This document shows positions 1 through 64,000 of a stretch of DNA of 64,000 bases, piece by piece (positions within the stretch are counted from its first letter, which is position 1; every line of letters starts with the position of its first letter). Below the pieces are notes generated by a model. That model did no database searches, was not told the origin of the DNA, and saw only the letters and a list, made by a program, of their open reading frames with translations. The stretch is taken from assembly GCA_016194975.1 (NCBI GenBank), contig JACQAM010000016.1:124001-188000 (forward strand). Reading direction: 5' to 3'. Origin of the DNA: Bacteroidota bacterium. GTDB lineage: Bacteria; Bacteroidota; Bacteroidia; Palsa-965. A program made the translations under genes and the position numbers.

Positions 1-333
1 GAAATTGCCAATGGAAAAGAAACGCGAAAACTTCCTTTCCAGGGAGAAGAACACGATTATTTACTCGAGTATGCTTTCAATGCGCAGTTTTCCATTGTGA
101 AAGCGTGGAAGGGTGATAAATTCGGAAATCTTATTTTCAGAAAAACAGCGCGCAATTTCAATGATCCTATGACCGGTGCTGCAAAAATTACCATTGCGGA
201 AGTGGAAGAACTCGTGGAGCCCGGCGAACTCGAACCGGCGCAGATACATGTTCCCGGAATCTACATTCAGCGTATTTTCAAAGGAGAAAAATATGAAAAA
301 AGAATAGAGCAGAGAACCGTAAGAAAAAAGTAA
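1..333 (+). CDS. scoA: 3-oxoacid CoA-transferase subunit A, C-terminal part
   Basis: The open frame runs in from the left edge, so the N-terminus is missing. The visible 110 residues contain the stretch ITIAEVEELVEPGEL followed by HVPGIYIQRI, which is characteristic of the end of the alpha subunit of succinyl-CoA:3-ketoacid (SCOT-like) CoA-transferases. This enzyme moves CoA between an acyl-CoA and a 3-oxoacid in ketone-body and branched-chain catabolism in the cytosol. The matching beta subunit lies about 490 bp downstream, separated by an unrelated small gene, whereas these subunits are usually adjacent. The family assignment is firm; the acid substrate cannot be told from this fragment. 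Confidence 0.9.
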   Translation, partial: EIANGKETRKLPFQGEEHDYLLEYAFNAQFSIVKAWKGDKFGNLIFRKTARNFNDPMTGAAKITIAEVEELVEPGELEPAQIHVPGIYIQRIFKGEKYEKRIEQRTVRKK

Positions 334-384
334 ATTAGCCAATTCAAAACAGAACACCGAACACTTGCAAACCGAAAACACATA

Positions 385-720
385 ATGAAACCATACATCG
401 ACTACAAAGGCGACAAGCTTTATCTCCCCCAGGAAGTAGCTGCTGATAAATTCGAAATGAATGTTCTCGAATTAAAAGGCAATCCTATTTTTCTTCTTTG
501 TCCGCGCGTGCGTACACGTTACATGCAGGCGACCGGCGCACTCATGGAGCGCGATGGAAGTGAATTGAAATTTATTCTCGCAGGAGAAAAACTCACGCAG
601 GCCTCTTTCCCCGTTGGCCGGTATGAAACGATCCAGCTTCGTATCGATCACAAAGCTGCGAATGCAACACCGGTGTCCATGCCTTCTTCTCCGAAAAAAG
701 ACGAGAAGGGCGATAAATAA
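385..720 (+). CDS. hypothetical protein between CoA-transferase subunits
   Basis: This 111-residue protein is not recognised. It has no signal peptide or membrane segment, begins MKPYIDYKGDKLYLPQE and ends in a charged Ser/Pro/Lys-rich tail, so it is probably a small soluble cytoplasmic protein. It lies in the same direction as scoA and scoB and separates them, which suggests co-transcription. Its leader contains repeated CCGAACAC-like words. Codon use looks like its neighbours. A role linked to the transferase is only a guess from position. Confidence 0.7.
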   Translation: MKPYIDYKGDKLYLPQEVAADKFEMNVLELKGNPIFLLCPRVRTRYMQATGALMERDGSELKFILAGEKLTQASFPVGRYETIQLRIDHKAANATPVSMPSSPKKDEKGDK

Positions 721-823
721 AATTCCCAAAACCTCCATCGCACAAGATTGTCACGCTACGCTCGCAATCATCCACGCTCTTGTTTTTGGAATTTGTCTTT
801 TCTTTTTTTGAATTTTTTCAATT
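721..823. other. spacer with GATTG/CAATC dyad before scoB
   Basis: The spacer holds a short inverted repeat (GATTG at 746 and CAATC at 765) around a CACGCTACGCTCG core, then a T-rich run leading into scoB. The core resembles degenerate copies of a widespread intergenic hairpin word. No promoter box is convincing here. Confidence 0.35.
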
Positions 824-1483
824 ATGCTTGATAAAAACGGAATAGCAAAACGCATTGCAAAAGAAGTCCGGGACGGATATTACGTGAACCTCGGAATAGG
901 AATTCCTACGCTCGTTGCTAATTATATTCCGAAGGGAATGACCGTGATGCTGCAATCGGAAAACGGGATGCTGGGTATGGGGCCGTTTCCATTCGAAGGC
1001 GATGAAGATCCCGACCTGATCAACGCAGGAAAACAAACCATCACCGAAATTCCCGGCACAGCATATTTTGATTCCGCAACAAGTTTCGGAATGATACGTG
1101 CAGGAAAAGTGGACCTCACTATTCTCGGCGCAATGGAAGTGAGTGAGAACGGCGACATTGCCAACTGGAAAATTCCGGGAAAGATGGTGAAGGGAATGGG
1201 TGGAGCGATGGATCTTGTTGCTGCTGCAAAAAATATTATTGTTGCCATGCAGCATGTGAATAAAGCGGGAGAATCGAAATTGCTGCCTGCATGTACGCTC
1301 CCGCTCACGGGTGTGCGCTGCGTGAAAAAAATTGTTACCGAACTTGCCGTGGTGGAAGTGATTCCCGGAAAGGGATTCAAACTTCTCGAACGCGCGCCGG
1401 GAGTTTCCGTTGAAGAGATAAAAAAAGCAACAGCCGGAAAATTGCTGGTCGAAGGAGAAATTCCGGAAATGGTGATTGATTAA
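824..1483 (+). CDS. scoB: 3-oxoacid CoA-transferase subunit B
   Basis: This 219-residue protein is full length for the beta subunit of SCOT-type CoA-transferases. The catalytic glutamate motif SENG is visible (residues about 45-48, in MLQSENGMLGMG), as are the conserved stretches GIGIPTLVANYIP and AMEVSENGDIANWKIPGKMVKGMGGAMDL. With the upstream alpha subunit it forms a heteromeric cytosolic enzyme that transfers CoA between succinyl-CoA or acetyl-CoA and a 3-oxoacid through a glutamyl-CoA thioester. The ATG start follows a T-rich stretch and there is no Shine-Dalgarno sequence, as is usual in Bacteroidota. Confidence 0.95.
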   Translation: MLDKNGIAKRIAKEVRDGYYVNLGIGIPTLVANYIPKGMTVMLQSENGMLGMGPFPFEGDEDPDLINAGKQTITEIPGTAYFDSATSFGMIRAGKVDLTILGAMEVSENGDIANWKIPGKMVKGMGGAMDLVAAAKNIIVAMQHVNKAGESKLLPACTLPLTGVRCVKKIVTELAVVEVIPGKGFKLLERAPGVSVEEIKKATAGKLLVEGEIPEMVID

Positions 1484-1596
1484 TGTGCTAATGTGCTGAT
1501 TGGAAAATGTGTTGATGTTTTGTCATTGAAAGTTTTCGCTGAATAATTTCTTTCGTATAAGATGCCTATTAAAATACGTCATTAGCAAATTAACGG
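1482..1596. repeat. self-repeating word spacer (GTGCTAAT / TTAGCAAATTAA)
   Basis: Right after scoB the sequence reads AATGTGCTAATGTGCTGATT, an imperfect tandem of an 8-base word. The inverse form ATTAGCAAATTAACGG occupies 1581-1596 and abuts the next ATG. A related GTGTGCTGATGTGATT occurs at about 37960. It is one member of the spacer word families described in the findings. Confidence 0.5.
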
Positions 1597-3483
1597 ATGC
1601 CGGTAACTTTCCCCGACTCTAAAAAATTTTCGTCCGGCACTCCCGTCCTGTATTTATCGGCAGGCGCACTTTTCATTTACCTGGCCATCCGCGCAAAAAA
1701 TATTTCCATCACGTGGGATGAAGCGCAAACTTTTTTCGAATATGTGAGAACCCCGCGATGGCTGCCGCACGACTTGAATTACATGAGCGCAAACAATCAC
1801 CTGCTCAACACGTGGCTCATGAAAATTTCCGTTTCACTCTTCGGATCGGGAGAACTGGCTCTGCGATTGCCGAATGTACTCGCCGGCGGAATATTTTTCA
1901 CCGCGTTGATCGCCACGCTCAAACAATGGTTCGGCAACAATTGGCGGATACTTCCTGTTTTCCTGATCATCGCACTGCAGCCCTGGCTGCTTGATTATTT
2001 TTCCATTGCGCGCGGGTACGGACTTTCGGTGGCCATGATGATGTGCGGGATCTTTTACAGTGGCAATTTCTTCTCTTCCGGAAAAATGAGCAGTTGTATT
2101 AAAGCACAACTCTTTTTCCTGCTTGCCACGGCGGCCAATCTGGCACTCATTCATGTGCTGGTTGCTTCGGCGTTATTCTTCGTTTGTTTTCTTTATTCGG
2201 ACAAAACGCGCCGGAGGAGAAATTATCTTGTGCCGGCTTTCATCCCGTTAATAGCGATCGTTTTTTTATTCCCGTACGCGCAAAAATTAAATGCGAATGG
2301 CGCTTTTTTTCTTGGCGATGAAGTCCATTCTCCTTTCTTCCTGTTTTCTTCATTGGGCAAAAGCACGGCTTACATTGCTCCGTACAGTGATATGCTCGCA
2401 TTGCCGCTGGTCATTTTTTTCAGTGCGATACCGTTCCTTGTGGCAATACAGTTATTTCTGCGAATGAAAAACACAAAAGACAGAACAACATTATTCGTTC
2501 TTGTTCTGCTTGTTCTTTCTTTTATTCTCCCGGTGATGCAGCATTTCATTCTCGGAAGCAATTATATTTCCGGGCGTGTCACACTTTTTTACCTGCCTTT
2601 GCTGTTGTTGCTGTTTTCATCTTTTACAATGAATTCGGGCAAAGCCGGGAAATACATGCTCGGTGCAACGAGTGTTTTTTTCATTATCCATTTTTGTTTT
2701 TGCGTCAATACAAAACATTATTACGACTGTTCCGAACAGGAAAATGTAAAAGACGCGATGAAAATTCTCCGCGATCAGAAAATAAAAGTTGATCCTCCTT
2801 TTTTTGCTGATATGATCTCGACCGATTTACCGTATGATCTTCCTGTGAATTATTACCGGATGCGTTACAGCATGAATGAATTCGGCCATACTGTGAGAAG
2901 CGAATTTCTGAGAAACTGCGGATATTATTATTTGCCGATGGAAGACACGGCGCTTTACGCAATGGCCGACATCCTGAAATATTTTCCGGAAACAAAAACC
3001 GCTTTATTCCGGTTGATGGATCCTCCGCCACAGAAACTGAAAACGATTGCAGAATCCTGGGACGATTTTGAAAATGAAGATCCGTACAGCGAATTGATGA
3101 CCGCCGGATTTTTCATTGGTAAAAAAGGAACTTTTGCCGGCGGAAAAAATATGTACAGCATTGCTGTGGTCACCAATGTTCCGGATTCAGTGAAAGAAAT
3201 TCCTGTTGCCGCCACACTCAGCTGCAGAATAAGAATAGAAAAAAGGAACACCTCAGCGCTTATTGTATTCACCGCCATAACTGCCAATGGCGATAGCTGG
3301 GAAGGAATGCACGTTTCTGAACTCAATCTGAATCCCGGCGAATGGTCCATCACGGGATGGACGCGTACGCTGCCGAAAGGAACTAAACAGGTGAAAGTTT
3401 TTCTGTGGAACGGTGATGAAGCGAAAGTTTATATGGACAACGTAACCGTGAGGATCCTTGCGAAGGATAAAAAAGATCAGTAA
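1597..3483 (+). CDS. GT-C-like polytopic membrane protein with C-terminal beta-sandwich
   Basis: This 628-residue protein has about ten hydrophobic segments in residues 15-390, then a soluble region. The first extramembrane loop carries WDEAQTF, the acidic position expected in GT-C glycosyltransferases (ArnT/PMT-like) that use polyprenyl-phosphate sugars. The last 110 residues look like a carbohydrate-binding beta-sandwich, with NPGEWSITGW and KVFLWNGDEAKVYMDNVTV. This suggests sugar transfer to lipid, glycan or protein on the outer face of the inner membrane. The substrate is unknown. It overlaps the convergent neighbour by 7 bp. Confidence 0.75.
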   Translation: MPVTFPDSKKFSSGTPVLYLSAGALFIYLAIRAKNISITWDEAQTFFEYVRTPRWLPHDLNYMSANNHLLNTWLMKISVSLFGSGELALRLPNVLAGGIFFTALIATLKQWFGNNWRILPVFLIIALQPWLLDYFSIARGYGLSVAMMMCGIFYSGNFFSSGKMSSCIKAQLFFLLATAANLALIHVLVASALFFVCFLYSDKTRRRRNYLVPAFIPLIAIVFLFPYAQKLNANGAFFLGDEVHSPFFLFSSLGKSTAYIAPYSDMLALPLVIFFSAIPFLVAIQLFLRMKNTKDRTTLFVLVLLVLSFILPVMQHFILGSNYISGRVTLFYLPLLLLLFSSFTMNSGKAGKYMLGATSVFFIIHFCFCVNTKHYYDCSEQENVKDAMKILRDQKIKVDPPFFADMISTDLPYDLPVNYYRMRYSMNEFGHTVRSEFLRNCGYYYLPMEDTALYAMADILKYFPETKTALFRLMDPPPQKLKTIAESWDDFENEDPYSELMTAGFFIGKKGTFAGGKNMYSIAVVTNVPDSVKEIPVAATLSCRIRIEKRNTSALIVFTAITANGDSWEGMHVSELNLNPGEWSITGWTRTLPKGTKQVKVFLWNGDEAKVYMDNVTVRILAKDKKDQ

Positions 3484-5072
3484 GAAAAATTCTGCCGGAA
3501 TAATTTAGACTCGTAAAGCCTGAATGGGGGAACTTCTTCCCTGAGAACATAATGAACCTTTAGAGAGTCATTCATCTGCCGGAAACAATCAGACGTATCA
3601 CTTTTATCATTGCACACGATCAGGTAGTCGATCTCCTTGTCCGGTTTTCCAGGCTGTTCGGGCCAATAACAACGTGCACACGGAATATCGGAAGAGGAGA
3701 GCCCGCCGATCTTATAGTTGTAAATAAAATTCTTACTCCACAGCAGGGGAAAAAAATCGTGAACAGTTTCATAGTTGGAGAGCATCAGCGATTTTTTTTC
3801 TGCGAAAGCAAGTTCGCCTATATGTAAACGCAGCCAGTTTTCCGTTACAGGAATGTAGGCGCCCGTGCAATTAGAAGGAATTTCCCCGGCCAGCTTCATT
3901 ACTTTTTTTGCATCCTGCGCAAGTCCTGCGATCTGCGGTTGCCGGTAATGCATCATGATCATCGCTGATGCAAAGGAAAAGAATGCGAGTGTCCGGATTA
4001 TTTTTTCCGGCAGCTTTCCTGAAGCAAGAAAAAGAAGAAAGAAAAACCATGAAAGCTCAATGAGGCGGATTGTCATTGCGCCGCTTCCTCCGAAATCATC
4101 CGGGGAAATGAAGATCAAAGCAAGCACCACTATCCAGCAGATTCCCCAGAACAGAAAACGTTCTTTTTCCGCCATTGCATAATTGCTTTTGTTTCTGAAA
4201 AAAAAGATCAGCGACAAAAGCAGACTGAAAAAAAGAACACAGGAGATCGTGATCGCAACCGGTTGCTGATACATTGAAATAACAGAGAGATGATGCAGCG
4301 TGGCAAGTTTTTTCACTGATATCCATGCACTGGCCCAAACGGTTGTCCCTGTATTTTCTGTCCGGTGTGTGTAATAAATAAAAAAAAGGATCATCGCCGG
4401 AATAAGCGCAGAAAACAATATCCCCGTATTTACAAAAAATGTGCGATAATTTTTATGAAACAGCCGGAATAATATCCGCATGCCCGCTACAAAAACAAAA
4501 AGCAGGAACGGAATGAGGTGTGTGAAAAAAAGAAGCGTGCACAAAAACACGAGCAAGAATACACGCCGGATCCCGAACGATCTTTTTTCGGCATACAACC
4601 ATGCGGCCATAGTTGTAAGACTGAGAATTATTCCCATGTAAAAATTATAAAAACCGAGATAAAACAGGCCGGAGTAAACAAAAGGAAAGATGAGCCAGCT
4701 GTAATACGGTTGCCCCGGGTTGATCTGCCGAACCAGGAAACGAAAAGCGAAACACATTCCGCATACGTTGATGACATGAATGATCTTGTCCGAAATTTCT
4801 ATTGAAAAAAAATAAGAGAGGGCCCCGAGAAGGACATGACTTAGCGAATTCGGTACGGGCGAAGGATTGAGAATGAATACACTTTTAAGAAACGGGGTAG
4901 GATGAAGAAAAAGTTCCCGCGTAATTATGGAATTATAAATATGCGCTGAACTATCTTCAGTAACAAGCCAACCGTTCGCAAAAACTTCGTTCAGCATGAA
5001 CAAAGTTGCGACCACAAATAAAACCGGTTCGTAGCGGGAAAAAAAGGCCACGATCTTTTTCCAGAATGACAT
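3477..5072 (-). CDS. polytopic membrane protein, GT-C-like
   Basis: This 531-residue integral membrane protein has roughly ten transmembrane segments and a C-terminal soluble tail of about 130 residues. The first loop contains TEDSSAHIYNSI, an acidic pair like the catalytic loop of GT-C transferases, but I do not recognise a named family. It lies among other envelope-glycan genes, converging on the upstream GT-C-like gene and divergent from the GT2 gene downstream. A role in surface polysaccharide assembly or protein glycosylation is inferred from context. Confidence 0.65.
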   Translation of the reverse strand: MSFWKKIVAFFSRYEPVLFVVATLFMLNEVFANGWLVTEDSSAHIYNSIITRELFLHPTPFLKSVFILNPSPVPNSLSHVLLGALSYFFSIEISDKIIHVINVCGMCFAFRFLVRQINPGQPYYSWLIFPFVYSGLFYLGFYNFYMGIILSLTTMAAWLYAEKRSFGIRRVFLLVFLCTLLFFTHLIPFLLFVFVAGMRILFRLFHKNYRTFFVNTGILFSALIPAMILFFIYYTHRTENTGTTVWASAWISVKKLATLHHLSVISMYQQPVAITISCVLFFSLLLSLIFFFRNKSNYAMAEKERFLFWGICWIVVLALIFISPDDFGGSGAMTIRLIELSWFFFLLFLASGKLPEKIIRTLAFFSFASAMIMMHYRQPQIAGLAQDAKKVMKLAGEIPSNCTGAYIPVTENWLRLHIGELAFAEKKSLMLSNYETVHDFFPLLWSKNFIYNYKIGGLSSSDIPCARCYWPEQPGKPDKEIDYLIVCNDKSDTSDCFRQMNDSLKVHYVLREEVPPFRLYESKLFRQNFSY

Positions 5073-5201
5073 CGCCGGTAAAGGTAAAATATAACAGGTG
5101 CCAACGCCTGATGCATTGTCTCATTGTTCGAGACGAACCCCGGAAAAAAAAATTCATTCTCAATAACGCACCGAAAGCGTATCTTCGGAACTCTTTTACC
5201 A

Positions 5202-5930
5202 ATGAAAAAACTCTCCATCATCATTCCTGCTTACAACGAAGCAGCCACCATTCATCTCATCCTCGACAAAGTGATCGCAGTGGATCTGAACGGCGGCATG
5301 CAGAAGGAGATCATTATCGTCAATGACTTTTCAAAAGATGAAACACAAGCGGTGATCGAAAAATATATTTCATCACATTCATCATACGACATCCGTCTTT
5401 TCAATCAACCGTTCAACCAGGGGAAAGGCGCTGCGCTTCATAAAGGAATTGAACTCGCCACCGGCGATTACCTCATCATCCAGGATGCCGATCTCGAGTA
5501 TGATCCCGAAGAATATAATATTCTGCTCAAACCTATTCTCTCCGGTTTTGCAGATGTGGTCTTCGGTTCGCGTTTCATGGGAGGAAAACCACATCGCGTT
5601 TTATTTTTCTGGCACACGCTGGGAAATAAATTTCTTACTTTTCTTTCCAACATGTTCACCAATCTCAATCTCACGGACATGGAAACGTGTTACAAATTAT
5701 TCGATACGAAGATTACCAAATCGCTCCTGCTTAAAGAAAAACGTTTTGGCTTCGAGCCGGAAGTGACTGCAAAAATTTCCCGCGTGAAAGGCGTGCGTAT
5801 TTACGAAGTGGGCATTTCTTATTACGGGCGCACGTACGAAGAAGGGAAAAAGATCGGGTGGAAAGATGGTTTCCGCGCGATCTGGTGCATTCTCCTTTAC
5901 AATATTTTTGACCGAAAAAACCAGCGTTGA
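5202..5930 (+). CDS. family 2 glycosyltransferase (DPM1/DPG-synthase-like)
   Basis: This 242-residue GT-A enzyme begins [17 protein letters not shown]. It has [12 protein letters not shown] for nucleotide binding, [20 protein letters not shown] with the metal-binding DAD, and FGSRF followed by ETCYKLF, typical of dolichyl-phosphate mannose/glucose synthases. It probably loads a hexose onto polyprenyl phosphate, the donor used by GT-C enzymes like its neighbours. I chose the internal ATG because the glycosyltransferase fold starts there; a longer frame reaches back to 5124 but adds only non-conserved residues. It is followed by a TTGA overlap with the next gene. Confidence 0.88.
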
Positions 5931-8257
5931 AATTCATTCACACACTGAAGCGCATCGCGAGCGAGAAAGGTTTTCTGCTCACGCTGGGAATTTCCCTGCT
6001 GCTGCTGTTTTTCTTTTACGGAAAATTATTACGGCACCCGGCGAGCACTTATTTCAGCGCGGGCGGCGACGGGTTGCAGATCTATTATGAAACAATTTAT
6101 CATGTCAAATATGATCATGCGTACTGGAGCCAGTCGAGTATAAATTATCCTTATGGCGAAAGTATTTTTTTCACGGGCGCAATGCCGTTCGTGAATAATG
6201 TTGCAAAAATTTTCGGAACCGGTGCAGCGCCATTGGGAGTTGCGCTGATCAATTTACTCATGCTCTTCTCCCCGGTGCTGGGCGCACTTTTCCTGTATGC
6301 AATTTTCCGTCACCTGCGATTGCCCTGGTATTACGGCGCACTTTCGGCAACAGCCATTGCATTTCTTTCCCCGCAGGTGATGCGCATGGCAGGACATTAT
6401 TCACTCACCTGGATTTTTTTAATTCCCGCATTCATTTACATGTTGCTTCGTTTTTACGACCAGGCAGGTGCAATGAAAAGTGTTTTCATCGGGTTCATTG
6501 TTTTTCTCGGCGCGTCAACGCATCTTTATTTTCTTGCTTTTTTCGCCACCATTGGTGGCGCGTACTGGCTGGTACTTTTTCTTTCGCGCGATCGCGGATT
6601 CGGCAGAATAAAATTTGCAGCCAAACATCTCGCCATACAATTTATTGCACCGGTTCTCCTGCTGCAATCACTCATCATGATGTCGGATCATGTGCACGAC
6701 CGCACGCACGCGCCCTGGGGCTATCTTGTTTTTCATTCGCGTCTCGACGGAGTTTTTTATCCCTATGGAAAACCGTATGAACCCATTTTTCATTCGATCT
6801 TCAAAAATGTAAATCCACCAGACGACCAGTTGACTTTTGAAGGCATGTCTTACGTGGGGCTTGTTGCAATGGGAGGACTGTTGCTTCTTTTTTCCGTTCA
6901 GCTTTATCGTCTTTTCAGGAAACGTTTCCGGTTGGTGTTGCAGGTGACGGATAATAAAGCGCTGAATATTTTTTTCTGGGTGTCGCTCGTGCTGCTTTAT
7001 TTTTCATTCGGGAAACCATTTATCGGCGGCCATGAGAATTGGCTCACTTATCTCGGTCCGGTGCGGCAGTTCCGTGCGATAGGAAGATTTACGTGGGCAT
7101 TTTTTTATATCGCGAATATCATTGCCGTGTACAGGATCTTCCGCGTATTGCAGCACAAAAAAATTCTGCGCATACTAGTACTCGTTCTTGTTCCTTCTCT
7201 TCTTTTTTATGATGCGTATTATCTCAATGCAGGAAAAGAAAAAGAGTATGATAATCACATTGCAGAACTCGAGGATGAATCGGATAAACTTCCTGCTGAT
7301 CAATGGATGAAAGGATTCAACGCTGCGCAGTTCCAGGCCATACTTCCGTTACCGTATTTTCACCAGGGTTCTGAAAATATTGCGCGTGTGCCTGCTGATG
7401 CGGATATTGTTCGTCAATCGTATATCGTTTCACTCAAAACCGGGTTGCCGCTCATGGGTGTGAATTCTGCGAGAGTTTCGCTTAGCCAGACTGTCAATCT
7501 TATTTCACTCGTAATGGATCCGAATAAACCGTTTGATGTAATGAAAGATATTCATGACAAGCGTCCGCTGTTGTTGCTGGTGAAAAAAGAAATGCTGGAT
7601 GAAAATGAAAAACGAATTCTTGCGCTGGCAAAACAGATTGCCACTTCAGCACAGTATGAGATCTATTCGCTCGCACTTAATGACCTTGCAAATATTCCTG
7701 AAACCTATCATGACTGGCTGGGCGGAGAAGTGGATGCCATGAAAAAATATTCGCAGGGCAAATTCTTTTCTTCCGACTCCACACCATTTTTCATTTACAG
7801 GAATTATGATAATGGAAATGGAAGAGCGTTCCGCGGAAAAGCATCGCATAAATTTGTGACCACAGAATTTGAACGCGTCATCGACACGGTGATCCCTGTT
7901 CCAGGAACTTACCTGTGCTCTTTCTGGATGGATCACATTCGCGACGATATTTATCCCCGCGTTACGATGGAAACTTTTGTGTATGATACTTCGAAAAAAG
8001 TGCAACCTTTTTATTCGATAAGCGACGCGCTGCGAAATGTGCAGGCGATAGACGGCAACTGGGGACTCATTGAATTTCCGATAACCGTTCCTGCTGCGGG
8101 AATGCATCTTCAGTTTACAGTATGGAATAAAGATCTGAAACCAGGAACAGAATTATGCATCGATGAATTGTTGTTGAGGCCGGGAGGAACTAATTTATTT
8201 TTCCGCGACGGGAATGATATTTTCTGGAACAATTGTTATTATCACGGCGCAAAATGA
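5927..8257 (+). CDS. large polytopic membrane protein with C-terminal jelly-roll-like domain
   Basis: This 776-residue protein begins with TTG, whose last bases overlap the stop of the upstream glycosyltransferase, so translational coupling is likely. About eleven hydrophobic segments fill residues 15-440. The first loop has [11 protein letters not shown] and [10 protein letters not shown], resembling GT-C-type membrane enzymes. The C-terminus (about 640-776) is a soluble beta-rich module ending in [23 protein letters not shown], similar in style to the end of the membrane protein at 1597. It probably works with the two flanking GT2 enzymes. Its precise family is not recognised. Confidence 0.72.
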
Positions 8258-8991
8258 AACTGAGCATCATTCTTCCTTCCTATAAAAGCGCTGTTCTTCT
8301 CCGTGAACAGCTTCCGGCTTTTAAAAAATGGCTGAGTGAAAAATTTCCTTCCAATGAGATCATCGTGGTCGATGATGGCTCGGGCGATGGCGGTGAAACG
8401 GAAAAGGTTGTGTTGCAGAACAACTGTACTTTCATCGGACTGAAGAAAAATACAGGCAAAGGAGGGGCAGTGCGCGCAGGAATGAAAATCGCGACCGGCG
8501 ATGTCCGGATTTTTACGGATGCCGATGTTCCCTTTGAATTTGAAACGATAGAACGGTTTGTACAGTACCTCACCGAAAAAGAATTTCACATCGTGATCGG
8601 CGACCGTCGTTTGCCCGAGTCGAAATATTTTTCTGAAATAAAAGGAATGCGGAAACTCGGCAGCCGCATTTTTACTTTCATCGTCGGGCGATTCATCACC
8701 ACGGGAATGTTCGATACGCAATGCGGCATAAAAGGATTCCGTGCAAAAACAGCCGATGACCTTTTTTTAGTTTCGCGACTGAACAGTTTCACCTTCGATG
8801 TGGAATTACTTTACATAGCGTTGAAAAGAAATTACGATATAAAAAAATTACCCGTGCATTTCCGCAGCAGTGACGATCATTCGAGTGTGAGCTTAATGCG
8901 TCACGCGCCCGGGATGCTCGTTGATCTTTTCCGGATAAAATGGAATCATGTGAGGGGGAAATACGACAAAGCAAAGAAGAGCGATAAATGA
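8254..8991 (+). CDS. family 2 glycosyltransferase
   Basis: This 245-residue protein starts at an ATG that overlaps the preceding stop (ATGA). Visible motifs are LSIILPSYKS, EIIVVDDGSGDG, NTGKGGAVRAGMKIATGDVRIFTDADVPF with the DAD metal site, and DTQCGIKGFRA, again of the polyprenyl-phosphate glycosyltransferase type. It lacks membrane helices of its own. The tight overlaps with the upstream gene indicate a single operon that supplies a lipid-linked sugar to the membrane transferases. The sugar is not predictable from the sequence. Confidence 0.88.
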   Translation: MKLSIILPSYKSAVLLREQLPAFKKWLSEKFPSNEIIVVDDGSGDGGETEKVVLQNNCTFIGLKKNTGKGGAVRAGMKIATGDVRIFTDADVPFEFETIERFVQYLTEKEFHIVIGDRRLPESKYFSEIKGMRKLGSRIFTFIVGRFITTGMFDTQCGIKGFRAKTADDLFLVSRLNSFTFDVELLYIALKRNYDIKKLPVHFRSSDDHSSVSLMRHAPGMLVDLFRIKWNHVRGKYDKAKKSDK

Positions 8992-9045
8992 AGAAGGGAA
9001 AAACTTTACTTTCGATAATTCTATGATTAACTCATTATTAATTCT

Positions 9046-9744
9046 GTGAATCGCAACATCACCAACGTCATACGCTATTTCATGGACGAATGGATTCCGC
9101 CGGTGATCCGTGATTCGCGTTGGTTCATGTACCCGTTTTTTTATTTTGCCTATCGTGGAAGAAATATTCGTGAAGTGATGAATTTCAAAAGCAGGGTGCA
9201 TTCCTTCACGCCGGAAGATTACGATCGTTTCTACAATAACCTCAATACGATCTCCCGCAACCGCGTTACCGATCTCAACCGGCAAAGTGTAGCATTCATT
9301 TTAAAAAATATTGATCCGTCGGCGCAAACGCTCATTGATGTGGGAAGCGGAAATGGTTTTTTACTGAAACAGATTCGCGCAAAATATCCGCAACTGCAAC
9401 TGACAGGATTCGACATCAAAGACACGGATAAGAACGGGGATGTTTACCAATACGTGAAAGGCAATATAGAGAAAATGCCCTTCGCCGATAAATCATTCGA
9501 CGTGGTCACTTGCTGCCACACGGTTGAACACCTCATCGAACTGGAACAATGCATGAAAGAATTGGTACGCATTGCACGCAAGCAGGTTTTCATTGTTACT
9601 CCGAAGCAGCGTTATTATTATTACACGCTCGACGAACATGTAAATTTTTTTCCGTTCAAAGAAAAATTAACGTCAGCCATTCCATTGAAGAATTATTCCT
9701 GTGAGAATGTAAAAGGAGACTGGGTGTATCTTGGCGCCGTTTAA
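9046..9744 (+). CDS. class I SAM-dependent methyltransferase
   Basis: This 232-residue protein has the class I methyltransferase signature IDVGSGNGFLLKQI (motif I, residues about 97-110), GFDIKDTDK (motif II) and SFDVVTCCHTVEHLIE (motif IV and after). The start is a GTG at 9046; an ATG 22 bases upstream runs into a stop, so it cannot be used. A TACTTTCG box at 9007-9014 could be the -7 element. As the last gene after the glycosyltransferases it may methylate a sugar or lipid intermediate, but the acceptor is unknown. Confidence 0.82.
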   Translation: MNRNITNVIRYFMDEWIPPVIRDSRWFMYPFFYFAYRGRNIREVMNFKSRVHSFTPEDYDRFYNNLNTISRNRVTDLNRQSVAFILKNIDPSAQTLIDVGSGNGFLLKQIRAKYPQLQLTGFDIKDTDKNGDVYQYVKGNIEKMPFADKSFDVVTCCHTVEHLIELEQCMKELVRIARKQVFIVTPKQRYYYYTLDEHVNFFPFKEKLTSAIPLKNYSCENVKGDWVYLGAV

Positions 9745-9780
9745 TGTTCAAAGTCCGGAGTTCAATGTTCAGCGATCATT
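9745..9780. repeat. GTTCAATGTTC word spacer
   Basis: The space between two convergent genes is an imperfect tandem of a GTTCAA(A/T)GT word ending in ATGTTCAGCG. It resembles the other spacer word families of this window. Confidence 0.4.
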
Positions 9781-11199
9781 TCATTTATCAGCCAACTCTG
9801 AACTTTTTTCAACGTTGTATTCAAACACAACTACCGCCGACTTCTTATCCGCTTCACTTTTGTCTTTTGGAATCTGGCCGGTTCTGTAAATTTCCCGGAA
9901 ACGCAAATCCATTGTAAGTAATTGAACGGGAAAAGGAATATCGAACTGCGCGAAATGTGTTTCCCAGATGATGAGATCCCCGTTTTTGAAATTCATTTCG
10001 GGACAGGTACAATTAAACTGTTCCCACAGTGTTTTATCCCACGGATCTTTATTGGTAAGCATGGCAAAAAACGGATCGGCACAGAATACTTTGTTCTTCT
10101 GCATTCCTTTTTGAGAAAGAAAATTAACGGTGTTCATTTTTCCCCGGTCCTGCCACGAAATTTTAAATGGAAGCGGATGTTGCTTCCACACTAAGAAAAG
10201 TTGTGTACCGGTAACAGCCGAAAGAAGAAAAATGCTCAGCGCCCTATTCGGGATGAGCGAACGGAGAAGTTGCAAAGCCCTCAATGAAATGATCACCGCC
10301 AGCGGAATGGTACAAGCCAGCACACGATGCAGCCCGAGCGAACCGAACAATCCTTTCCACCAGAAAACAGAATGCATCATTAAGAAAACAAGAAAGCATC
10401 CGCCGATGATCACAAATTCATTCCCCGGAATATTAACGCGAAGTTTTTTGTGAAACGGGTAAAGTAAAATTCCCACAGCAAGCAGCGCCGTCATTCCCCA
10501 TCCCCACACGTATTCATTTTTCCCCACGAGATCGAACAATCCTCCATGGCCATAAATTTTTTCTGCACCGCGGTAAGGATTTTCATGGATCACCCAAAGC
10601 AGATCATGTTTACAGATCAGGCCGATGATGCTGTAAAGAACGGTTCCTGTTGCAAGGAGAAAAACAGAAGAGAAATCTTTTTTCATTGCGAAAATCAAAG
10701 CGAAAAGCGGGACAAGAAAAAATCCTTCGGTGCGTGCGAACGGAAGAAAAGAAATGATGATTGCGGCGAGCCCCGCGCGGCCACTGAGCAGAATATAAAT
10801 TCCGGAAACAAGAATGAAAGCGAAAAAGGGTTCGGTGAGCCCGCTCATTCCCACCGGCAGCATGATCGGCGCGGAGATCACGAGCAATGGCGCAAACCCG
10901 GCGAAAGGAATATTCATTCGCTCTGCGATCTTCCAGGTGAGAAAAGCAGTTGCGCACAGTGTGATGATATTGAACACTACGCTGCCCTTGTAACCGAATT
11001 GCGCGAAGGGAGAAGAAAAAAGTGTGTACAATGGTTTTCCCCAATGATCGAGCAGGAGTGCAGGATGTTTCCACGAATATTTTGCAATGAGATGATGCAT
11101 CACACCATCACCGGTATCATAAATTCCATCGGAAATGAAATTCATGACGAGAAGAAAAATAAAGAGGGCAGGAATATAAAAAAGCGGGAGGCGTTTCAT
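9781..11199 (-). CDS. GT-C-like integral membrane protein
   Basis: This 472-residue protein has about ten transmembrane segments. Its first periplasmic loop reads DGIYDTGDGVMHHLIAKYSWKHPALLLDHWGKPLY, which matches the aspartate-bearing loop of GT-C mannosyltransferase-like proteins common in Bacteroidota. A C-terminal soluble part of about 120 residues follows. The start codon lies immediately next to the stop of the ABC ATPase gene upstream on this strand, so the two are probably co-transcribed although their functions look unrelated. Acceptor and donor are unknown. Confidence 0.7.
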   Translation of the reverse strand: MKRLPLFYIPALFIFLLVMNFISDGIYDTGDGVMHHLIAKYSWKHPALLLDHWGKPLYTLFSSPFAQFGYKGSVVFNIITLCATAFLTWKIAERMNIPFAGFAPLLVISAPIMLPVGMSGLTEPFFAFILVSGIYILLSGRAGLAAIIISFLPFARTEGFFLVPLFALIFAMKKDFSSVFLLATGTVLYSIIGLICKHDLLWVIHENPYRGAEKIYGHGGLFDLVGKNEYVWGWGMTALLAVGILLYPFHKKLRVNIPGNEFVIIGGCFLVFLMMHSVFWWKGLFGSLGLHRVLACTIPLAVIISLRALQLLRSLIPNRALSIFLLSAVTGTQLFLVWKQHPLPFKISWQDRGKMNTVNFLSQKGMQKNKVFCADPFFAMLTNKDPWDKTLWEQFNCTCPEMNFKNGDLIIWETHFAQFDIPFPVQLLTMDLRFREIYRTGQIPKDKSEADKKSAVVVFEYNVEKSSELADK

Positions 11200-13290
11200 T
11201 TAAACAGCTTCTGCTCTCATGCGTTTGCGCGACATGGAAGCGCGGATGTCATCGAGTTCTCCTTTAGGAATGGCCGCAATAAGTTTCTGCGTGTATTCTG
11301 TTGCGGGCTGATTGTAGATCTGGTCGGCGTCGCCCATTTCTTCAATCTTACCGTTATTCATGACCACCATTCTGTCGCTCATGAATTTTACAACACTCAG
11401 ATCGTGCGAAATAAAAATGTAAGTGAAATTGAATTCCTGTTTCAGTTCATTGAGCAAATTAAGCACCTGTGCCTGCACGGAAACATCAAGCGCAGAAACC
11501 GATTCATCGCAAATAATGAATTGCGGATTGAGTGCGAGTGCGCGCGCAACGCAGATGCGCTGGCGTTGCCCTCCCGAGAATTCATGCGGGTATCGGTAGA
11601 AATGCGATTCATTCATATCCACGCGGTGCAGTAATTCTATCACGCGCTGCTTCCTGTTTTTTTCATTCACGCCTATGCCGTGCACACGCATAGGTTCCGT
11701 GATCGCATCGCCAATGGTGATTCGCGGATTCAATGAAGAATAAGGATCCTGGAAAATGATCTGGAGATCTTTGCGCAACGCACGCAATTCACCAGCGGAA
11801 AGATTCGTGATCTCTTTTCCTTTCCAGATAATGTTTCCTTCCGTAGGTTCAATGAGGCGGAGGATGGTTCTGCCTAAAGTTGTTTTTCCGCAACCCGATT
11901 CACCAACCAGCCCAAGCGTTTCACCGGGATAAACATCGAAGCTGATATCGTCCACGGCACGCACCACTTTCGTCGGGTTACCAAGAATATTTTTTTCCGT
12001 GGTGAAATAAGTTTTGAGAGCATTCACGCGCAAAATGGGTTCCTGCCCGTAAAGTTTCCGGTGATTTTCTTTTCGCTCTGCATCGGTCACTACAAGACTG
12101 TGCGTCACTTCAAGCACGGAACGATTATTTTCCACGATCTCGCCCGTATCTGAAGTGTGCATGAAATCGCGGACAGTAGGCAACCATTGCAAACGTTTGT
12201 TCAGCGGAGGACGACATGCGAGCAAACTCTTGGTGTAAGGATGATGCGGATTTGAAAAAATATCAAGCACCGAACCCTGCTCCACAATTTTTCCTTTGTA
12301 CATCACTACCACGCGGTCGGCAAGTTCAGCGATCACACCAAGATCATGCGTGATGAACAGGATACTCATACTTCGCTCGGCCTGCAGATCGCGCATGAGT
12401 TCGAGAATGGTTTTCTGCACGGTCACATCAAGCGCAGTTGTCGGTTCATCAGCAATAAGTAATTGCGGATTGCACGACATGGCCATAGCGATCATCACGC
12501 GCTGTTTTTGTCCGCCGGAGATCTGGTGCGGAAAACTTTCTAAAATTCTTTCGGGATCGGGAAGTTGTACCTGATCGAAAAGTTCTTTTGTTTTTGCGCG
12601 CGCCACACGTTGTCTCGAAGTGAGCCATTGCAGCGGCCGCGCAATTCCTTTTCCCCTCCTGAAAAAATAATAGGCAGTGAGTCCGAGCAGGTAAATCCCG
12701 GAAATAATTCCGAGAATTTTCAGCGGCAAAGTTATATGCCGCACCCAAAGACAAATCAGGATGATCGAAGACGTGATAATGAGCGTGCGGATAATGATCC
12801 AGGTGTAGATCCATTGCAGCACGAGCTGAATGCTATTTTTCATTGGAGGAATAGAAGGATCTTTCCAATGTTGCAGGATGGCTTCCATCACTTGTTCTCC
12901 GCAGGTGTAAACCGGGTTGAGCGAGGTCATCGGTTCCTGGAAGATCATCGCGATCTCATTGCCGCGGAATTTCCGCATTTCTTTTTCGGAAAGATTCACG
13001 AGATCTACCTGGCCGTTCTCTCTCGAATTGTAAAGGATTTCCCCTGCAGAAATTATTCCCGGTGGATTCGGAATGAGCCGCATTGCGGAGAGCGCGGTTA
13101 CTGATTTTCCAGAACCCGATTCACCCACGATGCCGATTGTTTCTCCTGCACGTATAGTGAAAGAAATATCGTTCACCGCTTTCACCGTTTCATTTTCCGT
13201 CCGGAATTCAGTAACGAGATTCCGCACTTCCATTAAAACACCCGACTGCGCAGTAACCGGACTACCGGATTCGAAGCGTGAACTTTCCAT
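11200..13290 (-). CDS. oligopeptide ABC transporter ATPase, fused DppD-DppF type with hydrophobic insertion
   Basis: This 696-residue protein carries two ATPase domains. The first has Walker A GESGSGKS (about 56-63), Q-loop [12 protein letters not shown], signature ISGGQKQR and Walker [13 protein letters not shown]. The second has [29 protein letters not shown] and [10 protein letters not shown]. It should power uptake of oligopeptides as the fused equivalent of DppD and DppF. Residues about 142-228 of the first domain are an insertion between Q-loop and signature, with two strongly hydrophobic segments (about 162-182 and 190-210) not usual for a cytosolic ATPase. No permease is adjacent; a family 5 binding lipoprotein lies at 47496. 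Confidence 0.92.
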
Positions 13291-13430
13291 AGAGGGTTAA
13301 AAATACACATTCGCAAAGACCTGACAATGGAGAGGAACGAGGAGTAAAACAGCAGGAATTATTTGCAGGGAGAAAGGTTTATGAATTAGCAATTCTCAAC
13401 GGTGAATGACAATAAAATGCAGGTAAAAAA

Positions 13431-14003
13431 TCAGGGGATCAAGGGTGGAACAGTATCGCCATTCTTTAGAAAGTTGTCGAACGCTTTGTCGTAGAAAGCA
13501 AATGTAAGTTCGCCATACAGGTAATCATCGCCCTGGCGGAGCATCAGTTTTGCGGGGCGTTTGCCGGCATTGATCTGCCAGATGAAATCGGAAGTAGTAT
13601 CAATGGGATTCCCGTATTTTTTTGTGAAATAATTTCTGAAGTCACGGAAAAGTGCATCGGAATTTTTTTCATCCTTCAGGTGAATGTCGATCGTCATATC
13701 CTTCAAACCTTTCTCGTCGAAATTGCAATCGTAATCGTAGATCTTCTGAGTTGCAAGTTTTCCCTCGTACTGGAGATAGCCGGGTTGCTCTACACCAAGA
13801 CTATCCTGCGGCGTAATATTTTTTTTCACATCCGCCATACTCATTCCCAATACAATTCCGTGAAAAAGCCCCGAATCATTCTGCATGAGCTGTGGAAGGA
13901 TTCCTGTGAATTGAGAAACGATCTTTTTATTGTTGTCCGGTTCTCCTGAGCAGGAAAAGATCAGCGAAAGAAAAATAACCGGAACAAATTGCGGCAAGCG
14001 CAT
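13431..14003 (-). CDS. putative lipoprotein, unknown function
   Basis: This 190-residue protein starts MRLPQFVPVIFLSLIFSCSGEPDNNKK, a short signal peptide with a lipobox-like IFSC, so it is probably anchored to a membrane. The mature part has alternating beta segments (ATQKIYDYDCNFDEKG, AKLMLRQGDDYLYGELTFAFY). I chose the internal ATG because a longer frame to 14096 reads into the repetitive element upstream and has no signal peptide. No family is recognised. Confidence 0.72.
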   Translation of the reverse strand: MRLPQFVPVIFLSLIFSCSGEPDNNKKIVSQFTGILPQLMQNDSGLFHGIVLGMSMADVKKNITPQDSLGVEQPGYLQYEGKLATQKIYDYDCNFDEKGLKDMTIDIHLKDEKNSDALFRDFRNYFTKKYGNPIDTTSDFIWQINAGKRPAKLMLRQGDDYLYGELTFAFYDKAFDNFLKNGDTVPPLIP

Positions 14004-14076
14004 AAATGAAAGAATTATAGAACAAAGATAGAAAATACTGCAGGGAAATTTAAGTAGTAATAAATCTGTGCAAGTC

Positions 14077-14222
14077 AGAGGCTGTTTAAAATTCATTTTT
14101 TGGAATTGTTATGATGCCATTTTTGTTCAGCCGAGACGCATTTTGCAGGCCATAGTGGAGCGACTACGGCCAAGAAATGCAACGAAGGATGAACAAAAAT
14201 GGCGCATAACAAAACAGCTCGC
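14077..14222. mobile_element. MITE-like nested hairpin element
   Basis: The spacer folds into a long hairpin. GCTGTTT (14081) pairs with AAACAGC (14212), TTGTTATG (14106) with CATAACAA (14205), and GCCATTTTTGTTCA (14116-14129) pairs perfectly with TGAACAAAAATGGC (14190-14203). An inner GCATTT/AAATGC stem lies around GTGGAGCGACTAC. The first 23 bases (AGAGGCTGTT then TAAAATTCATTTT) recur exactly, inverted, at 55572-55594. There is no coding capacity. A non-autonomous transposable element is the best reading. Confidence 0.6.
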
Positions 14223-14267
14223 AGGGGGACTAATCAGCATCAATTTCAGAATATTGCCATAGATTTT

Positions 14268-14322
14268 CACAGATTATTTTCCAAATTGTAAATTGTATAT
14301 CGTAAATTGTACATTCAGCAAG
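14268..14322 (+). repeat. 55-bp leader repeat, copy 1
   Basis: The sequence begins CACAGATTATTTTCC, continues with GTAAATTGTA words and ends ACATTCAGCAAG. It matches 15941-15995 at 54 of 55 positions. It ends 11 bases before the ATG of the WG-repeat gene; the second copy ends 11 bases before another secreted-protein gene in the same orientation. Confidence 0.85.
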
Positions 14323-14333
14323 CCTTATTACGG

Positions 14334-15782
14334 ATGAGCCGCTATAGTTTTCTTTTTTTTATTCTGCCGGTTCTTTTTGTTCAATTCAATTGTACGCAGG
14401 GTTATGCTGCACTGAAAAAAAACACATCGCCATTCGATTCACTTTTCGAAGCACATACAAACGGAAAATGGGGATGGATCGATCGTAAAGGAAACACCGC
14501 CATTCCTTTTATTTTCGATAGCATTCTCTGGCACGGATGGAATGCCCACAACCGCACTGTAATTTTTCATGGAAAGACGGGCGTGATCGATTCGTCAGGA
14601 AAATTTATTCTTCAGCCGCTATATGATGAAGTGTGGGAAGGTTCAGGCGATTCGATTTTCAGTGCGAGGATCGGGAGAAAATTCGGACTCGTTACGGGGA
14701 ATGGAAAAATCCTCATCCCATTTAAATATGAGCACCTTTATAATTCGCATGCGCCGGGAGATTCGATTTACGAAATGGAAATAAAAAACCGGGTCGGGCT
14801 CATTACAAAAACCGGGAAAGAAATTATTCCGCCGCGCTTCGATCGTTTTGGTTCGTTCTGGAACTGCGGAACAAATTATTATGGCGTTGGTTTCGATTGG
14901 GGAATTGTTCACCTCGATGGAACATATGAGCGGCCGATTTACAATACCGAGATAAAAGTTCAGGAAGCGCTTCCGGCTTGCAGGCCCGATACATTTTTCG
15001 GCGATCTTCACAACGGACTGAGATTGGTGCAGGTGAACGTCATTGGAAAAACCGGTTTTATGCGTTCCGGTAATTCATGGGTTATTCCGCCGGAGTATGA
15101 TGATGCAAAAGATTTTTCCGAAGGACTCGCCGCAGTCACTGCTGACGGAAAAAAATGGTTTTACATTGACACGACCGGGAAAAAAGTTTTTGGTAATTAC
15201 CGGGATGCTTCTTCTTTCAAAGATAGTGTTGCTATCGTGGACAATGATTCGCTTATTGATAAGAAAGGGAATATTATTGCTGTGAGTAAATTCTATATTC
15301 AGGAATATGAACCGGAATACAAATGTTTTCAAGTCGATGCAGAGGATGATGATTTTTCTGTTGGTAAATGGGGGCTGATGGACCTGCACGGGAAAATGAT
15401 CGTCGATCCGTATTTTTATCATGAATTTGATTCTCCTTCCGATGGAATGATCGCGGTTTGCGAGCGCGTGGATGATACGATGGGTACGAGCCAGCACGGG
15501 CATGTGTGGGGGTTTGTGAATATGCAGGGGCGGGAAGTCATTCCCTGCATTTATCCTGACAATTATGATTATCATTTTTCCTGTGAGCTGGCGGCCGTTC
15601 CGAAAGATTATAAATGGATCTTCATTGATAAAAGCGGGAAGCAGGCCATTCCGTTTCAATATGACTATGCAGCAAATTTTGTGAATGGACTGGCGCGTGT
15701 GTATGTGAATAAAAAAATGGAATACATCGATACGAAAGGAAAAGTTGTTTGGAAAGAAGATTCGGTTGGCAGTAACCAGTAG
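14334..15782 (+). CDS. secreted WG-repeat protein
   Basis: This 482-residue protein starts with a hydrophobic signal peptide (MSRYSFLFFILPVLFVQFNC). It then has repeated units of the WG family: GKWGWIDRKGNTAIPFIFD, GKTGVIDSSGKFILQPLYDE, KFGLVTGNGKILIPFKYE, RVGLITKTGKEIIPPRFD and later copies to the C-terminus, about nine in all. WG-repeat proteins are common secreted or surface proteins in Bacteroidota and the repeat probably makes a beta-rich binding scaffold; their ligands are unknown. The start was chosen at the ATG before the signal peptide; an upstream TTG would read into the leader repeat. Confidence 0.88.
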   Translation: MSRYSFLFFILPVLFVQFNCTQGYAALKKNTSPFDSLFEAHTNGKWGWIDRKGNTAIPFIFDSILWHGWNAHNRTVIFHGKTGVIDSSGKFILQPLYDEVWEGSGDSIFSARIGRKFGLVTGNGKILIPFKYEHLYNSHAPGDSIYEMEIKNRVGLITKTGKEIIPPRFDRFGSFWNCGTNYYGVGFDWGIVHLDGTYERPIYNTEIKVQEALPACRPDTFFGDLHNGLRLVQVNVIGKTGFMRSGNSWVIPPEYDDAKDFSEGLAAVTADGKKWFYIDTTGKKVFGNYRDASSFKDSVAIVDNDSLIDKKGNIIAVSKFYIQEYEPEYKCFQVDAEDDDFSVGKWGLMDLHGKMIVDPYFYHEFDSPSDGMIAVCERVDDTMGTSQHGHVWGFVNMQGREVIPCIYPDNYDYHFSCELAAVPKDYKWIFIDKSGKQAIPFQYDYAANFVNGLARVYVNKKMEYIDTKGKVVWKEDSVGSNQ

Positions 15783-15940
15783 GCACTAAACAGAAGCGGC
15801 AGTGTATAGCGGCAGCGGTAGTTGCAAAAGAATCAGGAAAGCAGGTACGGCAGAAGAGAAAAGCCGTGACAGCAACCTGTGAGTATCTGTGGCAATATTT
15901 GTGAAATTGACACTGGCGATTTTCAATCGCGGAAATTTGC

Positions 15941-15995
15941 CACAGATTATTTTCCAAATTGTAAATTGTACATCGTAAATTGTACATTCAGCAAG
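15941..15995 (+). repeat. 55-bp leader repeat, copy 2
   Basis: This copy is identical to 14268-14322 except for one T-to-C change at position 31. It stops 11 bases before the ATG of the secreted protein at 16007. The two downstream genes are not homologous, so the repeat is not part of a gene duplication. Confidence 0.85.
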
Positions 15996-16006
15996 TTTTG
16001 TAACCG

Positions 16007-16579
16007 ATGCTTGGCAAAAGATTTCTTTTTTTTTCTTTTTTCTTCGCGATGAGTTATTCGCTTCCTGCTCAATTCTTCGTGGGAATAAAATTCATGGGCA
16101 TCACTTTTCACATCGATAAAAATCAGAACAGCGATCTCTATAAAAATGCATTCGGGAAAAAGAAACGCCTCGCCATGAATTTCGGAGTTGCGGTCACAAC
16201 AGAATACATGTTTTACCCGGAAGTTTCTGTGAAAATTGACCAGGCGCTGTTCCGCGATTGTGCCGGGAAATTGGCGGGGATGACCATGTTCAATTTCCGG
16301 TACACGGTCGATCTCCGTAAAGCAGGAAATGCAAGCGCAGGGCTCGGCCCGTTTTTTTATTACCGGAAAAACTGGAATTCATTCGGCAATTATATTAACG
16401 ACGGATACTTCAAAGATTCGAAGAACGGAAAATGGCAAACGAAGTTGGTCTGGTACGGAGGTGAACTCGAATACAATTTCCCATTGGGAAACGGGCTTGA
16501 TCTCTCCACGAATATTCTTCCGGGAATTCCTGTAGTAATTGCATTGACACCCGGTGTGCGGATGAAAATTTCTCAATGA
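16007..16579 (+). CDS. secreted protein, probable small outer-membrane beta-barrel
   Basis: This 190-residue protein has a signal peptide (MLGKRFLFFSFFFAMSYSLPAQ, cleavage likely after PAQ). The mature chain has alternating amphipathic strands (LAMNFGVAVTTEYMFYPEVSVKIDQALF, MFNFRYTVDLRK, SAGLGPFFYYR) and ends VVIALTPGVRMKISQ, which looks like a small outer-membrane barrel. The family is not recognised. It converges directly on the next gene without any gap. Confidence 0.75.
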   Translation: MLGKRFLFFSFFFAMSYSLPAQFFVGIKFMGITFHIDKNQNSDLYKNAFGKKKRLAMNFGVAVTTEYMFYPEVSVKIDQALFRDCAGKLAGMTMFNFRYTVDLRKAGNASAGLGPFFYYRKNWNSFGNYINDGYFKDSKNGKWQTKLVWYGGELEYNFPLGNGLDLSTNILPGIPVVIALTPGVRMKISQ

Positions 16580-17029
16580 TCAGAATAATTTTCCATAGCC
16601 GGGTAATGTGCTTGCGCCACTAAATCCTCCTATTGCGGAATTCGAATTGTTATTATTGTAGCAACTCTCCAGAACTTTTCCAAGTTCAAGAAAATGCGGG
16701 AAGAAAGCTGAGAGAAAATCTTCGGCCGATTCATTCCCGTTAAAATAATTTGCAGTGGCCGCCCACGCTTTTTCATTATTCTCCATCAGGTGTTCAACGG
16801 CTTCATCATCTTCATCAAGTGCACGGATAAAAAGCAGCAACGCAGAAAATTCATTCGCCTTCAGCCATTCGAGCGCTTCTGTTTTTCCCTGCACGAGCAC
16901 ATCCGCGAGCGCAGCAAGTTCCTTGAAATTATTCGTGATCAGCCAGTGAAAAGCATCCGCATCTTTTTTTATGCTTGCTGCAAGAGCGAGAATGGTTGGC
17001 GCTGAATATGTTTTAACGATCGCATCCAT
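16580..17029 (-). CDS. hypothetical acidic alpha-helical protein
   Basis: This 149-residue, strongly acidic, Ala/Leu/Glu-rich protein is predicted to be almost wholly helical (for example DADAFHWLITNNFKELAALADVLVQGKTEALEWL). It has no signal peptide; the end is Asn/Ser/Gly-rich and probably disordered. The repeating motif of an aromatic plus acidic helix pairs (EALEWLKANEF, EAVEHLMENNEKAW) hints at a helical-repeat fold. I recognise no family. It is just downstream of the secreted lipocalin-like gene on the same strand. Confidence 0.72.
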   Translation of the reverse strand: MDAIVKTYSAPTILALAASIKKDADAFHWLITNNFKELAALADVLVQGKTEALEWLKANEFSALLLFIRALDEDDEAVEHLMENNEKAWAATANYFNGNESAEDFLSAFFPHFLELGKVLESCYNNNNSNSAIGGFSGASTLPGYGKLF

Positions 17030-17042
17030 ACTGAAAATTTAT

Positions 17043-17465
17043 CTATTGTGTTTTTCTGCGGTAACGGAATTTTTCTCCGCGCACGGTAATGAGAAGTTCA
17101 TCATCGGAAGCATCATAAAAGTATTCGAAGGAAAATTTTTTTCCTTTGTCACTTTTTACACACCCGTCAGAAAGTGTGGCGGAAATTTGTTTTCCATTCG
17201 AGAAAGCAAGAAACCATGAAGGACAATCATAACCTTTGTCATCATTCATACCAAGTGCACCCATCGATTGTGCAGTTCCCGCATTGAATTTTAAAATCTT
17301 CCAGGGTTCATCAGCAAGCGGCGCCGCAGGAGCATTCGTGTCATTCGCGATCCATTCCCATTCACCAACGATCGGATCCTTCGCGTCGAGCAATGCAAAT
17401 TTTGTTTGTGCACGAATGGAAGTTGCGCCGGAAAAGAAAAATAACAGCAGAAAAAAATATTTCAT
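17043..17465 (-). CDS. secreted lipocalin-like hypothetical protein
   Basis: This 140-residue protein begins MKYFFLLLFFFSGATSIRAQ, a signal peptide with cleavage after RAQ. The mature sequence opens with DPIVGEWEWI, the G-x-W motif seen at the first strand of lipocalin-like small barrels of Bacteroidota, and contains two cysteines (YDCPSW and DGCVKS) that could form a disulfide. A longer start adds only three residues. It is probably periplasmic or on the surface; the ligand is unknown. Confidence 0.72.
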   Translation of the reverse strand: MKYFFLLLFFFSGATSIRAQTKFALLDAKDPIVGEWEWIANDTNAPAAPLADEPWKILKFNAGTAQSMGALGMNDDKGYDCPSWFLAFSNGKQISATLSDGCVKSDKGKKFSFEYFYDASDDELLITVRGEKFRYRRKTQ

Positions 17466-17571
17466 AGGGATCAATTCATACTAAGGTACGAAAGGATGAT
17501 GGAGCAGGGAAGCCGGACTTATTTCTTTTGGGGAACCGATTAATTTATCAGATACTGACAGCGAGTCCATT

Positions 17572-17617
17572 CTCCATCTTCCATTCGTATATTCGCATTA
17601 ATTCGCAATTCGTTCCC
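17572..17617 (+). repeat. ATTCGTATATTCG leader repeat, copy A
   Basis: The leader reads CATCTTCCATTCGTATATTC, then GCATTAATTCGCAATTCG, and ends a few bases before the ATG of the IPExxxVDY gene. The first 24 bases recur exactly in the leader of the 2OG-oxygenase gene (37021-37073, minus), and a related copy precedes the methyltransferase at 37178. All three are in sense with the following gene. Confidence 0.8.
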
Positions 17618-18037
17618 ATGCCGAAGTTCCGTCTCGATATAGAATATGAATACGATTTTTTTCTGCTGGGAATTTCCTGCCACGAAAAAGCATATCGTTT
17701 ATGCTGGGCCATTAACCGTGCGCTGGAAATAAATCTTGAACAGATAGAGCCCATGTCCATAGAACTGAAAAAAAATCAGTCGCCGGTTCTCTTCACCGTT
17801 TTCCGGGAGGAAGATCCGGAAAATGACATTGCGCTCACACTTATTGTGAATAAGAACGGAAACCAGGTACTCATTCCTGAACAGGATCAGGCCGATTATT
17901 TTTTCATTGTGCGCGGGCCTTTTACTGCTAATGATCACTCGCGTATGCTGCGCGAAATAAAAAATATTCCTTTCGTCCTCATGTCGTTTCCCATTGATCC
18001 CGAAACATTGCGCTCCCGACAAAATCTTGTTTTCTGA
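17618..18037 (+). CDS. IPExxxVDY family protein
   Basis: This 139-residue protein matches the small Bacteroidota-specific IPExxxVDY family: it carries LIPEQDQADYFFIVRG and the N-terminal LDIEYEYDFFLLGISC. The family's biochemical role is unknown, but it is typically found directly upstream of pyruvate kinase, as here, with only two bases between the genes, so a link to central glycolysis or co-regulation is likely. The ATG at 17618 was chosen over the upstream 17528 because the extra 30 residues are translated leader repeat. Confidence 0.88.
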   Translation: MPKFRLDIEYEYDFFLLGISCHEKAYRLCWAINRALEINLEQIEPMSIELKKNQSPVLFTVFREEDPENDIALTLIVNKNGNQVLIPEQDQADYFFIVRGPFTANDHSRMLREIKNIPFVLMSFPIDPETLRSRQNLVF

Positions 18038-18039
18038 AT

Positions 18040-19503
18040 ATGACACACAAAATTTCCCCTGCTGCGCGCGTACAGTACAACCGCACAAAGATTGTCGCCA
18101 CACTCGGGCCGGCTTCTTCTTCGCCTGAAGTGCTTGAAGAAATGGCAAAAGCCGGTGCAGATATTTTCCGCATTAATTTTTCTCATGGCGATTATGCCAT
18201 AGTGGACGAGCAGGTGAAACACATTCGCGAGATCAACCGCAAACTCGGAATTCACGTTTCTCTTCTCGGCGATTTGCAGGGACCGAAACTGCGCATCGGC
18301 GAAGTGGAAAATAATTCTGTCGAGCTTATCGAGGGGAATGAACTCATTTTCACGACTGAAAAAATGATTGGTAATGCAGGAAAAGTTTTCATGACCTACC
18401 GGCAATTTCCGAAAGATGTCCAACCCGGAGAAACCGTTCTCATTGACGATGGAAAATTAGTGCTCGAAGTAATCTCTACGAATCAGAAAGATGAAGTGAA
18501 AGCGGTGGTGCGTCATGGCGGAATTCTTTCCTCGAAAAAAGGAGTCAACCTTCCGAATACAAAAATTTCATTGCCCTGCCTCACGGAAAAAGATCTGAAA
18601 GATCTCGATTTTGCATTGCGTTTGGAATTTGACTGGATCGGGCTTTCATTCGTGAGAAACGGCGCCGACATTATAGAACTAAAACATCTCATCCTGAATT
18701 TCCAGCCACGCGCACATGCGAAAGTCATTGCTAAAATTGAAAAACCGGAAGCCATTCTCGACATTGAAAATATTATCCGCGAAGCCGATGCAGTGATGGT
18801 AGCGCGCGGAGATCTCGGCGTGGAAGTTCCGATGCAGCGTGTTCCGGTTCTGCAGAAAATGATTGTGAAGAGATGTTTGCTTTCTTCTAAGCCCGTGATC
18901 ATCGCTACGCAAATGATGGAAAGCATGATCACGAATATTTCTCCCACGCGCGCAGAAGTGAACGACGTTGCAAATTCGGTGATGGACGGTGCCGATGCAG
19001 TTATGCTTAGTGGTGAAACTTCTGTTGGAAAACATCCGGCGAAAGTGATCGAAGCCATGACCAAGATCATCACGCAGGTGGAAGAAGAGCACAATCTGTA
19101 TTATGCAAAACGAACGCCGTTTTTTTCGCACGACGAACGTTTTCTCTCCGACAACATCTGTTTTGCTGCAACACAACTTTCGAAACAAGTGGATGCATCG
19201 GCCATCATCATGATGACGCATTCGGGTTACACAGCTCTGCGTGTTTCGAGTTATCGTCCGAAAGCGAATATTTTTGTTTTCACCGACAACTACAGTATTC
19301 TCACGCAACTCTCGCTCGTGTGGGGCGTGCGCGGATTTTATTATGATAAAAATATTTCTACCGATCACACCATCGCCGATATCAAATTCATTCTGAAAAG
19401 AGATGGTTACATAGTCACCGGCGATCACATTATCAACCTCGCAAGCATTCCCATCACCGAAAAAGGGAAAACAAATATGATCAAACTGAGTACGGTGGAA
19501 TAA
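18040..19503 (+). CDS. pyk: pyruvate kinase
   Basis: This 487-residue enzyme catalyses phosphoenolpyruvate + ADP to pyruvate + ATP, the last step of glycolysis, in the cytosol. Motifs seen are TKIVATLGPASSSPEVL, FRINFSHGDY, the pyruvate-kinase active-site stretch VIAKIEKPEAILDIENII, DAVMVARGDLGVEVPMQRVPVLQK and DGADAVMLSGETSVGKHP. The length is normal. It is the second gene of a two-gene unit with the IPExxxVDY protein and has no terminator-like hairpin between them. Confidence 0.97.
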   Translation: MTHKISPAARVQYNRTKIVATLGPASSSPEVLEEMAKAGADIFRINFSHGDYAIVDEQVKHIREINRKLGIHVSLLGDLQGPKLRIGEVENNSVELIEGNELIFTTEKMIGNAGKVFMTYRQFPKDVQPGETVLIDDGKLVLEVISTNQKDEVKAVVRHGGILSSKKGVNLPNTKISLPCLTEKDLKDLDFALRLEFDWIGLSFVRNGADIIELKHLILNFQPRAHAKVIAKIEKPEAILDIENIIREADAVMVARGDLGVEVPMQRVPVLQKMIVKRCLLSSKPVIIATQMMESMITNISPTRAEVNDVANSVMDGADAVMLSGETSVGKHPAKVIEAMTKIITQVEEEHNLYYAKRTPFFSHDERFLSDNICFAATQLSKQVDASAIIMMTHSGYTALRVSSYRPKANIFVFTDNYSILTQLSLVWGVRGFYYDKNISTDHTIADIKFILKRDGYIVTGDHIINLASIPITEKGKTNMIKLSTVE

Positions 19504-19677
19504 TATTTTCTGCAGAAGAGATAATTTGCGGGGATAAAAATATTCAGTCGCAATATTATTTTGTCATTGGTCATTAGTTGTTTCCGGTTTTCAGTCTTCC
19601 GTTAAATAAATTGCGCTGCAGGAAGTTCTCATTTCTCCGATTTTTTTCCTAAATTTCATTTCCCAAAAACCCCGATC

Positions 19678-20613
19678 ATGAAAAAATATTTACTCATTGC
19701 CGGAATTGTATTTTTTTCGAAAACAGTTTTTTCTCAATGCTATTCCGTTTCGCAGATCAATTATGCGCCAGACTCATTCAACCTCGGAACGCAAATAACT
19801 ATTGCTGATGATCAATGGTCTTCCGTCATTTCACTGCCGTTCTTTTTTTGTTTTATGGGCGCACAGGATTCTGCAGTGGTCATGGGATCGAATGGAATTC
19901 TTTCATTCAACATTTCTTTAGCCAATCAATATTGCCAATGGCCTATTGGCGCCGCGGTTCCTAATCCGGCTGATCCGGAGAACTGTATTTTTTTCCCGTG
20001 GCAGGATCTTTATCTCGATTCTACGCAGCATTTTTATTACAACACGTATGGCACCTCACCCAATCGCAGATTCGTTGCGTCTATTTATCGCGCGCCTATG
20101 TATGCCAGCACAGGATTAAAATTCACCGGAGAAGTGATCCTGTATGAAACAACGAACATTATAGAAATACAGATTCAGCATAAATCATTGTTTACGGGGT
20201 GGAATGGCGGAATGGCTATCGAGGGAATTCAAAATTCAACCGGTACCACCGGACTTGTTGTTCCGGGAAGAAATTATCCAACGCAATGGACAGCGAATAA
20301 TGATGCCTGGAGATTTACGCCCACTTGCAACGTATGCTCTGGTGTGGGAATAAATGCACTCACTGATGAGTTTCACTTCAATATTTATCCGTCACCCGCG
20401 TCCTCTGAAATTCATATTGATTATTCCGGTAATGCAAGATCGTTCTCCTGCGAAATCTCCGATCAGCTCGGGCGAGTGATAAAGAAAGATTTAATGTCTG
20501 CGGATAATGAGCGGGTTATTTCCCTCGAAGGAATTGCTTCGGGAATTTATTTGATCCGCATCATTGGAGAAAAGGGAGAAATTCTTGAAACGAAAAAACA
20601 GATTATAGAATGA
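19678..20613 (+). CDS. T9SS-sorted secreted protein
   Basis: This 311-residue protein has a signal peptide (MKKYLLIAGIVFFSKTVFSQ). Its central domain of about 210 residues has SVISLPFFFCFMGAQDSAVVMGSNGILSF and AIEGIQNSTGTTGL, resembling beta-sandwich surface modules of Bacteroidota. The last 80 residues (FNIYPSPASSEIHIDY to GIYLIRIIGEKGEILETKKQIIE) form a type A T9SS sorting domain, which directs export across the outer membrane and attachment to the cell surface. The leader contains TAAATTTCATTTCCCAA, nearly shared with the T9SS gene at 52346. Confidence 0.88.
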   Translation: MKKYLLIAGIVFFSKTVFSQCYSVSQINYAPDSFNLGTQITIADDQWSSVISLPFFFCFMGAQDSAVVMGSNGILSFNISLANQYCQWPIGAAVPNPADPENCIFFPWQDLYLDSTQHFYYNTYGTSPNRRFVASIYRAPMYASTGLKFTGEVILYETTNIIEIQIQHKSLFTGWNGGMAIEGIQNSTGTTGLVVPGRNYPTQWTANNDAWRFTPTCNVCSGVGINALTDEFHFNIYPSPASSEIHIDYSGNARSFSCEISDQLGRVIKKDLMSADNERVISLEGIASGIYLIRIIGEKGEILETKKQIIE

Positions 20614-20670
20614 AAGATTCAAGATTGAAAATTTATAATGCACCAAAGAGCGATTTTACAATGCATGAAT

Positions 20671-20699
20671 TTCTCGATTCTCCGTGCTCCATTCTCCGC
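20671..20699. repeat. TTCTCCGTGCTCC word spacer
   Basis: Imperfect repeats of a TTCTCnGT/GCTCC word (GATTCTCCGTGCTCCATTC then TCCGC) lie in the leader of the next T9SS gene. It belongs with the other spacer word families of the window. Confidence 0.4.
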
Positions 20700-20743
20700 T
20701 TTCACATCTATTTCGTACATTCACTTTCCAAACCATAACTCAA

Positions 20744-21697
20744 ATGAAAAAGATCTTTTACACTTCTGCATTTATGCTCGCAACTTTTGCGGCAACAGCG
20801 CAAACTTTCTGGACCGAAGATTTCGGTACGGGTTGTAATAGAGCACAACTCGCTTCCGCCTACACCGGCACAAATGGAACCTGGGGATCGGCAAGCAGTG
20901 GCGCCAATGGAACCTATGCAAATACCTGGTACATCAGTTCTGCCAATGCCGGAACGGGCGCAGGAAATTGTTCTTCGAGTTGCGTTACTGCGAATGTGAT
21001 GAACGGAACACTGCATGTAAGCAATGTGAATATTACCATTCCTTCTTTTGTGAATGTAGGCGCTGATACCGGCGCGAGTTATTTTTCCGGCGGGTTCTGC
21101 AGTTTCGGTTATTGTGCCAATACCGATATGCGTGCCGAATCGCCGCTGATCAATTGTACAGGGAAAACAAATATTTCTCTTTCATTTGTTTATCTTGAGA
21201 ATGGCGATTTGGCAAATGATGATGCATCACTTCAATTTTCTGCCGACGGCGGAGTAACCTGGTCAACGATCGATCCGCTGGCGAAAACCACGGGTTGTGC
21301 TGCAGGACAATGGACAGCATTCACCATCACACTTCCTGCAACGGCGAATAATAATGCGAATGTGAAGATCGGTTTTCACTGGGTGAATAATGACGATGGC
21401 GCTGGAAGCGATCCTTCTTTTTCTGTAGATGATATTACGCTCACCAATAATCCGAGCGGCATTTCGCCGATCGATCCGAACAGGATCAATGTATTTGTGA
21501 ATGATCATAATGAAATTGTGATCGAGAGCAACGGCATCAATTATAAAATGATCGCGATCACCGATATGATGGGAAGAAATTTACAATACACGCTGGTGAA
21601 TAACCGCATCACGCTTACGGATGCGCCCGAGGGCGTGTACGTGGTGAGCATTGACCTGAACGGAGAACACATTGTGAAAAAAGTGCTGATGCACTGA
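20744..21697 (+). CDS. T9SS-sorted secreted protein
   Basis: This 317-residue protein starts MKKIFYTSAFMLATFAATAQ, a signal peptide cleaved after TAQ. The mature N-terminal part is Ser/Gly/Thr/Asn-rich with many cysteines, and contains ESPLINCTGKTNISLSFVYLENGD and FSADGGVTWS, typical of a jelly-roll (MAM/laminin-G-like) surface domain. The C-terminus from INVFVNDHNEIVIES to GVYVVSIDLNGEHIVKKVLMH is a T9SS sorting domain. It follows another T9SS gene and is followed by a strong terminator. Adhesion or binding is plausible, but its partner is unknown. Confidence 0.87.
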   Translation: MKKIFYTSAFMLATFAATAQTFWTEDFGTGCNRAQLASAYTGTNGTWGSASSGANGTYANTWYISSANAGTGAGNCSSSCVTANVMNGTLHVSNVNITIPSFVNVGADTGASYFSGGFCSFGYCANTDMRAESPLINCTGKTNISLSFVYLENGDLANDDASLQFSADGGVTWSTIDPLAKTTGCAAGQWTAFTITLPATANNNANVKIGFHWVNNDDGAGSDPSFSVDDITLTNNPSGISPIDPNRINVFVNDHNEIVIESNGINYKMIAITDMMGRNLQYTLVNNRITLTDAPEGVYVVSIDLNGEHIVKKVLMH

Positions 21698-21720
21698 TAA
21701 AATAATTTTTAGAAAAATAA

Positions 21721-21754
21721 AAGCGGGATCGTGAAGATGGTTCCGCTTTTTTTC
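21721..21754. terminator. bidirectional intrinsic terminator
   Basis: AAGCGGGATC pairs (two G-U) with GGTTCCGCTT across an 8-base loop and is followed by a run of seven or more T. An A-rich stretch precedes it, so it can stop transcription from both the T9SS gene and the minus-strand TPR gene that ends here. Confidence 0.85.
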
Positions 21755-22061
21755 ACTCCAGCATTTCCAACGCACTCCGCATTTCTCCTTCTGTTTTTCT
21801 ATTTCCCTGCTTTTTAGCTAATGCAATTCCGCGCGAATAAATATTTTTTGCTTTCTCCGTTTCATTTTCTTTTTCATAAAACTGCCCGAGCTGGTAATAA
21901 GCGCCGAGGTAATTTTCATTTTCAGCAATGAGTTTTTCCAGCCGCACGATGGCTTCTTTCAATTTTCCTTCCTTTGCATATTCGAGAGCAACGCCATAAT
22001 GTAAAAAAGGATCACGCGGATCCTCTTTCAATAATTCTTCGAGTTGTTCTTTGCGTGACAT
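21753..22061 (-). CDS. small TPR-repeat protein
   Basis: This 102-residue cytoplasmic protein contains about two and a half tetratricopeptide repeats: DPFLHYGVALEYAKEGKLKEAIVRLEKLIAENENYLGAYYQLGQFYEKENETEKAKNIYSRGIALAKK. Such proteins mediate protein-protein contacts. It is the last gene of a same-strand run (cyclophilin, unknown, pheS, TPR), separated from pheS by 32 bp made of a repeated word. Its partner is unknown. Confidence 0.85.
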   Translation of the reverse strand: MSRKEQLEELLKEDPRDPFLHYGVALEYAKEGKLKEAIVRLEKLIAENENYLGAYYQLGQFYEKENETEKAKNIYSRGIALAKKQGNRKTEGEMRSALEMLE

Positions 22062-22063
22062 TC

Positions 22064-22089
22064 CTTAGCGTTTTTGCGCCTTAGCGGTT
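22064..22089. repeat. CTTAGCG/GCGCCTTAGCGG word spacer
   Basis: The spacer between pheS and the TPR gene is almost only this word (CTTAGCGTTTTTGCGCC then TTAGCGGTT). The same family, inverted and in a larger hairpin, occurs at 54690-54753, and a degenerate copy is at 41978-42043. Confidence 0.6.
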
Positions 22090-22093
22090 AAAC

Positions 22094-23107
22094 TCATAAC
22101 GCCCCTCCGAATTGATTCAGAAAACGCACATCATTTTCCGAAAACAAACGCAGATCATTCACACCATACTTCAACATGGTAATGCGTTCAATTCCCATTC
22201 CGAAAGCGAAGCCGCTGTAAACCTCGGGATCTATTTTACAATTTTTCAATACAGCAGGGTCCACCATTCCGCATCCGAGAATTTCAACCCAGCCCGAATG
22301 TTTGCATACCGCACAACCTTTTCCTCCGCAGATCGTGCAGGAAATATCCATCTCCGCGCTCGGTTCTGTGAATGGGAAATAAGAAGGGCGCAAACGGATC
22401 TCCGTTTTTTCGCCGAACATTTCCCTCGAGAAATAAAGCAGCGTTTGTTTCATGTCGGCAAACGAAACATTTTTATCTACAAATAATCCTTCCACCTGAT
22501 GAAAAAAGCAATGTGCCCGCGCCGAAACTGCTTCATTCCTGTACACGCGCCCGGGCATCACGATGCGTACAGGCGGCGGCGTTTTCTCGAGTACGCGCAC
22601 CTGCACGCTCGATGTGTGAGTGCGCAAAGCAATTTCTTTGTCAATGAAAAACGTGTCCTGCATATCGCGCGCAGGATGTTCTTCTGGAAAATTCAACGCA
22701 GAAAAATTATGCCAGTCGTCTTCGATCTCCGGCCCGTCGGCAACGGTAAACCCGATGCGCCCGAAAATGGAAAGAATTTCCTTGCGGATAATATTCAGCG
22801 GGTGACGATTTCCTTTGAAGGAAGAAACCGGAAGCGTGGAATCTGCAACTGAACTTTTTCCTGCCTGGCCGTTCGTTGAAATATTTTTGAAAGCGTCGAA
22901 TTTTTCCTGCGCGGTATTTTTCAGTTGATTCAAAAGCTGGCCGACTTCTTTTTTTATTTCCGGCGAAACGGTTTTGAATTCATCGAACAACACAGCGATC
23001 TCTCCTTTGCGGCTGAGAAATTTCAAACGAAACTGTTCGGCTGCATCAGGAGATGTTGCGTTGAAATTTTCTACTGCTTCGAATAATTGCGTGATCCGTT
23101 CTCTCAT
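22094..23107 (-). CDS. pheS: phenylalanyl-tRNA synthetase alpha subunit
   Basis: This 337-residue protein is the catalytic alpha subunit of the heterotetrameric class II enzyme that attaches phenylalanine to tRNA(Phe). The N-terminal coiled coil (residues 1-90) is followed by HPLNIIRKEILSIFGRIGFTVADGPEIEDDWHNFSALNFPEEHPARD (motif 1 and surroundings), GRVYRNEAVSARAHCFFHQVEG (motif 2) and GFAFGMGIERITMLKYGVNDLR (motif 3). The length is normal. pheT is not in the window. A TAACTTTG box ends seven bases before the ATG, so it may also have its own near-leaderless transcript inside the operon. Confidence 0.97.
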   Translation of the reverse strand: MRERITQLFEAVENFNATSPDAAEQFRLKFLSRKGEIAVLFDEFKTVSPEIKKEVGQLLNQLKNTAQEKFDAFKNISTNGQAGKSSVADSTLPVSSFKGNRHPLNIIRKEILSIFGRIGFTVADGPEIEDDWHNFSALNFPEEHPARDMQDTFFIDKEIALRTHTSSVQVRVLEKTPPPVRIVMPGRVYRNEAVSARAHCFFHQVEGLFVDKNVSFADMKQTLLYFSREMFGEKTEIRLRPSYFPFTEPSAEMDISCTICGGKGCAVCKHSGWVEILGCGMVDPAVLKNCKIDPEVYSGFAFGMGIERITMLKYGVNDLRLFSENDVRFLNQFGGAL

Positions 23108-23114
23108 TGCGATG

Positions 23115-23122
23115 CAAAGTTA
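23115..23122 (-). promoter_or_regulatory. pheS -7 box
   Basis: TAACTTTG on the minus strand fits the Bacteroidota TAnnTTTG element and ends seven bases before the pheS ATG, predicting a leader of about 0-4 nt. No clear -33 TTTG is seen. Confidence 0.5.
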
Positions 23123-23132
23123 TGCGAAAAAC

Positions 23133-23855
23133 TCACTGCTGTTTTGCGAAGGTGATCGTGGTCACCGGGTGAATTTCCCATGACGAGCACACCTGGTATT
23201 CTTCCACGCGAGAATGCTGGCCGTAATGATGATTGTCGAAAAAAAGTGAACCACCAATGTAAGTGAGATGGATCGGTGGATTTTTAAAAGTTGCGTAATA
23301 AACAAGTTCTTTTGAAACAGCGACGCCCATTTGTGTTTTGAAAATATCTCTTACCGTTTTCAGCGTGGTATAAGACGAACTTGAAGTTGAAGGAAGCCCG
23401 GAAATTTCTGCGGTCATGTAATTCTGAAAAACATACGTCTCAGGTTTTGATCCGAGAATGAGATGATAATCGTTGTCGTCTTCCCGTTTTATTCCGAAAA
23501 CGTAAACGTCTTTGATCACCACATTCCTGTTCTCTTCGGGTGTTCTCGGTGAATCATTGTGCTGCGCATCGCTCACATGCATGTATTCATCCGAAGCGAG
23601 TGTGGCGCGCAGATCATCGATGGTAGAAAATGTATCTGCTGTAACGGAAGAAAAAGAAGTTTTTGCAGTTGCACGGATCTTGCCGAGAAAAATATCAGAA
23701 AGCGGCTCCTGTGTTTGCGGAACAGTATCGTTTCTGAAACTGAAAATTCCGTTGTGGAAAAAAGCGTAAACGTGAAAGCGTTGAAAAAGTAAAACTGAAA
23801 TTGCGGCAATAACAAGAAGGATCCGCAGGGAGGAATTTCTTTTTTCTCTCCTCAT
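23133..23855 (-). CDS. hypothetical membrane-anchored protein
   Basis: This 240-residue protein has a single N-terminal hydrophobic segment (LRILLVIAAISVLLF, residues about 10-25) and is otherwise soluble, so it is probably an anchored or exported protein. The C-terminal half has HLILGSKPETYVFQNYMTAEISGLP and CSSWEIHPVTTITF. The last motif resembles a strand pattern in several uncharacterised exported domains, but I do not recognise a family with confidence. Its ATG directly abuts the stop of the cyclophilin gene, so the two are coupled. Confidence 0.75.
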   Translation of the reverse strand: MRREKRNSSLRILLVIAAISVLLFQRFHVYAFFHNGIFSFRNDTVPQTQEPLSDIFLGKIRATAKTSFSSVTADTFSTIDDLRATLASDEYMHVSDAQHNDSPRTPEENRNVVIKDVYVFGIKREDDNDYHLILGSKPETYVFQNYMTAEISGLPSTSSSSYTTLKTVRDIFKTQMGVAVSKELVYYATFKNPPIHLTYIGGSLFFDNHHYGQHSRVEEYQVCSSWEIHPVTTITFAKQQ

Positions 23856-24701
23856 TTATTTGATGATCTTGAATGTGCAGTGAATGTCGGTAAGCGGGCG
23901 TGCATTCTGATCGACGGGCATTGCTGCAATTTTATCTACCACATCCATTCCATCGATCACTTCACCGAACACCGTGTATCCTCCGTCAAGATGCGGAGCG
24001 CCGCCCTGCGTTTTGTAAACTTCGCGTTGTTCTTTGGTGATGGTGCGGTGTGGAGTGAGTTGGAAAATGGAATCGATCTTCGGTTCAACCATTGTAGAAA
24101 AATAATTCAGGCTGTCGGGCATTCCTTTTTGCTGCATTCTCATTTGTGCGCGAACAAAAGAATTTCTCAATGCAGCATTTGCAGGATCATTGATGAGTTT
24201 GGAAAAAATGGCCTGCTTCACTCCGCCGTCGAGTTGTTTCTGCGCAATGTCGAGCATGCTATCTGTAAAAGTTTTTCCCTGTACAATGTAGAATTGGCAA
24301 CTCGATGATTCTTTATTCGGATTCACATTATCACCTTGCCGTGCGCCAGCGAGAGCGCCGCGCTTGTGAAAAAGTGCAGGATTAAATTCTGCGGGAATAG
24401 TATAACCGAGATCACCATTACCCAGCGCAGTTCCGGGTGTTGCATGTTTCGAATCAACATCGCCACCCTGTATCATGAATTGCTGCATGACGCGATGAAA
24501 TAATGTGCTGTCGAGTGTATGATTTTGCACGAGTTTCAGGAAGTTGTCACGGTGCTTTGGAGTTTCATCGTATAGCACAATTTTTATATCGCCCAAATCC
24601 GTATGGATCAATACCTTAGAACGCTTGTCGGCAGCGAAGAAGGAAGTGAAAAAAGGAATGGAAATCAAGGCGAGAAATGGAATGTATAGGCGCTTGAGCA
24701 T
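23856..24701 (-). CDS. peptidyl-prolyl cis-trans isomerase, cyclophilin type, exported
   Basis: This 281-residue protein begins with a signal peptide (MLKRLYIPFLALISIPFFTSFFA). The cyclophilin core is clear: VLIHTDLGDIKIVLYDETPKHRDNFLKL, FHRVMQQFMIQGGDVDS, SSCQFYIVQGK and GGYTVFGEVIDGMDVVDKI. It speeds proline isomerisation during folding, probably in the periplasm. About 95 residues rich in helix are inserted between QFYIV and the HLDGGYTVFGEV block, a variant common in Bacteroidota cyclophilins. The start at 24701 places the signal peptide at the N-terminus. Confidence 0.92.
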   Translation of the reverse strand: MLKRLYIPFLALISIPFFTSFFAADKRSKVLIHTDLGDIKIVLYDETPKHRDNFLKLVQNHTLDSTLFHRVMQQFMIQGGDVDSKHATPGTALGNGDLGYTIPAEFNPALFHKRGALAGARQGDNVNPNKESSSCQFYIVQGKTFTDSMLDIAQKQLDGGVKQAIFSKLINDPANAALRNSFVRAQMRMQQKGMPDSLNYFSTMVEPKIDSIFQLTPHRTITKEQREVYKTQGGAPHLDGGYTVFGEVIDGMDVVDKIAAMPVDQNARPLTDIHCTFKIIK

Positions 24702-24730
24702 GTTGAAAACTTTTTTATATTTGTAGAAGG

Positions 24731-24762
24731 CAAAAGTAGTCATTCGGCTACTTTGCAACAAA
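24731..24762 (-). promoter_or_regulatory. promoter of the cyclophilin operon
   Basis: On the minus strand TTTG (24759-24762) and TACTTTTG (24731-24738) are separated by 20 bases, a good match to the Bacteroidota TTTG-N19-TAnnTTTG consensus. It predicts a leader of about 25 nt before the ATG at 24701. Confidence 0.7.
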
Positions 24763-24801
24763 AATCGGACCTATTACCGTTTTTTGAATCTCGGCAAAAA
24801 C

Positions 24802-25161
24802 ATGAACAAATACATTCCTAAGCTCACAGTTGCCTGCACATTCGTGCTGTTCATTGGTATGCTTGCCTTAACGCCGGCTTGTCATAAGGATAAACCCTGC
24901 AAAGCTGTTGTTACAGTACTTGATGCTGCAACCGGTGCGCCGATCGTTGGTGCAACTGTTGAACTTGATCCGGACGGAACTGGCACCGGAACTCAGATCT
25001 CCCCTGTACAGGAAAGCACTGATGCTTCCGGTAAAGCAAATTTCGAAACGGCACTTCCTAAGATCATGGATATAAAAGTGATCTTCACTTCTACCTACAA
25101 CACCGGGAAAGTAGTTCGCTTTGAATCGGGCAAGACAGATGAAGTGACGGTGAAGATCTGA
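24802..25161 (+). CDS. putative lipoprotein with Ig-like/carboxypeptidase-regulatory-like domain
   Basis: This 119-residue protein has a lipoprotein-type signal (MNKYIPKLTVACTFVLFIGMLALTPAC, lipid-modified Cys likely at TPAC). One small beta-sandwich domain follows: CKAVVTVLDAATGAPIVGATVELDPDGTGTG, DASGKANFETALPKIMDIKVIF. This is the pattern of carboxypeptidase-regulatory-like or CNA-B-like modules. It probably sits on the outer membrane. An upstream TTG would add six residues, but the ATG fits the signal peptide better. Confidence 0.8.
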   Translation: MNKYIPKLTVACTFVLFIGMLALTPACHKDKPCKAVVTVLDAATGAPIVGATVELDPDGTGTGTQISPVQESTDASGKANFETALPKIMDIKVIFTSTYNTGKVVRFESGKTDEVTVKI

Positions 25162-25183
25162 TGAAAAAATTATTTTTTCTACG

Positions 25184-25209
25184 GCCTTGCTTTTTGCGGG
25201 GCTTTTTTA
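25184..25209 (+). terminator. intrinsic terminator
   Basis: GCCTTGC pairs with GCGGGGC (two G-U) around a TTTTT loop and is followed by six T. It lies 22 bases after the lipoprotein stop codon. Confidence 0.75.
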
Positions 25210-25211
25210 TT

Positions 25212-25562
25212 TCAGATCATTTCATTCCGGGAAAAATAATCGATGATCGCTTCAATGATCAATCGGTTTTGTTGTCCCGCCTGCAGATTCGGAAGTTTTG
25301 AAGTGGCGACCCAGTGCGGCCAGTTATCGGCATCTCGTCCTTCAAATTTGTAATAGCCGTAAGGTTCAAGCAAAGTGCAGATGGCAATGTGCATCACATC
25401 TACTTTTTCTTCCTTGGTAAGTTTCCGGAACCCATGGCCAAGTTCCTGCACACCGATGATGAAAAGAATTGCCTGCACATCGAGGCCGCTTCCGAATTGA
25501 GGTTCGAGCGCGCTCAGTAATTTATTCCATTTTGACTTCGTATCGTTTTCGTGCACGTGCAA
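25212..25562 (-). CDS. conserved hypothetical protein
   Basis: This 116-residue soluble protein contains FGSGLDVQAILFIIGVQELGHGFRKLTKEEKVDVMHIAICTLLEPYGYY and ends with IIDYFSRNEMI. It resembles a small uncharacterised Bacteroidota family, but I cannot name it. It has no signal peptide or membrane helix. It lies alone between convergent and divergent neighbours; its leader holds an ATTGGCCATTGG word repeat. Confidence 0.75.
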   Translation of the reverse strand: MHVHENDTKSKWNKLLSALEPQFGSGLDVQAILFIIGVQELGHGFRKLTKEEKVDVMHIAICTLLEPYGYYKFEGRDADNWPHWVATSKLPNLQAGQQNRLIIEAIIDYFSRNEMI

Positions 25563-25564
25563 AG

Positions 25565-25664
25565 TTAGTCATTGGCCATTGGCCAATGGGAATTGGTCGT
25601 CGGGGAATTTTTTCTATGATACAGTTTGAATCAATGACTAATGACCAATGATAAATGAGCAAGT
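25565..25664. repeat. GTCATTGG / CCAATGAC word repeat with inverted arms
   Basis: TTAGTCATTG (25565-25574) is the exact inverse of CAATGACTAA (25632-25641), and both sides continue with further ATTGGCC or GACCAATGAT words. Shorter copies of the same word are at 19561-19577 and 26360-26376. It is a spacer word family with hairpin potential. Confidence 0.6.
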
Positions 25665-25795
25665 GAAAAAAAACATCGAAAATTAAACCTTCATTCCCTG
25701 AATATTGAACATTGTGAGTTTGGCATTGTTCATTTGTTGAAACGGAAAATACTGAATTTTCAAACCAAATAACACTCAATGTCTAACTTCACACC

Positions 25796-26359
25796 ATGAA
25801 TTTCATTGACATCATTATTATCATTCCGATTCTCTGGGGATTCTGGCGCGGCTACACGAAAGGTGCGATCATGGCCGCGGCTACACTCGTAGCTTTTTTT
25901 CTTGGCGTATGGGGAGGCATTCATCTTTCCGATGGAATTTCTTTTCTCATAAAAAAATGGACGGGATCTTCGTCACCTTACATTCCGCTAATTTCATTTG
26001 CATTTATTTTCGTGGCCATACTTTTCGCAGTGTATGCTGTTGCGAAAATGGTGGATCGTTTTTTCGAAAAGTCGGTGCTCGGATTTTTCAATAAACTTCT
26101 CGGAGGGCTCATCGGATGTTTTAAATTTCTTTTTATTCTCAGCGTATTATTTTTTGTTATTGATAGTCTTGAAAAAAGAATCGAGATCCTTCCACCAAAA
26201 ATGAAGAATGGATCATTGCTCTATCATCCGGTTGCACGCGTTGCGCCGGCAATTATTCCAGGATTAAAGAATACGGATCTCGGGAAAATGCTGGAACACA
26301 CCGACAGCATCAATGTGAGTTTGAAATTACCGCCGGTAAAAGACAGTTTGAAAAAATAG
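25796..26359 (+). CDS. CvpA family membrane protein
   Basis: This 187-residue protein fits the CvpA/colicin-V-production family: IDIIIIIPILWGFWRGYTKGAIMAAATLVAFFLGVWGGIHLS, then two more hydrophobic segments (SFAFIFVAILFAVYAVAKMVD and LGGLIGCFKFLFILSVLFFVIDSLE), four helices in all. Family members are inner-membrane proteins linked to envelope stress and bacteriocin export; their exact activity is not established. The leader is rich in GAATATTGAACATT words. A TAACTTCA box lies just before the ATG. Confidence 0.9.
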   Translation: MNFIDIIIIIPILWGFWRGYTKGAIMAAATLVAFFLGVWGGIHLSDGISFLIKKWTGSSSPYIPLISFAFIFVAILFAVYAVAKMVDRFFEKSVLGFFNKLLGGLIGCFKFLFILSVLFFVIDSLEKRIEILPPKMKNGSLLYHPVARVAPAIIPGLKNTDLGKMLEHTDSINVSLKLPPVKDSLKK

Positions 26360-26379
26360 TCAATGATCAATGACCAATA

Positions 26380-26901
26380 TTATTTCAGTTTAAACGAATC
26401 CATGAAACGTGCGATCTGCGAATTATCGAGACACATTTCACTGGTAATGACAAGCAGCGTGTAAAGGTGTTTCCCGCGTGCGAATTTCCTGATGGTGACT
26501 GTTCCTGCCTGGTGTGTGAGAAAAACTTTGTATTCACGGCCTTCAATTTTTCCGCTTTTCACTGCACGTCCGCTGTCGGCAAGAACTCCACCCATTGTGT
26601 AAGCATAGATCTTTACATCGGCGCGGAAAAATTCATCCAAATCATTCCCAAGTTTATCCGCAGAATCAGGAAGTGTGTAAACTGAAACAGCATAATACAA
26701 ATTAGAGTCGAGACTTTTCGGTCCCGGATCGTAATAGGTTCGCAAACCGGCGAGATCTCCGTTGAGCGTGGCCGTATCTTTCGCCAGCCCGGGAAATTCA
26801 ATTGTGAATTCTTTCGCATCATATATTTTCCATTCCTCCCTGCACGAAGCGAGGAGAAATAAAAAGACGATGGAAGAAAAAAAAGTTTTTCTGTTACACA
26901 T
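26380..26901 (-). CDS. putative lipoprotein, unknown function
   Basis: This 173-residue protein begins MCNRKTFFSSIVFLFLLASCREEW, a classic lipoprotein signal with lipobox LASC. The mature part reads EFTIEFPGLAKDTATLNGDLAGLRTYYDPG and VRKFARGKHLYTLLV-like strands, a pattern of small secreted alpha/beta lipoproteins in Bacteroidota. It follows pgk on the same strand; a longer start at 26919 would overlap the pgk stop. Its function is unknown. Confidence 0.78.
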   Translation of the reverse strand: MCNRKTFFSSIVFLFLLASCREEWKIYDAKEFTIEFPGLAKDTATLNGDLAGLRTYYDPGPKSLDSNLYYAVSVYTLPDSADKLGNDLDEFFRADVKIYAYTMGGVLADSGRAVKSGKIEGREYKVFLTHQAGTVTIRKFARGKHLYTLLVITSEMCLDNSQIARFMDSFKLK

Positions 26902-26911
26902 TAAAAAAAAT

Positions 26912-28105
26912 TCAGGCATTCACCGCTTCCACACCCGGCAGCGTTCCGGCTTCAATATACTCAAGAAGTGCGCCGCCACCGGTAGAAACATAACTTACTT
27001 TTTCTGTGAGATTGTATTTATTGATCGCCGCAACAGAATCGCCGCCACCGATGAGTGAATAGGATCCGTTTGAAGTTGCAGCGACGATCGCATCGGCAGT
27101 AACTTTGGTTCCGTGTGCAAAATTCTCCATTTCGAAAACGCCCATTGGCCCGTTCCAGAGAATTGTTTTTGAATTCCTGATCACGCCGGAATAAATCTTT
27201 TCTGTTTCTGCACCGATGTCGAGCCCCATCCATTCGTCAGGAATATTTTTTACATCGCAGGTTTTCCGGTTTGCATCGTTGGAAAAACTATCGGCACACA
27301 CCGCATCGACAGGAATGTAAATATTCACTCCGAGTTTTTTTGCATCGTTGAGGATCTTTATCGCATTCGGAATGCGATCTTCTTCCACCAGCGATTTCCC
27401 GATCTTACCACCGAGTGCTTTTACAAATGTGAAAGCCATTCCGCCACCGATGATGATGTTGTCGGCTTTTTTCAGGAGTTGTTCGAGAATGAGAATTTTA
27501 TCGGAAACTTTTGCCCCACCCATAATGGCAGTGAATGGCCGGGAAGAACCATTCAGCACTTTATTCACGCTTTCAATTTCTCCCGACATAACAAATCCAA
27601 AACATTTTTTATCTGGAAAAAATCGGGCGATCACGGCCGTGCTTGCGTGCGCGCGGTGCGCAGTGCCGAACGCATCATTCACATAAATATCTCCGAGTGC
27701 GGCGAGTTCTTTTGCGAAACTAACGTCGCCCTTTTCTTCCTGTTTGTAAAAGCGGAGATTTTCCAGCAGGAGAATTTCACCGTTCTTCAATTCAGCCGCC
27801 GCTTTATTTGCATTTTCACCAATGCAGTCATTTACGAATTGAATATTCTTCACGCCGGTAAGTTCTGCGAGATGTTTCACTAAATGCTTCAGCGAATATT
27901 TTTCAGAAGGGCCTTCTTTCGGCCGGCCGAGATGCGACATTAAAATACAGGAACCGCCATCAGCAAGTATTTTTTTTATCGTGGGCACAGCCGCGCGCAT
28001 ACGCGTATCGTCGGTGATAGTGAAATGCTCATTGAGCGGAACATTGAAGTCCACGCGGATCAGCGCTTTTTTGCCAGCGAAATTAAAATCATTCACAGTT
28101 TTCAT
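26912..28105 (-). CDS. pgk: phosphoglycerate kinase
   Basis: This 397-residue enzyme transfers phosphate from 1,3-bisphosphoglycerate to ADP in glycolysis. Motifs seen are [87 protein letters not shown] and [15 protein letters not shown], covering both substrate-binding lobes. The length is standard. A TAAATTTG box at 28123-28130 lies 17 bases before the ATG. Confidence 0.97.
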
Positions 28106-28122
28106 AAGAGAGAAATGGAATG

Positions 28123-28130
28123 CAAATTTA
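28123..28130 (-). promoter_or_regulatory. pgk -7 box
   Basis: TAAATTTG on the minus strand matches TAnnTTTG and predicts a leader of about 12-14 nt. No clear -33 element is visible. Confidence 0.5.
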
Positions 28131-28240
28131 AGATTTTACAATGAAAGAATGGGTTCCCTGACTTTGGCTCCGATGGTCATCGCCCGCCGAAAATTTATCG
28201 GGCTGAAGGTCAGTTTTATAGAAAAATTATTATTTAGATG

Positions 28241-28273
28241 TTTGTCTAATTATACAAATATACTATATCTTTG
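28241..28273 (+). promoter_or_regulatory. sdpR promoter, leaderless
   Basis: TTTG (28241-28244), 21 bases, then TATCTTTG (28266-28273) is a textbook Bacteroidota promoter. The -7 box ends five bases before the ATG at 28279, so the transcript should start at or within two bases of the start codon. Confidence 0.75.
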
Positions 28274-28278
28274 AACCG

Positions 28279-28560
28279 ATGAACATTTTATTCAAGGCGC
28301 TTGACGATCCAACAAGAAGAGAAATATTGGAAATGCTACGCAAGAAAGACAGGACAGCTGGCGATATTGCCGATGCATTCACGATCAGCAAACCGAGTAT
28401 TTCACATCACCTCGACCTGTTGCGGCAGGCGAATCTTGTGATCTCGATCAGGGAGGGGCAATTCGTCCGGTATTCGCTCAATACTACGGTCTTCGACGAA
28501 ATGCTTTCCTGGGTAATGGGATTCACCGATAAAAAAAAGAAAAACAAAAAAAATAAATAA
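28279..28560 (+). CDS. sdpR: ArsR/SdpR family transcriptional autorepressor
   Basis: This 93-residue winged-helix protein begins MNILFKALDDPTRREILEMLRKKDRTAGDIADAFTISKPSISHHLDLLRQANLV, the SdpR branch of ArsR regulators, with the recognition helix at SKPSISHHLDLL. The C-terminus is a lysine-rich tail. In the known system SdpR represses its own operon and is titrated by the membrane protein SdpI, which is encoded next. The toxin gene sdpC is not seen nearby. The predicted transcript is leaderless. Confidence 0.9.
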   Translation: MNILFKALDDPTRREILEMLRKKDRTAGDIADAFTISKPSISHHLDLLRQANLVISIREGQFVRYSLNTTVFDEMLSWVMGFTDKKKKNKKNK

Positions 28561-28561
28561 C

Positions 28562-29233
28562 ATGGAAACAAAATTTTCTTTAAAACGCGAATGGATGTTG
28601 TGGCTGGTCATTCTCTCACCACTGATCCTCATTCTTGCAAAATGGAATGCCTTTCCTGAAAGAGTGCCCACACACTGGAATGCCTCCGGAGAAGTGGATG
28701 ACTATGGAAACAAGTGGTCGCTCTTACTGCTTCCGGGAGTGAACCTCGGAGTTTATGCGCTGCTGCTTGTTCTTCCGAAAATAGATCCGCGCAAAAAAAA
28801 TTACGACCTCTTCTCCGGCGCGTATTTTCTCATTCGTGTTTCACTTGCAGTATTGTTCTGCATTATAGCATTCGTCACGTGTCTCGTTTCGCTGAAAGTA
28901 AAATTAGATGTTGGACTCATTGTGCAGTTGTGCCTGATCGGATTGATGCTGATCATGGGAAACCAGTTCGGAAGGATACGCACAAATTTCTTCGTCGGCT
29001 TCCGCACACCCTGGACGCTCAGCAATGAAGAAGTGTGGGTGCGAACACATCGCTTAGCAGGAAAACTCTGGGTGATAGGCGGACTGCTCATGATACCCGG
29101 ATTATTTTTTCTTCCCCAGAAATTTCAGCTCTATAGTTTTTTCCCCATTATCATTCTCGTGGCTATCATTCCCATTGTGTATTCCTGGAAAATTTACAGG
29201 GACATTACGAACAAACAGCAAAGTGTCAAATAA
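28562..29233 (+). CDS. sdpI: SdpI family membrane protein (immunity/signal type)
   Basis: This 223-residue protein has six hydrophobic segments and the SdpI features: an N-terminal DUF1648-like region LKREWMLWLVILSPLILILAKWNAFPERVPTHWNASGEVDDYGNKW, and NQFGRIRTNFFVGFRTPWTLSNEEVWVRTHRLAGKLWVIGG. In Bacillus SdpI protects against the SdpC toxin and sequesters SdpR. It lies one base after sdpR, so the two form an operon. Whether a toxin exists elsewhere cannot be seen; many genomes carry sdpRI alone. Confidence 0.92.
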   Translation: METKFSLKREWMLWLVILSPLILILAKWNAFPERVPTHWNASGEVDDYGNKWSLLLLPGVNLGVYALLLVLPKIDPRKKNYDLFSGAYFLIRVSLAVLFCIIAFVTCLVSLKVKLDVGLIVQLCLIGLMLIMGNQFGRIRTNFFVGFRTPWTLSNEEVWVRTHRLAGKLWVIGGLLMIPGLFFLPQKFQLYSFFPIIILVAIIPIVYSWKIYRDITNKQQSVK

Positions 29234-29236
29234 AGT

Positions 29237-29244
29237 TATTTTTG
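29237..29244 (+). promoter_or_regulatory. holB -7 box, leaderless
   Basis: TATTTTTG fits TAnnTTTG and ends four bases before the first of two in-frame ATGs (29249, 29252). A transcript starting here would be leaderless. The -33 element is weak. Confidence 0.5.
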
Positions 29245-29248
29245 CGTG

Positions 29249-30385
29249 ATGATGTTCCGCGATGTAATAGGTCATGAAGAAGTTAAACAACGGCTGGTGC
29301 AATCTGTTCTGCAGAAAAGAATCAGCCATGCACAACTTTTTTTCGGAAAAGAAGGCGCGGGCGCACTTCCGCTCGCACTCGCATACGCGCAATACATTCA
29401 TTGTACCAACAGAACAGAAAACGATTCGTGCGGCGAATGTTCATCATGTAAAAAACACAAAAACTTCGTTCATCCCGATGTACATTTCGTTTACCCGATT
29501 GCTATTTCGAAAGATATTCGCGTAAGCGCACACCTGATCAGGCAATGGAGAGAAGCACTGAATGAAAATCCGTACATCACACTCGACGAATGGTTCGATA
29601 AACTGGATGCGAAAAATAAACAGCCGGTTATTGCGGTAGATGAAAGTGCGGAGATCCTGCGCAAATTAAGTCTCACATCTTACGAGGGAGAATTCAAGAT
29701 CATGATCATCTGGGAAGCGGAGAAAATGAATGCTGCCGCCGCCAATAAATTACTCAAGATCATAGAAGAGCCGCCCGACAAAACACTTTTCATTCTCACT
29801 ACTGCCGAAGAAGACCAGTTGTTGCGCACCATTGTGTCGCGCACACAACTCATAAAAATTCCACCGATCACCGACAGTGATATGCGTTCTGCACTGATGC
29901 AGCGTTTTTCTCTTTCGTCCGTTGATGCGGAAAAGATGACCTTCCAGGCCGACGGAAGTTTTGCCGCTGCAAAAGAAATTCTCGATCGCAATGAACACGC
30001 TGCGTTCAATCTTTCCACTTTCCAGAAATGGATGCGGGCGTGTTTGAAATTCGATGCGCTCCGGATTTTACCATTGGTGGAACAGCTCGCTGGAGAAAAA
30101 CGTGAACGGCAGAAACAATTCATCCAGTACGCACTTGAACTTGTCCGCGAATCGCTCATCATGAATTACGGCGACTCCACGCTCGTGCGACTGTCGGGAG
30201 AAGAACTTGAATTCATCACAAAATTTTCACCATTCATTCATGCGGCCAATGGAAAATATTTCATCGAGATGTTTGACACCGCGGTTCAGCATTTGGAGCG
30301 CAATGGAAATCCGAAAATGATCTTCATGGACATTTCTTTCAAAGCAAATGAACTCCTCAACATTCCCAAGCCGGAGGCGGTTTAA
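29249..30385 (+). CDS. holB: DNA polymerase III delta-prime subunit
   Basis: This protein of about 378 residues belongs to the clamp-loader family: MMFRDVIGHEEVKQRLVQSVLQKRISHAQLFFGKEGAGALPLALAYAQ, a zinc-binding CGECSSCKK preceded by HC, then EFKIMIIWEAEKMNAAAANKLLKIIEEPP and ILTTAEEDQLLRTIVSRTQLIKI. The Walker A is degenerate (GKEGAGAL), as expected for the non-ATPase delta-prime. It helps load the sliding clamp during replication. The start is a GTG-ATG-ATG run; the ATG at 29249 fits the promoter best. Confidence 0.92.
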   Translation: MMFRDVIGHEEVKQRLVQSVLQKRISHAQLFFGKEGAGALPLALAYAQYIHCTNRTENDSCGECSSCKKHKNFVHPDVHFVYPIAISKDIRVSAHLIRQWREALNENPYITLDEWFDKLDAKNKQPVIAVDESAEILRKLSLTSYEGEFKIMIIWEAEKMNAAAANKLLKIIEEPPDKTLFILTTAEEDQLLRTIVSRTQLIKIPPITDSDMRSALMQRFSLSSVDAEKMTFQADGSFAAAKEILDRNEHAAFNLSTFQKWMRACLKFDALRILPLVEQLAGEKRERQKQFIQYALELVRESLIMNYGDSTLVRLSGEELEFITKFSPFIHAANGKYFIEMFDTAVQHLERNGNPKMIFMDISFKANELLNIPKPEAV

Positions 30386-30409
30386 CGTTTTCTAACCCGT
30401 TAAAACCTG

Positions 30410-30444
30410 TATTTTTGTTCTAAGACAACGGGAAAAATTTTTCC
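30410..30444 (+). promoter_or_regulatory. ricT -7 box and palindrome
   Basis: TATTTTTG (30410-30417) is a plausible -7 box about 67 bases before ricT. A perfect 14-base palindrome, GGAAAAATTTTTCC, follows at 30431-30444 in the predicted leader, where it could act as an RNA hairpin or protein site. Confidence 0.45.
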
Positions 30445-30483
30445 GCGTTTTTTCATTGTTGAACTTAATTTTCCATAAATAAA

Positions 30484-31881
30484 ATGTCGTGTAGTGGTTG
30501 TTCTTCGGGAAGAGGATGCAGTACATCTGTAAGCGGAGTTCCTACCGGCTGCAGGAGCAATGGCTCGTGCGGAACGGGAGGATGCAATAAGCTGAATGTT
30601 TTCGATTGGCTCGCGAATATGGAATTGCCTTCCGGGCAGAAAAGTTGTGATGTTGTGGAAGTGCGTTTTAAAAACAGCCGGAAAGAATTTTTCCGCAATG
30701 TGAATGATCTTTCGCTTGCGACCGGTGAAGTGATTGCCGTGGAAGGATCGCCCGGGCATGATATAGGCACCGTTTCCATTGTTGGTGAGTTGGTGAAAGC
30801 GCAGTTGGCAAAACGAAATGTGAAAGCAGAAGATCCCACGCTGAAAAAAATTTACCGCAAAGCAAAGCAGGCCGATGTGGACAAATGGAAAGAAGCGCAG
30901 GCGCTCGAACAGGAAACCATGATGCGCTCGAGAAAGATCGCACTCGATCTTGGATTACAAATGAAGATCAGCGATGTGGAATTTCAGGGCGATAAAACGA
31001 AAGCGATATTTTTTTACACAGCAGATGAACGCGTCGATTTCCGCGAGCTGATAAAAATTCTTGCCGAACAATTTAAGATAAGAGTGGAAATGCGCCAGAT
31101 AGGCGCGAGGCAGGAAGCAGCACGTCTCGGCGGAATTGGTTCCTGCGGAAGAGAATTGTGTTGCGCAACATGGCTGAATGATTTCCGTTCAGTAACAACG
31201 AGCGCTGCACGTTACCAGCAGTTGTCGCTCAACCCGCTGAAACTTGCAGGACAATGCGGAAAATTAAAATGCTGCCTGAATTACGAATTGGATTCTTACC
31301 TCGAAGCGATCCGCGATTTTCCGCAAGCGATCGATATTGAAACGGTCCGCGGAAAAGCGCGTCACCAGAAGACAGATATTTTCAAAGGCATTATGTTCTA
31401 TTCTTTTGTCGATGAGCCCGACCAGTTCATTCCGCTCACGAGCGCGCGCGTGAAAGAGATCATCGAGATGAATAAGCGCGGAGAAAAACCTGCGGAGACC
31501 GGCGCTGTGAAAAAAGAAAAAGAAGAAGCGGTGAAACAACCCGATTTCGAAAATGTAGTAGGGCAGGACAGTCTCACGCGTTTCGATCAGCAGCAACGAA
31601 ATAAGAAAAATAAAAGAAATCAGCAGCAGAACAGACCGCAGCCCGTCCGACCGGGTCATCCGGGCGGGCAGAAAAATAATCCGCAGCAACAGAATAAATC
31701 GCAGCAAAGAAATCCGAATCAGCAGAAAGGACAACAGCAACGCGGGCAACAACGGAATCCGAATCAGCAAGACCGGAATCAACAGGATCGGAATCAACAA
31801 AACCGCAACCAGGATCGCCCGAACAGGAATCAGCCGCCAGCAGCTCCGCCGCCACCCGATTCACCGCCACCATTTGTATGA
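30484..31881 (+). CDS. ricT: PSP1/RicT family protein with Gln/Asn/Arg-rich tail
   Basis: This 465-residue protein has a cysteine-rich start (CSGCSSGRGCST, then GSCGTGGCNKLNVFDWL), the PSP1 core (VVEVRFKNSRKEFFRNVNDL to SCGRELCCATWLNDF and CGKLKCCLNYELDSYLEAI), and a low-complexity tail of about 110 residues dominated by QQ, NQ, RN and PP. RicT/YaaT works with RicA and RicF in Bacillus in RNase Y-dependent mRNA processing; the partners are not seen here. The tail is probably disordered and could bind RNA or drive condensation. Its stop overlaps the gldH start (ATGA). Confidence 0.9.
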   Translation: MSCSGCSSGRGCSTSVSGVPTGCRSNGSCGTGGCNKLNVFDWLANMELPSGQKSCDVVEVRFKNSRKEFFRNVNDLSLATGEVIAVEGSPGHDIGTVSIVGELVKAQLAKRNVKAEDPTLKKIYRKAKQADVDKWKEAQALEQETMMRSRKIALDLGLQMKISDVEFQGDKTKAIFFYTADERVDFRELIKILAEQFKIRVEMRQIGARQEAARLGGIGSCGRELCCATWLNDFRSVTTSAARYQQLSLNPLKLAGQCGKLKCCLNYELDSYLEAIRDFPQAIDIETVRGKARHQKTDIFKGIMFYSFVDEPDQFIPLTSARVKEIIEMNKRGEKPAETGAVKKEKEEAVKQPDFENVVGQDSLTRFDQQQRNKKNKRNQQQNRPQPVRPGHPGGQKNNPQQQNKSQQRNPNQQKGQQQRGQQRNPNQQDRNQQDRNQQNRNQDRPNRNQPPAAPPPPDSPPPFV

Positions 31882-32345
31882 GAACGCGATTTTTTTTTCT
31901 GTTTCCATTTTTAGTTATTGCACTTTTCAGTTGCGACGACAAATTACTTTTTGAACAGAACCAGGAAGTGAACGGCACAGCGTGGGATGTGAAGCAGCAT
32001 CTTGTTTTTGATTTTGATGTTCCGGACACCGTCACGAAATACAATTTCTATTTCAACATACGCAACACCGACGAATATCCTTTCAGTAATATTTATGTTT
32101 TCTTCCACACAAAATTTCCCAATGGGAAAATGGGAAATGATACGGTAGAATTTCCATTGGCAGATGAAACGGGTCACTGGTTGGGAAAAGGGCAAGGCGA
32201 CCTGCACGATTGTCGTTTGGTTTTCCGCCAGGGCGTTCGTTTTCCACTTGCCGGAAAATATCACATGGAAGTGGAGCAGGCCATGCGTATGGAAGAGTTG
32301 CCGGGAATAAAAAATGTGGGAATAAGGATAGCAAGAGCGGAGTGA
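31878..32345 (+). CDS. gldH: gliding motility lipoprotein GldH
   Basis: This 155-residue lipoprotein begins MRTRFFFLFPFLVIALFSCDDKLLFEQNQEV, with lipobox LFSC. It contains YNFYFNIRNTDEYPFSNIYVFFHTKFPNG and LPGIKNVGIRIARAE, the pattern of GldH, which is required for gliding and T9SS function in Flavobacterium. It is translationally coupled to the RicT-like gene, the usual arrangement in Bacteroidota. It probably sits in the envelope. T9SS cargo genes at 19678, 20744 and 52346 fit with an active system. Confidence 0.9.
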   Translation: MRTRFFFLFPFLVIALFSCDDKLLFEQNQEVNGTAWDVKQHLVFDFDVPDTVTKYNFYFNIRNTDEYPFSNIYVFFHTKFPNGKMGNDTVEFPLADETGHWLGKGQGDLHDCRLVFRQGVRFPLAGKYHMEVEQAMRMEELPGIKNVGIRIARAE

Positions 32346-32425
32346 GCGGGATTAATCCTGTGTTGCGTTGATCTGAACGCGTATGATTTCATTGGTATTT
32401 TAATGGGAATAAACCCTCTTTTCAT

Positions 32426-32433
32426 TAACTTTG
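32426..32433 (+). promoter_or_regulatory. -7 box of the phosphatase-fold gene
   Basis: TAACTTTG fits the Bacteroidota -7 consensus and lies 19 bases before the ATG at 32453. The -33 element is unclear. Confidence 0.45.
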
Positions 32434-32452
32434 AATATACCCCCCATTGCCC

Positions 32453-33397
32453 ATGAAGAACATCCTCAAAATTGTTTTTCTTTTTGCCGGGTTGTGTTTT
32501 ATCACAACCTGCAGGCGTGATACGCAAACAGGCCCGCAATACAAAACCAAACACGTGATCGTGATCGTGGTCGATGGAGCGCGCTATTCGGAAACCTGGG
32601 GCGACAGTACGCAGCAGTATATTCCTTTCCGCCGCGGGCAATTGTATAATGAAGGAGTAGTACTTAACAATTTCCGCAACAACGGTTACACGTGGACGAG
32701 CGCGGGGCATGATGCGATGTGCACGGGTTACTATGAGCCACTTGACAATGGCGGAAATCAATTGCCGCAATATCCATCCATGTTCCAGTATTACCGCAAA
32801 GCAACGGGAGCGCCAATGGAAAAAACATGGGTCATCACTTCGAAAGATAAATTATTTGTGCTTGCTAATTGCCGTGATGCATCAATGCAGAGTTTGTACA
32901 CGCCAAGTTACGATTGCGGAGTAGCAGGGCCATTCACCGGTTACCGCCACGATTCAATTACGTATCAGAAGATCATCAGCACATTCACTCAATATCATCC
33001 TGATCTTATGCTTGTGAATTTCCGCGAACCGGACTGGTCGGGCCACCAGGGAGTATGGGCGAATTACACAGCGGGAATTGTGAGTACCGATCATTACATC
33101 GCGCTCATCTGGAATTATCTTCAGAATGATCCGTATTACAAAGGCACCACCACTTTAATTGTTACCAATGATCATGGCCGCCATCTCGATAATGTGTATG
33201 ATGGATTTGTTTCACATGGCGACGGATGCGAAGGTTGCCGCCATATTGAATTCATTGCTGCAGGACCCGATTTCCGTCATGGCGAAACATTGAATTATGA
33301 TTATGAGCAAATAGATATTCCGAAAACAATTGCAGAGTTGATGCAATTCGATATGCCGACGGGGAATGGAAAAGTGATGAGGGAATTATTCAAATAG
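32453..33397 (+). CDS. alkaline-phosphatase-superfamily lipoprotein
   Basis: This 314-residue protein has a lipoprotein-like signal (MKNILKIVFLFAGLCFITTC). The alkaline phosphatase/sulfatase fold is indicated by HVIVIVVDGARYSETW (metal-binding Asp), YTWTSAGHDAMCTG (nucleophile region Ser/Thr), FREPDWSGHQGVW and TLIVTNDHGRHLD (metal-binding Asp-His). It probably hydrolyses a phosphate or sulfate ester in the periplasm or at the surface, but it could also be a phosphoglycerate-mutase-like hydrolase. The substrate is unknown. An upstream TTG at 32447 would add two residues. Confidence 0.85.
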   Translation: MKNILKIVFLFAGLCFITTCRRDTQTGPQYKTKHVIVIVVDGARYSETWGDSTQQYIPFRRGQLYNEGVVLNNFRNNGYTWTSAGHDAMCTGYYEPLDNGGNQLPQYPSMFQYYRKATGAPMEKTWVITSKDKLFVLANCRDASMQSLYTPSYDCGVAGPFTGYRHDSITYQKIISTFTQYHPDLMLVNFREPDWSGHQGVWANYTAGIVSTDHYIALIWNYLQNDPYYKGTTTLIVTNDHGRHLDNVYDGFVSHGDGCEGCRHIEFIAAGPDFRHGETLNYDYEQIDIPKTIAELMQFDMPTGNGKVMRELFK

Positions 33398-33403
33398 TAC
33401 TCG

Positions 33404-34735
33404 CTACTCACCACCCCTTAGCCGCTTCAGCGTTTTCTCAATGAATTTTTCGGTGGGCAGGTGCGATTCCTGTATCCGTTTTGCGTACTGAATACTTGCG
33501 GTGATCTCCTCATTTTTTTCTTCCACGATCACTTTTTGTTTTTCGATGATCTGTTTCTGACGGCGGGTTAAACGGAAACGATTCAGGATGAATGCGAGAA
33601 AAATAAGCACCATGACAAGCCCGGCCGATACGGCGATGATGATGAATCCCTGTTTTCTTTTTTCCGATTCTGCAAGCGCCTGTTGTTTCTCCGTGTCTTT
33701 TTTCAATGCGAGTTTATCATTCTCATACTGGAAACGCATTTCCATTTTTTCCATATTGTGTTTTCCTTCTTCGTTCGAAAGCGAATCGCGCGCAGCAATA
33801 TATTCCTGATAAAACTTCAGCGCTTTCATTCCGTCTTTCATTCCCGCATAAATTTCGCTGAGTGAACTGCAGGCCGCTTTTATTCCTTCGAGATCGCCGA
33901 TCTCCCTTGAAATACCGAGTCCGTCGAGTTCATACTGCTCGGCTTTCTCATATTCTTTTTTAGCAAGGTAAAGATCACCGATGTTGGTGAGCGATGTGGA
34001 AATGCCGATCTTATCATTGATCTCCTGGCGGATGTAAAGTGAACGCTGAAAATAATTCAGTGCGCGATCAAGATCGTTTCTCAATTCAAATAAGGCGCCG
34101 AGATTATTATAAGTGTTGGCCATTCCTCTTTTATTATTCACGCGCATACTCAGATCAAGCGCCTGGCGATAATAGAAAAGCGCTTTTGCAGTATCGCCTT
34201 TATTCTTACAAACGATGCCAATGTTATTCAGCGATCCCGAAATTCCAACCGTGTCTTTGCGTTGTTTCTGAATGTCGAGCGCTTTCATGTAATACTCGAG
34301 CGCTTTATCCAGGTTCGACTGGTACCAGTAAATAATTCCAATGGAGTTATTCGTTGCAGCGATCTTCACCAGGTCATTCGAACTGTCGGCATAAGCGAGA
34401 CATTTGAATTCCATTTCCAGCGCTTTCGTGTAATCGCCGAGATCAAGATAAATTGTTCCGAGATCGGAAGTGGCCTGGAAAATTCCGCGCATGTAGTGTG
34501 CGCCCTGCGCCACCGCAAGTGCGTGCTCGGCATTTTTTCTCGATTGAACGGAACTATCGACGCTCATGTATTCTTTCGAGAGATGCAGCAATACTTCCAC
34601 GTAAGCAGAATCACTTTTTACACTATGCAGCGCATTCTGCAGCGAATCGATCATTTTGGTTTGCGCAGAAATATTTCCCGGAATAAGACAGGGAAGCAGG
34701 ATCAGAAAAAATACAGCTGGCCGGATGAATTTCAT
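33404..34735 (-). CDS. TPR-transmembrane sensor-like protein, output domain missing
   Basis: This 443-residue protein has a signal peptide (to ISAQ), about seven TPR repeats (GTIYLDLGDYTKALEMEFKCLAYA, IGIIYWYQSNLDKALEYYMKALDI, and others), a helix (GFIIIAVSAGLVMVLIFLAFIL, about 368-389) and a coiled coil. It ends ITASIQYAKRIQESHLPTEKFIEKTLKRLRGGE. In the usual Bacteroidota architecture IQYAKRIQ...LP introduces a SpoIIE/PP2C-type phosphatase domain, which is absent here. It was probably truncated or repurposed as a receptor without output. A TATCTTTC box lies five bases before the ATG. Confidence 0.85.
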   Translation of the reverse strand: MKFIRPAVFFLILLPCLIPGNISAQTKMIDSLQNALHSVKSDSAYVEVLLHLSKEYMSVDSSVQSRKNAEHALAVAQGAHYMRGIFQATSDLGTIYLDLGDYTKALEMEFKCLAYADSSNDLVKIAATNNSIGIIYWYQSNLDKALEYYMKALDIQKQRKDTVGISGSLNNIGIVCKNKGDTAKALFYYRQALDLSMRVNNKRGMANTYNNLGALFELRNDLDRALNYFQRSLYIRQEINDKIGISTSLTNIGDLYLAKKEYEKAEQYELDGLGISREIGDLEGIKAACSSLSEIYAGMKDGMKALKFYQEYIAARDSLSNEEGKHNMEKMEMRFQYENDKLALKKDTEKQQALAESEKRKQGFIIIAVSAGLVMVLIFLAFILNRFRLTRRQKQIIEKQKVIVEEKNEEITASIQYAKRIQESHLPTEKFIEKTLKRLRGGE

Positions 34736-34740
34736 TCATG

Positions 34741-34748
34741 GAAAGATA
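34741..34748 (-). promoter_or_regulatory. -7-like box of the TPR gene
   Basis: TATCTTTC on the minus strand, one base off TAnnTTTG, ends five bases before the ATG at 34735, again predicting a leaderless mRNA. Confidence 0.4.
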
Positions 34749-34753
34749 ATAAT

Positions 34754-34845
34754 TAGTTGGGAGTTGGGAGTTGGGAGTACGGATGGAAGAAATTGCCATT
34801 TATTTTTTTCCCGGCTCCTGACTCCAAACTCCATCCTCCCAACTA
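34754..34845. repeat. TTGGGAG word repeat with inverted arms before glyS
   Basis: Three tandem GTTGGGA words begin the spacer. TAGTTGGGAG (34754-34763) is the exact inverse of CTCCCAACTA (34836-34845), with GACTCCAAACTCC between. The right arm runs into the glyS -7 box, so the promoter lies at the hairpin edge. Confidence 0.65.
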
Positions 34846-34851
34846 TCTTTG
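34844..34851 (+). promoter_or_regulatory. glyS -7 box, leaderless
   Basis: TATCTTTG exactly matches TAnnTTTG and ends five bases before the glyS ATG (34857). Transcription should start at the start codon itself. No TTTG is seen at -33. Confidence 0.55.
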
Positions 34852-34856
34852 CGATC

Positions 34857-36395
34857 ATGGCCAATCAGGAAGATCTTTTCAAAAATATTATTTCTCATTC
34901 GAAGGAATACGGATTTATTTTTCCATCGAGCGAAATTTACGACGGGCTCAGCGCAGTTTATGATTATGGCCAATATGGAGCGGAACTGAAAAAAAATATC
35001 CGCGAATACTGGTGGAGAGCCATGGTGCAGCTTCACGAAAATATTGTGGGAATAGATGCGGCCATTTTCATGCATCCAACCATTTGGAAAGCTTCCGGCC
35101 ACGTGGATGCATTCAACGATCCGCTCATTGATAATAAAGATTCTAAAAAACGGTATCGCGCCGATGTGCTGATAGAAGATGCGATGGCGAAAGTGGAAGA
35201 CAAAATAAAAAAGGAAGTAGAGAAAGCTGCGAAACGTTTCGAGAATTTCGATGAGAAAATGTTTCGCTCCACGAATGCGCGTGTGGTGGAATACCAGAAA
35301 AAAATTGACGATACCAATGCGCGTTTCAAAGCTGCGATGGAAGCGAATGATATGGAGGCGATGAAACAGATCATCATCGATCTTGAAATTGTTTGTCCGG
35401 TAAGCGGAAGCCGCAACTGGACTGATGTGCGTCAATTCAATTTAATGTTCGCTACACAACTTGGATCTGTTGCTGAAGATTCGAATACGATTTATCTCCG
35501 TCCGGAAACTGCGCAGGGAATTTTTGTGAATTTTCTCAATGTGCAGAAAACGGGACGAATGAAAATTCCGTTCGGCATTGCACAAACAGGAAAAGCGTTC
35601 CGAAATGAAATTGTTGCGCGGCAATTTATTTTCCGCATGCGCGAATTCGAACAGATGGAAATGCAGTTCTTCGTGAGGCCCGGAACAGAAAGCGAATGGT
35701 ATGAAAAATGGAAAGCGGCACGAATGAACTGGCACCGCTCATTGGGATTTCCGGAAAACAAATATCGTTTTCATGATCATCTCAAACTCGCGCATTATGC
35801 AAAAGCGGCATGCGATATTGAATTTGAATTTCCATTCGGATTCAAGGAATTGGAAGGAATTCATTCGAGAAGTGATTTTGATCTTCGGCAGCACGAACAA
35901 TTCTCCGGAAAAAAATTACAATACTTCGACCCGGAACTGAATCAAAGTTACGTTCCGTACGTTGTGGAAACTTCCATCGGGCTCGACCGCATGTTTCTCG
36001 CTATGCTCTCGCACGCATACACGGAAGAAAAACTTAATGACGGGAGCGAACGCGTGGTAATGAATTTTCCTGCATTTCTCGCACCCATCAAAGCAGCCAT
36101 TCTTCCATTGGTGAATAAAGATGGATTGCCCGAAAAAGCAAATGAGATCATCGGCCTTTTAAAATTCGATCACCTCATCACGTCAGAAGAAAAAGATTCT
36201 ATCGGAAAACGTTATCGCCGCCAGGATGCCATAGGAACGCCATACTGCATCACCGTCGATCACCAGACTTTAACTGACAACACAGTTACCATTCGTGAAA
36301 GAGATACGATGAAACAGGAACGAATGGCCATTGAACAATTACCGAAAATCATTGAAGAAAAAGTGAGCATGAAAAATGTACTGAGAAAATTGTAA
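34857..36395 (+). CDS. glyS: glycyl-tRNA synthetase (dimeric, alpha2 type)
   Basis: This 512-residue class II synthetase attaches glycine to tRNA(Gly). It is the single-chain dimeric type, as in archaea, eukaryotes and many Bacteroidota. Motifs include GFIFPSSEIYDGLSAVYDYGQYGAELKKNIREYWW, TIYLRPETAQGIFVNFLNV, GRMKIPFGIAQTGKAFRNEI (motif 2) and VVETSIGLDRMFLAML (motif 3); a C-terminal anticodon domain follows. I used the ATG next to the -7 box. A frame open back to 34656 would translate the repeat-rich spacer. Confidence 0.96.
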   Translation: MANQEDLFKNIISHSKEYGFIFPSSEIYDGLSAVYDYGQYGAELKKNIREYWWRAMVQLHENIVGIDAAIFMHPTIWKASGHVDAFNDPLIDNKDSKKRYRADVLIEDAMAKVEDKIKKEVEKAAKRFENFDEKMFRSTNARVVEYQKKIDDTNARFKAAMEANDMEAMKQIIIDLEIVCPVSGSRNWTDVRQFNLMFATQLGSVAEDSNTIYLRPETAQGIFVNFLNVQKTGRMKIPFGIAQTGKAFRNEIVARQFIFRMREFEQMEMQFFVRPGTESEWYEKWKAARMNWHRSLGFPENKYRFHDHLKLAHYAKAACDIEFEFPFGFKELEGIHSRSDFDLRQHEQFSGKKLQYFDPELNQSYVPYVVETSIGLDRMFLAMLSHAYTEEKLNDGSERVVMNFPAFLAPIKAAILPLVNKDGLPEKANEIIGLLKFDHLITSEEKDSIGKRYRRQDAIGTPYCITVDHQTLTDNTVTIRERDTMKQERMAIEQLPKIIEEKVSMKNVLRKL

Positions 36396-36401
36396 TCCTC
36401 C

Positions 36402-37016
36402 CTAACGGTAATGCGGCCCTGCTATCCATCCCACAATTGACATTCTTGTTCCTTTGGTGACCGGCGTAACGCGATGCAATCCGAAAGAAGGAAAAATAAT
36501 TGCAGTTCCTTTTGATTTTGTTGCGGTGAAAGGATCCTGGTTGATCATAAATTGTAAATCGCCTCCTTCATATTCATTTTCATCGCACAACTGAACGGTA
36601 ATGGAAAGTTTGCGGTTCGATACATCGCCTGCGCCGAAATCCATGTGCCAGTCGAAAAAATGTCCTTCACTGTATTTCGCCAGTTGCAATTCGGTTTGAT
36701 AACCGGCGATGTCGAACTTGTAGCGGTTCGCATTCGCCTGCTTGCATGCGAGCGCGAGGCGATCATAGATCCAGTCGGTGTCTGGCCCGGGCGGAAGGAA
36801 AATAATTTTCGACTTGCGCAGATTTTCTTTTTCCGATTGTTTTCCCGATTCATTCACTTTAGCATCGATCACTTTTTCTTCATCCCACATCGCGCGGATC
36901 GCTTCCACTTCATCGTCTTTAAAAAGATTTTTGTACCAGACATAATCGGCAAATTCATGGTTGAGTTCACTGCGTTTGAGTGGCGGAAGATTTTTCAGCG
37001 GTTTGATTATCGGCAT
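36402..37016 (-). CDS. 2OG-Fe(II) oxygenase, PKHD-type hydroxylase-like
   Basis: This 204-residue protein has the iron and 2-oxoglutarate site of the prolyl-4-hydroxylase/PKHD family: HFFDWHMDFGAG (H-x-D), then GLHRVTPVTKGTRMSIVGW (distal His and Arg). Such enzymes hydroxylate peptides or small molecules using O2. The start was set at the ATG following the leader repeat; a longer frame to 37145 translates repeat sequence only. It is a single gene, convergent with glyS and divergent from the broken methyltransferase. The substrate is unknown. Confidence 0.88.
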   Translation of the reverse strand: MPIIKPLKNLPPLKRSELNHEFADYVWYKNLFKDDEVEAIRAMWDEEKVIDAKVNESGKQSEKENLRKSKIIFLPPGPDTDWIYDRLALACKQANANRYKFDIAGYQTELQLAKYSEGHFFDWHMDFGAGDVSNRKLSITVQLCDENEYEGGDLQFMINQDPFTATKSKGTAIIFPSFGLHRVTPVTKGTRMSIVGWIAGPHYR

Positions 37017-37020
37017 TGGA

Positions 37021-37073
37021 TAGCGAATTACAGATTTTAGGGATATGCGAATATACGAATGGAAGATGGAGGT
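37021..37073 (-). repeat. ATTCGTATATTCG leader repeat, copy B
   Basis: On the minus strand it reads CATCTTCCATTCGTATATTC then GCAT, identical for 24 bases to copy A at 17575. It continues to GTAATTCGCTA, ending four bases before the oxygenase ATG. With copy C at 37129-37172 it forms an inverted pair between the divergent genes. Confidence 0.8.
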
Positions 37074-37128
37074 TGGACTTATTCCACTAATGGGAAATGA
37101 TGCATTGCCCGAATACCAAAACCAAGTG

Positions 37129-37172
37129 CATCTTCCATCCCCCATTCGTATATTCGAAGATCCGTAATTCGT
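37129..37172 (+). repeat. ATTCGTATATTCG leader repeat, copy C
   Basis: CATCTTCCAT, four more bases, ATTCGTATATTCG, then GATCCGTAATTCGT ends just before the ATG at 37178. It is the inverse partner of copy B, so the whole divergent spacer can form a cruciform. Confidence 0.75.
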
Positions 37173-37177
37173 AAAAC

Positions 37178-37928
37178 ATGAATGTTAATCACTGGGACAA
37201 CCTCGCTAAAACTTTTGAAAAAGACATCACGAGTTCATTGCACGACGATAAAACGGAAACACTTTTTAAAACGCTGAAAAAATATATTTCGAAAAAAGAT
37301 GTGGTTGCCGATTATGGTTGTGGTGTAGGCGGATTCGTTCCTTTTCTTTCTTCCATTTCAAAATTTGTTTCGGCAAGCGATTTTTCTCCGAAGTGCATTG
37401 CAGTTGCTTCGCGCAAACACCGGAAAATTAAAAACGCAGAATTCTTTGTACACGATCTCACCAAACCGCTGAAAAAAAAAATGCGATGTGGCTGTCGCTG
37501 CGAATGTGCTGATCTCACATCAACCTGAATTGCTGAAGAAAATGATCGCGACAGTTTCCGGTACGATCCGCAGGGACGGACATTTTATTTCTGTGATCCC
37601 TTCAATGGAATCCATTCTTTTCGTTTACCAGAAATTAATTGAGCTGAGAATTGCTGCGGGCTATACTTCCGCACAAAGCAGAAATTATGTCGGCAATAAA
37701 ATTAAAAAAGATTTTATTTCACTTACTGATGGCGTAGTGAAAGTGGGCGATGTTCCCACTAAACATTTCATTGGCGAAGAATACGAATCGCTCCTCGCGC
37801 AGAATAAACTGCAGGTGGTGGAGCGAACGAAAGCGCAATACGGATGGGAAACCGAAATGGACGATGTGCCAAAAAATCTGAAAGGGCCGCATCCGTGGGA
37901 TTGGATTTTTGTAGCGAAGAAAAAATAA
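37178..37928 (+). pseudogene. class I SAM methyltransferase, frameshifted at an A10 run
   Basis: The first frame (37178-37528) has VVADYGCGVGGFVPFL (motif I) and SASDFSPKCIAVASRK (motif II), then fails after PLKKK. The second frame (open from 37473, continuing to 37928) has CDVAVAANVLISHQPELLKKM (motif IV) and GHFISVIPSMESIL, ending WDWIFVAKKK. The frames join perfectly if the ten A at 37472-37481 were nine. The full protein would be about 249 residues. It could be a sequencing error, a true pseudogene, phase variation, or a gene rescued by slippage on the A run. Confidence 0.82.
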
Positions 37929-38017
37929 TCCTCCTTCACTGTAGTTTCGGCGGACAAGTGTGCTGATGTGATTTTCTCTAAAAAAGTTCAGAAAAAAAAT
38001 CCGCGCTAATTTGTGGC

Positions 38018-38053
38018 TAAAAAAAACAGCGACCGGTTCCCTTCCGATCGCTG
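38018..38053 (-). terminator. intrinsic terminator on the minus strand
   Basis: AGCGACCGG pairs with CCGATCGCT (one mismatch) around a short loop; on the minus strand it is followed by eight or nine T. No minus-strand gene is seen upstream of it, so it either ends an unseen transcript from the AraC promoter region or is fortuitous. Confidence 0.5.
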
Positions 38054-38198
38054 CAACTGATGTGCTGAGCGAATGTTGAACAAAGACCTCATTCACCCAC
38101 TGCCTAATTATCCAGCCAGTTGGCTGAACCCAAAACCCCTTTGGAATTATGCAGTTCACAAATCTATTGCTGTCAGTTACAAAAGCGTATTCAGATTT

Positions 38199-38215
38199 TA
38201 GCAAATTATTTGCTA
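38199..38215. promoter_or_regulatory. candidate operator of the AraC-type regulator
   Basis: TAGCAAAT-T-ATTTGCTA is a perfect 8-bp inverted repeat about 80 bases upstream of the AraC-type gene, with AT-rich flanks. It fits an operator, but AraC proteins usually bind direct repeats, so the ATTGCTGT pair is an alternative. Confidence 0.4.
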
Positions 38216-38293
38216 ATCTTGACGCATTGCTGTAACATAGCAGACAATTAAGATTAAAATTGCATCATTAATGTTCCTGATTTTACCAATACG

Positions 38294-39178
38294 ATGAAAG
38301 CACTTCCCTTCAAAATTCCACTTAATGGCGATAGTACGATCATCGTGGAAGAAGAGATCGAGCAGTATTTTTACACCTATCTCCATCAGCATAATGAAGT
38401 GCAGCTAACGTGGATCCTCAAAGGTGAAGGAACATTACTTGCCGGAAATTACACCGGCCATTTTGGTTCGGGAGATATTTTTTGGTTCGGCCCCAATCAG
38501 CCGCACGTTTTCCGTTGCGATCCTATTTATTTCACCAACAAAAACTGGCTGAAAGCGCAGAGTATTTCCGTTTACTTCGACGTTTCTGAAACAAAAAATA
38601 TTCTTGCCAATCTTCCGGAACTGGAAGGCCTCAAACAATTTGCTGTTCGTTCTGTGCGCGGATTCAGAATTGAGCCGGATGATTATGTGGCAATGACCGA
38701 AGCGTTCCTGCGCATACGCGTGCAGAGTGGAATCCAGAAACTCACTGCATTTCTCCAACTGATGGATCTTGCACTCAATCACAGCAAACATCTTCCGCTT
38801 TCCGATGAACCCGTTGGCCACCAGCTCACGGAAAAAGAAGGATCGCGTATGCATTCCATTTACGATTTCACTTTAAAAAATTTCAGCAAAGAAGTGAGTG
38901 TGGGTAACGCCGCCGAAGTCGTGCACATGACGCCCGAAGCATTTTGCCGCTTCTTTAAAAAGCATACACGCAAAACGTATGTTACTTTTCTCAATGAAGT
39001 GCGGGTGGAACAGGCGTGCCGGAAATTAAAATCGGCCGACGATAAACTCGTTGCAGAAATTGCCTACGCCTGCGGATTCGGAAATGTATCACACTTCAAT
39101 CGCGTGTTCCGGAAAGTAACGGGCAAAACTCCGCGCGAATACCAGGCGCATGCGGCCGCAAGGGAAAGAGTACGGTAA
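38294..39178 (+). CDS. AraC family transcriptional regulator with cupin sensor
   Basis: This 294-residue protein has an N-terminal cupin-like sensor (HQHNEVQLTWILKGEGTLLAGNYTGHFGSGDIFWFGPNQPHVFR, residues 30-80) and a C-terminal double helix-turn-helix: EVSVGNAAEVVHMTPEAFCRFFKKHTRKTYVTFLNEVRVEQACRKL and LVAEIAYACGFGNVSHFNRVFRKVTGKTPREYQ. It probably binds a small carbohydrate-like ligand and activates or represses nearby or distant genes; no obvious target sits beside it. The ATG is preceded by an AT-rich leader. Confidence 0.92.
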   Translation: MKALPFKIPLNGDSTIIVEEEIEQYFYTYLHQHNEVQLTWILKGEGTLLAGNYTGHFGSGDIFWFGPNQPHVFRCDPIYFTNKNWLKAQSISVYFDVSETKNILANLPELEGLKQFAVRSVRGFRIEPDDYVAMTEAFLRIRVQSGIQKLTAFLQLMDLALNHSKHLPLSDEPVGHQLTEKEGSRMHSIYDFTLKNFSKEVSVGNAAEVVHMTPEAFCRFFKKHTRKTYVTFLNEVRVEQACRKLKSADDKLVAEIAYACGFGNVSHFNRVFRKVTGKTPREYQAHAAARERVR

Positions 39179-39207
39179 TGAGTTGTCAGCGGCAGTTAAC
39201 AATCGAA

Positions 39208-39918
39208 TCAATCTCTGGCAGATGCCAGTGAAACCACCGACAATTTAACGCCTTCAATTTTCAGTAAGGGAATTGCGCACGCTTCGATTGTCGCGCCGGT
39301 GGTGATCACATCATCCACAAGAATGAGATGTTTCCCTTCTAATTTTTCTTTTTCTCTTACCACAAAAACATCTTCCACATTTTTCCACCGCGCTTCACGG
39401 CTTTTTCTTGTTTGTGTATCGGTTGCATCCAATCGCAATAAAATATTTTCTTTCATTGGAATTTCAAGCCCTTCTGCAAGTCCTTCCCCGAAACAGGCCG
39501 CCTGGTTGTATCCTCGTTTTCTTAATTTTTTATAATGCAGAGGAACCGGAATTACCAATGAAGCGTTGTTAAACGGCGTTAATTCTTTCAGTTCATTTCC
39601 AAAAATTCTTCCGGACACAATTCCCGCATCACGCCTTCCGTTGTATTTCAGACGATGGATTAGTTCCTGCACATTTCCTCCCTGCGAAAACAGGTAACAC
39701 GAAACGGCCGCTTCGAGTTTCAACCGGCCCCAGAAAACTTTTGCCACCGGATTTTCATTGGGGAAAAGCTCATCGCCCGAGCGCGGAAGAGTCAAATGAC
39801 AAGCCGTGCAAATAGATCTTTCATTCTTTACCAGCGCAGCATTGCACGCCGCACAGAGTGAAGGATAAAAAAGACTAACAAAGCCCTGTGTATATTGTTT
39901 GATGGCAGCCGATGGCAT
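39208..39918 (-). CDS. comF: ComF family phosphoribosyltransferase-like protein
   Basis: This 236-residue protein has an N-terminal zinc-binding region (LCAACNAALVKNERSICTAC) and a type I PRTase core, with VIPVPLHYKKLRKRGYNQAACFGEGLA and the PRPP motif LILVDDVITTGATIEAC. ComF homologues support DNA uptake in naturally competent bacteria, though many Bacteroidota carry it without known competence. The start at 39918 was chosen because the added 20 residues to 39978 are not conserved-looking. It diverges from the coiled-coil gene at 39983. Confidence 0.9.
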   Translation of the reverse strand: MPSAAIKQYTQGFVSLFYPSLCAACNAALVKNERSICTACHLTLPRSGDELFPNENPVAKVFWGRLKLEAAVSCYLFSQGGNVQELIHRLKYNGRRDAGIVSGRIFGNELKELTPFNNASLVIPVPLHYKKLRKRGYNQAACFGEGLAEGLEIPMKENILLRLDATDTQTRKSREARWKNVEDVFVVREKEKLEGKHLILVDDVITTGATIEACAIPLLKIEGVKLSVVSLASARD

Positions 39919-39982
39919 AAAAGCGTAATTTTGTTGCAAATAAAGGGAATATTTTTTGCTGAATAAAACAGCGAACATTCAA

Positions 39983-40921
39983 ATGGAAGATCAACCAAAA
40001 AAAGAAAAGGAAAAAGGCAACGGAAAGATCCATGCCATTTATCTCACGATCATTTTTCTGCTCGCAGGACTATGTGTTTTCCTTTCATTCCGTTACAAAG
40101 AATTGAAAACGATCGTTGCCACACACGAGATCACCATTGAACAGGTGGTGAAAGAACGCGACAATGTGAAAACCGATCTGCAGGAACTCCGCACACAATA
40201 CGACGCATTGCAAACCGACGACAAGAATCTGAATGCAGAACTCGATGCAAAGAAAAAATATATCGACTCACTTCTCGTCGTTGCCGACAAACACCAGAAC
40301 GATGCTTACATCATTGCAAAACTGAAAAAAGAAACGAATACACTGCGCGAGATCATGAAAGGGTATGTGCGTACCATCGATTCGCTTAACCAACTCAACG
40401 GAAAACTCATTGTGGAAAAACAGGAAGTGCTCACACAACTCGATAAGGAAAAAGATAAATCAAATCAAATTCAAACTGATAAAGACAAACTGCAGAACCG
40501 CATTGATCGCGCTGCCATGCTGAGTACGCTCAATGTAAAAGCAGTGGGAGTGAAGTCGTCGAAGAATGGAAAAAAAGATACCGAGACCACGAAAGCGGGT
40601 AAAGTGGACAAGATCAAAGTCACGTTCGATATTGCGGATAATGATCTCACCGTTGCGGGCAACAAAGATATTTTCATTCGCGTCATTCAACCCGATGCGC
40701 AGGAAATGACCGAATCGAAAGATGCTGATCACCAATTTTCATTCGGACAAACCACGGCCTACTTCGCTGCAAAAAAAACCATCGATTACGAAAATCAACC
40801 GATGACCGCGCTCGTGAATTGCCACGTTGCAAAAGATACCACGCTTCCTCCGGGAAAATATATCATCGAGATCTACGCTGACAAAGTGATGATCGGTACG
40901 TGCGGGCTGGTGCTTGAATAG
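39983..40921 (+). CDS. membrane-anchored coiled-coil protein
   Basis: This 312-residue protein has a basic N-terminus (MEDQPKKEKEKGNGKIH), one transmembrane helix (AIYLTIIFLLAGLCVFLSF, about 18-36), then a long coiled coil (about 40-180, heptads such as VVKERDNVKTDLQELRTQYDALQTDDKNLNAELDAKK). A beta-rich C-terminus follows (KIKVTFDIADNDLTVAGNKDIFIRVIQPDAQEMTE, LPPGKYIIEIYADKVMIGTCGLVLE). This resembles envelope scaffold proteins of Bacteroidota, but no named family is recognised. Confidence 0.82.
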   Translation: MEDQPKKEKEKGNGKIHAIYLTIIFLLAGLCVFLSFRYKELKTIVATHEITIEQVVKERDNVKTDLQELRTQYDALQTDDKNLNAELDAKKKYIDSLLVVADKHQNDAYIIAKLKKETNTLREIMKGYVRTIDSLNQLNGKLIVEKQEVLTQLDKEKDKSNQIQTDKDKLQNRIDRAAMLSTLNVKAVGVKSSKNGKKDTETTKAGKVDKIKVTFDIADNDLTVAGNKDIFIRVIQPDAQEMTESKDADHQFSFGQTTAYFAAKKTIDYENQPMTALVNCHVAKDTTLPPGKYIIEIYADKVMIGTCGLVLE

Positions 40922-41151
40922 CAACCTTCGACCCATTCGACAGGCTCAGGGCTTAGTCTGACAACTATTACTGACAACTGATTAGGAGCGCAACTGCAGT
41001 GTTTCAAAAAACCTTCTTCCCGGCTATCCGGTCGACGGAGCTCCCTGCTATCGGGCTATGCGCAATAAGTTCTTAGCAGCAAAATCAGTTCGTGACTTCC
41101 AGTGGACGTTGTGGCTTTTTGCGAGTCTTGCGTTATAGAATAAATTCAGCA
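40922..41151. repeat. spacer with TTCGACAGGCTCAGG and CTGACAACT words
   Basis: The spacer contains a CCATTCGACAGGCTCAGGG word (about 40932-40951), CTGACAACTATTACTGACAA followed by CTG (40958-40980), and a GGCTATCCGG / CTATCGGGCT pair (41022-41060). The CTGACAACTG word recurs at 42811-42840 and, degenerate, at 39181. No ORF of note is present. Confidence 0.5.
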
Positions 41152-41937
41152 ATGCAACGAGTTTTTATTTTATTCCTCTTTTTGATTTCAACTGATTTGT
41201 TTTCACAAGAGACGAGTGAAGGGACACTCGTTTTCCAAACCGAAATTGATTCTTTACTAATTCATGCGTGGAAAAATCATTCCGAATCAGTGACCATGAT
41301 CATCAAATCTTCTCAACGCCCTCACGAAAGATCCTGGAAAGAAAAGATCAAGTGGAGGTTCTTCAATGACTCACTGGTTGAACAGAAATTTGGGCTCAGA
41401 AATAAGTGTTACGGCGTTATTCGGAATGATGAAATTTTTGAATATGATTTGGACAAAAACGAAGTTATCAAATATGGAAATTCCATAACTCGAGACTCTT
41501 CAGGATATACTATTATTGAATCTGATTATGATGATGAGCGTTGTAAGTCTGTATCGGATTCGGCCAGGAAAAATACCACATTTCTTACCGAATTCTCGGA
41601 TGGAAGAAAGCTCTATTCGACATCGCGTCCGCTTACAGACAGCTCAGGCGTCACAAGGCAATACAACATCCGAAACGACTCTTTGATACTTTTTCAGGAA
41701 ATAACAGGAATTAAATCTGTCAGTATTGATCATTATTCTCAAACGCAAATATGGATCGTCCATAATTATTTTCCATATGATTTTAATTGCGCTATCGATA
41801 CAGAAAATGCAATTACGACATACAAGTTTGATTCTCATGGAAGATTGATTGCCGCACATAGGGTCGTCTCTTCTATTCCATGTAATTATGAGGGGTCTGA
41901 AACGGATGAAATGAATATTATCTACAAACCCGACTGA
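41152..41937 (+). CDS. secreted hypothetical protein
   Basis: This 261-residue protein has a signal peptide (MQRVFILFLFLISTDLFSQ, cleaved after FSQ). The mature chain is beta-rich with charged turns: MIIKSSQRPHERSWKEKIKWRFFNDSLVEQKFG, KLYSTSRPLTDSSGVTRQYNIRNDSLILFQEI and ITTYKFDSHGRLIAAHRV. The last pattern recalls strands of secreted YD-like proteins, but I recognise no family. It is probably periplasmic or exposed. It sits between word-repeat spacers. Confidence 0.75.
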   Translation: MQRVFILFLFLISTDLFSQETSEGTLVFQTEIDSLLIHAWKNHSESVTMIIKSSQRPHERSWKEKIKWRFFNDSLVEQKFGLRNKCYGVIRNDEIFEYDLDKNEVIKYGNSITRDSSGYTIIESDYDDERCKSVSDSARKNTTFLTEFSDGRKLYSTSRPLTDSSGVTRQYNIRNDSLILFQEITGIKSVSIDHYSQTQIWIVHNYFPYDFNCAIDTENAITTYKFDSHGRLIAAHRVVSSIPCNYEGSETDEMNIIYKPD

Positions 41938-41977
41938 CCAACCGCTTCTCACATTTTCCACAGACCAAATTTTTTTT

Positions 41978-42043
41978 CGCAAAGTCTGATTAGGTCGCAA
42001 AGTAATTTCTCCGTGAACCTCTGCGCCCCCGCGGCTCTGCGGC
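41978..42043. repeat. degenerate CGCAAAG / CTCTGCG word repeat
   Basis: TCGCAAAGTCTGATTAGG, TCGCAAAGTAATTTC, then GAACCTCTGCGCCCCCGCGG and CTCTGCGGC are imperfect copies of words also seen at 22064 and 54690-54753, on the two strands. CACAGAT-type words flank it at 42056. Confidence 0.45.
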
Positions 42044-42068
42044 AAAAGTGTCCCACGGATTTCACAGA

Positions 42069-42749
42069 TCATTTCTCACGAAAGAAACAAATTCCATTGT
42101 AAAAATACGTTACGATCAAAGGGTCAGAAATTTTGCCGAAGATCTCTTCACCAAAATCATTACAATTTCCTGTTTGCTTGAGGACGATCTTCCCAGGTGT
42201 GATCGCAAGTGTATAATGATCACACTCATTATCCATTTCCCCGCCATCGCCAGACCATTGGATGTGACTGAAATAATTTTCGACAGAAAACAGAAGAACC
42301 ATATTATCCGGATTGATGAGAAATACCGTTTCCTGCTTTTCACCCCAACCATCGCCAGAAGTTCTATTCGTATTACCAATCATAGAAACAAATCTTAAAA
42401 GCAATTCCTTATTCCCGATCGTATCAAACATTACTCTCTGAGCCTTGTAAAAGCTGGCACTTCCAGCTATTTCAGGAAGAGCATAAATATTCCATACACT
42501 ATCAACTTTCATTGCTATTGAATAAGAATATTCCCACGTTCCGCTATTTAATTCTACCAGGTAACAATGTGGCTTATAAAATGTGTCCACGAAATCTATT
42601 TTCAAACTATCCAGATTCTTCACCACCATTTTCTGCATAAGAGCAGATCGAACGGTATCCGGAAAATTAAAATAGTCACTGTCGCTTTGTCCGAAAACAG
42701 GCACAAACAGAAGGCTCAACGCAAATATGAAAATTGCCCTTTTCATCAT
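42069..42749 (-). CDS. secreted hypothetical protein
   Basis: This 226-residue protein has a signal peptide (MMKRAIFIFALSLLFVPVFGQ). The mature sequence has long beta segments (CYLVELNSGTWEYSYSIAMKVDSVWNIYALPEI, ETVFLINPDNMVLLFSVENYFSHIQW) and ends near VTYFYNGICFFREK. It has a slightly repetitive pattern but no family I can name. It is transcribed on the same strand as the large outer-membrane protein upstream, with 150 bp of repeats between them. Confidence 0.75.
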   Translation of the reverse strand: MMKRAIFIFALSLLFVPVFGQSDSDYFNFPDTVRSALMQKMVVKNLDSLKIDFVDTFYKPHCYLVELNSGTWEYSYSIAMKVDSVWNIYALPEIAGSASFYKAQRVMFDTIGNKELLLRFVSMIGNTNRTSGDGWGEKQETVFLINPDNMVLLFSVENYFSHIQWSGDGGEMDNECDHYTLAITPGKIVLKQTGNCNDFGEEIFGKISDPLIVTYFYNGICFFREK

Positions 42750-42810
42750 CTCAAAGCTATTTATTCAAATAGGAAAAAACATCCTTTTGAAAAAACTGTC
42801 CCATACAAAC

Positions 42811-42899
42811 CAACAACTGTCAACAGAAAACTGACAACTGCTTTCCCCGCCTACAAATTTCTCATACAGATCTCACAGATAATCTTCTCACACCATTAA
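42811..42899. repeat. CTGACAACTG and CACAGAT word repeats
   Basis: CAACTGTCAACAGAAAACTG then ACAACTG (42811-42840), followed by CATACAGATCTCACAGATAA, represent two spacer word families next to one another in the space between two minus-strand genes. Confidence 0.5.
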
Positions 42900-45800
42900 C
42901 TAAAAAATCGCTCTCACCTGCGCTGTTCCGGAATGCACCACGATCGATCCCGGAGTTTTTCTTCCTTCATACCCCAATGTCAATTGAAGATTTGTCGCGA
43001 GTGAACGCTGCCACGTAATACGCCACGTAAAATTTTCTCCCGGCTTCAGCCCTTCTAGCATGTCATAGCCAACTGAAGAATTCACTACGCCGGAATAAGT
43101 GATGCGGTAATAATTTCCTTCGGCAACAAAACTTCCTTTCGAAAGTTTACTCAGTTTTACTTCCGTTCCGAATTTCTGCACCACCGCATTTTCATTTCCA
43201 TATTCCGGAAGATTTTTTTTCATGGAGTAACGATAACTGAAACTCACGCGGAAAGTAGTACCGGGCTGAATGCTGAATTTATTTTCTGTTTCGGTGTAAT
43301 GAATTCGATAATTTCTCGTGGAAAAAAATTCGGAAGAACTGCTCTTGTGTCCGTCGCGCAGATCATTCACCAGCGAAAGTGATTTCGTCATGTTCCAGCG
43401 CACGTGCACATCATGATACGTGTTCGCGCGCGACTCGAGCCCGTTTGTAAGCAAATTTTTTCCGCGCACATCCTGGTACGTATGTTCTATTCCGAATTTA
43501 CTGCTGAGCTGGTTGAACGTAATCGTGTTTCTTATTGTGGAATTCAGCGTCACGAGTTGCGTGTCGCGCGCGTCATCCACCGTGGGCACGTAAATGTGCG
43601 CGGGATCGTTGCTCATTGTTTTCCGGTCTACGCGGTACGAAGCCATATCGGAAAATTTTCCCGCAAATCCTTTTACGCCTTTTTCATTCGCCCATTTCAC
43701 AGCAGGTTTTAAATTTAAACTCTGGCTGAACTGATTCGTGTAAACTTTCACATATTGATTCGTGGGAGTGAAAACACGGATGTAATTTGCCTGGTCGCTG
43801 TACAACGCCGTTTCAAATTCATTCAGTTGTTTCACGCCATCGCCATTGTAATCGGTCCACGTGTAACTTCCCTGCCCTGCCGGAACTTCTATGTAGGAAT
43901 ATTCTTTTTTCACTTCGAGTCCCGAACCGGTTTCGTAAAAAGTGGTAGTGCTCACCACTCCTTTCCACATTCGCAGATTATATTCTGCTCTTCCCACAAC
44001 TGTATTATCCGGTTGTTGCGAAGTGAGCAGCGGAGAATTGATATCGAGTTTCCTGTAACTCGCCGTTACACGAAGATCACGATCAGGATTTTTTCTCATC
44101 TCTACTGTACTCCCGAAATTTTCTGCGAACGTAGCGCGCGAGAGTGATGCGTGATCAGGAAGAAGATCGCTGCGTTGTTTGTAAAAAAAAGTCAGTGTGC
44201 GTTTCGAAGAATCGTTGTAATTGAGATCACCTTCCCATTCGAAAAATCCTGCGCTTGGCAAAATGAGCGAATCATTTCCTGCGCGCACTGAACGATTCAT
44301 TTCCTGCGATTCAGATCCGGCAACGCTCCATTTTTTATAGATCGCTCTTGTAATTTTTACATTCTGACGGATGAAAGAACTGTTGCCGAAAATTCCGGTG
44401 GTCTCCAGCACACTTGCTTTTCCGGTCACAGAAGTTTTTTTATCGGCCCAATTCACATTCACCGCATTTTTCGCTCCGCGGAAAGCAGTTCCTTCATCGA
44501 ACATGGAATAATCATAACCGATGACATTTGATTTTTTTCCTTTGAGATCGAGCGAAACGCCGGCGAGATGCTGATCGGCAGTGGGAATGTGCGGCGTAGA
44601 ATTTCCGTAACCGAAATTCCAATCGCGTTCGAATTCCACAGGACGGAATCTTTCGATCGGCGAAAAATAACGGCTCACGTATTCGTAGTGCGCCTGCACG
44701 CCGAGGTGTTGCGAACTTCCCATCGTGAATTCATTGGTGTATTTTAAATTTCCTCCGTATCCTTTATCATCCTGCGAATCAAAAGGAGAAAAAGTATTCT
44801 GATCGAAGGAAGAGTAGGCGAGTTCGGTTTCAAATTTTCCAAGCGAAGTAGGCAGGGTTCCTCCCAATGTCACCATTTGTTTTTTCTTCGGCGTGATCAG
44901 GAGAATGACCGGTTCATAATCTCCCTGCAGAACTCCGTTCACCGGCGCTATCCAGCGAAAAGTTTTTCCATTGGCAGAAGTGGAATACTGCACATAATTT
45001 CCATTGTGTAAACCCACGTATGAAAAACTCAAACGGAAATGCGCGCTGTCGGGAGAAATGGAATACACATACACATTGGAATAAAGAATGCTGTTCACGA
45101 GCGTATCGGTCTTTTTATACAAAACTTTATCGCCGGAAAAAGCAACGCTGTCAATTCCGGGAACCACGGCATGCAAAAGTGTATCACCTACCGCCGCCAT
45201 TTTTAATTTGTCATCATCGGTCAATGTTTGTTGCAGCGGTTGATTTTTTGCATCCTGTTCTGAATAGGCATTGAGCCGCACAGAAAATCCTTTCACATCA
45301 TATTCAATTCCCGTGGTGGCGAGCGTGCGCGAATAATTCCTGTCGCTGTACTGGAATTCTACCGTAATGCGTTTGTCCTTCGTGATGAGTTGTTTCGCTG
45401 TAAAAGTGATCTCGCCTGTGTTGTAATTGATGGTGTAATCATTTTCCTGTCCGCGCATCAATTGTTTTCCGTCAATGAAAACTTTTTCTGTTCCGGAAAG
45501 AATCACAATGAAAAATTCATTTTCCGCTCCGTGCAACCGATACGGCCCCTGGTTTCCTTCGATGCCCTGGATCACATTGCGTGCAAATTTCCCTTTTGAG
45601 AGCGCAACACTTCCGCTCACTTTCAGAATTCCGGAAGAATCTTTTTTTGCTGCGTTAAGAATATGTTGTTCGGAAGTGACCATCAGTCCCTGTCCGCGTT
45701 TGTTGTAATTCATGAAATAAGAACTGGGCCGCGTGGCAGTGAAATCTCCCGCAATGAGTTTTGTTCCTTTTCCCGAAAGCTGGATATAAACTTTGTCGAA

Positions 45801-46388
45801 CTCCTGCAATTGCTGCGTGGTACCGTCGGGCTGAATAGGAAGATTATCATCCGTGGCCACCATCGTAAGATCGACATCATCAGAAATTTTTCCGCTGAGC
45901 TGGAGGTTGAGGCTGGAGTTCACAGAAACATCGCGCGTATTCCCGAATGTAATTCCCCTCGAAAGACTTCCGCTTTTATTGAGTCCGCCCATAGCGAACG
46001 GATCATCCAGTGTTGTTTCCCCGGGTTTATAGAGGAACGGATCAATGCGGTTATCGGGTTTGGAGGTGAAAGTCTTTTCGTCCTTGTGCGAATTTGATTT
46101 CGTGAACAGCAATGGATAAACGGCATAATGCACCTGCAGATCATTGTGCGGTGCATTTGCAGAAAGAACAAGTTCTGCTTCAGCAGGAAGCAATTTGTAT
46201 TGGGTGGAATCTAATTTTTTTCCGTTCGACGATATCTCGAAAGTAGTTGCAACAATACTGAGTGTGTCGAGTGTAACGGTGTCTGATTTTGCAGCGATGG
46301 ATTTATCCCGCCACGATGAAGCCTGCGCAGAAATTTTTCCCGCAGCAAAGAGCAGGAAGAAAAAAAACAGAAAAACTTTTCGCCGCAT
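42900..46388 (-). CDS. large outer-membrane beta-barrel protein of Bacteroidota
   Basis: This 1162-residue protein has a signal peptide (to ISAQ) and a conserved core: GGLNKSGSLSRGITFGNTRDVSVNSSLNLQLSGKISDDVDL, then PIQPDGTTQQLQEFDKVYIQLSGKGTKLIAGDF. The rest is dense amphipathic strand pattern up to an aromatic C-terminus (AQVRAIF), as expected of a very large barrel. The GLNKSGSLSRGITFGN block is typical of a widespread uncharacterised Bacteroidota family with some resemblance to the T9SS pore SprA, but it is much shorter than SprA, so I do not use that name. A possible -7 box TACCTTTA lies just upstream. Confidence 0.85.
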   Translation of the reverse strand: MRRKVFLFFFFLLFAAGKISAQASSWRDKSIAAKSDTVTLDTLSIVATTFEISSNGKKLDSTQYKLLPAEAELVLSANAPHNDLQVHYAVYPLLFTKSNSHKDEKTFTSKPDNRIDPFLYKPGETTLDDPFAMGGLNKSGSLSRGITFGNTRDVSVNSSLNLQLSGKISDDVDLTMVATDDNLPIQPDGTTQQLQEFDKVYIQLSGKGTKLIAGDFTATRPSSYFMNYNKRGQGLMVTSEQHILNAAKKDSSGILKVSGSVALSKGKFARNVIQGIEGNQGPYRLHGAENEFFIVILSGTEKVFIDGKQLMRGQENDYTINYNTGEITFTAKQLITKDKRITVEFQYSDRNYSRTLATTGIEYDVKGFSVRLNAYSEQDAKNQPLQQTLTDDDKLKMAAVGDTLLHAVVPGIDSVAFSGDKVLYKKTDTLVNSILYSNVYVYSISPDSAHFRLSFSYVGLHNGNYVQYSTSANGKTFRWIAPVNGVLQGDYEPVILLITPKKKQMVTLGGTLPTSLGKFETELAYSSFDQNTFSPFDSQDDKGYGGNLKYTNEFTMGSSQHLGVQAHYEYVSRYFSPIERFRPVEFERDWNFGYGNSTPHIPTADQHLAGVSLDLKGKKSNVIGYDYSMFDEGTAFRGAKNAVNVNWADKKTSVTGKASVLETTGIFGNSSFIRQNVKITRAIYKKWSVAGSESQEMNRSVRAGNDSLILPSAGFFEWEGDLNYNDSSKRTLTFFYKQRSDLLPDHASLSRATFAENFGSTVEMRKNPDRDLRVTASYRKLDINSPLLTSQQPDNTVVGRAEYNLRMWKGVVSTTTFYETGSGLEVKKEYSYIEVPAGQGSYTWTDYNGDGVKQLNEFETALYSDQANYIRVFTPTNQYVKVYTNQFSQSLNLKPAVKWANEKGVKGFAGKFSDMASYRVDRKTMSNDPAHIYVPTVDDARDTQLVTLNSTIRNTITFNQLSSKFGIEHTYQDVRGKNLLTNGLESRANTYHDVHVRWNMTKSLSLVNDLRDGHKSSSSEFFSTRNYRIHYTETENKFSIQPGTTFRVSFSYRYSMKKNLPEYGNENAVVQKFGTEVKLSKLSKGSFVAEGNYYRITYSGVVNSSVGYDMLEGLKPGENFTWRITWQRSLATNLQLTLGYEGRKTPGSIVVHSGTAQVRAIF

Positions 46389-46423
46389 CGATGTAAAATT
46401 AAAGGTAGTGCATTATCTAAATA

Positions 46424-46493
46424 CCAAATCTCAAATTCCGGACTAACTCGATTGACTCTTGGAATTTGAGATTTGAGATTTGGAATTTGTGGC
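46424..46493. repeat. GGAATTTGAGATTTG inverted word repeat
   Basis: CCAAATCTCAAATTCC (46424-46439) is inverted as GGAATTTGAGATTTG (46461-46475), which then repeats in tandem as AGATTTGGAATTTG. Its right end overlaps the putative -33 TTTG of xth. The same word family occurs at 47310-47351 and as a perfect hairpin at 60528-60568. Confidence 0.65.
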
Positions 46494-46514
46494 TTTGCTT
46501 TCTGCCTATCTTTC
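46486..46514 (+). promoter_or_regulatory. xth promoter
   Basis: TTTG (46486-46489), 17 bases, then TATCTTTC (46507-46514) approximate the Bacteroidota consensus. They sit at the end of a word repeat and give a leader of about 20 nt before the ATG at 46539. Confidence 0.5.
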
Positions 46515-46538
46515 GGGGCTACTGTTAAACGTTTACGA

Positions 46539-47309
46539 ATGAAAAAAATTATATCCTACAATGTAAATGGCATTCGTGCTGCGCTCAATAAAGGATGGAT
46601 AGACTGGGTAAAAAAAAATTCGCCTGATATTATTCTTCTTCAGGAAATAAAAGCGGAGCCGGGACAGCTCGATCTTTCTGTTTTCGAAAATGCAGGATAC
46701 AAACATTGCTACTGGAATCCGGCAGAAAAAAAAGGATACAGCGGTGTGGCTATTCTTTCAAAAACAAAACCCGATCATATTGAAATCGGTTCTGGAAATA
46801 AAAAATACGATTCGGAAGGAAGAATGCTGCGCGCCGATTATGGCGATGTTTCAGTGATGAGTTTATACCTCCCCTCCGGTACAACGGGCGATGTGCGCCA
46901 GGATTTCAAATATGAATTCATGGATTTTTTTCAGCAGTACATTGACAAGCTGAAGAAAAAAAGGATGAAGCTCATCATTGGCGGAGACTGGAACATCTGC
47001 CACAAACCGATCGACATTCACAATCCGGTGAGCAATGCAAAATCATCCGGTTTTCTTCCCGAAGAAAGAGCGTGGATCGGAAAATTCATTAACAGCGGAT
47101 TCATTGATTCATTCCGTCATTATCATCCCGAACCACATCAGTACACGTGGTGGACTTTCCGCGCGAATGCACGTGCGCGTAATCTCGGGTGGCGCATCGA
47201 TTATCACATGATCAGTGCTGCATTGGAAAAACAATTGCGATCAGCTTCCATTATGCCCGAAGTAAAACATTCTGATCATTGCCCCATTTCAGTGGAAGTG
47301 GAATTCTGA
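46539..47309 (+). CDS. xth: exodeoxyribonuclease III / AP endonuclease
   Basis: This 256-residue enzyme cuts DNA at abasic sites and degrades 3' ends in base-excision repair. Family motifs are MKKIISYNVNGIRAALNKGWIDWV, PDIILLQEIKAEPGQL (metal-binding Glu), YSGVAILSKTKPDHI, LIIGGDWNICHKPIDIHNP, YTWWTFRANARARNLGWRIDYHMIS and VKHSDHCPISVEVEF (final His). The ATG at 46539 was chosen as the conserved start; a longer frame at 46473 translates the word repeat. Confidence 0.96.
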   Translation: MKKIISYNVNGIRAALNKGWIDWVKKNSPDIILLQEIKAEPGQLDLSVFENAGYKHCYWNPAEKKGYSGVAILSKTKPDHIEIGSGNKKYDSEGRMLRADYGDVSVMSLYLPSGTTGDVRQDFKYEFMDFFQQYIDKLKKKRMKLIIGGDWNICHKPIDIHNPVSNAKSSGFLPEERAWIGKFINSGFIDSFRHYHPEPHQYTWWTFRANARARNLGWRIDYHMISAALEKQLRSASIMPEVKHSDHCPISVEVEF

Positions 47310-47495
47310 ATTTTTGATTTTTGGGTTTGGGAATTTGAATTTTTGGGTTTGGGTAGTTTCCCTCTGAAATTCTCCTGATCTTCTACCCGTTTTTCGCCGA
47401 TCTATAGTGCAGAAAGCGAATTCCCCAATTTTTCCAGTGCAAAAGGTAATTTTCCGTATTTTAGGCGCTGATTCCTGAAAAACGCTAATTCCACT
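47310..47495. repeat. spacer with GATTTTTGGGTTTGGGAATTTG words
   Basis: The first 42 bases are tandem imperfect copies of a TTTTTGGGTTTGGGAATTTG word, akin to 46461 and 60552. The remaining 140 bases carry a TATTTTAG box (47457-47464) as a possible -7 element for the binding-protein gene. Confidence 0.5.
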
Positions 47496-49274
47496 ATGAA
47501 AAGCTTAAAAATTTCCCTGGCGATCTCCCTGCTTGGTTTAGCCCTTGTTTACAGTTGCGGAGACGATAACCAGAACGATGGCAAAAATCTTGTCGCTAAG
47601 GGCCCCGTAAAATATGGCGGAGTTTTCAAGATGAATGAGACGGAAGATTTCCGGACACTTTTTCCGCTGAACATTGTGGATATTGTGAGCGGCCACATAG
47701 GCGCACAGGTGTACGAAGGCATCGTGAAGTTCAATCCGAAAGATCTCACCATCATGCCGGGTATTGCTTACAAATGGGAAATTCTCGACAGCGCCAAACA
47801 TTTTGTTTTTCATTTGCGCAACAATGTTGTTTTTCATGATGACCCATGCTTCGCTGGTGGCAATGGACGCGCATGTACTGCAGCCGATATTAAATATTGT
47901 TTCGACAGGATCTGCACAGTTTCTCCAAACAACCAGCATTTTCCCGATACGTTCAAAGACCGCGTTGTAGGTGCGAATGATTATTTTGCTTCCACGGAAA
48001 AAAACAGTCCGCTCGCAGGAGGAGTTTCGGGTATAACCGCTCCGAATGATTCTACCATCGATATCCGTTTGAGCGGACCAATGCCCGGCTTCCTGAATAT
48101 TCTTGCTACACAAGGTTGCTGGATCTACGCGAAAGAAGCATTTGCAAAATATGGCGAGGACATGCGCATTCATTGTGTGGGAACGGGACCATTCAAAGTG
48201 AAAAGCATCAGTGAAGGAGATGCAGTGGTACTCGAAAGAAATCCGAAATACTGGGCAATTGATCAATATGGCAATCGCCTGCCTTATCTTGATAATGTGG
48301 AATTTAAATTCATCAAGGACAAACGTTCCGAGATCATTGCATTCCGCAGCGGAGACCTCGATATGGTTTTCCGTTTACCGGTAGAAATGGCGAAAGATAT
48401 CATGGGAGAACTCTCCGGTGCTAAAGACCATGCAGCCGATTTTACTATACAGAGCAACGAAGCGATGAGTTTGACGTATTACGGATTCCAGGATAAATTA
48501 CCACCGTTCAATAATTCTCTTGTTCGACAGGCATTCAATTATGCGATCAATCGCCAATACATTGCAGAAAAAGTTCTACAGGGCGATGCAACACCTGCCA
48601 TCTACGGAGTTGTTCCTCCGTGTTTGCCGGGATACGATTCAAAAACTATCGTTGGATATACTTATGATCCTGATAAAGCGCGTAAACTTCTTGCGCAGGC
48701 AGGATATCCCGGTGGAAAAGGATTTCCCGATATCACTTTGCAGATCAACAGCGGCGGTGGCGACAGAAATCCTATGACTGCAGATTATGTCGTGAATCAA
48801 CTGAAAGAAAATCTCGGCATTTCTGTTCATGTTACACAATTGCCATTTGCAGAACATCTCGAAACTCTCGAAACAGGAAAAGCACTTTTCTGGCGTACGG
48901 GTTGGATCGCCGATTATCCCGATCCGGAAACTTTTCTTACGATTCTCTATGGAAAACATGTTCCGGCGAAACTTGAAGAACGCGAATCGATCAACTCAGT
49001 TCGTTATGTGAGCGCAACTTTTGATTCGCTTTATGAAGCAGCATCAAAAGAAGCAGATCCGGTGAAACGCCTCGATCTTTTTCATCGCGCAGATCAGCAG
49101 GCGATGAATGATGCGGCGCTCATGCCGATCTATTATGAAGTGAATGATCGTCTCGTGCACAAGAATGTGCGCGGATTCGATATTAACCCAATGGAATATC
49201 GCGATATGACCTTTACCTGGTTTGATAATGATGATGATAAAGGCGCTACGAAAAAAGACACCACCTCAAAATAA
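47496..49274 (+). CDS. oligopeptide ABC transporter substrate-binding lipoprotein (SBP family 5)
   Basis: This 592-residue protein has a lipoprotein signal (MKSLKISLAISLLGLALVYSC) and the family 5 binding-protein pattern: KYGGVFKMNETEDFRTLFPLNIVDIVSGHIGAQVYEGIV, AYKWEILDSAKHFVFHLRNNVVFHDD, AADIKYCFDRI, KTIVGYTYDPDKARKLLAQAGYPGGKGFP and WRTGWIADYPDPETFL. It should capture peptides in the periplasm for an Opp/Dpp transporter. It is presumably the partner of the fused ATPase at 11200, though not adjacent. A strong terminator follows. Confidence 0.93.
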   Translation: MKSLKISLAISLLGLALVYSCGDDNQNDGKNLVAKGPVKYGGVFKMNETEDFRTLFPLNIVDIVSGHIGAQVYEGIVKFNPKDLTIMPGIAYKWEILDSAKHFVFHLRNNVVFHDDPCFAGGNGRACTAADIKYCFDRICTVSPNNQHFPDTFKDRVVGANDYFASTEKNSPLAGGVSGITAPNDSTIDIRLSGPMPGFLNILATQGCWIYAKEAFAKYGEDMRIHCVGTGPFKVKSISEGDAVVLERNPKYWAIDQYGNRLPYLDNVEFKFIKDKRSEIIAFRSGDLDMVFRLPVEMAKDIMGELSGAKDHAADFTIQSNEAMSLTYYGFQDKLPPFNNSLVRQAFNYAINRQYIAEKVLQGDATPAIYGVVPPCLPGYDSKTIVGYTYDPDKARKLLAQAGYPGGKGFPDITLQINSGGGDRNPMTADYVVNQLKENLGISVHVTQLPFAEHLETLETGKALFWRTGWIADYPDPETFLTILYGKHVPAKLEERESINSVRYVSATFDSLYEAASKEADPVKRLDLFHRADQQAMNDAALMPIYYEVNDRLVHKNVRGFDINPMEYRDMTFTWFDNDDDKGATKKDTTSK

Positions 49275-49294
49275 TTTCAGAAAAAAAAATAATT

Positions 49295-49327
49295 AAAGAT
49301 CCTCTGCAGAACGCGGGGGATTTTTTT
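49295..49327. terminator. bidirectional intrinsic terminator
   Basis: AAAGATCCTCTGC pairs with GCGGGGGATTTTT (several G-U) around a five-base loop, followed by T and preceded by an A-rich run. It ends both the binding-protein gene and the minus-strand gene stopping at 49326. Confidence 0.85.
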
Positions 49328-50063
49328 ATGCTGCTTTCAGTTCGCGCAGCAATTTTCTTTTTGCGATCGGGAGAAAAGTTTCTTCCATCGGAATCCGGAA
49401 TTTCGATTCCATGGCGTAACATGCAGGATTCGGAAGATCGCGGAATTCTTCCAGCATGCGGAGTTTGATCTGTTCGTAGCCCGATAAAAACCCGGAGTCG
49501 TACGTGCGCACATAATGCGTGTGCATGCCGCGGAATTTATCGCCGGCTTCTTCGAACAGCGTGATGGAATAAGAATAAACGCGTGTTTCCGAAGTTGCGT
49601 TGCGGAGAAAAATATATCCTTCGTTCACATGAATGGGAATGATGCCGACCGAATCCATTTCAATTCCCTGCTCCAGAAAATCGTAGATCTGTTTTCCTTC
49701 CCGCAATCCTTCTTCAAAACGCGGAATGGAAAAATCGATGATGGAATTTATTTCACTCATCAGTTTATCATCCTCCAGCAAATGTTCGAATTTCAATTTG
49801 AGATCTTCCGCATCCAGGCCGGTAACGCGTTTTGGAAATTGTGAAAATAACTGCGCTTTATTATCACGCAACTGCAGCGTGGTGCGGTAGTGTTCCAGCA
49901 ATTCAGAAAGAGGCGGAAAAAGTTTGTTGGCGCGGAATGATTCTTCCACGTGCTGTATCCATGCCAGCAACACGTATTTTTTATATTCGAAATCCACCGT
50001 CTTTTCGGTGATCCAGTCTTTATTGAGTTTTTTCATTGTAAACGGGCATACTTCTTGCTCCAT
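49326..50063 (-). CDS. conserved hypothetical protein
   Basis: This 245-residue soluble protein contains KKYVLLAWIQHVEESFRANKLFPPLSELLEHYRTTLQLRD, PRFEEGLREGKQIYDFLEQGIEMDSVGIIPIHVNEGYIFLRN and PNPACYAMESKFRIPMEETFLPIAKRKLLREL. It resembles an uncharacterised Bacteroidota family, but I have no name for it. Two starts are possible; the longer one has a TGAATTTG box ending five bases before it, favouring 50063. There is no signal peptide or helix. Confidence 0.78.
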   Translation of the reverse strand: MEQEVCPFTMKKLNKDWITEKTVDFEYKKYVLLAWIQHVEESFRANKLFPPLSELLEHYRTTLQLRDNKAQLFSQFPKRVTGLDAEDLKLKFEHLLEDDKLMSEINSIIDFSIPRFEEGLREGKQIYDFLEQGIEMDSVGIIPIHVNEGYIFLRNATSETRVYSYSITLFEEAGDKFRGMHTHYVRTYDSGFLSGYEQIKLRMLEEFRDLPNPACYAMESKFRIPMEETFLPIAKRKLLRELKAA

Positions 50064-50158
50064 TAACGCAAATTCATTGAAACAGGTTTCAGATTGAAAT
50101 CTACAATTAACAGTTAATAACTTGCACTCTGAAAAACGGGCTGTTTCACCGCCTGTTT

Positions 50159-50166
50159 TATCTTTG
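50159..50166 (+). promoter_or_regulatory. -7 box of the OmpA-family gene
   Basis: TATCTTTG matches the -7 consensus; the leader would be about 25 nt. A hairpin AAAACGGGC/GCCTGTTTT (50132-50158) directly precedes it. Confidence 0.55.
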
Positions 50167-50194
50167 AAAGTTCATTCAAACCTAATCTTTTCCC

Positions 50195-51205
50195 ATGCAG
50201 CTTCGCCACGTACTTCCCGCATTATTCATTGCCGTTTCATTCATGAACTGCGTTCCGCAGAATAAATACAATGCGGAAGTTGCGCGCCGTGAAAAAGCGG
50301 AAAGCGATCTTGCCGATACGAAAAAGAAAGCCGATGATTTCGAAAGCAAAAGCAACGAACTTGATCAGCAACTTACCGAATGCAAAAAACAACTGATGCT
50401 CCTGCAGAACGACACGCTCGGTTGCGGAATGCGGTATCGCCTGCTCAGCAGCCAGTACGATCAGCTCACTGCAAATTATGAATTGCTGCTCAAGCAGAAT
50501 AAAGAACTCATGAACCGCCAGACGAGCGAAAACACGGCGCTCGTGGGAAAACTCAACATGACGCAGGAACAACTCATCGCGAAAGAAGATTCACTCAAAC
50601 GAATGCAGACAAATTTGTACGCGCAGAAACATTCACTCGATTCACTCAACGCCGAACTGGCAAAACGCGAAATGCGCGTGCAGGAATTGCAGCACGCACT
50701 CGATGCAAAAGATTCCGCGATCGCAGCGATCAATAAAAAAGTGAAAGACGCACTGCTCAGCTTCGAAGGAAAAGGATTGACCGTAACGCAGAAGGACGGA
50801 AAGGTTTATGTGTCAATGGAAGATAAACTTCTTTTCGCTTCGGGTAGTACTGTAGTACAACCCGATGGAGTAAAGGCGCTCAAGTCGCTGGCGAAAGTAC
50901 TTGAACAGAATTCCGATATCAACATCATGGTGGAAGGACATACGGATGATAATGCATTCCACGGAACAGGCGACATGAAAGATAACTGGGATCTGAGCGT
51001 GATGCGTGCCACGGCGGTCACAAAAATCCTTCTCGCCAATGGAAATATCGATCCGAAAAGAATTACCGCTGCAGGACGCGGAGAATTTTTTCCTGTGGAT
51101 CCTGCCAAAACAGATGCAGCCCGTGCCAAGAACCGCCGCACAGAAATTATTCTTACACCAAAACTGGATGAACTTTTCAAAGTGCTGGATTCCGGTTCGC
51201 ATTAA
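50195..51205 (+). CDS. OmpA-family protein with coiled coil
   Basis: This 336-residue protein has a short signal with a cysteine (MQLRHVLPALFIAVSFMNC) that may be lipid-modified, a long coiled coil (residues about 25-180), and a C-terminal OmpA/MotB domain. That domain has DKLLFASGSTVVQPDGVKALKSLAKVL, INIMVEGHTDDNAF and RITAAGRGEFFPVDPAKTDAARAKNRRTEIIL. It should tether the outer membrane to peptidoglycan. The long coiled coil is a spacer typical of Bacteroidota envelope proteins. Confidence 0.92.
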   Translation: MQLRHVLPALFIAVSFMNCVPQNKYNAEVARREKAESDLADTKKKADDFESKSNELDQQLTECKKQLMLLQNDTLGCGMRYRLLSSQYDQLTANYELLLKQNKELMNRQTSENTALVGKLNMTQEQLIAKEDSLKRMQTNLYAQKHSLDSLNAELAKREMRVQELQHALDAKDSAIAAINKKVKDALLSFEGKGLTVTQKDGKVYVSMEDKLLFASGSTVVQPDGVKALKSLAKVLEQNSDINIMVEGHTDDNAFHGTGDMKDNWDLSVMRATAVTKILLANGNIDPKRITAAGRGEFFPVDPAKTDAARAKNRRTEIILTPKLDELFKVLDSGSH

Positions 51206-51268
51206 TAAAAAAATAATTCACGATCGCGGGCGTCTTCGGATGCCCGTTGTTGTTTTGGAAATGATACG

Positions 51269-52300
51269 ATGAGCAACTTCAACCGGAGAAAATTCCTGCG
51301 CAACGCGGCACTCGCTTCCGCAGCTATGCTCACCTCAAAAGCGAATGCAGAGCCGATGAAATTATTGCGCATGGATACCAGTGCAATTCTTCCACCGCGA
51401 TTGAAAAAAGGAGATACCATTGCACTCACCGCGCCCGCAGGTGCGATCTTCGTGGAAGATTCCATTGACAAAGCAACAACTGCTCTCGAAGGCGCAGGAT
51501 TTAAAGTGAAACATTGTCCCACACTTTACCAGAAATATGGTTACCTCGCCGGGCCGGATGATTTCCGCGCAAAAGAACTGAACGAACTTTTTGCTGATAC
51601 AAGTGTGCAGGGAATAGTTGCGATGCGCGGAGGATGGGGATGCGCACGGTTGCTGAACCTGCTCGATTATGATGTGATCCGGAAAAATCCAAAAGTTTTT
51701 TCCGGCTTCAGCGATATCACAACGTTGCTACTTGCCATTTACGCGCGCACGGGTATGATCACTTTTCACGGGCCCGTTGGAAATTCCTCCTGGGGCGATT
51801 TCACTCTGAATAATTTTCTGAGCATCGTTGTAGAAGGAGAAGCATTGCTCATGCAACAACCGAAAGAAGATCCTCTAACCGTACATTCGCCGGGAACAGC
51901 AACAGGAATTTTACTCGGTGGAAATTTATCGGTGCTGTGCAGCAACATCGGTACCGGTTATTTGCCCGATCTGAATTCAGCGCTTTTATTTCTCGAAGAG
52001 ACTGAAGAAGAACCGTACCAGATCGATCGCATGCTCACCCAACTTTCCATTGCGGGCACACTCATGCGCGCGAAAGGAATTATTTTCGGAAAATGTACGA
52101 AGTGCGATGCGGAAGAACCTGAAAAATCTTTTACGACGGATGAAGTGCTTCGGGAAAAATTCGCTGATTTTCTTTCACCCGTTGTGCAGAATTTCAGTTT
52201 CGGCCACGTGAAAGATAAATTCACATTCCCGGTAGGAGCGATTGCTACACTCGATACGGTGAACTCTTCTGTTCAACTGGAACATGTTTGTGTAAAATAA
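51269..52300 (+). CDS. Tat-exported LD-carboxypeptidase (peptidase S66)
   Basis: This 343-residue protein has a twin-arginine signal (NRRKFLRNAALASAAMLTSKANA) and the S66 fold. The nucleophile elbow is GFSDITTL (Ser), the acid is in LFLEETEEEPYQIDRML, and the His is in FSFGHVKDKFTFPVGA, with RGGWGCARLLNLLDYD as family landmark. It trims murein tetrapeptides or microcin-like peptides in the periplasm during peptidoglycan recycling. Tat export is common for this family in Bacteroidota. The length is normal. Confidence 0.9.
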   Translation: MSNFNRRKFLRNAALASAAMLTSKANAEPMKLLRMDTSAILPPRLKKGDTIALTAPAGAIFVEDSIDKATTALEGAGFKVKHCPTLYQKYGYLAGPDDFRAKELNELFADTSVQGIVAMRGGWGCARLLNLLDYDVIRKNPKVFSGFSDITTLLLAIYARTGMITFHGPVGNSSWGDFTLNNFLSIVVEGEALLMQQPKEDPLTVHSPGTATGILLGGNLSVLCSNIGTGYLPDLNSALLFLEETEEEPYQIDRMLTQLSIAGTLMRAKGIIFGKCTKCDAEEPEKSFTTDEVLREKFADFLSPVVQNFSFGHVKDKFTFPVGAIATLDTVNSSVQLEHVCVK

Positions 52301-52319
52301 ATTTTATAAAAAAAACGAG

Positions 52320-52327
52320 TAACTTTC
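52320..52327 (+). promoter_or_regulatory. shared leader box of T9SS genes
   Basis: TAACTTTCATTTCCCAA here matches TAAATTTCATTTCCCAA (19650) at all but one position. Each lies about 20 bases before a T9SS-cargo start, and the first eight bases form a near -7 box. Confidence 0.45.
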
Positions 52328-52345
52328 ATTTCCCAATAAAATCCC

Positions 52346-53776
52346 ATGAAAAAAATTTTCGTCCTGTTTTCTTTTTCATTCATCATTTCATTTACAAAAG
52401 CGCAGAATGACACAGTGATCTTCACACAACTCGGGCATTTTTATTACGATACTTCGCTGCAATGGTCGGCGTACACTCCACTCATCGACAGGATGGGACG
52501 CAATTATGTTTACACGGCATCGGTTGATCTCGGCGAAGTGACGTTTGATGTGAGCAACGTGATGAACCCGATGCCCGTATGTACGCTTACTGTTGCCAAT
52601 CTGAATAATCTGAAAGCAACTTATCTCGCGCAGGTGAATAATTATCTTTTTATTGCATGCGGAGGATTCCAGGGTTCAACGCAACGCGCCGGACTTTCAA
52701 TTTACGATGTGACCAATCCGCTTATTCCTGTGTTGAAAGATCACTGGGATTCTTCCGCATTCACGCACGGGTGCGCGCATGTAGTAGTTTCCGGAAATTA
52801 CGCGTATCTCGGTTGTATGACTGATGGTGTTGTTATTCTGAATATTTCGAACGTAAATAATATTCAATTCGTCACACGATTTCAACCTTCTCTTATTTCC
52901 TGTTCGCAAGCGAATAATTCCAGAGGACTTTTCATCAGTCACGATACATTGCTCGTCACAAATGATTGCGGTGGCCTGCGCGTGATCAGCGTTGCAAATC
53001 CCGCTGCTCCTGTAGAACTCGGCGCTTATTCAAATGCTGCAGCTTATAGCCCGGGAATGCCGGCGTACAATAAAGTTTTGCGATTGGGTGATCACGCTTA
53101 TATCCCTGTTGATTATTGCGGATTCGAAATTGATAATGTGGCCAATCCTTCTGCTATTGTAAATGAAGGTGTGTGGAATCCTATTCCGTGCAATAATTTT
53201 AACTGGTTCGGCGCCGATGTTCACGCGAACGAAATTGTTTCCACTTTACCAACGGCGAATGTGATCATGTGTTCGGGTGGAGATTCACAGGTTCTTGCAT
53301 TCGATCCGACACAAACTTCGCCTCCGCGGCTGATGGGTGAATGGGGAGTTCCGAATGATAGTCTTATTGCGTGGGGTGTTGATGAATACAATGGACTCGT
53401 GTGCGCCGCATACGTGCGCGACGTGATCCAGATTTTTCAACCCTATTATGGAAAGTGGGGCGGCATACAATTGCTGAACTGGACTCTTGTAACCGGGGAA
53501 AATGAAAATTATTTTCATACCGAAGAGCTCCGAATTTTCCCGAACCCGTCTTCAGCAAGTTGTACTATAGCACTACCTCAAACAATAGACGAAACATTCA
53601 CGATAGACGTGATCGATGTGATGGGAAGAATAGTGAAAACGCAAACGGTGAATGCGAATGTGAACGGAAGAAATGCAACGATCGATCTTTCGGATGTATG
53701 TGCAGGCCTATACACGATACGCGTAACGGGCGCGCATGCGATGTGTGCGGGGAGAATTGTAAAAGCCGCGGATTAA
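52346..53776 (+). CDS. T9SS-sorted LVIVD-repeat surface protein
   Basis: This 476-residue protein has a signal peptide (to FTKAQ) and repeated beta-propeller-like segments of the LVIVD type: YVYTASVDLGEVTFDVSNVMNPMPV, LFIACGGFQGSTQRAGLSIYDVTNPLIPV, YAYLGCMTDGVVILNISNVNNIQFV and LLVTNDCGGLRVISVANPAAPVELG. The last 80 residues (LRIFPNPSSASCTI to GLYTIRVTGAHAMCAGRIVKAAD) form a type A T9SS sorting domain. It is probably attached to the cell surface; the ligand is unknown. Confidence 0.92.
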   Translation: MKKIFVLFSFSFIISFTKAQNDTVIFTQLGHFYYDTSLQWSAYTPLIDRMGRNYVYTASVDLGEVTFDVSNVMNPMPVCTLTVANLNNLKATYLAQVNNYLFIACGGFQGSTQRAGLSIYDVTNPLIPVLKDHWDSSAFTHGCAHVVVSGNYAYLGCMTDGVVILNISNVNNIQFVTRFQPSLISCSQANNSRGLFISHDTLLVTNDCGGLRVISVANPAAPVELGAYSNAAAYSPGMPAYNKVLRLGDHAYIPVDYCGFEIDNVANPSAIVNEGVWNPIPCNNFNWFGADVHANEIVSTLPTANVIMCSGGDSQVLAFDPTQTSPPRLMGEWGVPNDSLIAWGVDEYNGLVCAAYVRDVIQIFQPYYGKWGGIQLLNWTLVTGENENYFHTEELRIFPNPSSASCTIALPQTIDETFTIDVIDVMGRIVKTQTVNANVNGRNATIDLSDVCAGLYTIRVTGAHAMCAGRIVKAAD

Positions 53777-53908
53777 CGCGAATGAATTGACGATTTTAAA
53801 ATTGAAGAAGCAATCAGTTAGAATCGGTGCAAGGTGTGGCAAAATCCCGTGATGGCAATGGGAAACCTGAAAACCTGCGAAGCCCTTAAAAATTGCAAGT
53901 GGTACATC
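53777..53908. other. spacer, nothing clear
   Basis: No gene or terminator is seen. GATTTTAAAATTGAAGAAGC (53793) is similar to CATTTTAAATTGGAAGAAGT (54570), a possible short dispersed repeat on both sides of the ICMT gene. Confidence 0.3.
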
Positions 53909-54472
53909 TCAGTAAATACCCGGAATAATTCTCTTCGTGCGTTTCATGTAATTCCTGTAAGGATCTCCGAGCGATTCGCACAAAGCTTCTTCTTCGATTT
54001 TCATTCGATACATCAGTCCGATCAAAATCGGAATAACTATAACCGGAATTGCAACCCAACTATTGAACAACATACTCATTCCCCCGAATTCCAGCAATAA
54101 TCCGAGATAGCTCGGGTGACGAAGATATTTATACATTCCCGTGTCGTGCAGCACATGATTTTTGCCGATCACCACATCCACCGTAAATTCTTTTCCGAGA
54201 TGGTAAATGGCGATTAAACGAAAGATCATTCCGAAAAGTAGAATTCCCATCCCGGCGTAAATAATATTTACAAGATAATTCTGGTATTGAAAATTCCGGG
54301 CGGCAATATTTCCACCCACAATCGAGATCACGATCACGATCCAGAGCAGGGTCATGGAAGATTTATCTTTTTCGAATTTTACTTCCGACGATTTTGATTT
54401 TTTCAGGAACATCAGCAGCAGTTCAGTTCCTACGAAGAGCAGGAGAAATCCGTTGATCACATAGTGCAGCAT
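53909..54472 (-). CDS. isoprenylcysteine carboxyl methyltransferase (ICMT)-like membrane protein
   Basis: This 187-residue protein has five hydrophobic segments and the ICMT/phospholipid-methyltransferase family motif: LGKEFTVDVVIGKNHVLHDTGMYKYLRHPSYLGLLLEFGGMSML, followed by RMKIEEEALCESLGDPYRNYMKRTKRIIPGIY. Bacterial members methylate unknown, probably lipid-linked, substrates. It is a single gene between spacers rich in repeats. The start at 54472 places the first helix (YVINGFLLLFVGTELLLMF) correctly. Confidence 0.9.
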   Translation of the reverse strand: MLHYVINGFLLLFVGTELLLMFLKKSKSSEVKFEKDKSSMTLLWIVIVISIVGGNIAARNFQYQNYLVNIIYAGMGILLFGMIFRLIAIYHLGKEFTVDVVIGKNHVLHDTGMYKYLRHPSYLGLLLEFGGMSMLFNSWVAIPVIVIPILIGLMYRMKIEEEALCESLGDPYRNYMKRTKRIIPGIY

Positions 54473-54835
54473 GGAATTTAGTTTATTGAAACAGTAAGTA
54501 AGATGAAGAGTAAACGATTTTGTTACAGGAAAAATACATAAAATGAGGGAGAGCAGTCATTAGAGGATTACCATTTTAAATTGGAAGAAGTAATCCCTAT
54601 TTGAACGGGTGGGCGGGAAGATACCAGTTGTGAAATTCTGCGATTTAAATAATTGGGTAGTGGCTCAGTTTGCTCTTTTCCGAATTCAACTTCGCGCCTT
54701 CGCGGTTCCTAAACCATTCTTTTATTAAACCGCAAAGACGCTAAGGCGCTAAGAATTTTCAAACTGACCCACTACCAATAATTGGCGCGATCATCTGCCG
54801 GATCTCACAAATTGTACTTCGTAAATTTTAAATCC
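54473..54835. other. 363-bp spacer
   Basis: There is no coding region here. It contains a TAAATTCC box next to the ICMT start, an ATTTTAAATTGGAAG repeat (54570), a nested hairpin element (54656-54776), and GTAAATTTTAA words before the regulator. Confidence 0.5.
54656..54776. mobile_element. MITE-like element with nested inverted repeats
   Basis: GGTAGTGGCTCAGTTTG (54656-54672) is inverted at CAAACTGACCCACTACC (54760-54776) with one mismatch. Inside, CTTCGCGCCTTCGCGGTT (54690-54707) faces AACCGCAAAGACGCTAAGG plus CGCTAAG (54728-54753). There is no ORF. The inner word is the family seen at 22064 and 41978. It looks like a small hairpin element; mobility is not shown. Confidence 0.55.
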
Positions 54836-55204
54836 CTAACTACCCGGCGCTTTCTTTCCTGTTTTTGCTTCGTAAAGTGCGCGCAGCAATTCATATTTCT
54901 CGCGGAGTTCATTCAATTCTTTCTGGAGCGAAGCAGCATCATCGGAGACGGAAATAAAATTCTTTTTCTTTTTAGCATAATTTGTTTGCGGAGAATGAAC
55001 GAGATGATTGGAGCCGGAAGTGAAGTAGGCGAAAAAATCAAATTCAAGCGCTTTACTTAATTTCTGGAGGAGCGCGGTGTCAATGGAAGCGCGCGTGTAA
55101 ATGCCGTAAATATTCTGCTTCGAAGTTTTAATTTTTCGCGCCAGTTCCGTGGGGCCAATTCTCAATTCCTTCGCTCTGGCTTTTACTTTTTCTCCAATGT
55201 GCAT
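54836..55204 (-). CDS. XRE-type helix-turn-helix regulator with coiled coil
   Basis: This 122-residue protein begins MHIGEKVKARAKELRIGPTELARKIKTSKQNIYGIYTRASIDTALLQKLSKALEFDFFAYF, a complete HTH_3 domain. A basic linker (YAKKKKN) and a C-terminal coiled coil (LQKELNELREKYELLRALYEAKTGKK), probably for dimerisation, follow. It may autoregulate: two direct repeats lie upstream. The predicted transcript is leaderless. Targets are unknown. Confidence 0.9.
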   Translation of the reverse strand: MHIGEKVKARAKELRIGPTELARKIKTSKQNIYGIYTRASIDTALLQKLSKALEFDFFAYFTSGSNHLVHSPQTNYAKKKKNFISVSDDAASLQKELNELREKYELLRALYEAKTGKKAPGS

Positions 55205-55208
55205 GCAC

Positions 55209-55236
55209 CAAAATTACCCGACCTTCAGACAACAAA
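55209..55236 (-). promoter_or_regulatory. promoter of the XRE gene, leaderless
   Basis: On the minus strand TTTG (55233-55236), 16 bases, then TAATTTTG (55209-55216) give a promoter whose -7 box ends four bases before the ATG. The spacing is slightly short. Confidence 0.55.
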
Positions 55237-55254
55237 TAATTTCCATTAGGTCAT

Positions 55255-55293
55255 TTTAAATTGCCTTATAGTCTGTTTAAACTTGCCTTTTAG
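55255..55293. promoter_or_regulatory. direct repeats upstream of XRE, candidate operator
   Basis: TTTAAATTGCCTTATAG (55255-55271) and TTTAAACTTGCCTTTTAG (55276-55293) are imperfect direct repeats about 21 bases apart, two helical turns. They sit between the XRE promoter and the candidate small-RNA promoter. Confidence 0.5.
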
Positions 55294-55317
55294 GAGATTT
55301 TGGCTTTAATTTGGGGA

Positions 55318-55449
55318 GGTAAAGTGAAAAATTGCACTGTAATGGTGCAGGGCTAATAAAAAAACATTTCTTACTCAGCAGGACCCTATCCTGTTTGTGC
55401 CCCTGCCAGAAGGTTTCCCAAAGAATATCCGGAACGGCAGGGGATTTTT
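55318..55449 (+). ncRNA. candidate small structured RNA
   Basis: TTG (55283-55285), 20 bases and TTAATTTG (55306-55313) could start a transcript of about 130 nt. It would contain three hairpins: TGCAC/GTGCA, CAGG/CCTG, and the terminator CCCCTGCC/GGCAGGGG followed by a T tract. No ORF in it is protein-like. I do not recognise it as 6S, tmRNA, RNase P or SRP RNA. It is an orphan between divergent regulatory repeats and a gene fragment. Confidence 0.4.
55400..55449 (+). terminator. intrinsic terminator
   Basis: CCCCTGCC (55400-55407) pairs perfectly with GGCAGGGG (55436-55443), followed by ATTTTTATTTT. No known gene precedes it on this strand, which is why a small RNA is proposed. Confidence 0.65.
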
Positions 55450-55452
55450 ATT

Positions 55453-55579
55453 TTACCACAACTCACTCATTTTCATTTCAAGAAATTCCTGCCATCTTAT
55501 TCCTCCATCGCCCGTATCAAGCTTCTTGTTGTAATAGTCGTCTTCCTGTTTCAGATCTTCGGGGTCGTCGTAAAATGAA
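55453..55579 (-). pseudogene. orphan C-terminal gene fragment abutting a repeat end
   Basis: On the minus strand a protein-like frame reads DDPEDLKQEDDYYNKKLD, then TGDGGIRWQEFLEMKMSELW before TAA at 55453. Upstream, the frame meets a stop inside the exact 23-bp repeat (55572-55594) shared with the MITE-like element at 14077. It has no usable start codon. It looks like the end of a gene cut by an element insertion or deletion. No family is recognised. Confidence 0.45.
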
Positions 55580-55594
55580 TTTTAAACAGCCTCT
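55572..55594 (-). repeat. 23-bp end of the MITE-like element, inverted copy
   Basis: It matches 14077-14099 exactly in inverse orientation (ends AGAGGCTGTT and AATTCATTTT). The rest of the element is not present here, so it is an isolated terminal piece. Confidence 0.7.
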
Positions 55595-55680
55595 TAAACT
55601 TTCAAAGAGTATTCAGCTAAAAAAATTATCGGGTATGATTCGCATATTCGTCCCGAACATGTTCGGGATAATTCGTTTCC
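55595..55680. other. spacer with TCCCGAACATGTTCGGGA palindrome
   Basis: A perfect 18-base palindrome (55652-55669) flanked by GATTCGCATATTCG and TAATTCG words lies just after the radA stop. On the minus strand a T run follows at 55617-55625, so it may serve as the radA terminator. Confidence 0.45.
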
Positions 55681-57051
55681 CTACCCGAACAATCCCGCAA
55701 ACACTTCCTCCATCTTTCCAACACGATTCAATTTTATTTTAAATGAATCGCTTTTTATTCCTTTATGATATTTTGAAATATAAATTTCTTTGAATCCTAA
55801 TTTTTCTGCTTCGGCAATGCGCTGATCAACGCGATTGACAGGGCGAATCTCTCCGCTCAATCCTACTTCCGCCGCAAAACAAATTCCCGATGGAACCGGA
55901 ATATCTGCGTTCGAAGAAAGTACGGCGCATACCACTGCAAGATCTATTCCCGGATCTTCCACGCGCAATCCTCCTGCGATATTCAGAAAAACATCTTTTG
56001 CACCGAGGCGGAATCCGCATCTTTTTTCAAGCACCGCAAGCAGCATCGATAATCTTCTTAAATCGAATCCTGTTGAAGATCGCTGCGGAGTTCCGTACGC
56101 CGCCGAACTCACGAGCGCCTGTGTTTCGATGAGCATGGGCCGCAATCCTTCCATTAAAACTGCAATGGAAATTCCGCTCACATTTTCATCGCGCGATGTA
56201 ATTAAAATTTCGGAAGGATTATTCACTTCACGCAAACCACTTCCCTGCATTTCATAAATGCCGAGTTCATTTGTTGATCCGAAACGATTTTTTGTAGTGC
56301 GCAATAAACGGTAAACATGATTGCGGTCGCCTTCAAATTGCAGAACAGTGTCCACCATGTGTTCCAGAACTTTCGGCCCGGCGAGCGAACCTTCTTTGGT
56401 GATGTGGCCAATGAGAAAAACAGGAACGTTCGATTCTTTTGCGAAGCGCATCATCTCGGCCGCGCACTCGCGCACCTGCGACACACTCCCGGGCGACGAT
56501 TCAATATGCGCCGTGTGTAAAGTCTGGATGGAATCGATGACGATCATCTGCGGCTCCACCTGCGCGATCTGCTGAAAAATATTCTGCGTATTTGTTTCTG
56601 TGAGAATAAAACAATCCGGGTTTTTTATTCCTATTCTTTCTGCGCGCATTTTTATTTGTTCCTCACTTTCTTCGCCCGAAACATACATCACGCGCAATCC
56701 ATTCACATTCGTGGCAAGTTGTAACATGAGCGTTGATTTTCCGATGCCCGGTTCTCCACCGAATAAAACAAGTGAACCCGGAACAAGTCCGCCGCCGAGC
56801 ACGCGCGAAAGTTCTTTATCGTAAATAGGAATTCTTTTTTCTTCGCCGGCAGTGATCTCCGACAGTTTCACCGGTTTAGGTATGCGTTGAGTAGAGCGCG
56901 AACCGAATCCGGATGTTTGTGTGTTGCCGCTCTTCTGTACAATTTCTTCCACGTACGTATTCCATTCTCCGCACGAAGGACATTTGCCGATCCACTTTGC
57001 AGATTGCGCTCCGCAGTTCTGGCAGAAGAAAGAAGATTTTATTTTAGCCAC
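55681..57051 (-). CDS. radA: DNA repair protein RadA
   Basis: This 456-residue protein has the RadA architecture: zinc finger FCQNCGAQSAKWIGKCPSCGEWNTY, RecA-like ATPase with Walker A GGEPGIGKSTLMLQ and Walker B MIVIDSIQT, the RadA-specific KNRFGSTNELGIYEM, and a C-terminal Lon-protease-like domain (DVFLNIAGGLRVEDPGIDLAVVCAVLSS). It drives branch migration during recombinational repair. The start is GTG at 57051; word repeats (GTAATTTGTAATTG) end just upstream. Confidence 0.96.
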   Translation of the reverse strand: MAKIKSSFFCQNCGAQSAKWIGKCPSCGEWNTYVEEIVQKSGNTQTSGFGSRSTQRIPKPVKLSEITAGEEKRIPIYDKELSRVLGGGLVPGSLVLFGGEPGIGKSTLMLQLATNVNGLRVMYVSGEESEEQIKMRAERIGIKNPDCFILTETNTQNIFQQIAQVEPQMIVIDSIQTLHTAHIESSPGSVSQVRECAAEMMRFAKESNVPVFLIGHITKEGSLAGPKVLEHMVDTVLQFEGDRNHVYRLLRTTKNRFGSTNELGIYEMQGSGLREVNNPSEILITSRDENVSGISIAVLMEGLRPMLIETQALVSSAAYGTPQRSSTGFDLRRLSMLLAVLEKRCGFRLGAKDVFLNIAGGLRVEDPGIDLAVVCAVLSSNADIPVPSGICFAAEVGLSGEIRPVNRVDQRIAEAEKLGFKEIYISKYHKGIKSDSFKIKLNRVGKMEEVFAGLFG

Positions 57052-57086
57052 TTTACGATTACCGATTATTCAATTACAAATTACAG

Positions 57087-57191
57087 ATGAAAAAATGTAC
57101 CTGCGAATATAGTCAGATGTATAAATGGAAATGTAATTGTGGAAAACTGGTGATGCTTCATTTTAAAAATCGACCCGGAGAGGCGACATAG
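57087..57191 (+). CDS. possible 34-residue Cys-rich small protein
   Basis: An ATG directly after a TTACAAATTACAG word opens a 34-residue frame containing KKCTCEY and WKCNCGKL, two C-x-C pairs separated by ten residues, as in a minimal zinc-binding knuckle. There is no Shine-Dalgarno or convincing promoter, and it is divergent from radA. It could be chance; the cysteine spacing is the only support. Confidence 0.25.
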   Translation: MKKCTCEYSQMYKWKCNCGKLVMLHFKNRPGEAT

Positions 57192-57317
57192 CATTAATTA
57201 CGATAACTCTTTTTATCTGAGGACGGCGCGACGATAATCGAAAATCAATTATGGACGCACCAGCTGGTAATAAATGCGGATACGCCGAATGAAAATTCTT
57301 CATTAAAGAAAGAGAAA

Positions 57318-57815
57318 TCAGAAAACCCAACCGACTGAAAATATCGGCCTGATATGAAACATCTGCCTGTTGCTGTTCACCGTGAACATGGCATCTGCTT
57401 CGGCATCAAAAACAAAATGATTGGTGATCTTCATCTGCGGACGAAGTTCCATCACAAGCGGAAAGAAAATTCCACCCGAAACAATTCCATTCCTGCTGAT
57501 CCCCATTGTAAGGCCCGCCCCGGAGAGCAGCATCGGCTCTCCTTCTTTGCCTCTGATCCGCGTAAAAAATCCAAGTTCGGGAAGAGCCGTCACATTTGTT
57601 CCTCTTCGGTCATTCGTGATGGTCACTGATGTGCGCAGTTCTGCGCGGAACCTGTAGTTCGTTTCAAAACGTGCGCCACTTGAATCGCGTACTACTTTTA
57701 CCGGGTTCCAGCGAACGGAAACCATATTGCTGAGCGGGTAAATGCTCACACCTATTTGAGCATGCGCGAGTGAAAAAATAAAAATAAAAATGAAGAGGAG
57801 AAAAAACGTTTTCAT
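57318..57815 (-). CDS. secreted protein, probable outer-membrane beta-barrel
   Basis: This 165-residue protein has a signal peptide (MKTFFLLFIFIFIFSLAHAQ). The mature part is a series of amphipathic strands (NYRFRAELRTSVTITNDRRGTNVTALPELGFFTRI, MLLSGAGLTMGISRNGIVSGGIFFPLVMELRP) ending in IFSVGWVF, with the terminal aromatic expected for barrel insertion. The family is not recognised. It lies downstream of a 265-bp spacer and upstream of the TPR gene's end. Confidence 0.78.
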   Translation of the reverse strand: MKTFFLLFIFIFIFSLAHAQIGVSIYPLSNMVSVRWNPVKVVRDSSGARFETNYRFRAELRTSVTITNDRRGTNVTALPELGFFTRIRGKEGEPMLLSGAGLTMGISRNGIVSGGIFFPLVMELRPQMKITNHFVFDAEADAMFTVNSNRQMFHIRPIFSVGWVF

Positions 57816-57926
57816 TACGTTGGAAATTTTTGCGTGATGAAATTAAGAATTAATAACCCGGCAAAGGACGACGATCCGTGTTAAAGAAAGAAAATTTTGT
57901 AAGTGGTGCAAATTCCCGCGCAGCCG

Positions 57927-59138
57927 CTACTCTGTGTTAATGCCATCTTCCTTCGATAGGATAATGAGTTGCGCATTTTTCAGTTTTCTTCTCAGTGTAA
58001 AAATAATTCCGAAAAAAATCAGTGCAAAGAGCGTTCCGCCGGCAATGATCCACGTATCCTGTTCTAATCTCATGGCAGAAAATTTCCGGTCGAAATCCGC
58101 TTTCTGTTTCTGAAGAAGATCTTTTTCTTTCCGGTCGTTGTCCCATTTTTCCGTGATGGAATTCAATGCAGAAGTATTTTCGTCGTTGAAAAGAGAATCG
58201 CTCAGTTCTTTGAAGCGCACCTGGTAAACATAAGCTTCCTCGAAATTTTTTTTCGCGATGTAGTCTTTCGAAAGATCATCATACAATTCGCGCAGCGCTT
58301 CGAGGTAGCTAATGGAGCGCCCGATGTTTTCTGCTTTGAAATGCCATTCGAGCGCATGGGTAATATCGTGTTGCTCGCGGAAAACATTTCCAATGTTCAT
58401 CGCGTTATCGGTCATGCTCATTTTATCATCGAGCGCTTCACTGATCTTCCATGCTGTTGTGAATTGTTCCATTGCCGCAGCGAAATTTTCTCTTCCGTCA
58501 AAAACAACGCCGAGATTATTGCACGCTTCTGCAAGCACGGTGCTGTCCTGCGCGCGCACAGCCGCATCGCGTGCACGCAACGCATACGTGAGGCCGTCTT
58601 TGTAATTTTTTTCCGCAAGATAAATGGAACAGATATCGAGATAAACGATCGGAATTTTTTTCTCATCGCCAATGGAAGAAAGCATTTCTGACGCATGCTG
58701 GTAATTATCCAATGCTATAGAATCACTGCCTTCATCGCTGAATACATTGCCAAGATTGATGTAACTGAAAGCGACACCTTGTTTATCACCGATCATTTCA
58801 CGGATGTTGAGCGCGCTGAAATGTGCACTCGCCGCCTGCGCATATTCGCCTTTGCGGTAATGGATCACGCCGATCGTATTGTAAGCATCAGCATCGCCTT
58901 TATCGAAATTCAGTTTCACCGCCAGCATTTGTGCTTTCATTGCAAGTTGCATGGCAGAATCAGGAGCGCTGCTTCGAAGGAGCCATGCAAGTTTATTGAG
59001 ATGCACAACTTTACTTGTATCCTCGGCGTCTTTGAGAATAAGTCTGCCGAGACTGTCATTCACGTGTTGCGCATACAGATGTGCACACATGAGAAAGATC
59101 AGTTCTGCACAGAAAATATTTCTGAAAAAAGATTTCAT
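57927..59138 (-). CDS. TPR-transmembrane protein without output domain
   Basis: This 403-residue protein has a signal peptide (to LYAQ), five or more TPR units (AYNTIGVIHYRKGEYAQAASAHFSALNIRE, SYINLGNVFSDEGSDSIALDNYQHASEM, DNAMNIGNVFREQHDITHALEWHFKAENI), a coiled coil and one membrane helix (TWIIAGGTLFALIFFGIIFTL), then about 25 residues. It resembles the sensory half of Bacteroidota TPR histidine kinases or LuxR-type regulators but stops after the helix. A TACTTTTG box ends six bases before the ATG. Confidence 0.85.
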   Translation of the reverse strand: MKSFFRNIFCAELIFLMCAHLYAQHVNDSLGRLILKDAEDTSKVVHLNKLAWLLRSSAPDSAMQLAMKAQMLAVKLNFDKGDADAYNTIGVIHYRKGEYAQAASAHFSALNIREMIGDKQGVAFSYINLGNVFSDEGSDSIALDNYQHASEMLSSIGDEKKIPIVYLDICSIYLAEKNYKDGLTYALRARDAAVRAQDSTVLAEACNNLGVVFDGRENFAAAMEQFTTAWKISEALDDKMSMTDNAMNIGNVFREQHDITHALEWHFKAENIGRSISYLEALRELYDDLSKDYIAKKNFEEAYVYQVRFKELSDSLFNDENTSALNSITEKWDNDRKEKDLLQKQKADFDRKFSAMRLEQDTWIIAGGTLFALIFFGIIFTLRRKLKNAQLIILSKEDGINTE

Positions 59139-59144
59139 CGGGCA

Positions 59145-59152
59145 CAAAAGTA
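59145..59152 (-). promoter_or_regulatory. -7 box of the TPR gene, leaderless
   Basis: TACTTTTG on the minus strand matches TAnnTTTG and ends six bases before the ATG at 59138. TTTG copies upstream are too close for a standard -33. Confidence 0.5.
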
Positions 59153-59284
59153 CAATAGTGCAAAGCAAATAGTCGGTAATTTTTCTAAAACGGATAAATT
59201 GGCATGACTATGCTCATCTCCTCTTAAATTGACATTAATCTGACAATGCAGGATCATAGTTTCGGGACATTTGTAACGGTAATC

Positions 59285-60514
59285 ATGAATACACATATCA
59301 TTGCTATTACGCACAGAAATTTCAGCCCCGGGGAGATCGGGGCATTTCATCTTGGGGACGATCGTCGCGTCCAGGTATTGAATGAACTGAAAATAGTTCT
59401 CGGCATTCAGGAATTATTGTATCTCTCCACCTGCAATCGCGTGGAATTTATTTTTATTTCAGAGCAGGAAGTGAATGAAAAGTTTGTCCGGAAATTTTTC
59501 ACTGCGTTCCCTGTTAAAACCGTTTCATTAACCACACGTGCTATTTCATCGGCCGAAATTTATTCCGGTGATGAAGCCCTCCGCCATATTTTCTCCGTCG
59601 CTTCTTCCATCGATTCGATGGTGGTGGGTGAACGCGAGATCATCACTCAGGTAAGAAATGCATTTGAAGAAGCGAAAGATTCCGGAATTTCCGGCGATTC
59701 GATCCGGTTACTCATTGGCAAAACCATTGAGACTGCTAAAAAAGTTTATACCGATACGGCCATCGCACGCAATCCTGTTTCTGTTGTTTCACTCGCTTAC
59801 CGTAAAATGCGCGAACTGAAAGTGAATCTCGATTCGCGGTTCATTCTCATCGGAAGTGGTGTTACGAATACGGCAATGGCGCGTTACCTGAAAAAACACG
59901 GCTACTCGAAATTCGTGATCTTCAATCGCACATTAGAAAATGCGGCGAAACTTGCAGAAGAAATTTCTGCCGAATCGTTTTCGCTGAATGATATTTTCAA
60001 TTACAAAAAAGGTTTCGATGTGATCGTTACTTGCACTGCTTCGAATGATGTGGTGATTACGCGCGAGATCTATCACGCACTGAACAATGGCGAAACCGCG
60101 AAGAAATTAGTTATTGATCTTGCTGTTCCTAACGATCTTGATCCGCGCATCACTGAAGATTACCAGGTGAATCTCATTGCTGTGAATAATCTGCAGCAGG
60201 TTGCAAAAGAAAATCTGGAGGAGCGCGGGAAAGAAATGGAAAATTGCCGGGGCATCATTGAAGAAAGTATTCTTGAATTTCACCGGGAAATGCGGCAGCG
60301 TCAGGTGGAGATCGCTATGGCGGCTGTTCCTCAGAAGGTAAAAGAGATTCGCGATACCGCTGTGAATTCCGTTTTTGCAAAAGAGATCGCGCAACTCGAT
60401 GAGGAATCGAAAAAAATACTCGAACAGGTTCTGAACTACGTGGAGAAAAAATATGTAAGTGTTCCGATGAAAATGGCGAGAGAGATACTTATTGAAGAAA
60501 CTGAAAATAAATAA
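59285..60514 (+). CDS. hemA: glutamyl-tRNA reductase
   Basis: This 409-residue enzyme reduces glutamyl-tRNA to glutamate-1-semialdehyde, the first step of the C5 haem pathway. The catalytic cysteine is in YLSTCNRVEF, and other landmarks are IFSVASSIDSMVVGEREIITQVRNAFEEA, SVVSLAYRKM, FILIGSGVTNTAMARYLKKHGYSKFVIFNRTLENA and IDLAVPNDLDP. The coiled C-terminal dimer domain is present. The start ATG at 59285 gives the usual N-terminus (MNTHIIAITHRNF). It heads the haem cluster. Confidence 0.96.
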   Translation: MNTHIIAITHRNFSPGEIGAFHLGDDRRVQVLNELKIVLGIQELLYLSTCNRVEFIFISEQEVNEKFVRKFFTAFPVKTVSLTTRAISSAEIYSGDEALRHIFSVASSIDSMVVGEREIITQVRNAFEEAKDSGISGDSIRLLIGKTIETAKKVYTDTAIARNPVSVVSLAYRKMRELKVNLDSRFILIGSGVTNTAMARYLKKHGYSKFVIFNRTLENAAKLAEEISAESFSLNDIFNYKKGFDVIVTCTASNDVVITREIYHALNNGETAKKLVIDLAVPNDLDPRITEDYQVNLIAVNNLQQVAKENLEERGKEMENCRGIIEESILEFHREMRQRQVEIAMAAVPQKVKEIRDTAVNSVFAKEIAQLDEESKKILEQVLNYVEKKYVSVPMKMAREILIEETENK

Positions 60515-60527
60515 AAAAGAAAAAAAC

Positions 60528-60568
60528 AAATCCCAAATTCCAAATTTTGTTTTTGGAATTTGGGATTT
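60528..60568. terminator. perfect 17-bp hairpin between hemA and hemC
   Basis: AAATCCCAAATTCCAAA (60528-60544) pairs without mismatch with TTTGGAATTTGGGATTT (60552-60568), loop seven bases. It is AT-rich and followed by TATATTTTTG. It may end or attenuate hemA transcription; it is also a member of the GGAATTTG word family and contains the -33 element of hemC. Confidence 0.6.
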
Positions 60569-60578
60569 TATATTTTTG
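60546..60578 (+). promoter_or_regulatory. hemC promoter inside the hairpin, leaderless
   Basis: TTTG (60546-60549), 21 bases, then TATTTTTG (60571-60578) match the consensus. The -7 box ends four bases before the TTG start codon at 60583. The -33 element lies in the hairpin loop region. Confidence 0.6.
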
Positions 60579-60582
60579 AGAT

Positions 60583-62148
60583 TTGAAACGAAAAATAATT
60601 ATTGCCTCTCGTGGAAGTGAACTTGCTTTGTGGCAGGCAAATTTTGTGCGCGATGAATTGAAGAAGACCGGTGTCGATTCAGAAATAAAAATCTATAAAA
60701 CACAGGGCGATGTTGTGCAGGATATCGGTTTCGATAAAATGGAAGGGAAAGGATTTTTCACAAAAGAGATCGAAGATGCATTATTGAAAAAAGAAGCCGA
60801 TCTCGCTGTCCATTCACATAAAGATCTTCCAACAGCATCTGCTTCCGGGCTTAAAGTCGCCGCCGTTTCTTATCGTGAAGATCCGGAAGAATTACTGCTG
60901 ATCAGGAAAGAAGCATTCGATGTAAAAAGAAAATTTCATTTTAAAAAAAATGCAACCGTCGGCACTTCTTCTGCAAGAAGAAAAGCGCAATTGCTTGCAT
61001 TCCGCCCCGATGTTCAATTGAAAGATCTGCGCGGAAATGTTCCCACGCGATTGAATAAACTCAAAGAAGGAAAATACGATGCGATCTTACTCGCTGCTGC
61101 CGGCGTAGAACGATTGAAGCTGGACCTCGGAGATCTTGTGGTTGAAAAACCGGCATCGAACGAATTCGTTCCTGCACCTGCGCAGGGCGTGCTCGCATTG
61201 CAAACGCGCGCGGATGATGCAGGACTCATAGTGATGCTTGAAAAAATAAATCATCCCGATGTTGCCGAATGCATTGAAGTGGAACGGAAAATTCTTGAAC
61301 TCTTCGAAGGCGGGTGCCACATGCCGCTCGGCGCTTATTGTGTGAAGGAAGAAGAAACTTTCCGCATCTGGACCGCTATGGCCGAAGAATGGAATACACC
61401 GCTGAAAGTTTTATTTACTGAAACAACAAAGCCGGGAACCATTGCAGAAAAAATTGTTGCGAAACTGAAAAACATACGGACGGGAAAAATATTTATTTCG
61501 CGTGATCAGCGCGAAGATGATTTTTTCTTTCAGGTGTTGTGTGCGAACGGTTGTTCTGTCGAAGGGAAAGCACTGGTCGAATTCAGGAGGGTGGAAATAA
61601 AAAAACTTCCGGAAACCGACTGGATATTTTTTTCAAGCAAACAGGCGGTGTGGAATTTTTTCAAACAGGTGCAAATGAAACCCGGAACGAAGATCGGTGC
61701 GGTGGGAAAAGCAACTTCGGAAGAATTGCGTCGTTTCAACCTGCGCGCCGATTTCATTGGAGGGGGAAACGATACGAGAAGTACGGCGCGTCAATTTGCA
61801 GCAGCAGCGGGAAGAAGTAAAGTTCTTTTTCCACAGGCGAAAGGAAGTGTGCGTTCTATTCAGCAACAAATGCCGGCTGCACAAGTGATCGATCTCATCG
61901 TGTATGAAACCATAAAACGCCCGGCAGATAATATTTCTCCCGCAGATGTTCTCGTTTTCACCAGCCCGTCAAACGTGGAAGCGTATCTCGAAAAAAATAA
62001 GATCAGCAAGGAACAGAAGATCGTTGCCATGGGTCATGCAACCGCGACCACACTGAAAGAAAAAAATTTCCATTCCTTTTATTCTCCGGCTTCCTTCGAC
62101 GATGCAGGACTTACCCAATCTGTTTTCAACGCTTTATCTGAAAAATAA
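60583..62148 (+). CDS. hemC-hemD: hydroxymethylbilane synthase / uroporphyrinogen-III synthase fusion
   Basis: This 521-residue fusion has HemC in residues 1 to about 300: KRKIIIASRGSELALWQANFV, ADLAVHSHKDLPT, ATVGTSSARRKAQLLAFRPD, LRGNVPTRLNKL, and cofactor cysteine in EGGCHMPLGAYC. HemD follows from about 305 to 521 (IFISRDQREDDFF, WIFFSSKQAVWNFF, DVLVFTSPSNVEAYL, KIVAMGHATATTLKEK). It turns porphobilinogen into uroporphyrinogen III in one chain. The start codon is TTG, fixed by the conserved N-terminus. It lies one base before hemB. Confidence 0.95.
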   Translation: MKRKIIIASRGSELALWQANFVRDELKKTGVDSEIKIYKTQGDVVQDIGFDKMEGKGFFTKEIEDALLKKEADLAVHSHKDLPTASASGLKVAAVSYREDPEELLLIRKEAFDVKRKFHFKKNATVGTSSARRKAQLLAFRPDVQLKDLRGNVPTRLNKLKEGKYDAILLAAAGVERLKLDLGDLVVEKPASNEFVPAPAQGVLALQTRADDAGLIVMLEKINHPDVAECIEVERKILELFEGGCHMPLGAYCVKEEETFRIWTAMAEEWNTPLKVLFTETTKPGTIAEKIVAKLKNIRTGKIFISRDQREDDFFFQVLCANGCSVEGKALVEFRRVEIKKLPETDWIFFSSKQAVWNFFKQVQMKPGTKIGAVGKATSEELRRFNLRADFIGGGNDTRSTARQFAAAAGRSKVLFPQAKGSVRSIQQQMPAAQVIDLIVYETIKRPADNISPADVLVFTSPSNVEAYLEKNKISKEQKIVAMGHATATTLKEKNFHSFYSPASFDDAGLTQSVFNALSEK

Positions 62149-62149
62149 A

Positions 62150-63118
62150 ATGAACCAGCGACCACGACGCACCAGAAAAAATTCCATCATCAGGGAACTC
62201 GTTGCTGAAACACGCCTCAGCAGGGAACAATTCATCTATCCCTATTTCGTTACGCACGGAAAAAAAATAAAGCACGGCATTGATGCTATGCCGGGAATAA
62301 ATCATTTTTCCATCGACCTGCTTTTGAAAGACGTGGAAGCGGGAATGAAAAACGGGATCAATAAAATTCTCCTCTTCGGTGTTGGCGAGAAAAAGACGAA
62401 AGACGGAAGTTCGGCGCATCACGATCATTCCATAGTTGCAGATGCGGTGCGCGAACTGAAAAAAAATTTCGGTCAAGATATTTACGTCATCACGGATGTA
62501 TGCGTGTGCGCGTACACGACTCACGGCCATTGCGGAATTCTTCATGACGGTTATGTCGAGAATGATCCCTCAGTAGAATTACTTTCGAAGATGGCACTCG
62601 CGCATGCACAGGCGGGTGCGGATATGGTCGCGCCTTCCGACATGATGGATGGGCGCGTGGGCGCGATCCGGAAAAAATTAGATGAGAATAAATTCGTGAA
62701 TACGGCGATCATGTCTTACGCTGCAAAATTTGCTTCAGCGTATTATGGCCCGTTCCGTGAAGCTGCTGATTCATCTCCGCAATCCGGTGACAGGAAATCC
62801 TATCAAATGGATCCGCGAAACGGAAATGAAGCTTTGCGTGAAGCATTGCTCGACGCGGATGAAGGTGCTGATATCATTATGGTAAAACCGGCACTCGCTT
62901 ATCTCGATGTCATTCGCCGTGTTAAAGAAAAAATTCTTCTTCCCGTTGCGTGCTACAATGTTTCGGGCGAATACAGCATGGTAAAAGCGGCCGCAGCGAA
63001 AGGATGGATCGATGAACAGAAAACAGTGATGGAAAACATGACGGCCTTTGCGCGCGCAGGAGCAGACATCATCATCACCTATCACGCGAGAGATATTGTG
63101 GAGAAGGAATGGATTTGA
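62150..63118 (+). CDS. hemB: porphobilinogen synthase (5-aminolevulinate dehydratase)
   Basis: This 322-residue enzyme condenses two 5-aminolevulinate molecules to porphobilinogen. Visible motifs are QFIYPYFVTHGKK, LLFGVG, the cysteine zinc site DVCVCAYTTHGHCG, GADMVAPSDMMDGRVGAIR, and the Schiff-base lysine in ADIIMVKPALAYLDVIRRV. It starts one base after the hemC-hemD stop and was chosen over an upstream TTG/ATG frame within that gene. It acts between hemA and hemC in the pathway, so gene order is hemA-hemCD-hemB. Confidence 0.97.
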   Translation: MNQRPRRTRKNSIIRELVAETRLSREQFIYPYFVTHGKKIKHGIDAMPGINHFSIDLLLKDVEAGMKNGINKILLFGVGEKKTKDGSSAHHDHSIVADAVRELKKNFGQDIYVITDVCVCAYTTHGHCGILHDGYVENDPSVELLSKMALAHAQAGADMVAPSDMMDGRVGAIRKKLDENKFVNTAIMSYAAKFASAYYGPFREAADSSPQSGDRKSYQMDPRNGNEALREALLDADEGADIIMVKPALAYLDVIRRVKEKILLPVACYNVSGEYSMVKAAAAKGWIDEQKTVMENMTAFARAGADIIITYHARDIVEKEWI

Positions 63119-63119
63119 C

Positions 63120-63229
63120 CACGTGTGATGTCGGGTGGCACCACGCGTGATGTCGGGTGTTATCACGCGTGGTGTCGGGTGTTATCACGTGTGATGTCGG
63201 GTGTTATCACGCGTGATGTCGGGTGTTAT
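63120..63229. repeat. five tandem 22-bp REP units
   Basis: Five contiguous units of CACGCGTGAT followed by GTCGGGTGTTAT (variants CACGTGTG and CACGCGTGG; the first unit ends GTGGCAC) begin two bases after the hemB stop. Each has an 8-base CACGCGTG palindrome. The last one continues into an inverted CACCCGACATG, forming a REP hairpin (63218-63237). Confidence 0.9.
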
Positions 63230-63237
63230 CACCCGAC
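63218..63237. repeat. upstream REP hairpin
   Basis: GTCGGG, loop TGTTATCA, CCCGAC. It is the inverse, with one mismatch, of the downstream hairpin at 63926-63945, so the transposase gene lies between inverted REPs. Confidence 0.85.
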
Positions 63238-63274
63238 ATGAACCAGCGAATTGGGCTTCATCGAAGAAGAAATT

Positions 63275-63304
63275 TTTGTGGAATAAATATTTCTATTACT
63301 TTCG
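63275..63304 (+). promoter_or_regulatory. RAYT promoter
   Basis: TTTG (63275-63278), 18 bases, then TACTTTCG (63297-63304) resemble the Bacteroidota promoter; the leader would be about 40 nt. Confidence 0.45.
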
Positions 63305-63346
63305 CACCCTCTTTAGAATTTTATATGCACGCTACTAATTTTATTT

Positions 63347-63889
63347 ATGGGATTAAGAAACCGAACTCAATTGCTGGATCATTCCTGCTTTTTCGTTACC
63401 ACTTCTTGTTTTAAAATGCTTCCTCTTCTCGAAGAAGAACCATACAAGAAAATTCTTTACCAGTCAATGGCCTTTGTGAACGCTAAATATTCCGCTCACA
63501 TCATTTCCTATGTTTTCATGCCGAATCATATTCACTTCATTATCTGTTTTGCAAAGGAGAACAAACTGATTGAATACATGCGTGATTTCAAAAAATACAC
63601 CTCATATAAGATCACCAGGACAATGAGTGAAGTCGAGGGAAAAGAAAGTTTAGTTCCACTACAATATATTTATCGCAAACAAGTCCTGAAAGTATGGCAG
63701 GATAGATTTGATGATCTTTATTTATTCAAGACTAAAACATTATTGATAAAATTGAATTACATCCACGAAAATCCTGTGCGCAAAAAATTATGCGATGAAG
63801 CTTCAGATTACAAACACAGCAGTGCTGCATTTTATCTGAAAGATGAAACTCCGCTAATGCCTGTTATGCATTTCATGCAAATCGTCTAG
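63347..63889 (+). CDS. REP-associated tyrosine transposase (RAYT, IS200-like Y1 HUH family)
   Basis: This 180-residue protein has the HUH metal motif in VFMPNHIHFIICF (residues 58-67) and a candidate catalytic tyrosine in MRDFKKYTSYKI (Tyr 84). It ends with the usual KLNYIHENPVRKKLC and YKHSSAAFY. RAYTs are single-copy Y1 transposases thought to mobilise REP sequences. It is flanked by inverted REP hairpins, and five 22-bp repeats lie just upstream. The N-terminus lacks the first strand of some relatives (FFVTTSCF is present), but the frame is intact, so it may be active. Confidence 0.9.
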   Translation: MGLRNRTQLLDHSCFFVTTSCFKMLPLLEEEPYKKILYQSMAFVNAKYSAHIISYVFMPNHIHFIICFAKENKLIEYMRDFKKYTSYKITRTMSEVEGKESLVPLQYIYRKQVLKVWQDRFDDLYLFKTKTLLIKLNYIHENPVRKKLCDEASDYKHSSAAFYLKDETPLMPVMHFMQIV

Positions 63890-63945
63890 CCCGACCCGTG
63901 TCGGGTGATAACAACTCGGCTTTGTGTCGGGTGATAACGCCCGAC
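63890..63945. repeat. downstream REP hairpins
   Basis: CCCGAC-CCGT-GTCGGG (63890-63905) follows the stop at once. GTGTCGGGTGATAAC occurs twice (63898 and 63924), and GTCGGG-TGATAACG-CCCGAC spans 63926-63945. These are the same REP family as upstream, inverted. Confidence 0.85.
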
Positions 63946-64000
63946 GCCACTTCGTGTAAAACACCAACAACGAATAAAAAAAGGGTTGTCTTTTAGAACA

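Follow-up and report, generated by a model that had tools for sequence, protein, structure and literature searches.

Near-identical leaders of two unrelated genes carry a start-facing arm of a genome-wide intergenic heptamer family

Two nearly identical stretches of DNA, each ending shortly before a start codon, raise the question of why unrelated genes should share a leader. In the window examined here (the whole stretch of DNA analysed, 64 kb in length), leader copy 1 (14268..14322, + strand, 55 bp) and leader copy 2 (15941..15995, + strand) agree at 54 of 55 positions, the sole difference being T14298 versus C15971; they lie on the same strand, 1673 bp apart, and each is followed by 11 bases and then an ATG, at 14334 and 16007, respectively. 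Copy 1 precedes a WG-repeat protein gene (14334..15782, + strand; Pfam PF14903, E 2.6e-56), while copy 2 precedes the gene of a 190-aa protein (16007..16579, + strand) that has a signal-peptide-like start and no Pfam match. The pair is as a first-pass annotation had described it, and the exclusion of gene homology as the cause of the matching leaders also holds, since the two downstream proteins are unrelated by protein comparison. Judging from the sequence, it is possible that the duplication extends into the coding start: 26 of the 38 bases 3' of the 55-mer match between the copies, the ATG and an equally placed T run among them, and 25 matches are reached by 0.06% of random gene-start pairs and by 1.7% of T-rich ones. 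A duplication that included the 5' ends of both genes, whose coding parts later diverged or were replaced, would produce such agreement; set against the unrelated proteins and the chance level among T-rich starts, it is regarded as highly improbable. Orthologues of the WG gene comprised one 38% partial match in the genus and none in the wider genome contig collection, and among plasmids the only match was weak and partial (79%), from Limosilactobacillus. The segment at 14334-17474, which holds the WG gene, the gene of the 190-aa protein and a further two small genes, has no clear counterparts at that place in the genus relatives examined.

The 55-base match is far beyond chance, but it is local. 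A whole-genome search (4.1 Mb) found no third place for the full-length 55-mer, the next best matches spanning query bases 12-50, and the earlier view of the 55-mer as a repeated leader is accordingly not borne out. The 5' flank CACAGATTATTTTCC (14268..14282 in copy 1 and 15941..15955 in copy 2, both + strand) is common to the two leader copies only, and CACAGATTATTTTCC and TTCAGCAAG co-occur, in the genome search, only at the two window leaders. Because these extra flanking bases are found nowhere else, one leader appears to have been copied from the other recently, and we infer a local recombination or gene-conversion event beside the WG gene, which is lineage-specific. A second direct-repeat pair around genes (C8:169192 and C8:170979), which resembled the window pair, was considered and set aside, as only the heptamer core is common to its members and the flanks are not.

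Within the 5' flank of copy 1, CACAGATT is similar to ACAGATT, another heptamer type of the same genome, and AATCTGTG (14063..14070, - strand; 8 bp) is a weak, possible inverted partner of it; upstream of copy 2, ATCTGTGGCAA (15885..15895, - strand) is the inverted partner of TTGCCACAGAT (15937-15947), a short pairing read by eye from the sequence. At 14077-14230 lies a dispersed palindromic element of about 150 bp (AGAGGCTGTTTAAAATTC...TTTTTGTTCAGCC...GGATGAACAAAAATGGC...); an inverted end of it occurs at 55572-55594 and another copy upstream of etfB (L008), with a related element upstream of recG in the genus relative G005 (L267). Another dispersed family of intergenic palindromes, with the ends GGGCATCTCTAAAAAC and GTTATTAGAGATGCCC, is represented at L063:12466-12611, L076:4947-5096, L057:15873-16082, L063:15465-15698 and L072:3855-4142. 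Elsewhere in the window, a 22-bp tandem repeat (CACGCGTGATGTCGGGTGTTAT, 5 copies) occupies 63120-63232, and an inverted partial copy of it lies about 690 bp off, at 63925-63950.

What the leaders have in common with the rest of the genome is their core, a 32-bp arm of the form (AMATYGT)x4+AMAT that occurs at 30 intergenic sites in the 4.1-Mb genome. Confinement to two places, which the annotation had named as evidence against its reading, was therefore found for the 55-mer unit and not for its core. In copy 1 the arm (14283..14314, + strand, 32 bp) reads AAATTGT AAATTGT ATATCGT AAATTGT ACAT and fits the consensus at 31/32 positions; in copy 2 (15956..15987, + strand, 32 bp) it reads AAATTGT AAATTGT ACATCGT AAATTGT ACAT and fits at 32/32. 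The two-heptamer seed AMATYGTAMATYGTA gave 59 matches genome-wide, which collapse to the 30 sites, versus 0 for a reversed control. Although the seed demanded only about two heptamers and so did not impose the arm length, five heptamers are scored in 30 of 46 arms, and four heptamers plus AMAT in another 6, such that 36 of the 46 share the 32-bp length. In an alignment of 38 arms, heptamer positions 1, 3, 4, 6 and 7 are near invariant and nearly all variation falls at positions 2 (A/C) and 5 (T/C), which vary independently along the arm (variance test P=0.10; 38 arms). The AMATYGT code was derived from the same data that it describes, and the P values given here are nominal, several tests having been run. 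As the alignment took only arms scoring 4-5 heptamers and started each of them at its first heptamer, the arm edges are partly conditioned by this anchoring and by the limitation to one length class; the length count over the 46 arms is the cleaner evidence.

The arrangement of these arms follows a consistent rule. About 18 of the 30 sites carry two arms in inverted orientation (the second being weak in some), and all of these (18/18) are outward-reading, a minus arm being followed by a plus arm, with intervening loops of 5-81 bp that have no common sequence by eye. The remaining 12 sites, both window copies among them, have single arms, and 11 of these 12, again including both window copies, point towards a start codon as placed by a simple ORF caller (one of the 11, C22:244281, was judged by eye), while one single arm comes after a stop. 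Sites between convergent genes number 1/30, compared with an expectation of 17.6% of intergenic regions (P=0.02). One AAATTGT arm, at L045:16873-16905 (G000:C7:136874), lies inside an apparent coding start, at a place where its translation would fall in the signal-peptide region.

Heptamer arrays in this genome are not limited to AMATYGT. Among the lags examined in sampled intergenic DNA, 7-bp periodicity is enriched, with 22 segments at lag 7, 0-6 segments at lags other than 7 and its multiples, and about none in shuffles; these statistics cover about 0.8-1.2 Mb of the 4.1 Mb, of which about 1.18 Mb was sampled as stretches. The same enrichment is seen, more weakly, across 80 loci of the phylum. 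Many heptamer types coexist in the genome, including AATYYTG (44 matches in a whole-genome search, control 0) and AACYCAT (18 matches, control 1). Arrays of both types comprise 2-7 units, for which reason a fixed length for all heptamer types does not strictly apply, and their paired arrays are also outward-reading. Array lengths in the sampled genome nevertheless peak at 31-33 bp (23/76), and 24 of the 76 sampled arrays have an inverted partner (score at least 12, within 160 bp), versus 3 in a foreign-flank control. The window itself holds further inverted, mostly heptamer-like intergenic repeats of the AAATCTC, CAAATTC and CAATGAC types, at 37037-37167, 46416-46489, 60520-60576 and 25565-25658.

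Relatives differ in the heptamer that they carry. Of six genus relatives, five have no match to the AMATYGT seed and the sixth has three; since most genus relatives lack this heptamer, it cannot be essential. At the orthologous POT, HBD, sucC and murB junctions, some relatives have arrays of other heptamers and other relatives have no arrays; where present, the relatives' arrays have the upstream gene on one side and a conserved promoter-like box on the other. By assignments read by eye, the POT junction has AACTCCC-like units in G001 and ACTCCGA-like units in G007, the HBD junction has TCTAAAG-like units in G003, and the sucC junction has AATAGGA/ACCAATC-like units in G001. Farther afield, a three-unit AMATYGT pattern occurs in 25 of 395 Bacteroidia genomes, patchily and in many families, with one control match, and five-unit arms near starts are common in those genomes and in ten metagenomic contigs of a viral collection. 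One Bacteroidia genome, G350 (locus L345), has 476 matches to the three-unit pattern, and its arrays reach 29 units; arrays of 25-29 units are found in some Bacteroidia genomes, long and variable heptamer arrays (16-115 nt) occur in a different family, and both G012 and G350 have arrays that are long and variable.

What the leaders share, then, is the start-facing arm of an intergenic heptamer family that is spread through the genome and whose members stand singly or as outward pairs. As to mechanism, the preferred though unproven proposal is that the arm may be a recognition site for a putative factor at the borders of open reading frames. Such a factor would contact the 7-nt units singly, spanning about 4.5 of them, and may bind in DNA or in 5'-untranslated RNA. 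The species-specific heptamer could reflect turnover of the factor's specificity or of the copies; arrays would grow, spread and be replaced quickly, and for this reason an individual copy is probably dispensable. The common length, restricted variation and uniform orientation of the arms argue for recognition by something, whereas the species-specific heptamer, the patchy distribution and the long arrays elsewhere argue for rapid turnover, possibly selfish or mutational. The explanation as a whole (family arm, local copy and recognition site) is held with confidence slightly above even. A broader and rather doubtful extension would define a class of sites in Bacteroidia, about 32 bp long (4 x 7 + 4, roughly three helical turns), with a degenerate heptamer code that changes from species to species; a putative modular or oligomeric reader would act on it at gene borders, the site being kept at some junctions with its code rewritten.

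The main rival to recognition by a factor is mutational spread, in which arrays without function would arise in unconstrained intergenic DNA through polymerase slippage and local template switching, be spread by occasional recombination and persist where they are harmless. This process would be in keeping with the enrichment of the 7-bp period over others, both in this genome and across the phylum, with the long, variable arrays of G012 and G350 and with the species-specific heptamers found at the same junctions; the less regular types of 2-7 units and the arrays of 16-115 nt likewise fit slippage, which has been proposed for heptanucleotide repeats (Mrazek et al., 2007, as cited in MacGregor, 2015). 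It accounts poorly for a common arm length, variation at two of seven positions, outward order and start-facing single arms, and template switching within a hairpin is further opposed by partner arms that are not homogenised (P=0.97), leaving a purely mutational origin somewhat unlikely. The same comparison bears on a hairpin in RNA or DNA, wherein the inverted arms would serve as a terminator, an insulator or a stabiliser of mRNA ends. Intergenic long inverted repeats are in excess (27 with a score of at least 16 versus 1 in shuffles), and intergenic palindromes sit between stop codon and promoter. Partner arms, however, show no covariation: a partner is no closer in sequence than an arm taken from another site (P=0.97), which gives no indication that pairing is selected for at the variable positions, and a hairpin with compensatory change was discarded on this test. 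With 12 of the 30 sites single-armed, the window copies included, and convergent pairs, the expected places for terminators, under-represented for AMATYGT, the hairpin is the reading that is given the least probability. No Rfam family matched above its gathering score in the 64-kb window.

Mobility and promoter function were both raised by the first-pass annotation. A dispersed repeat with strong ties to gene starts was upheld, a classic mobile repeat was not supported. If each inverted pair were a small mobile unit bounded by 32-bp terminal inverted repeats and mobilised by a putative transposase or recombinase, then dispersal, the fixed order of inverted pairs and a patchy occurrence among relatives would all follow; against this, no target-site duplication was found at the 13 pairs with both arms well defined, the short loops share no sequence and many arms are single. 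Miniature inverted-repeat elements (MITEs) were rejected on the missing target-site duplication and shared interior, and mobile ends in general are considered unlikely. The leader as a promoter is not sustained either. An AAATTGT array might provide the gene that follows with TTG motifs of the -33 kind or with a site for a regulator, and arms do face starts, with perfect TAnnTTYG boxes after several of them (e.g., sucC, etfB, and murB); nevertheless, neither window copy is followed by a TAnnTTTG -7 box (the closest sequences fit at 4 and 5 of 6 positions), and perfect boxes after arms are only modestly above the control windows (14.6%). Several arms, moreover, stop 3-9 nt short of the ATG, and outward arms also abut stop codons, which makes an upstream promoter element distinctly improbable. 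The features of the family make its cause a testable question: either a factor recognises 7-nt units where genes begin or end, or the heptamers are written by a mutational process of unusual regularity, and each outcome would account for a widespread part of Bacteroidia intergenic DNA.

Among known systems, the closest likeness is to the TAACTGA heptamer direct repeats, which are intergenic, mostly facing and close to a start codon, interspersed with related heptamers, patchy in Beggiatoaceae, Cyanobacteria and some Bacteroidetes, and present or absent between close relatives; sets number 2-6 copies in BOGUAY, where a single inverted repeat was reported among them, and up to 43 elsewhere (MacGregor, 2015; PMC4679880). 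The AMATYGT family also consists of tandem 7-bp units that are intergenic and start-oriented. It differs in its unit, which is not TAACTGA and has two variable positions, in most arms being 32 bp where TAACTGA copy number is variable, in outward inverted pairs being the rule and in the presence of several heptamer types in one genome. The long simple sequence repeats with 7-nt units described by Mrazek et al. (2007), as far as they are presented in the citing article (PMC4679880), share the seven-base period; those are long, near-perfect arrays, whereas the arms here are short and of common length, show degeneracy at two positions and are paired and oriented. REP, BIME and REPIN sequences are likewise short, dispersed, intergenic inverted repeats, although the present arms are heptamers and not palindromic hairpins (by inspection), and their motif has no GTAG/CGTC-type end. 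MITEs resemble the paired sites in that arms like terminal inverted repeats flank a short interior, unlike which the family has no target-site duplication, no homologous interior and frequent single arms. The Mpi-type invertible promoters of Bacteroides also place inverted repeats in front of genes, and in the same phylum, but here the loops are short (5-81 bp), the arms are heptamer arrays and many are single. No other description of an AMATYGT-like pattern was found in the literature searched, a scope that lay mostly outside subscription journals. In summary, heptamer repeats near bacterial start codons are already known, and what is added here is their common length, a two-position degenerate code, an orientation rule and the replacement of one heptamer by another at the same junctions in relatives.
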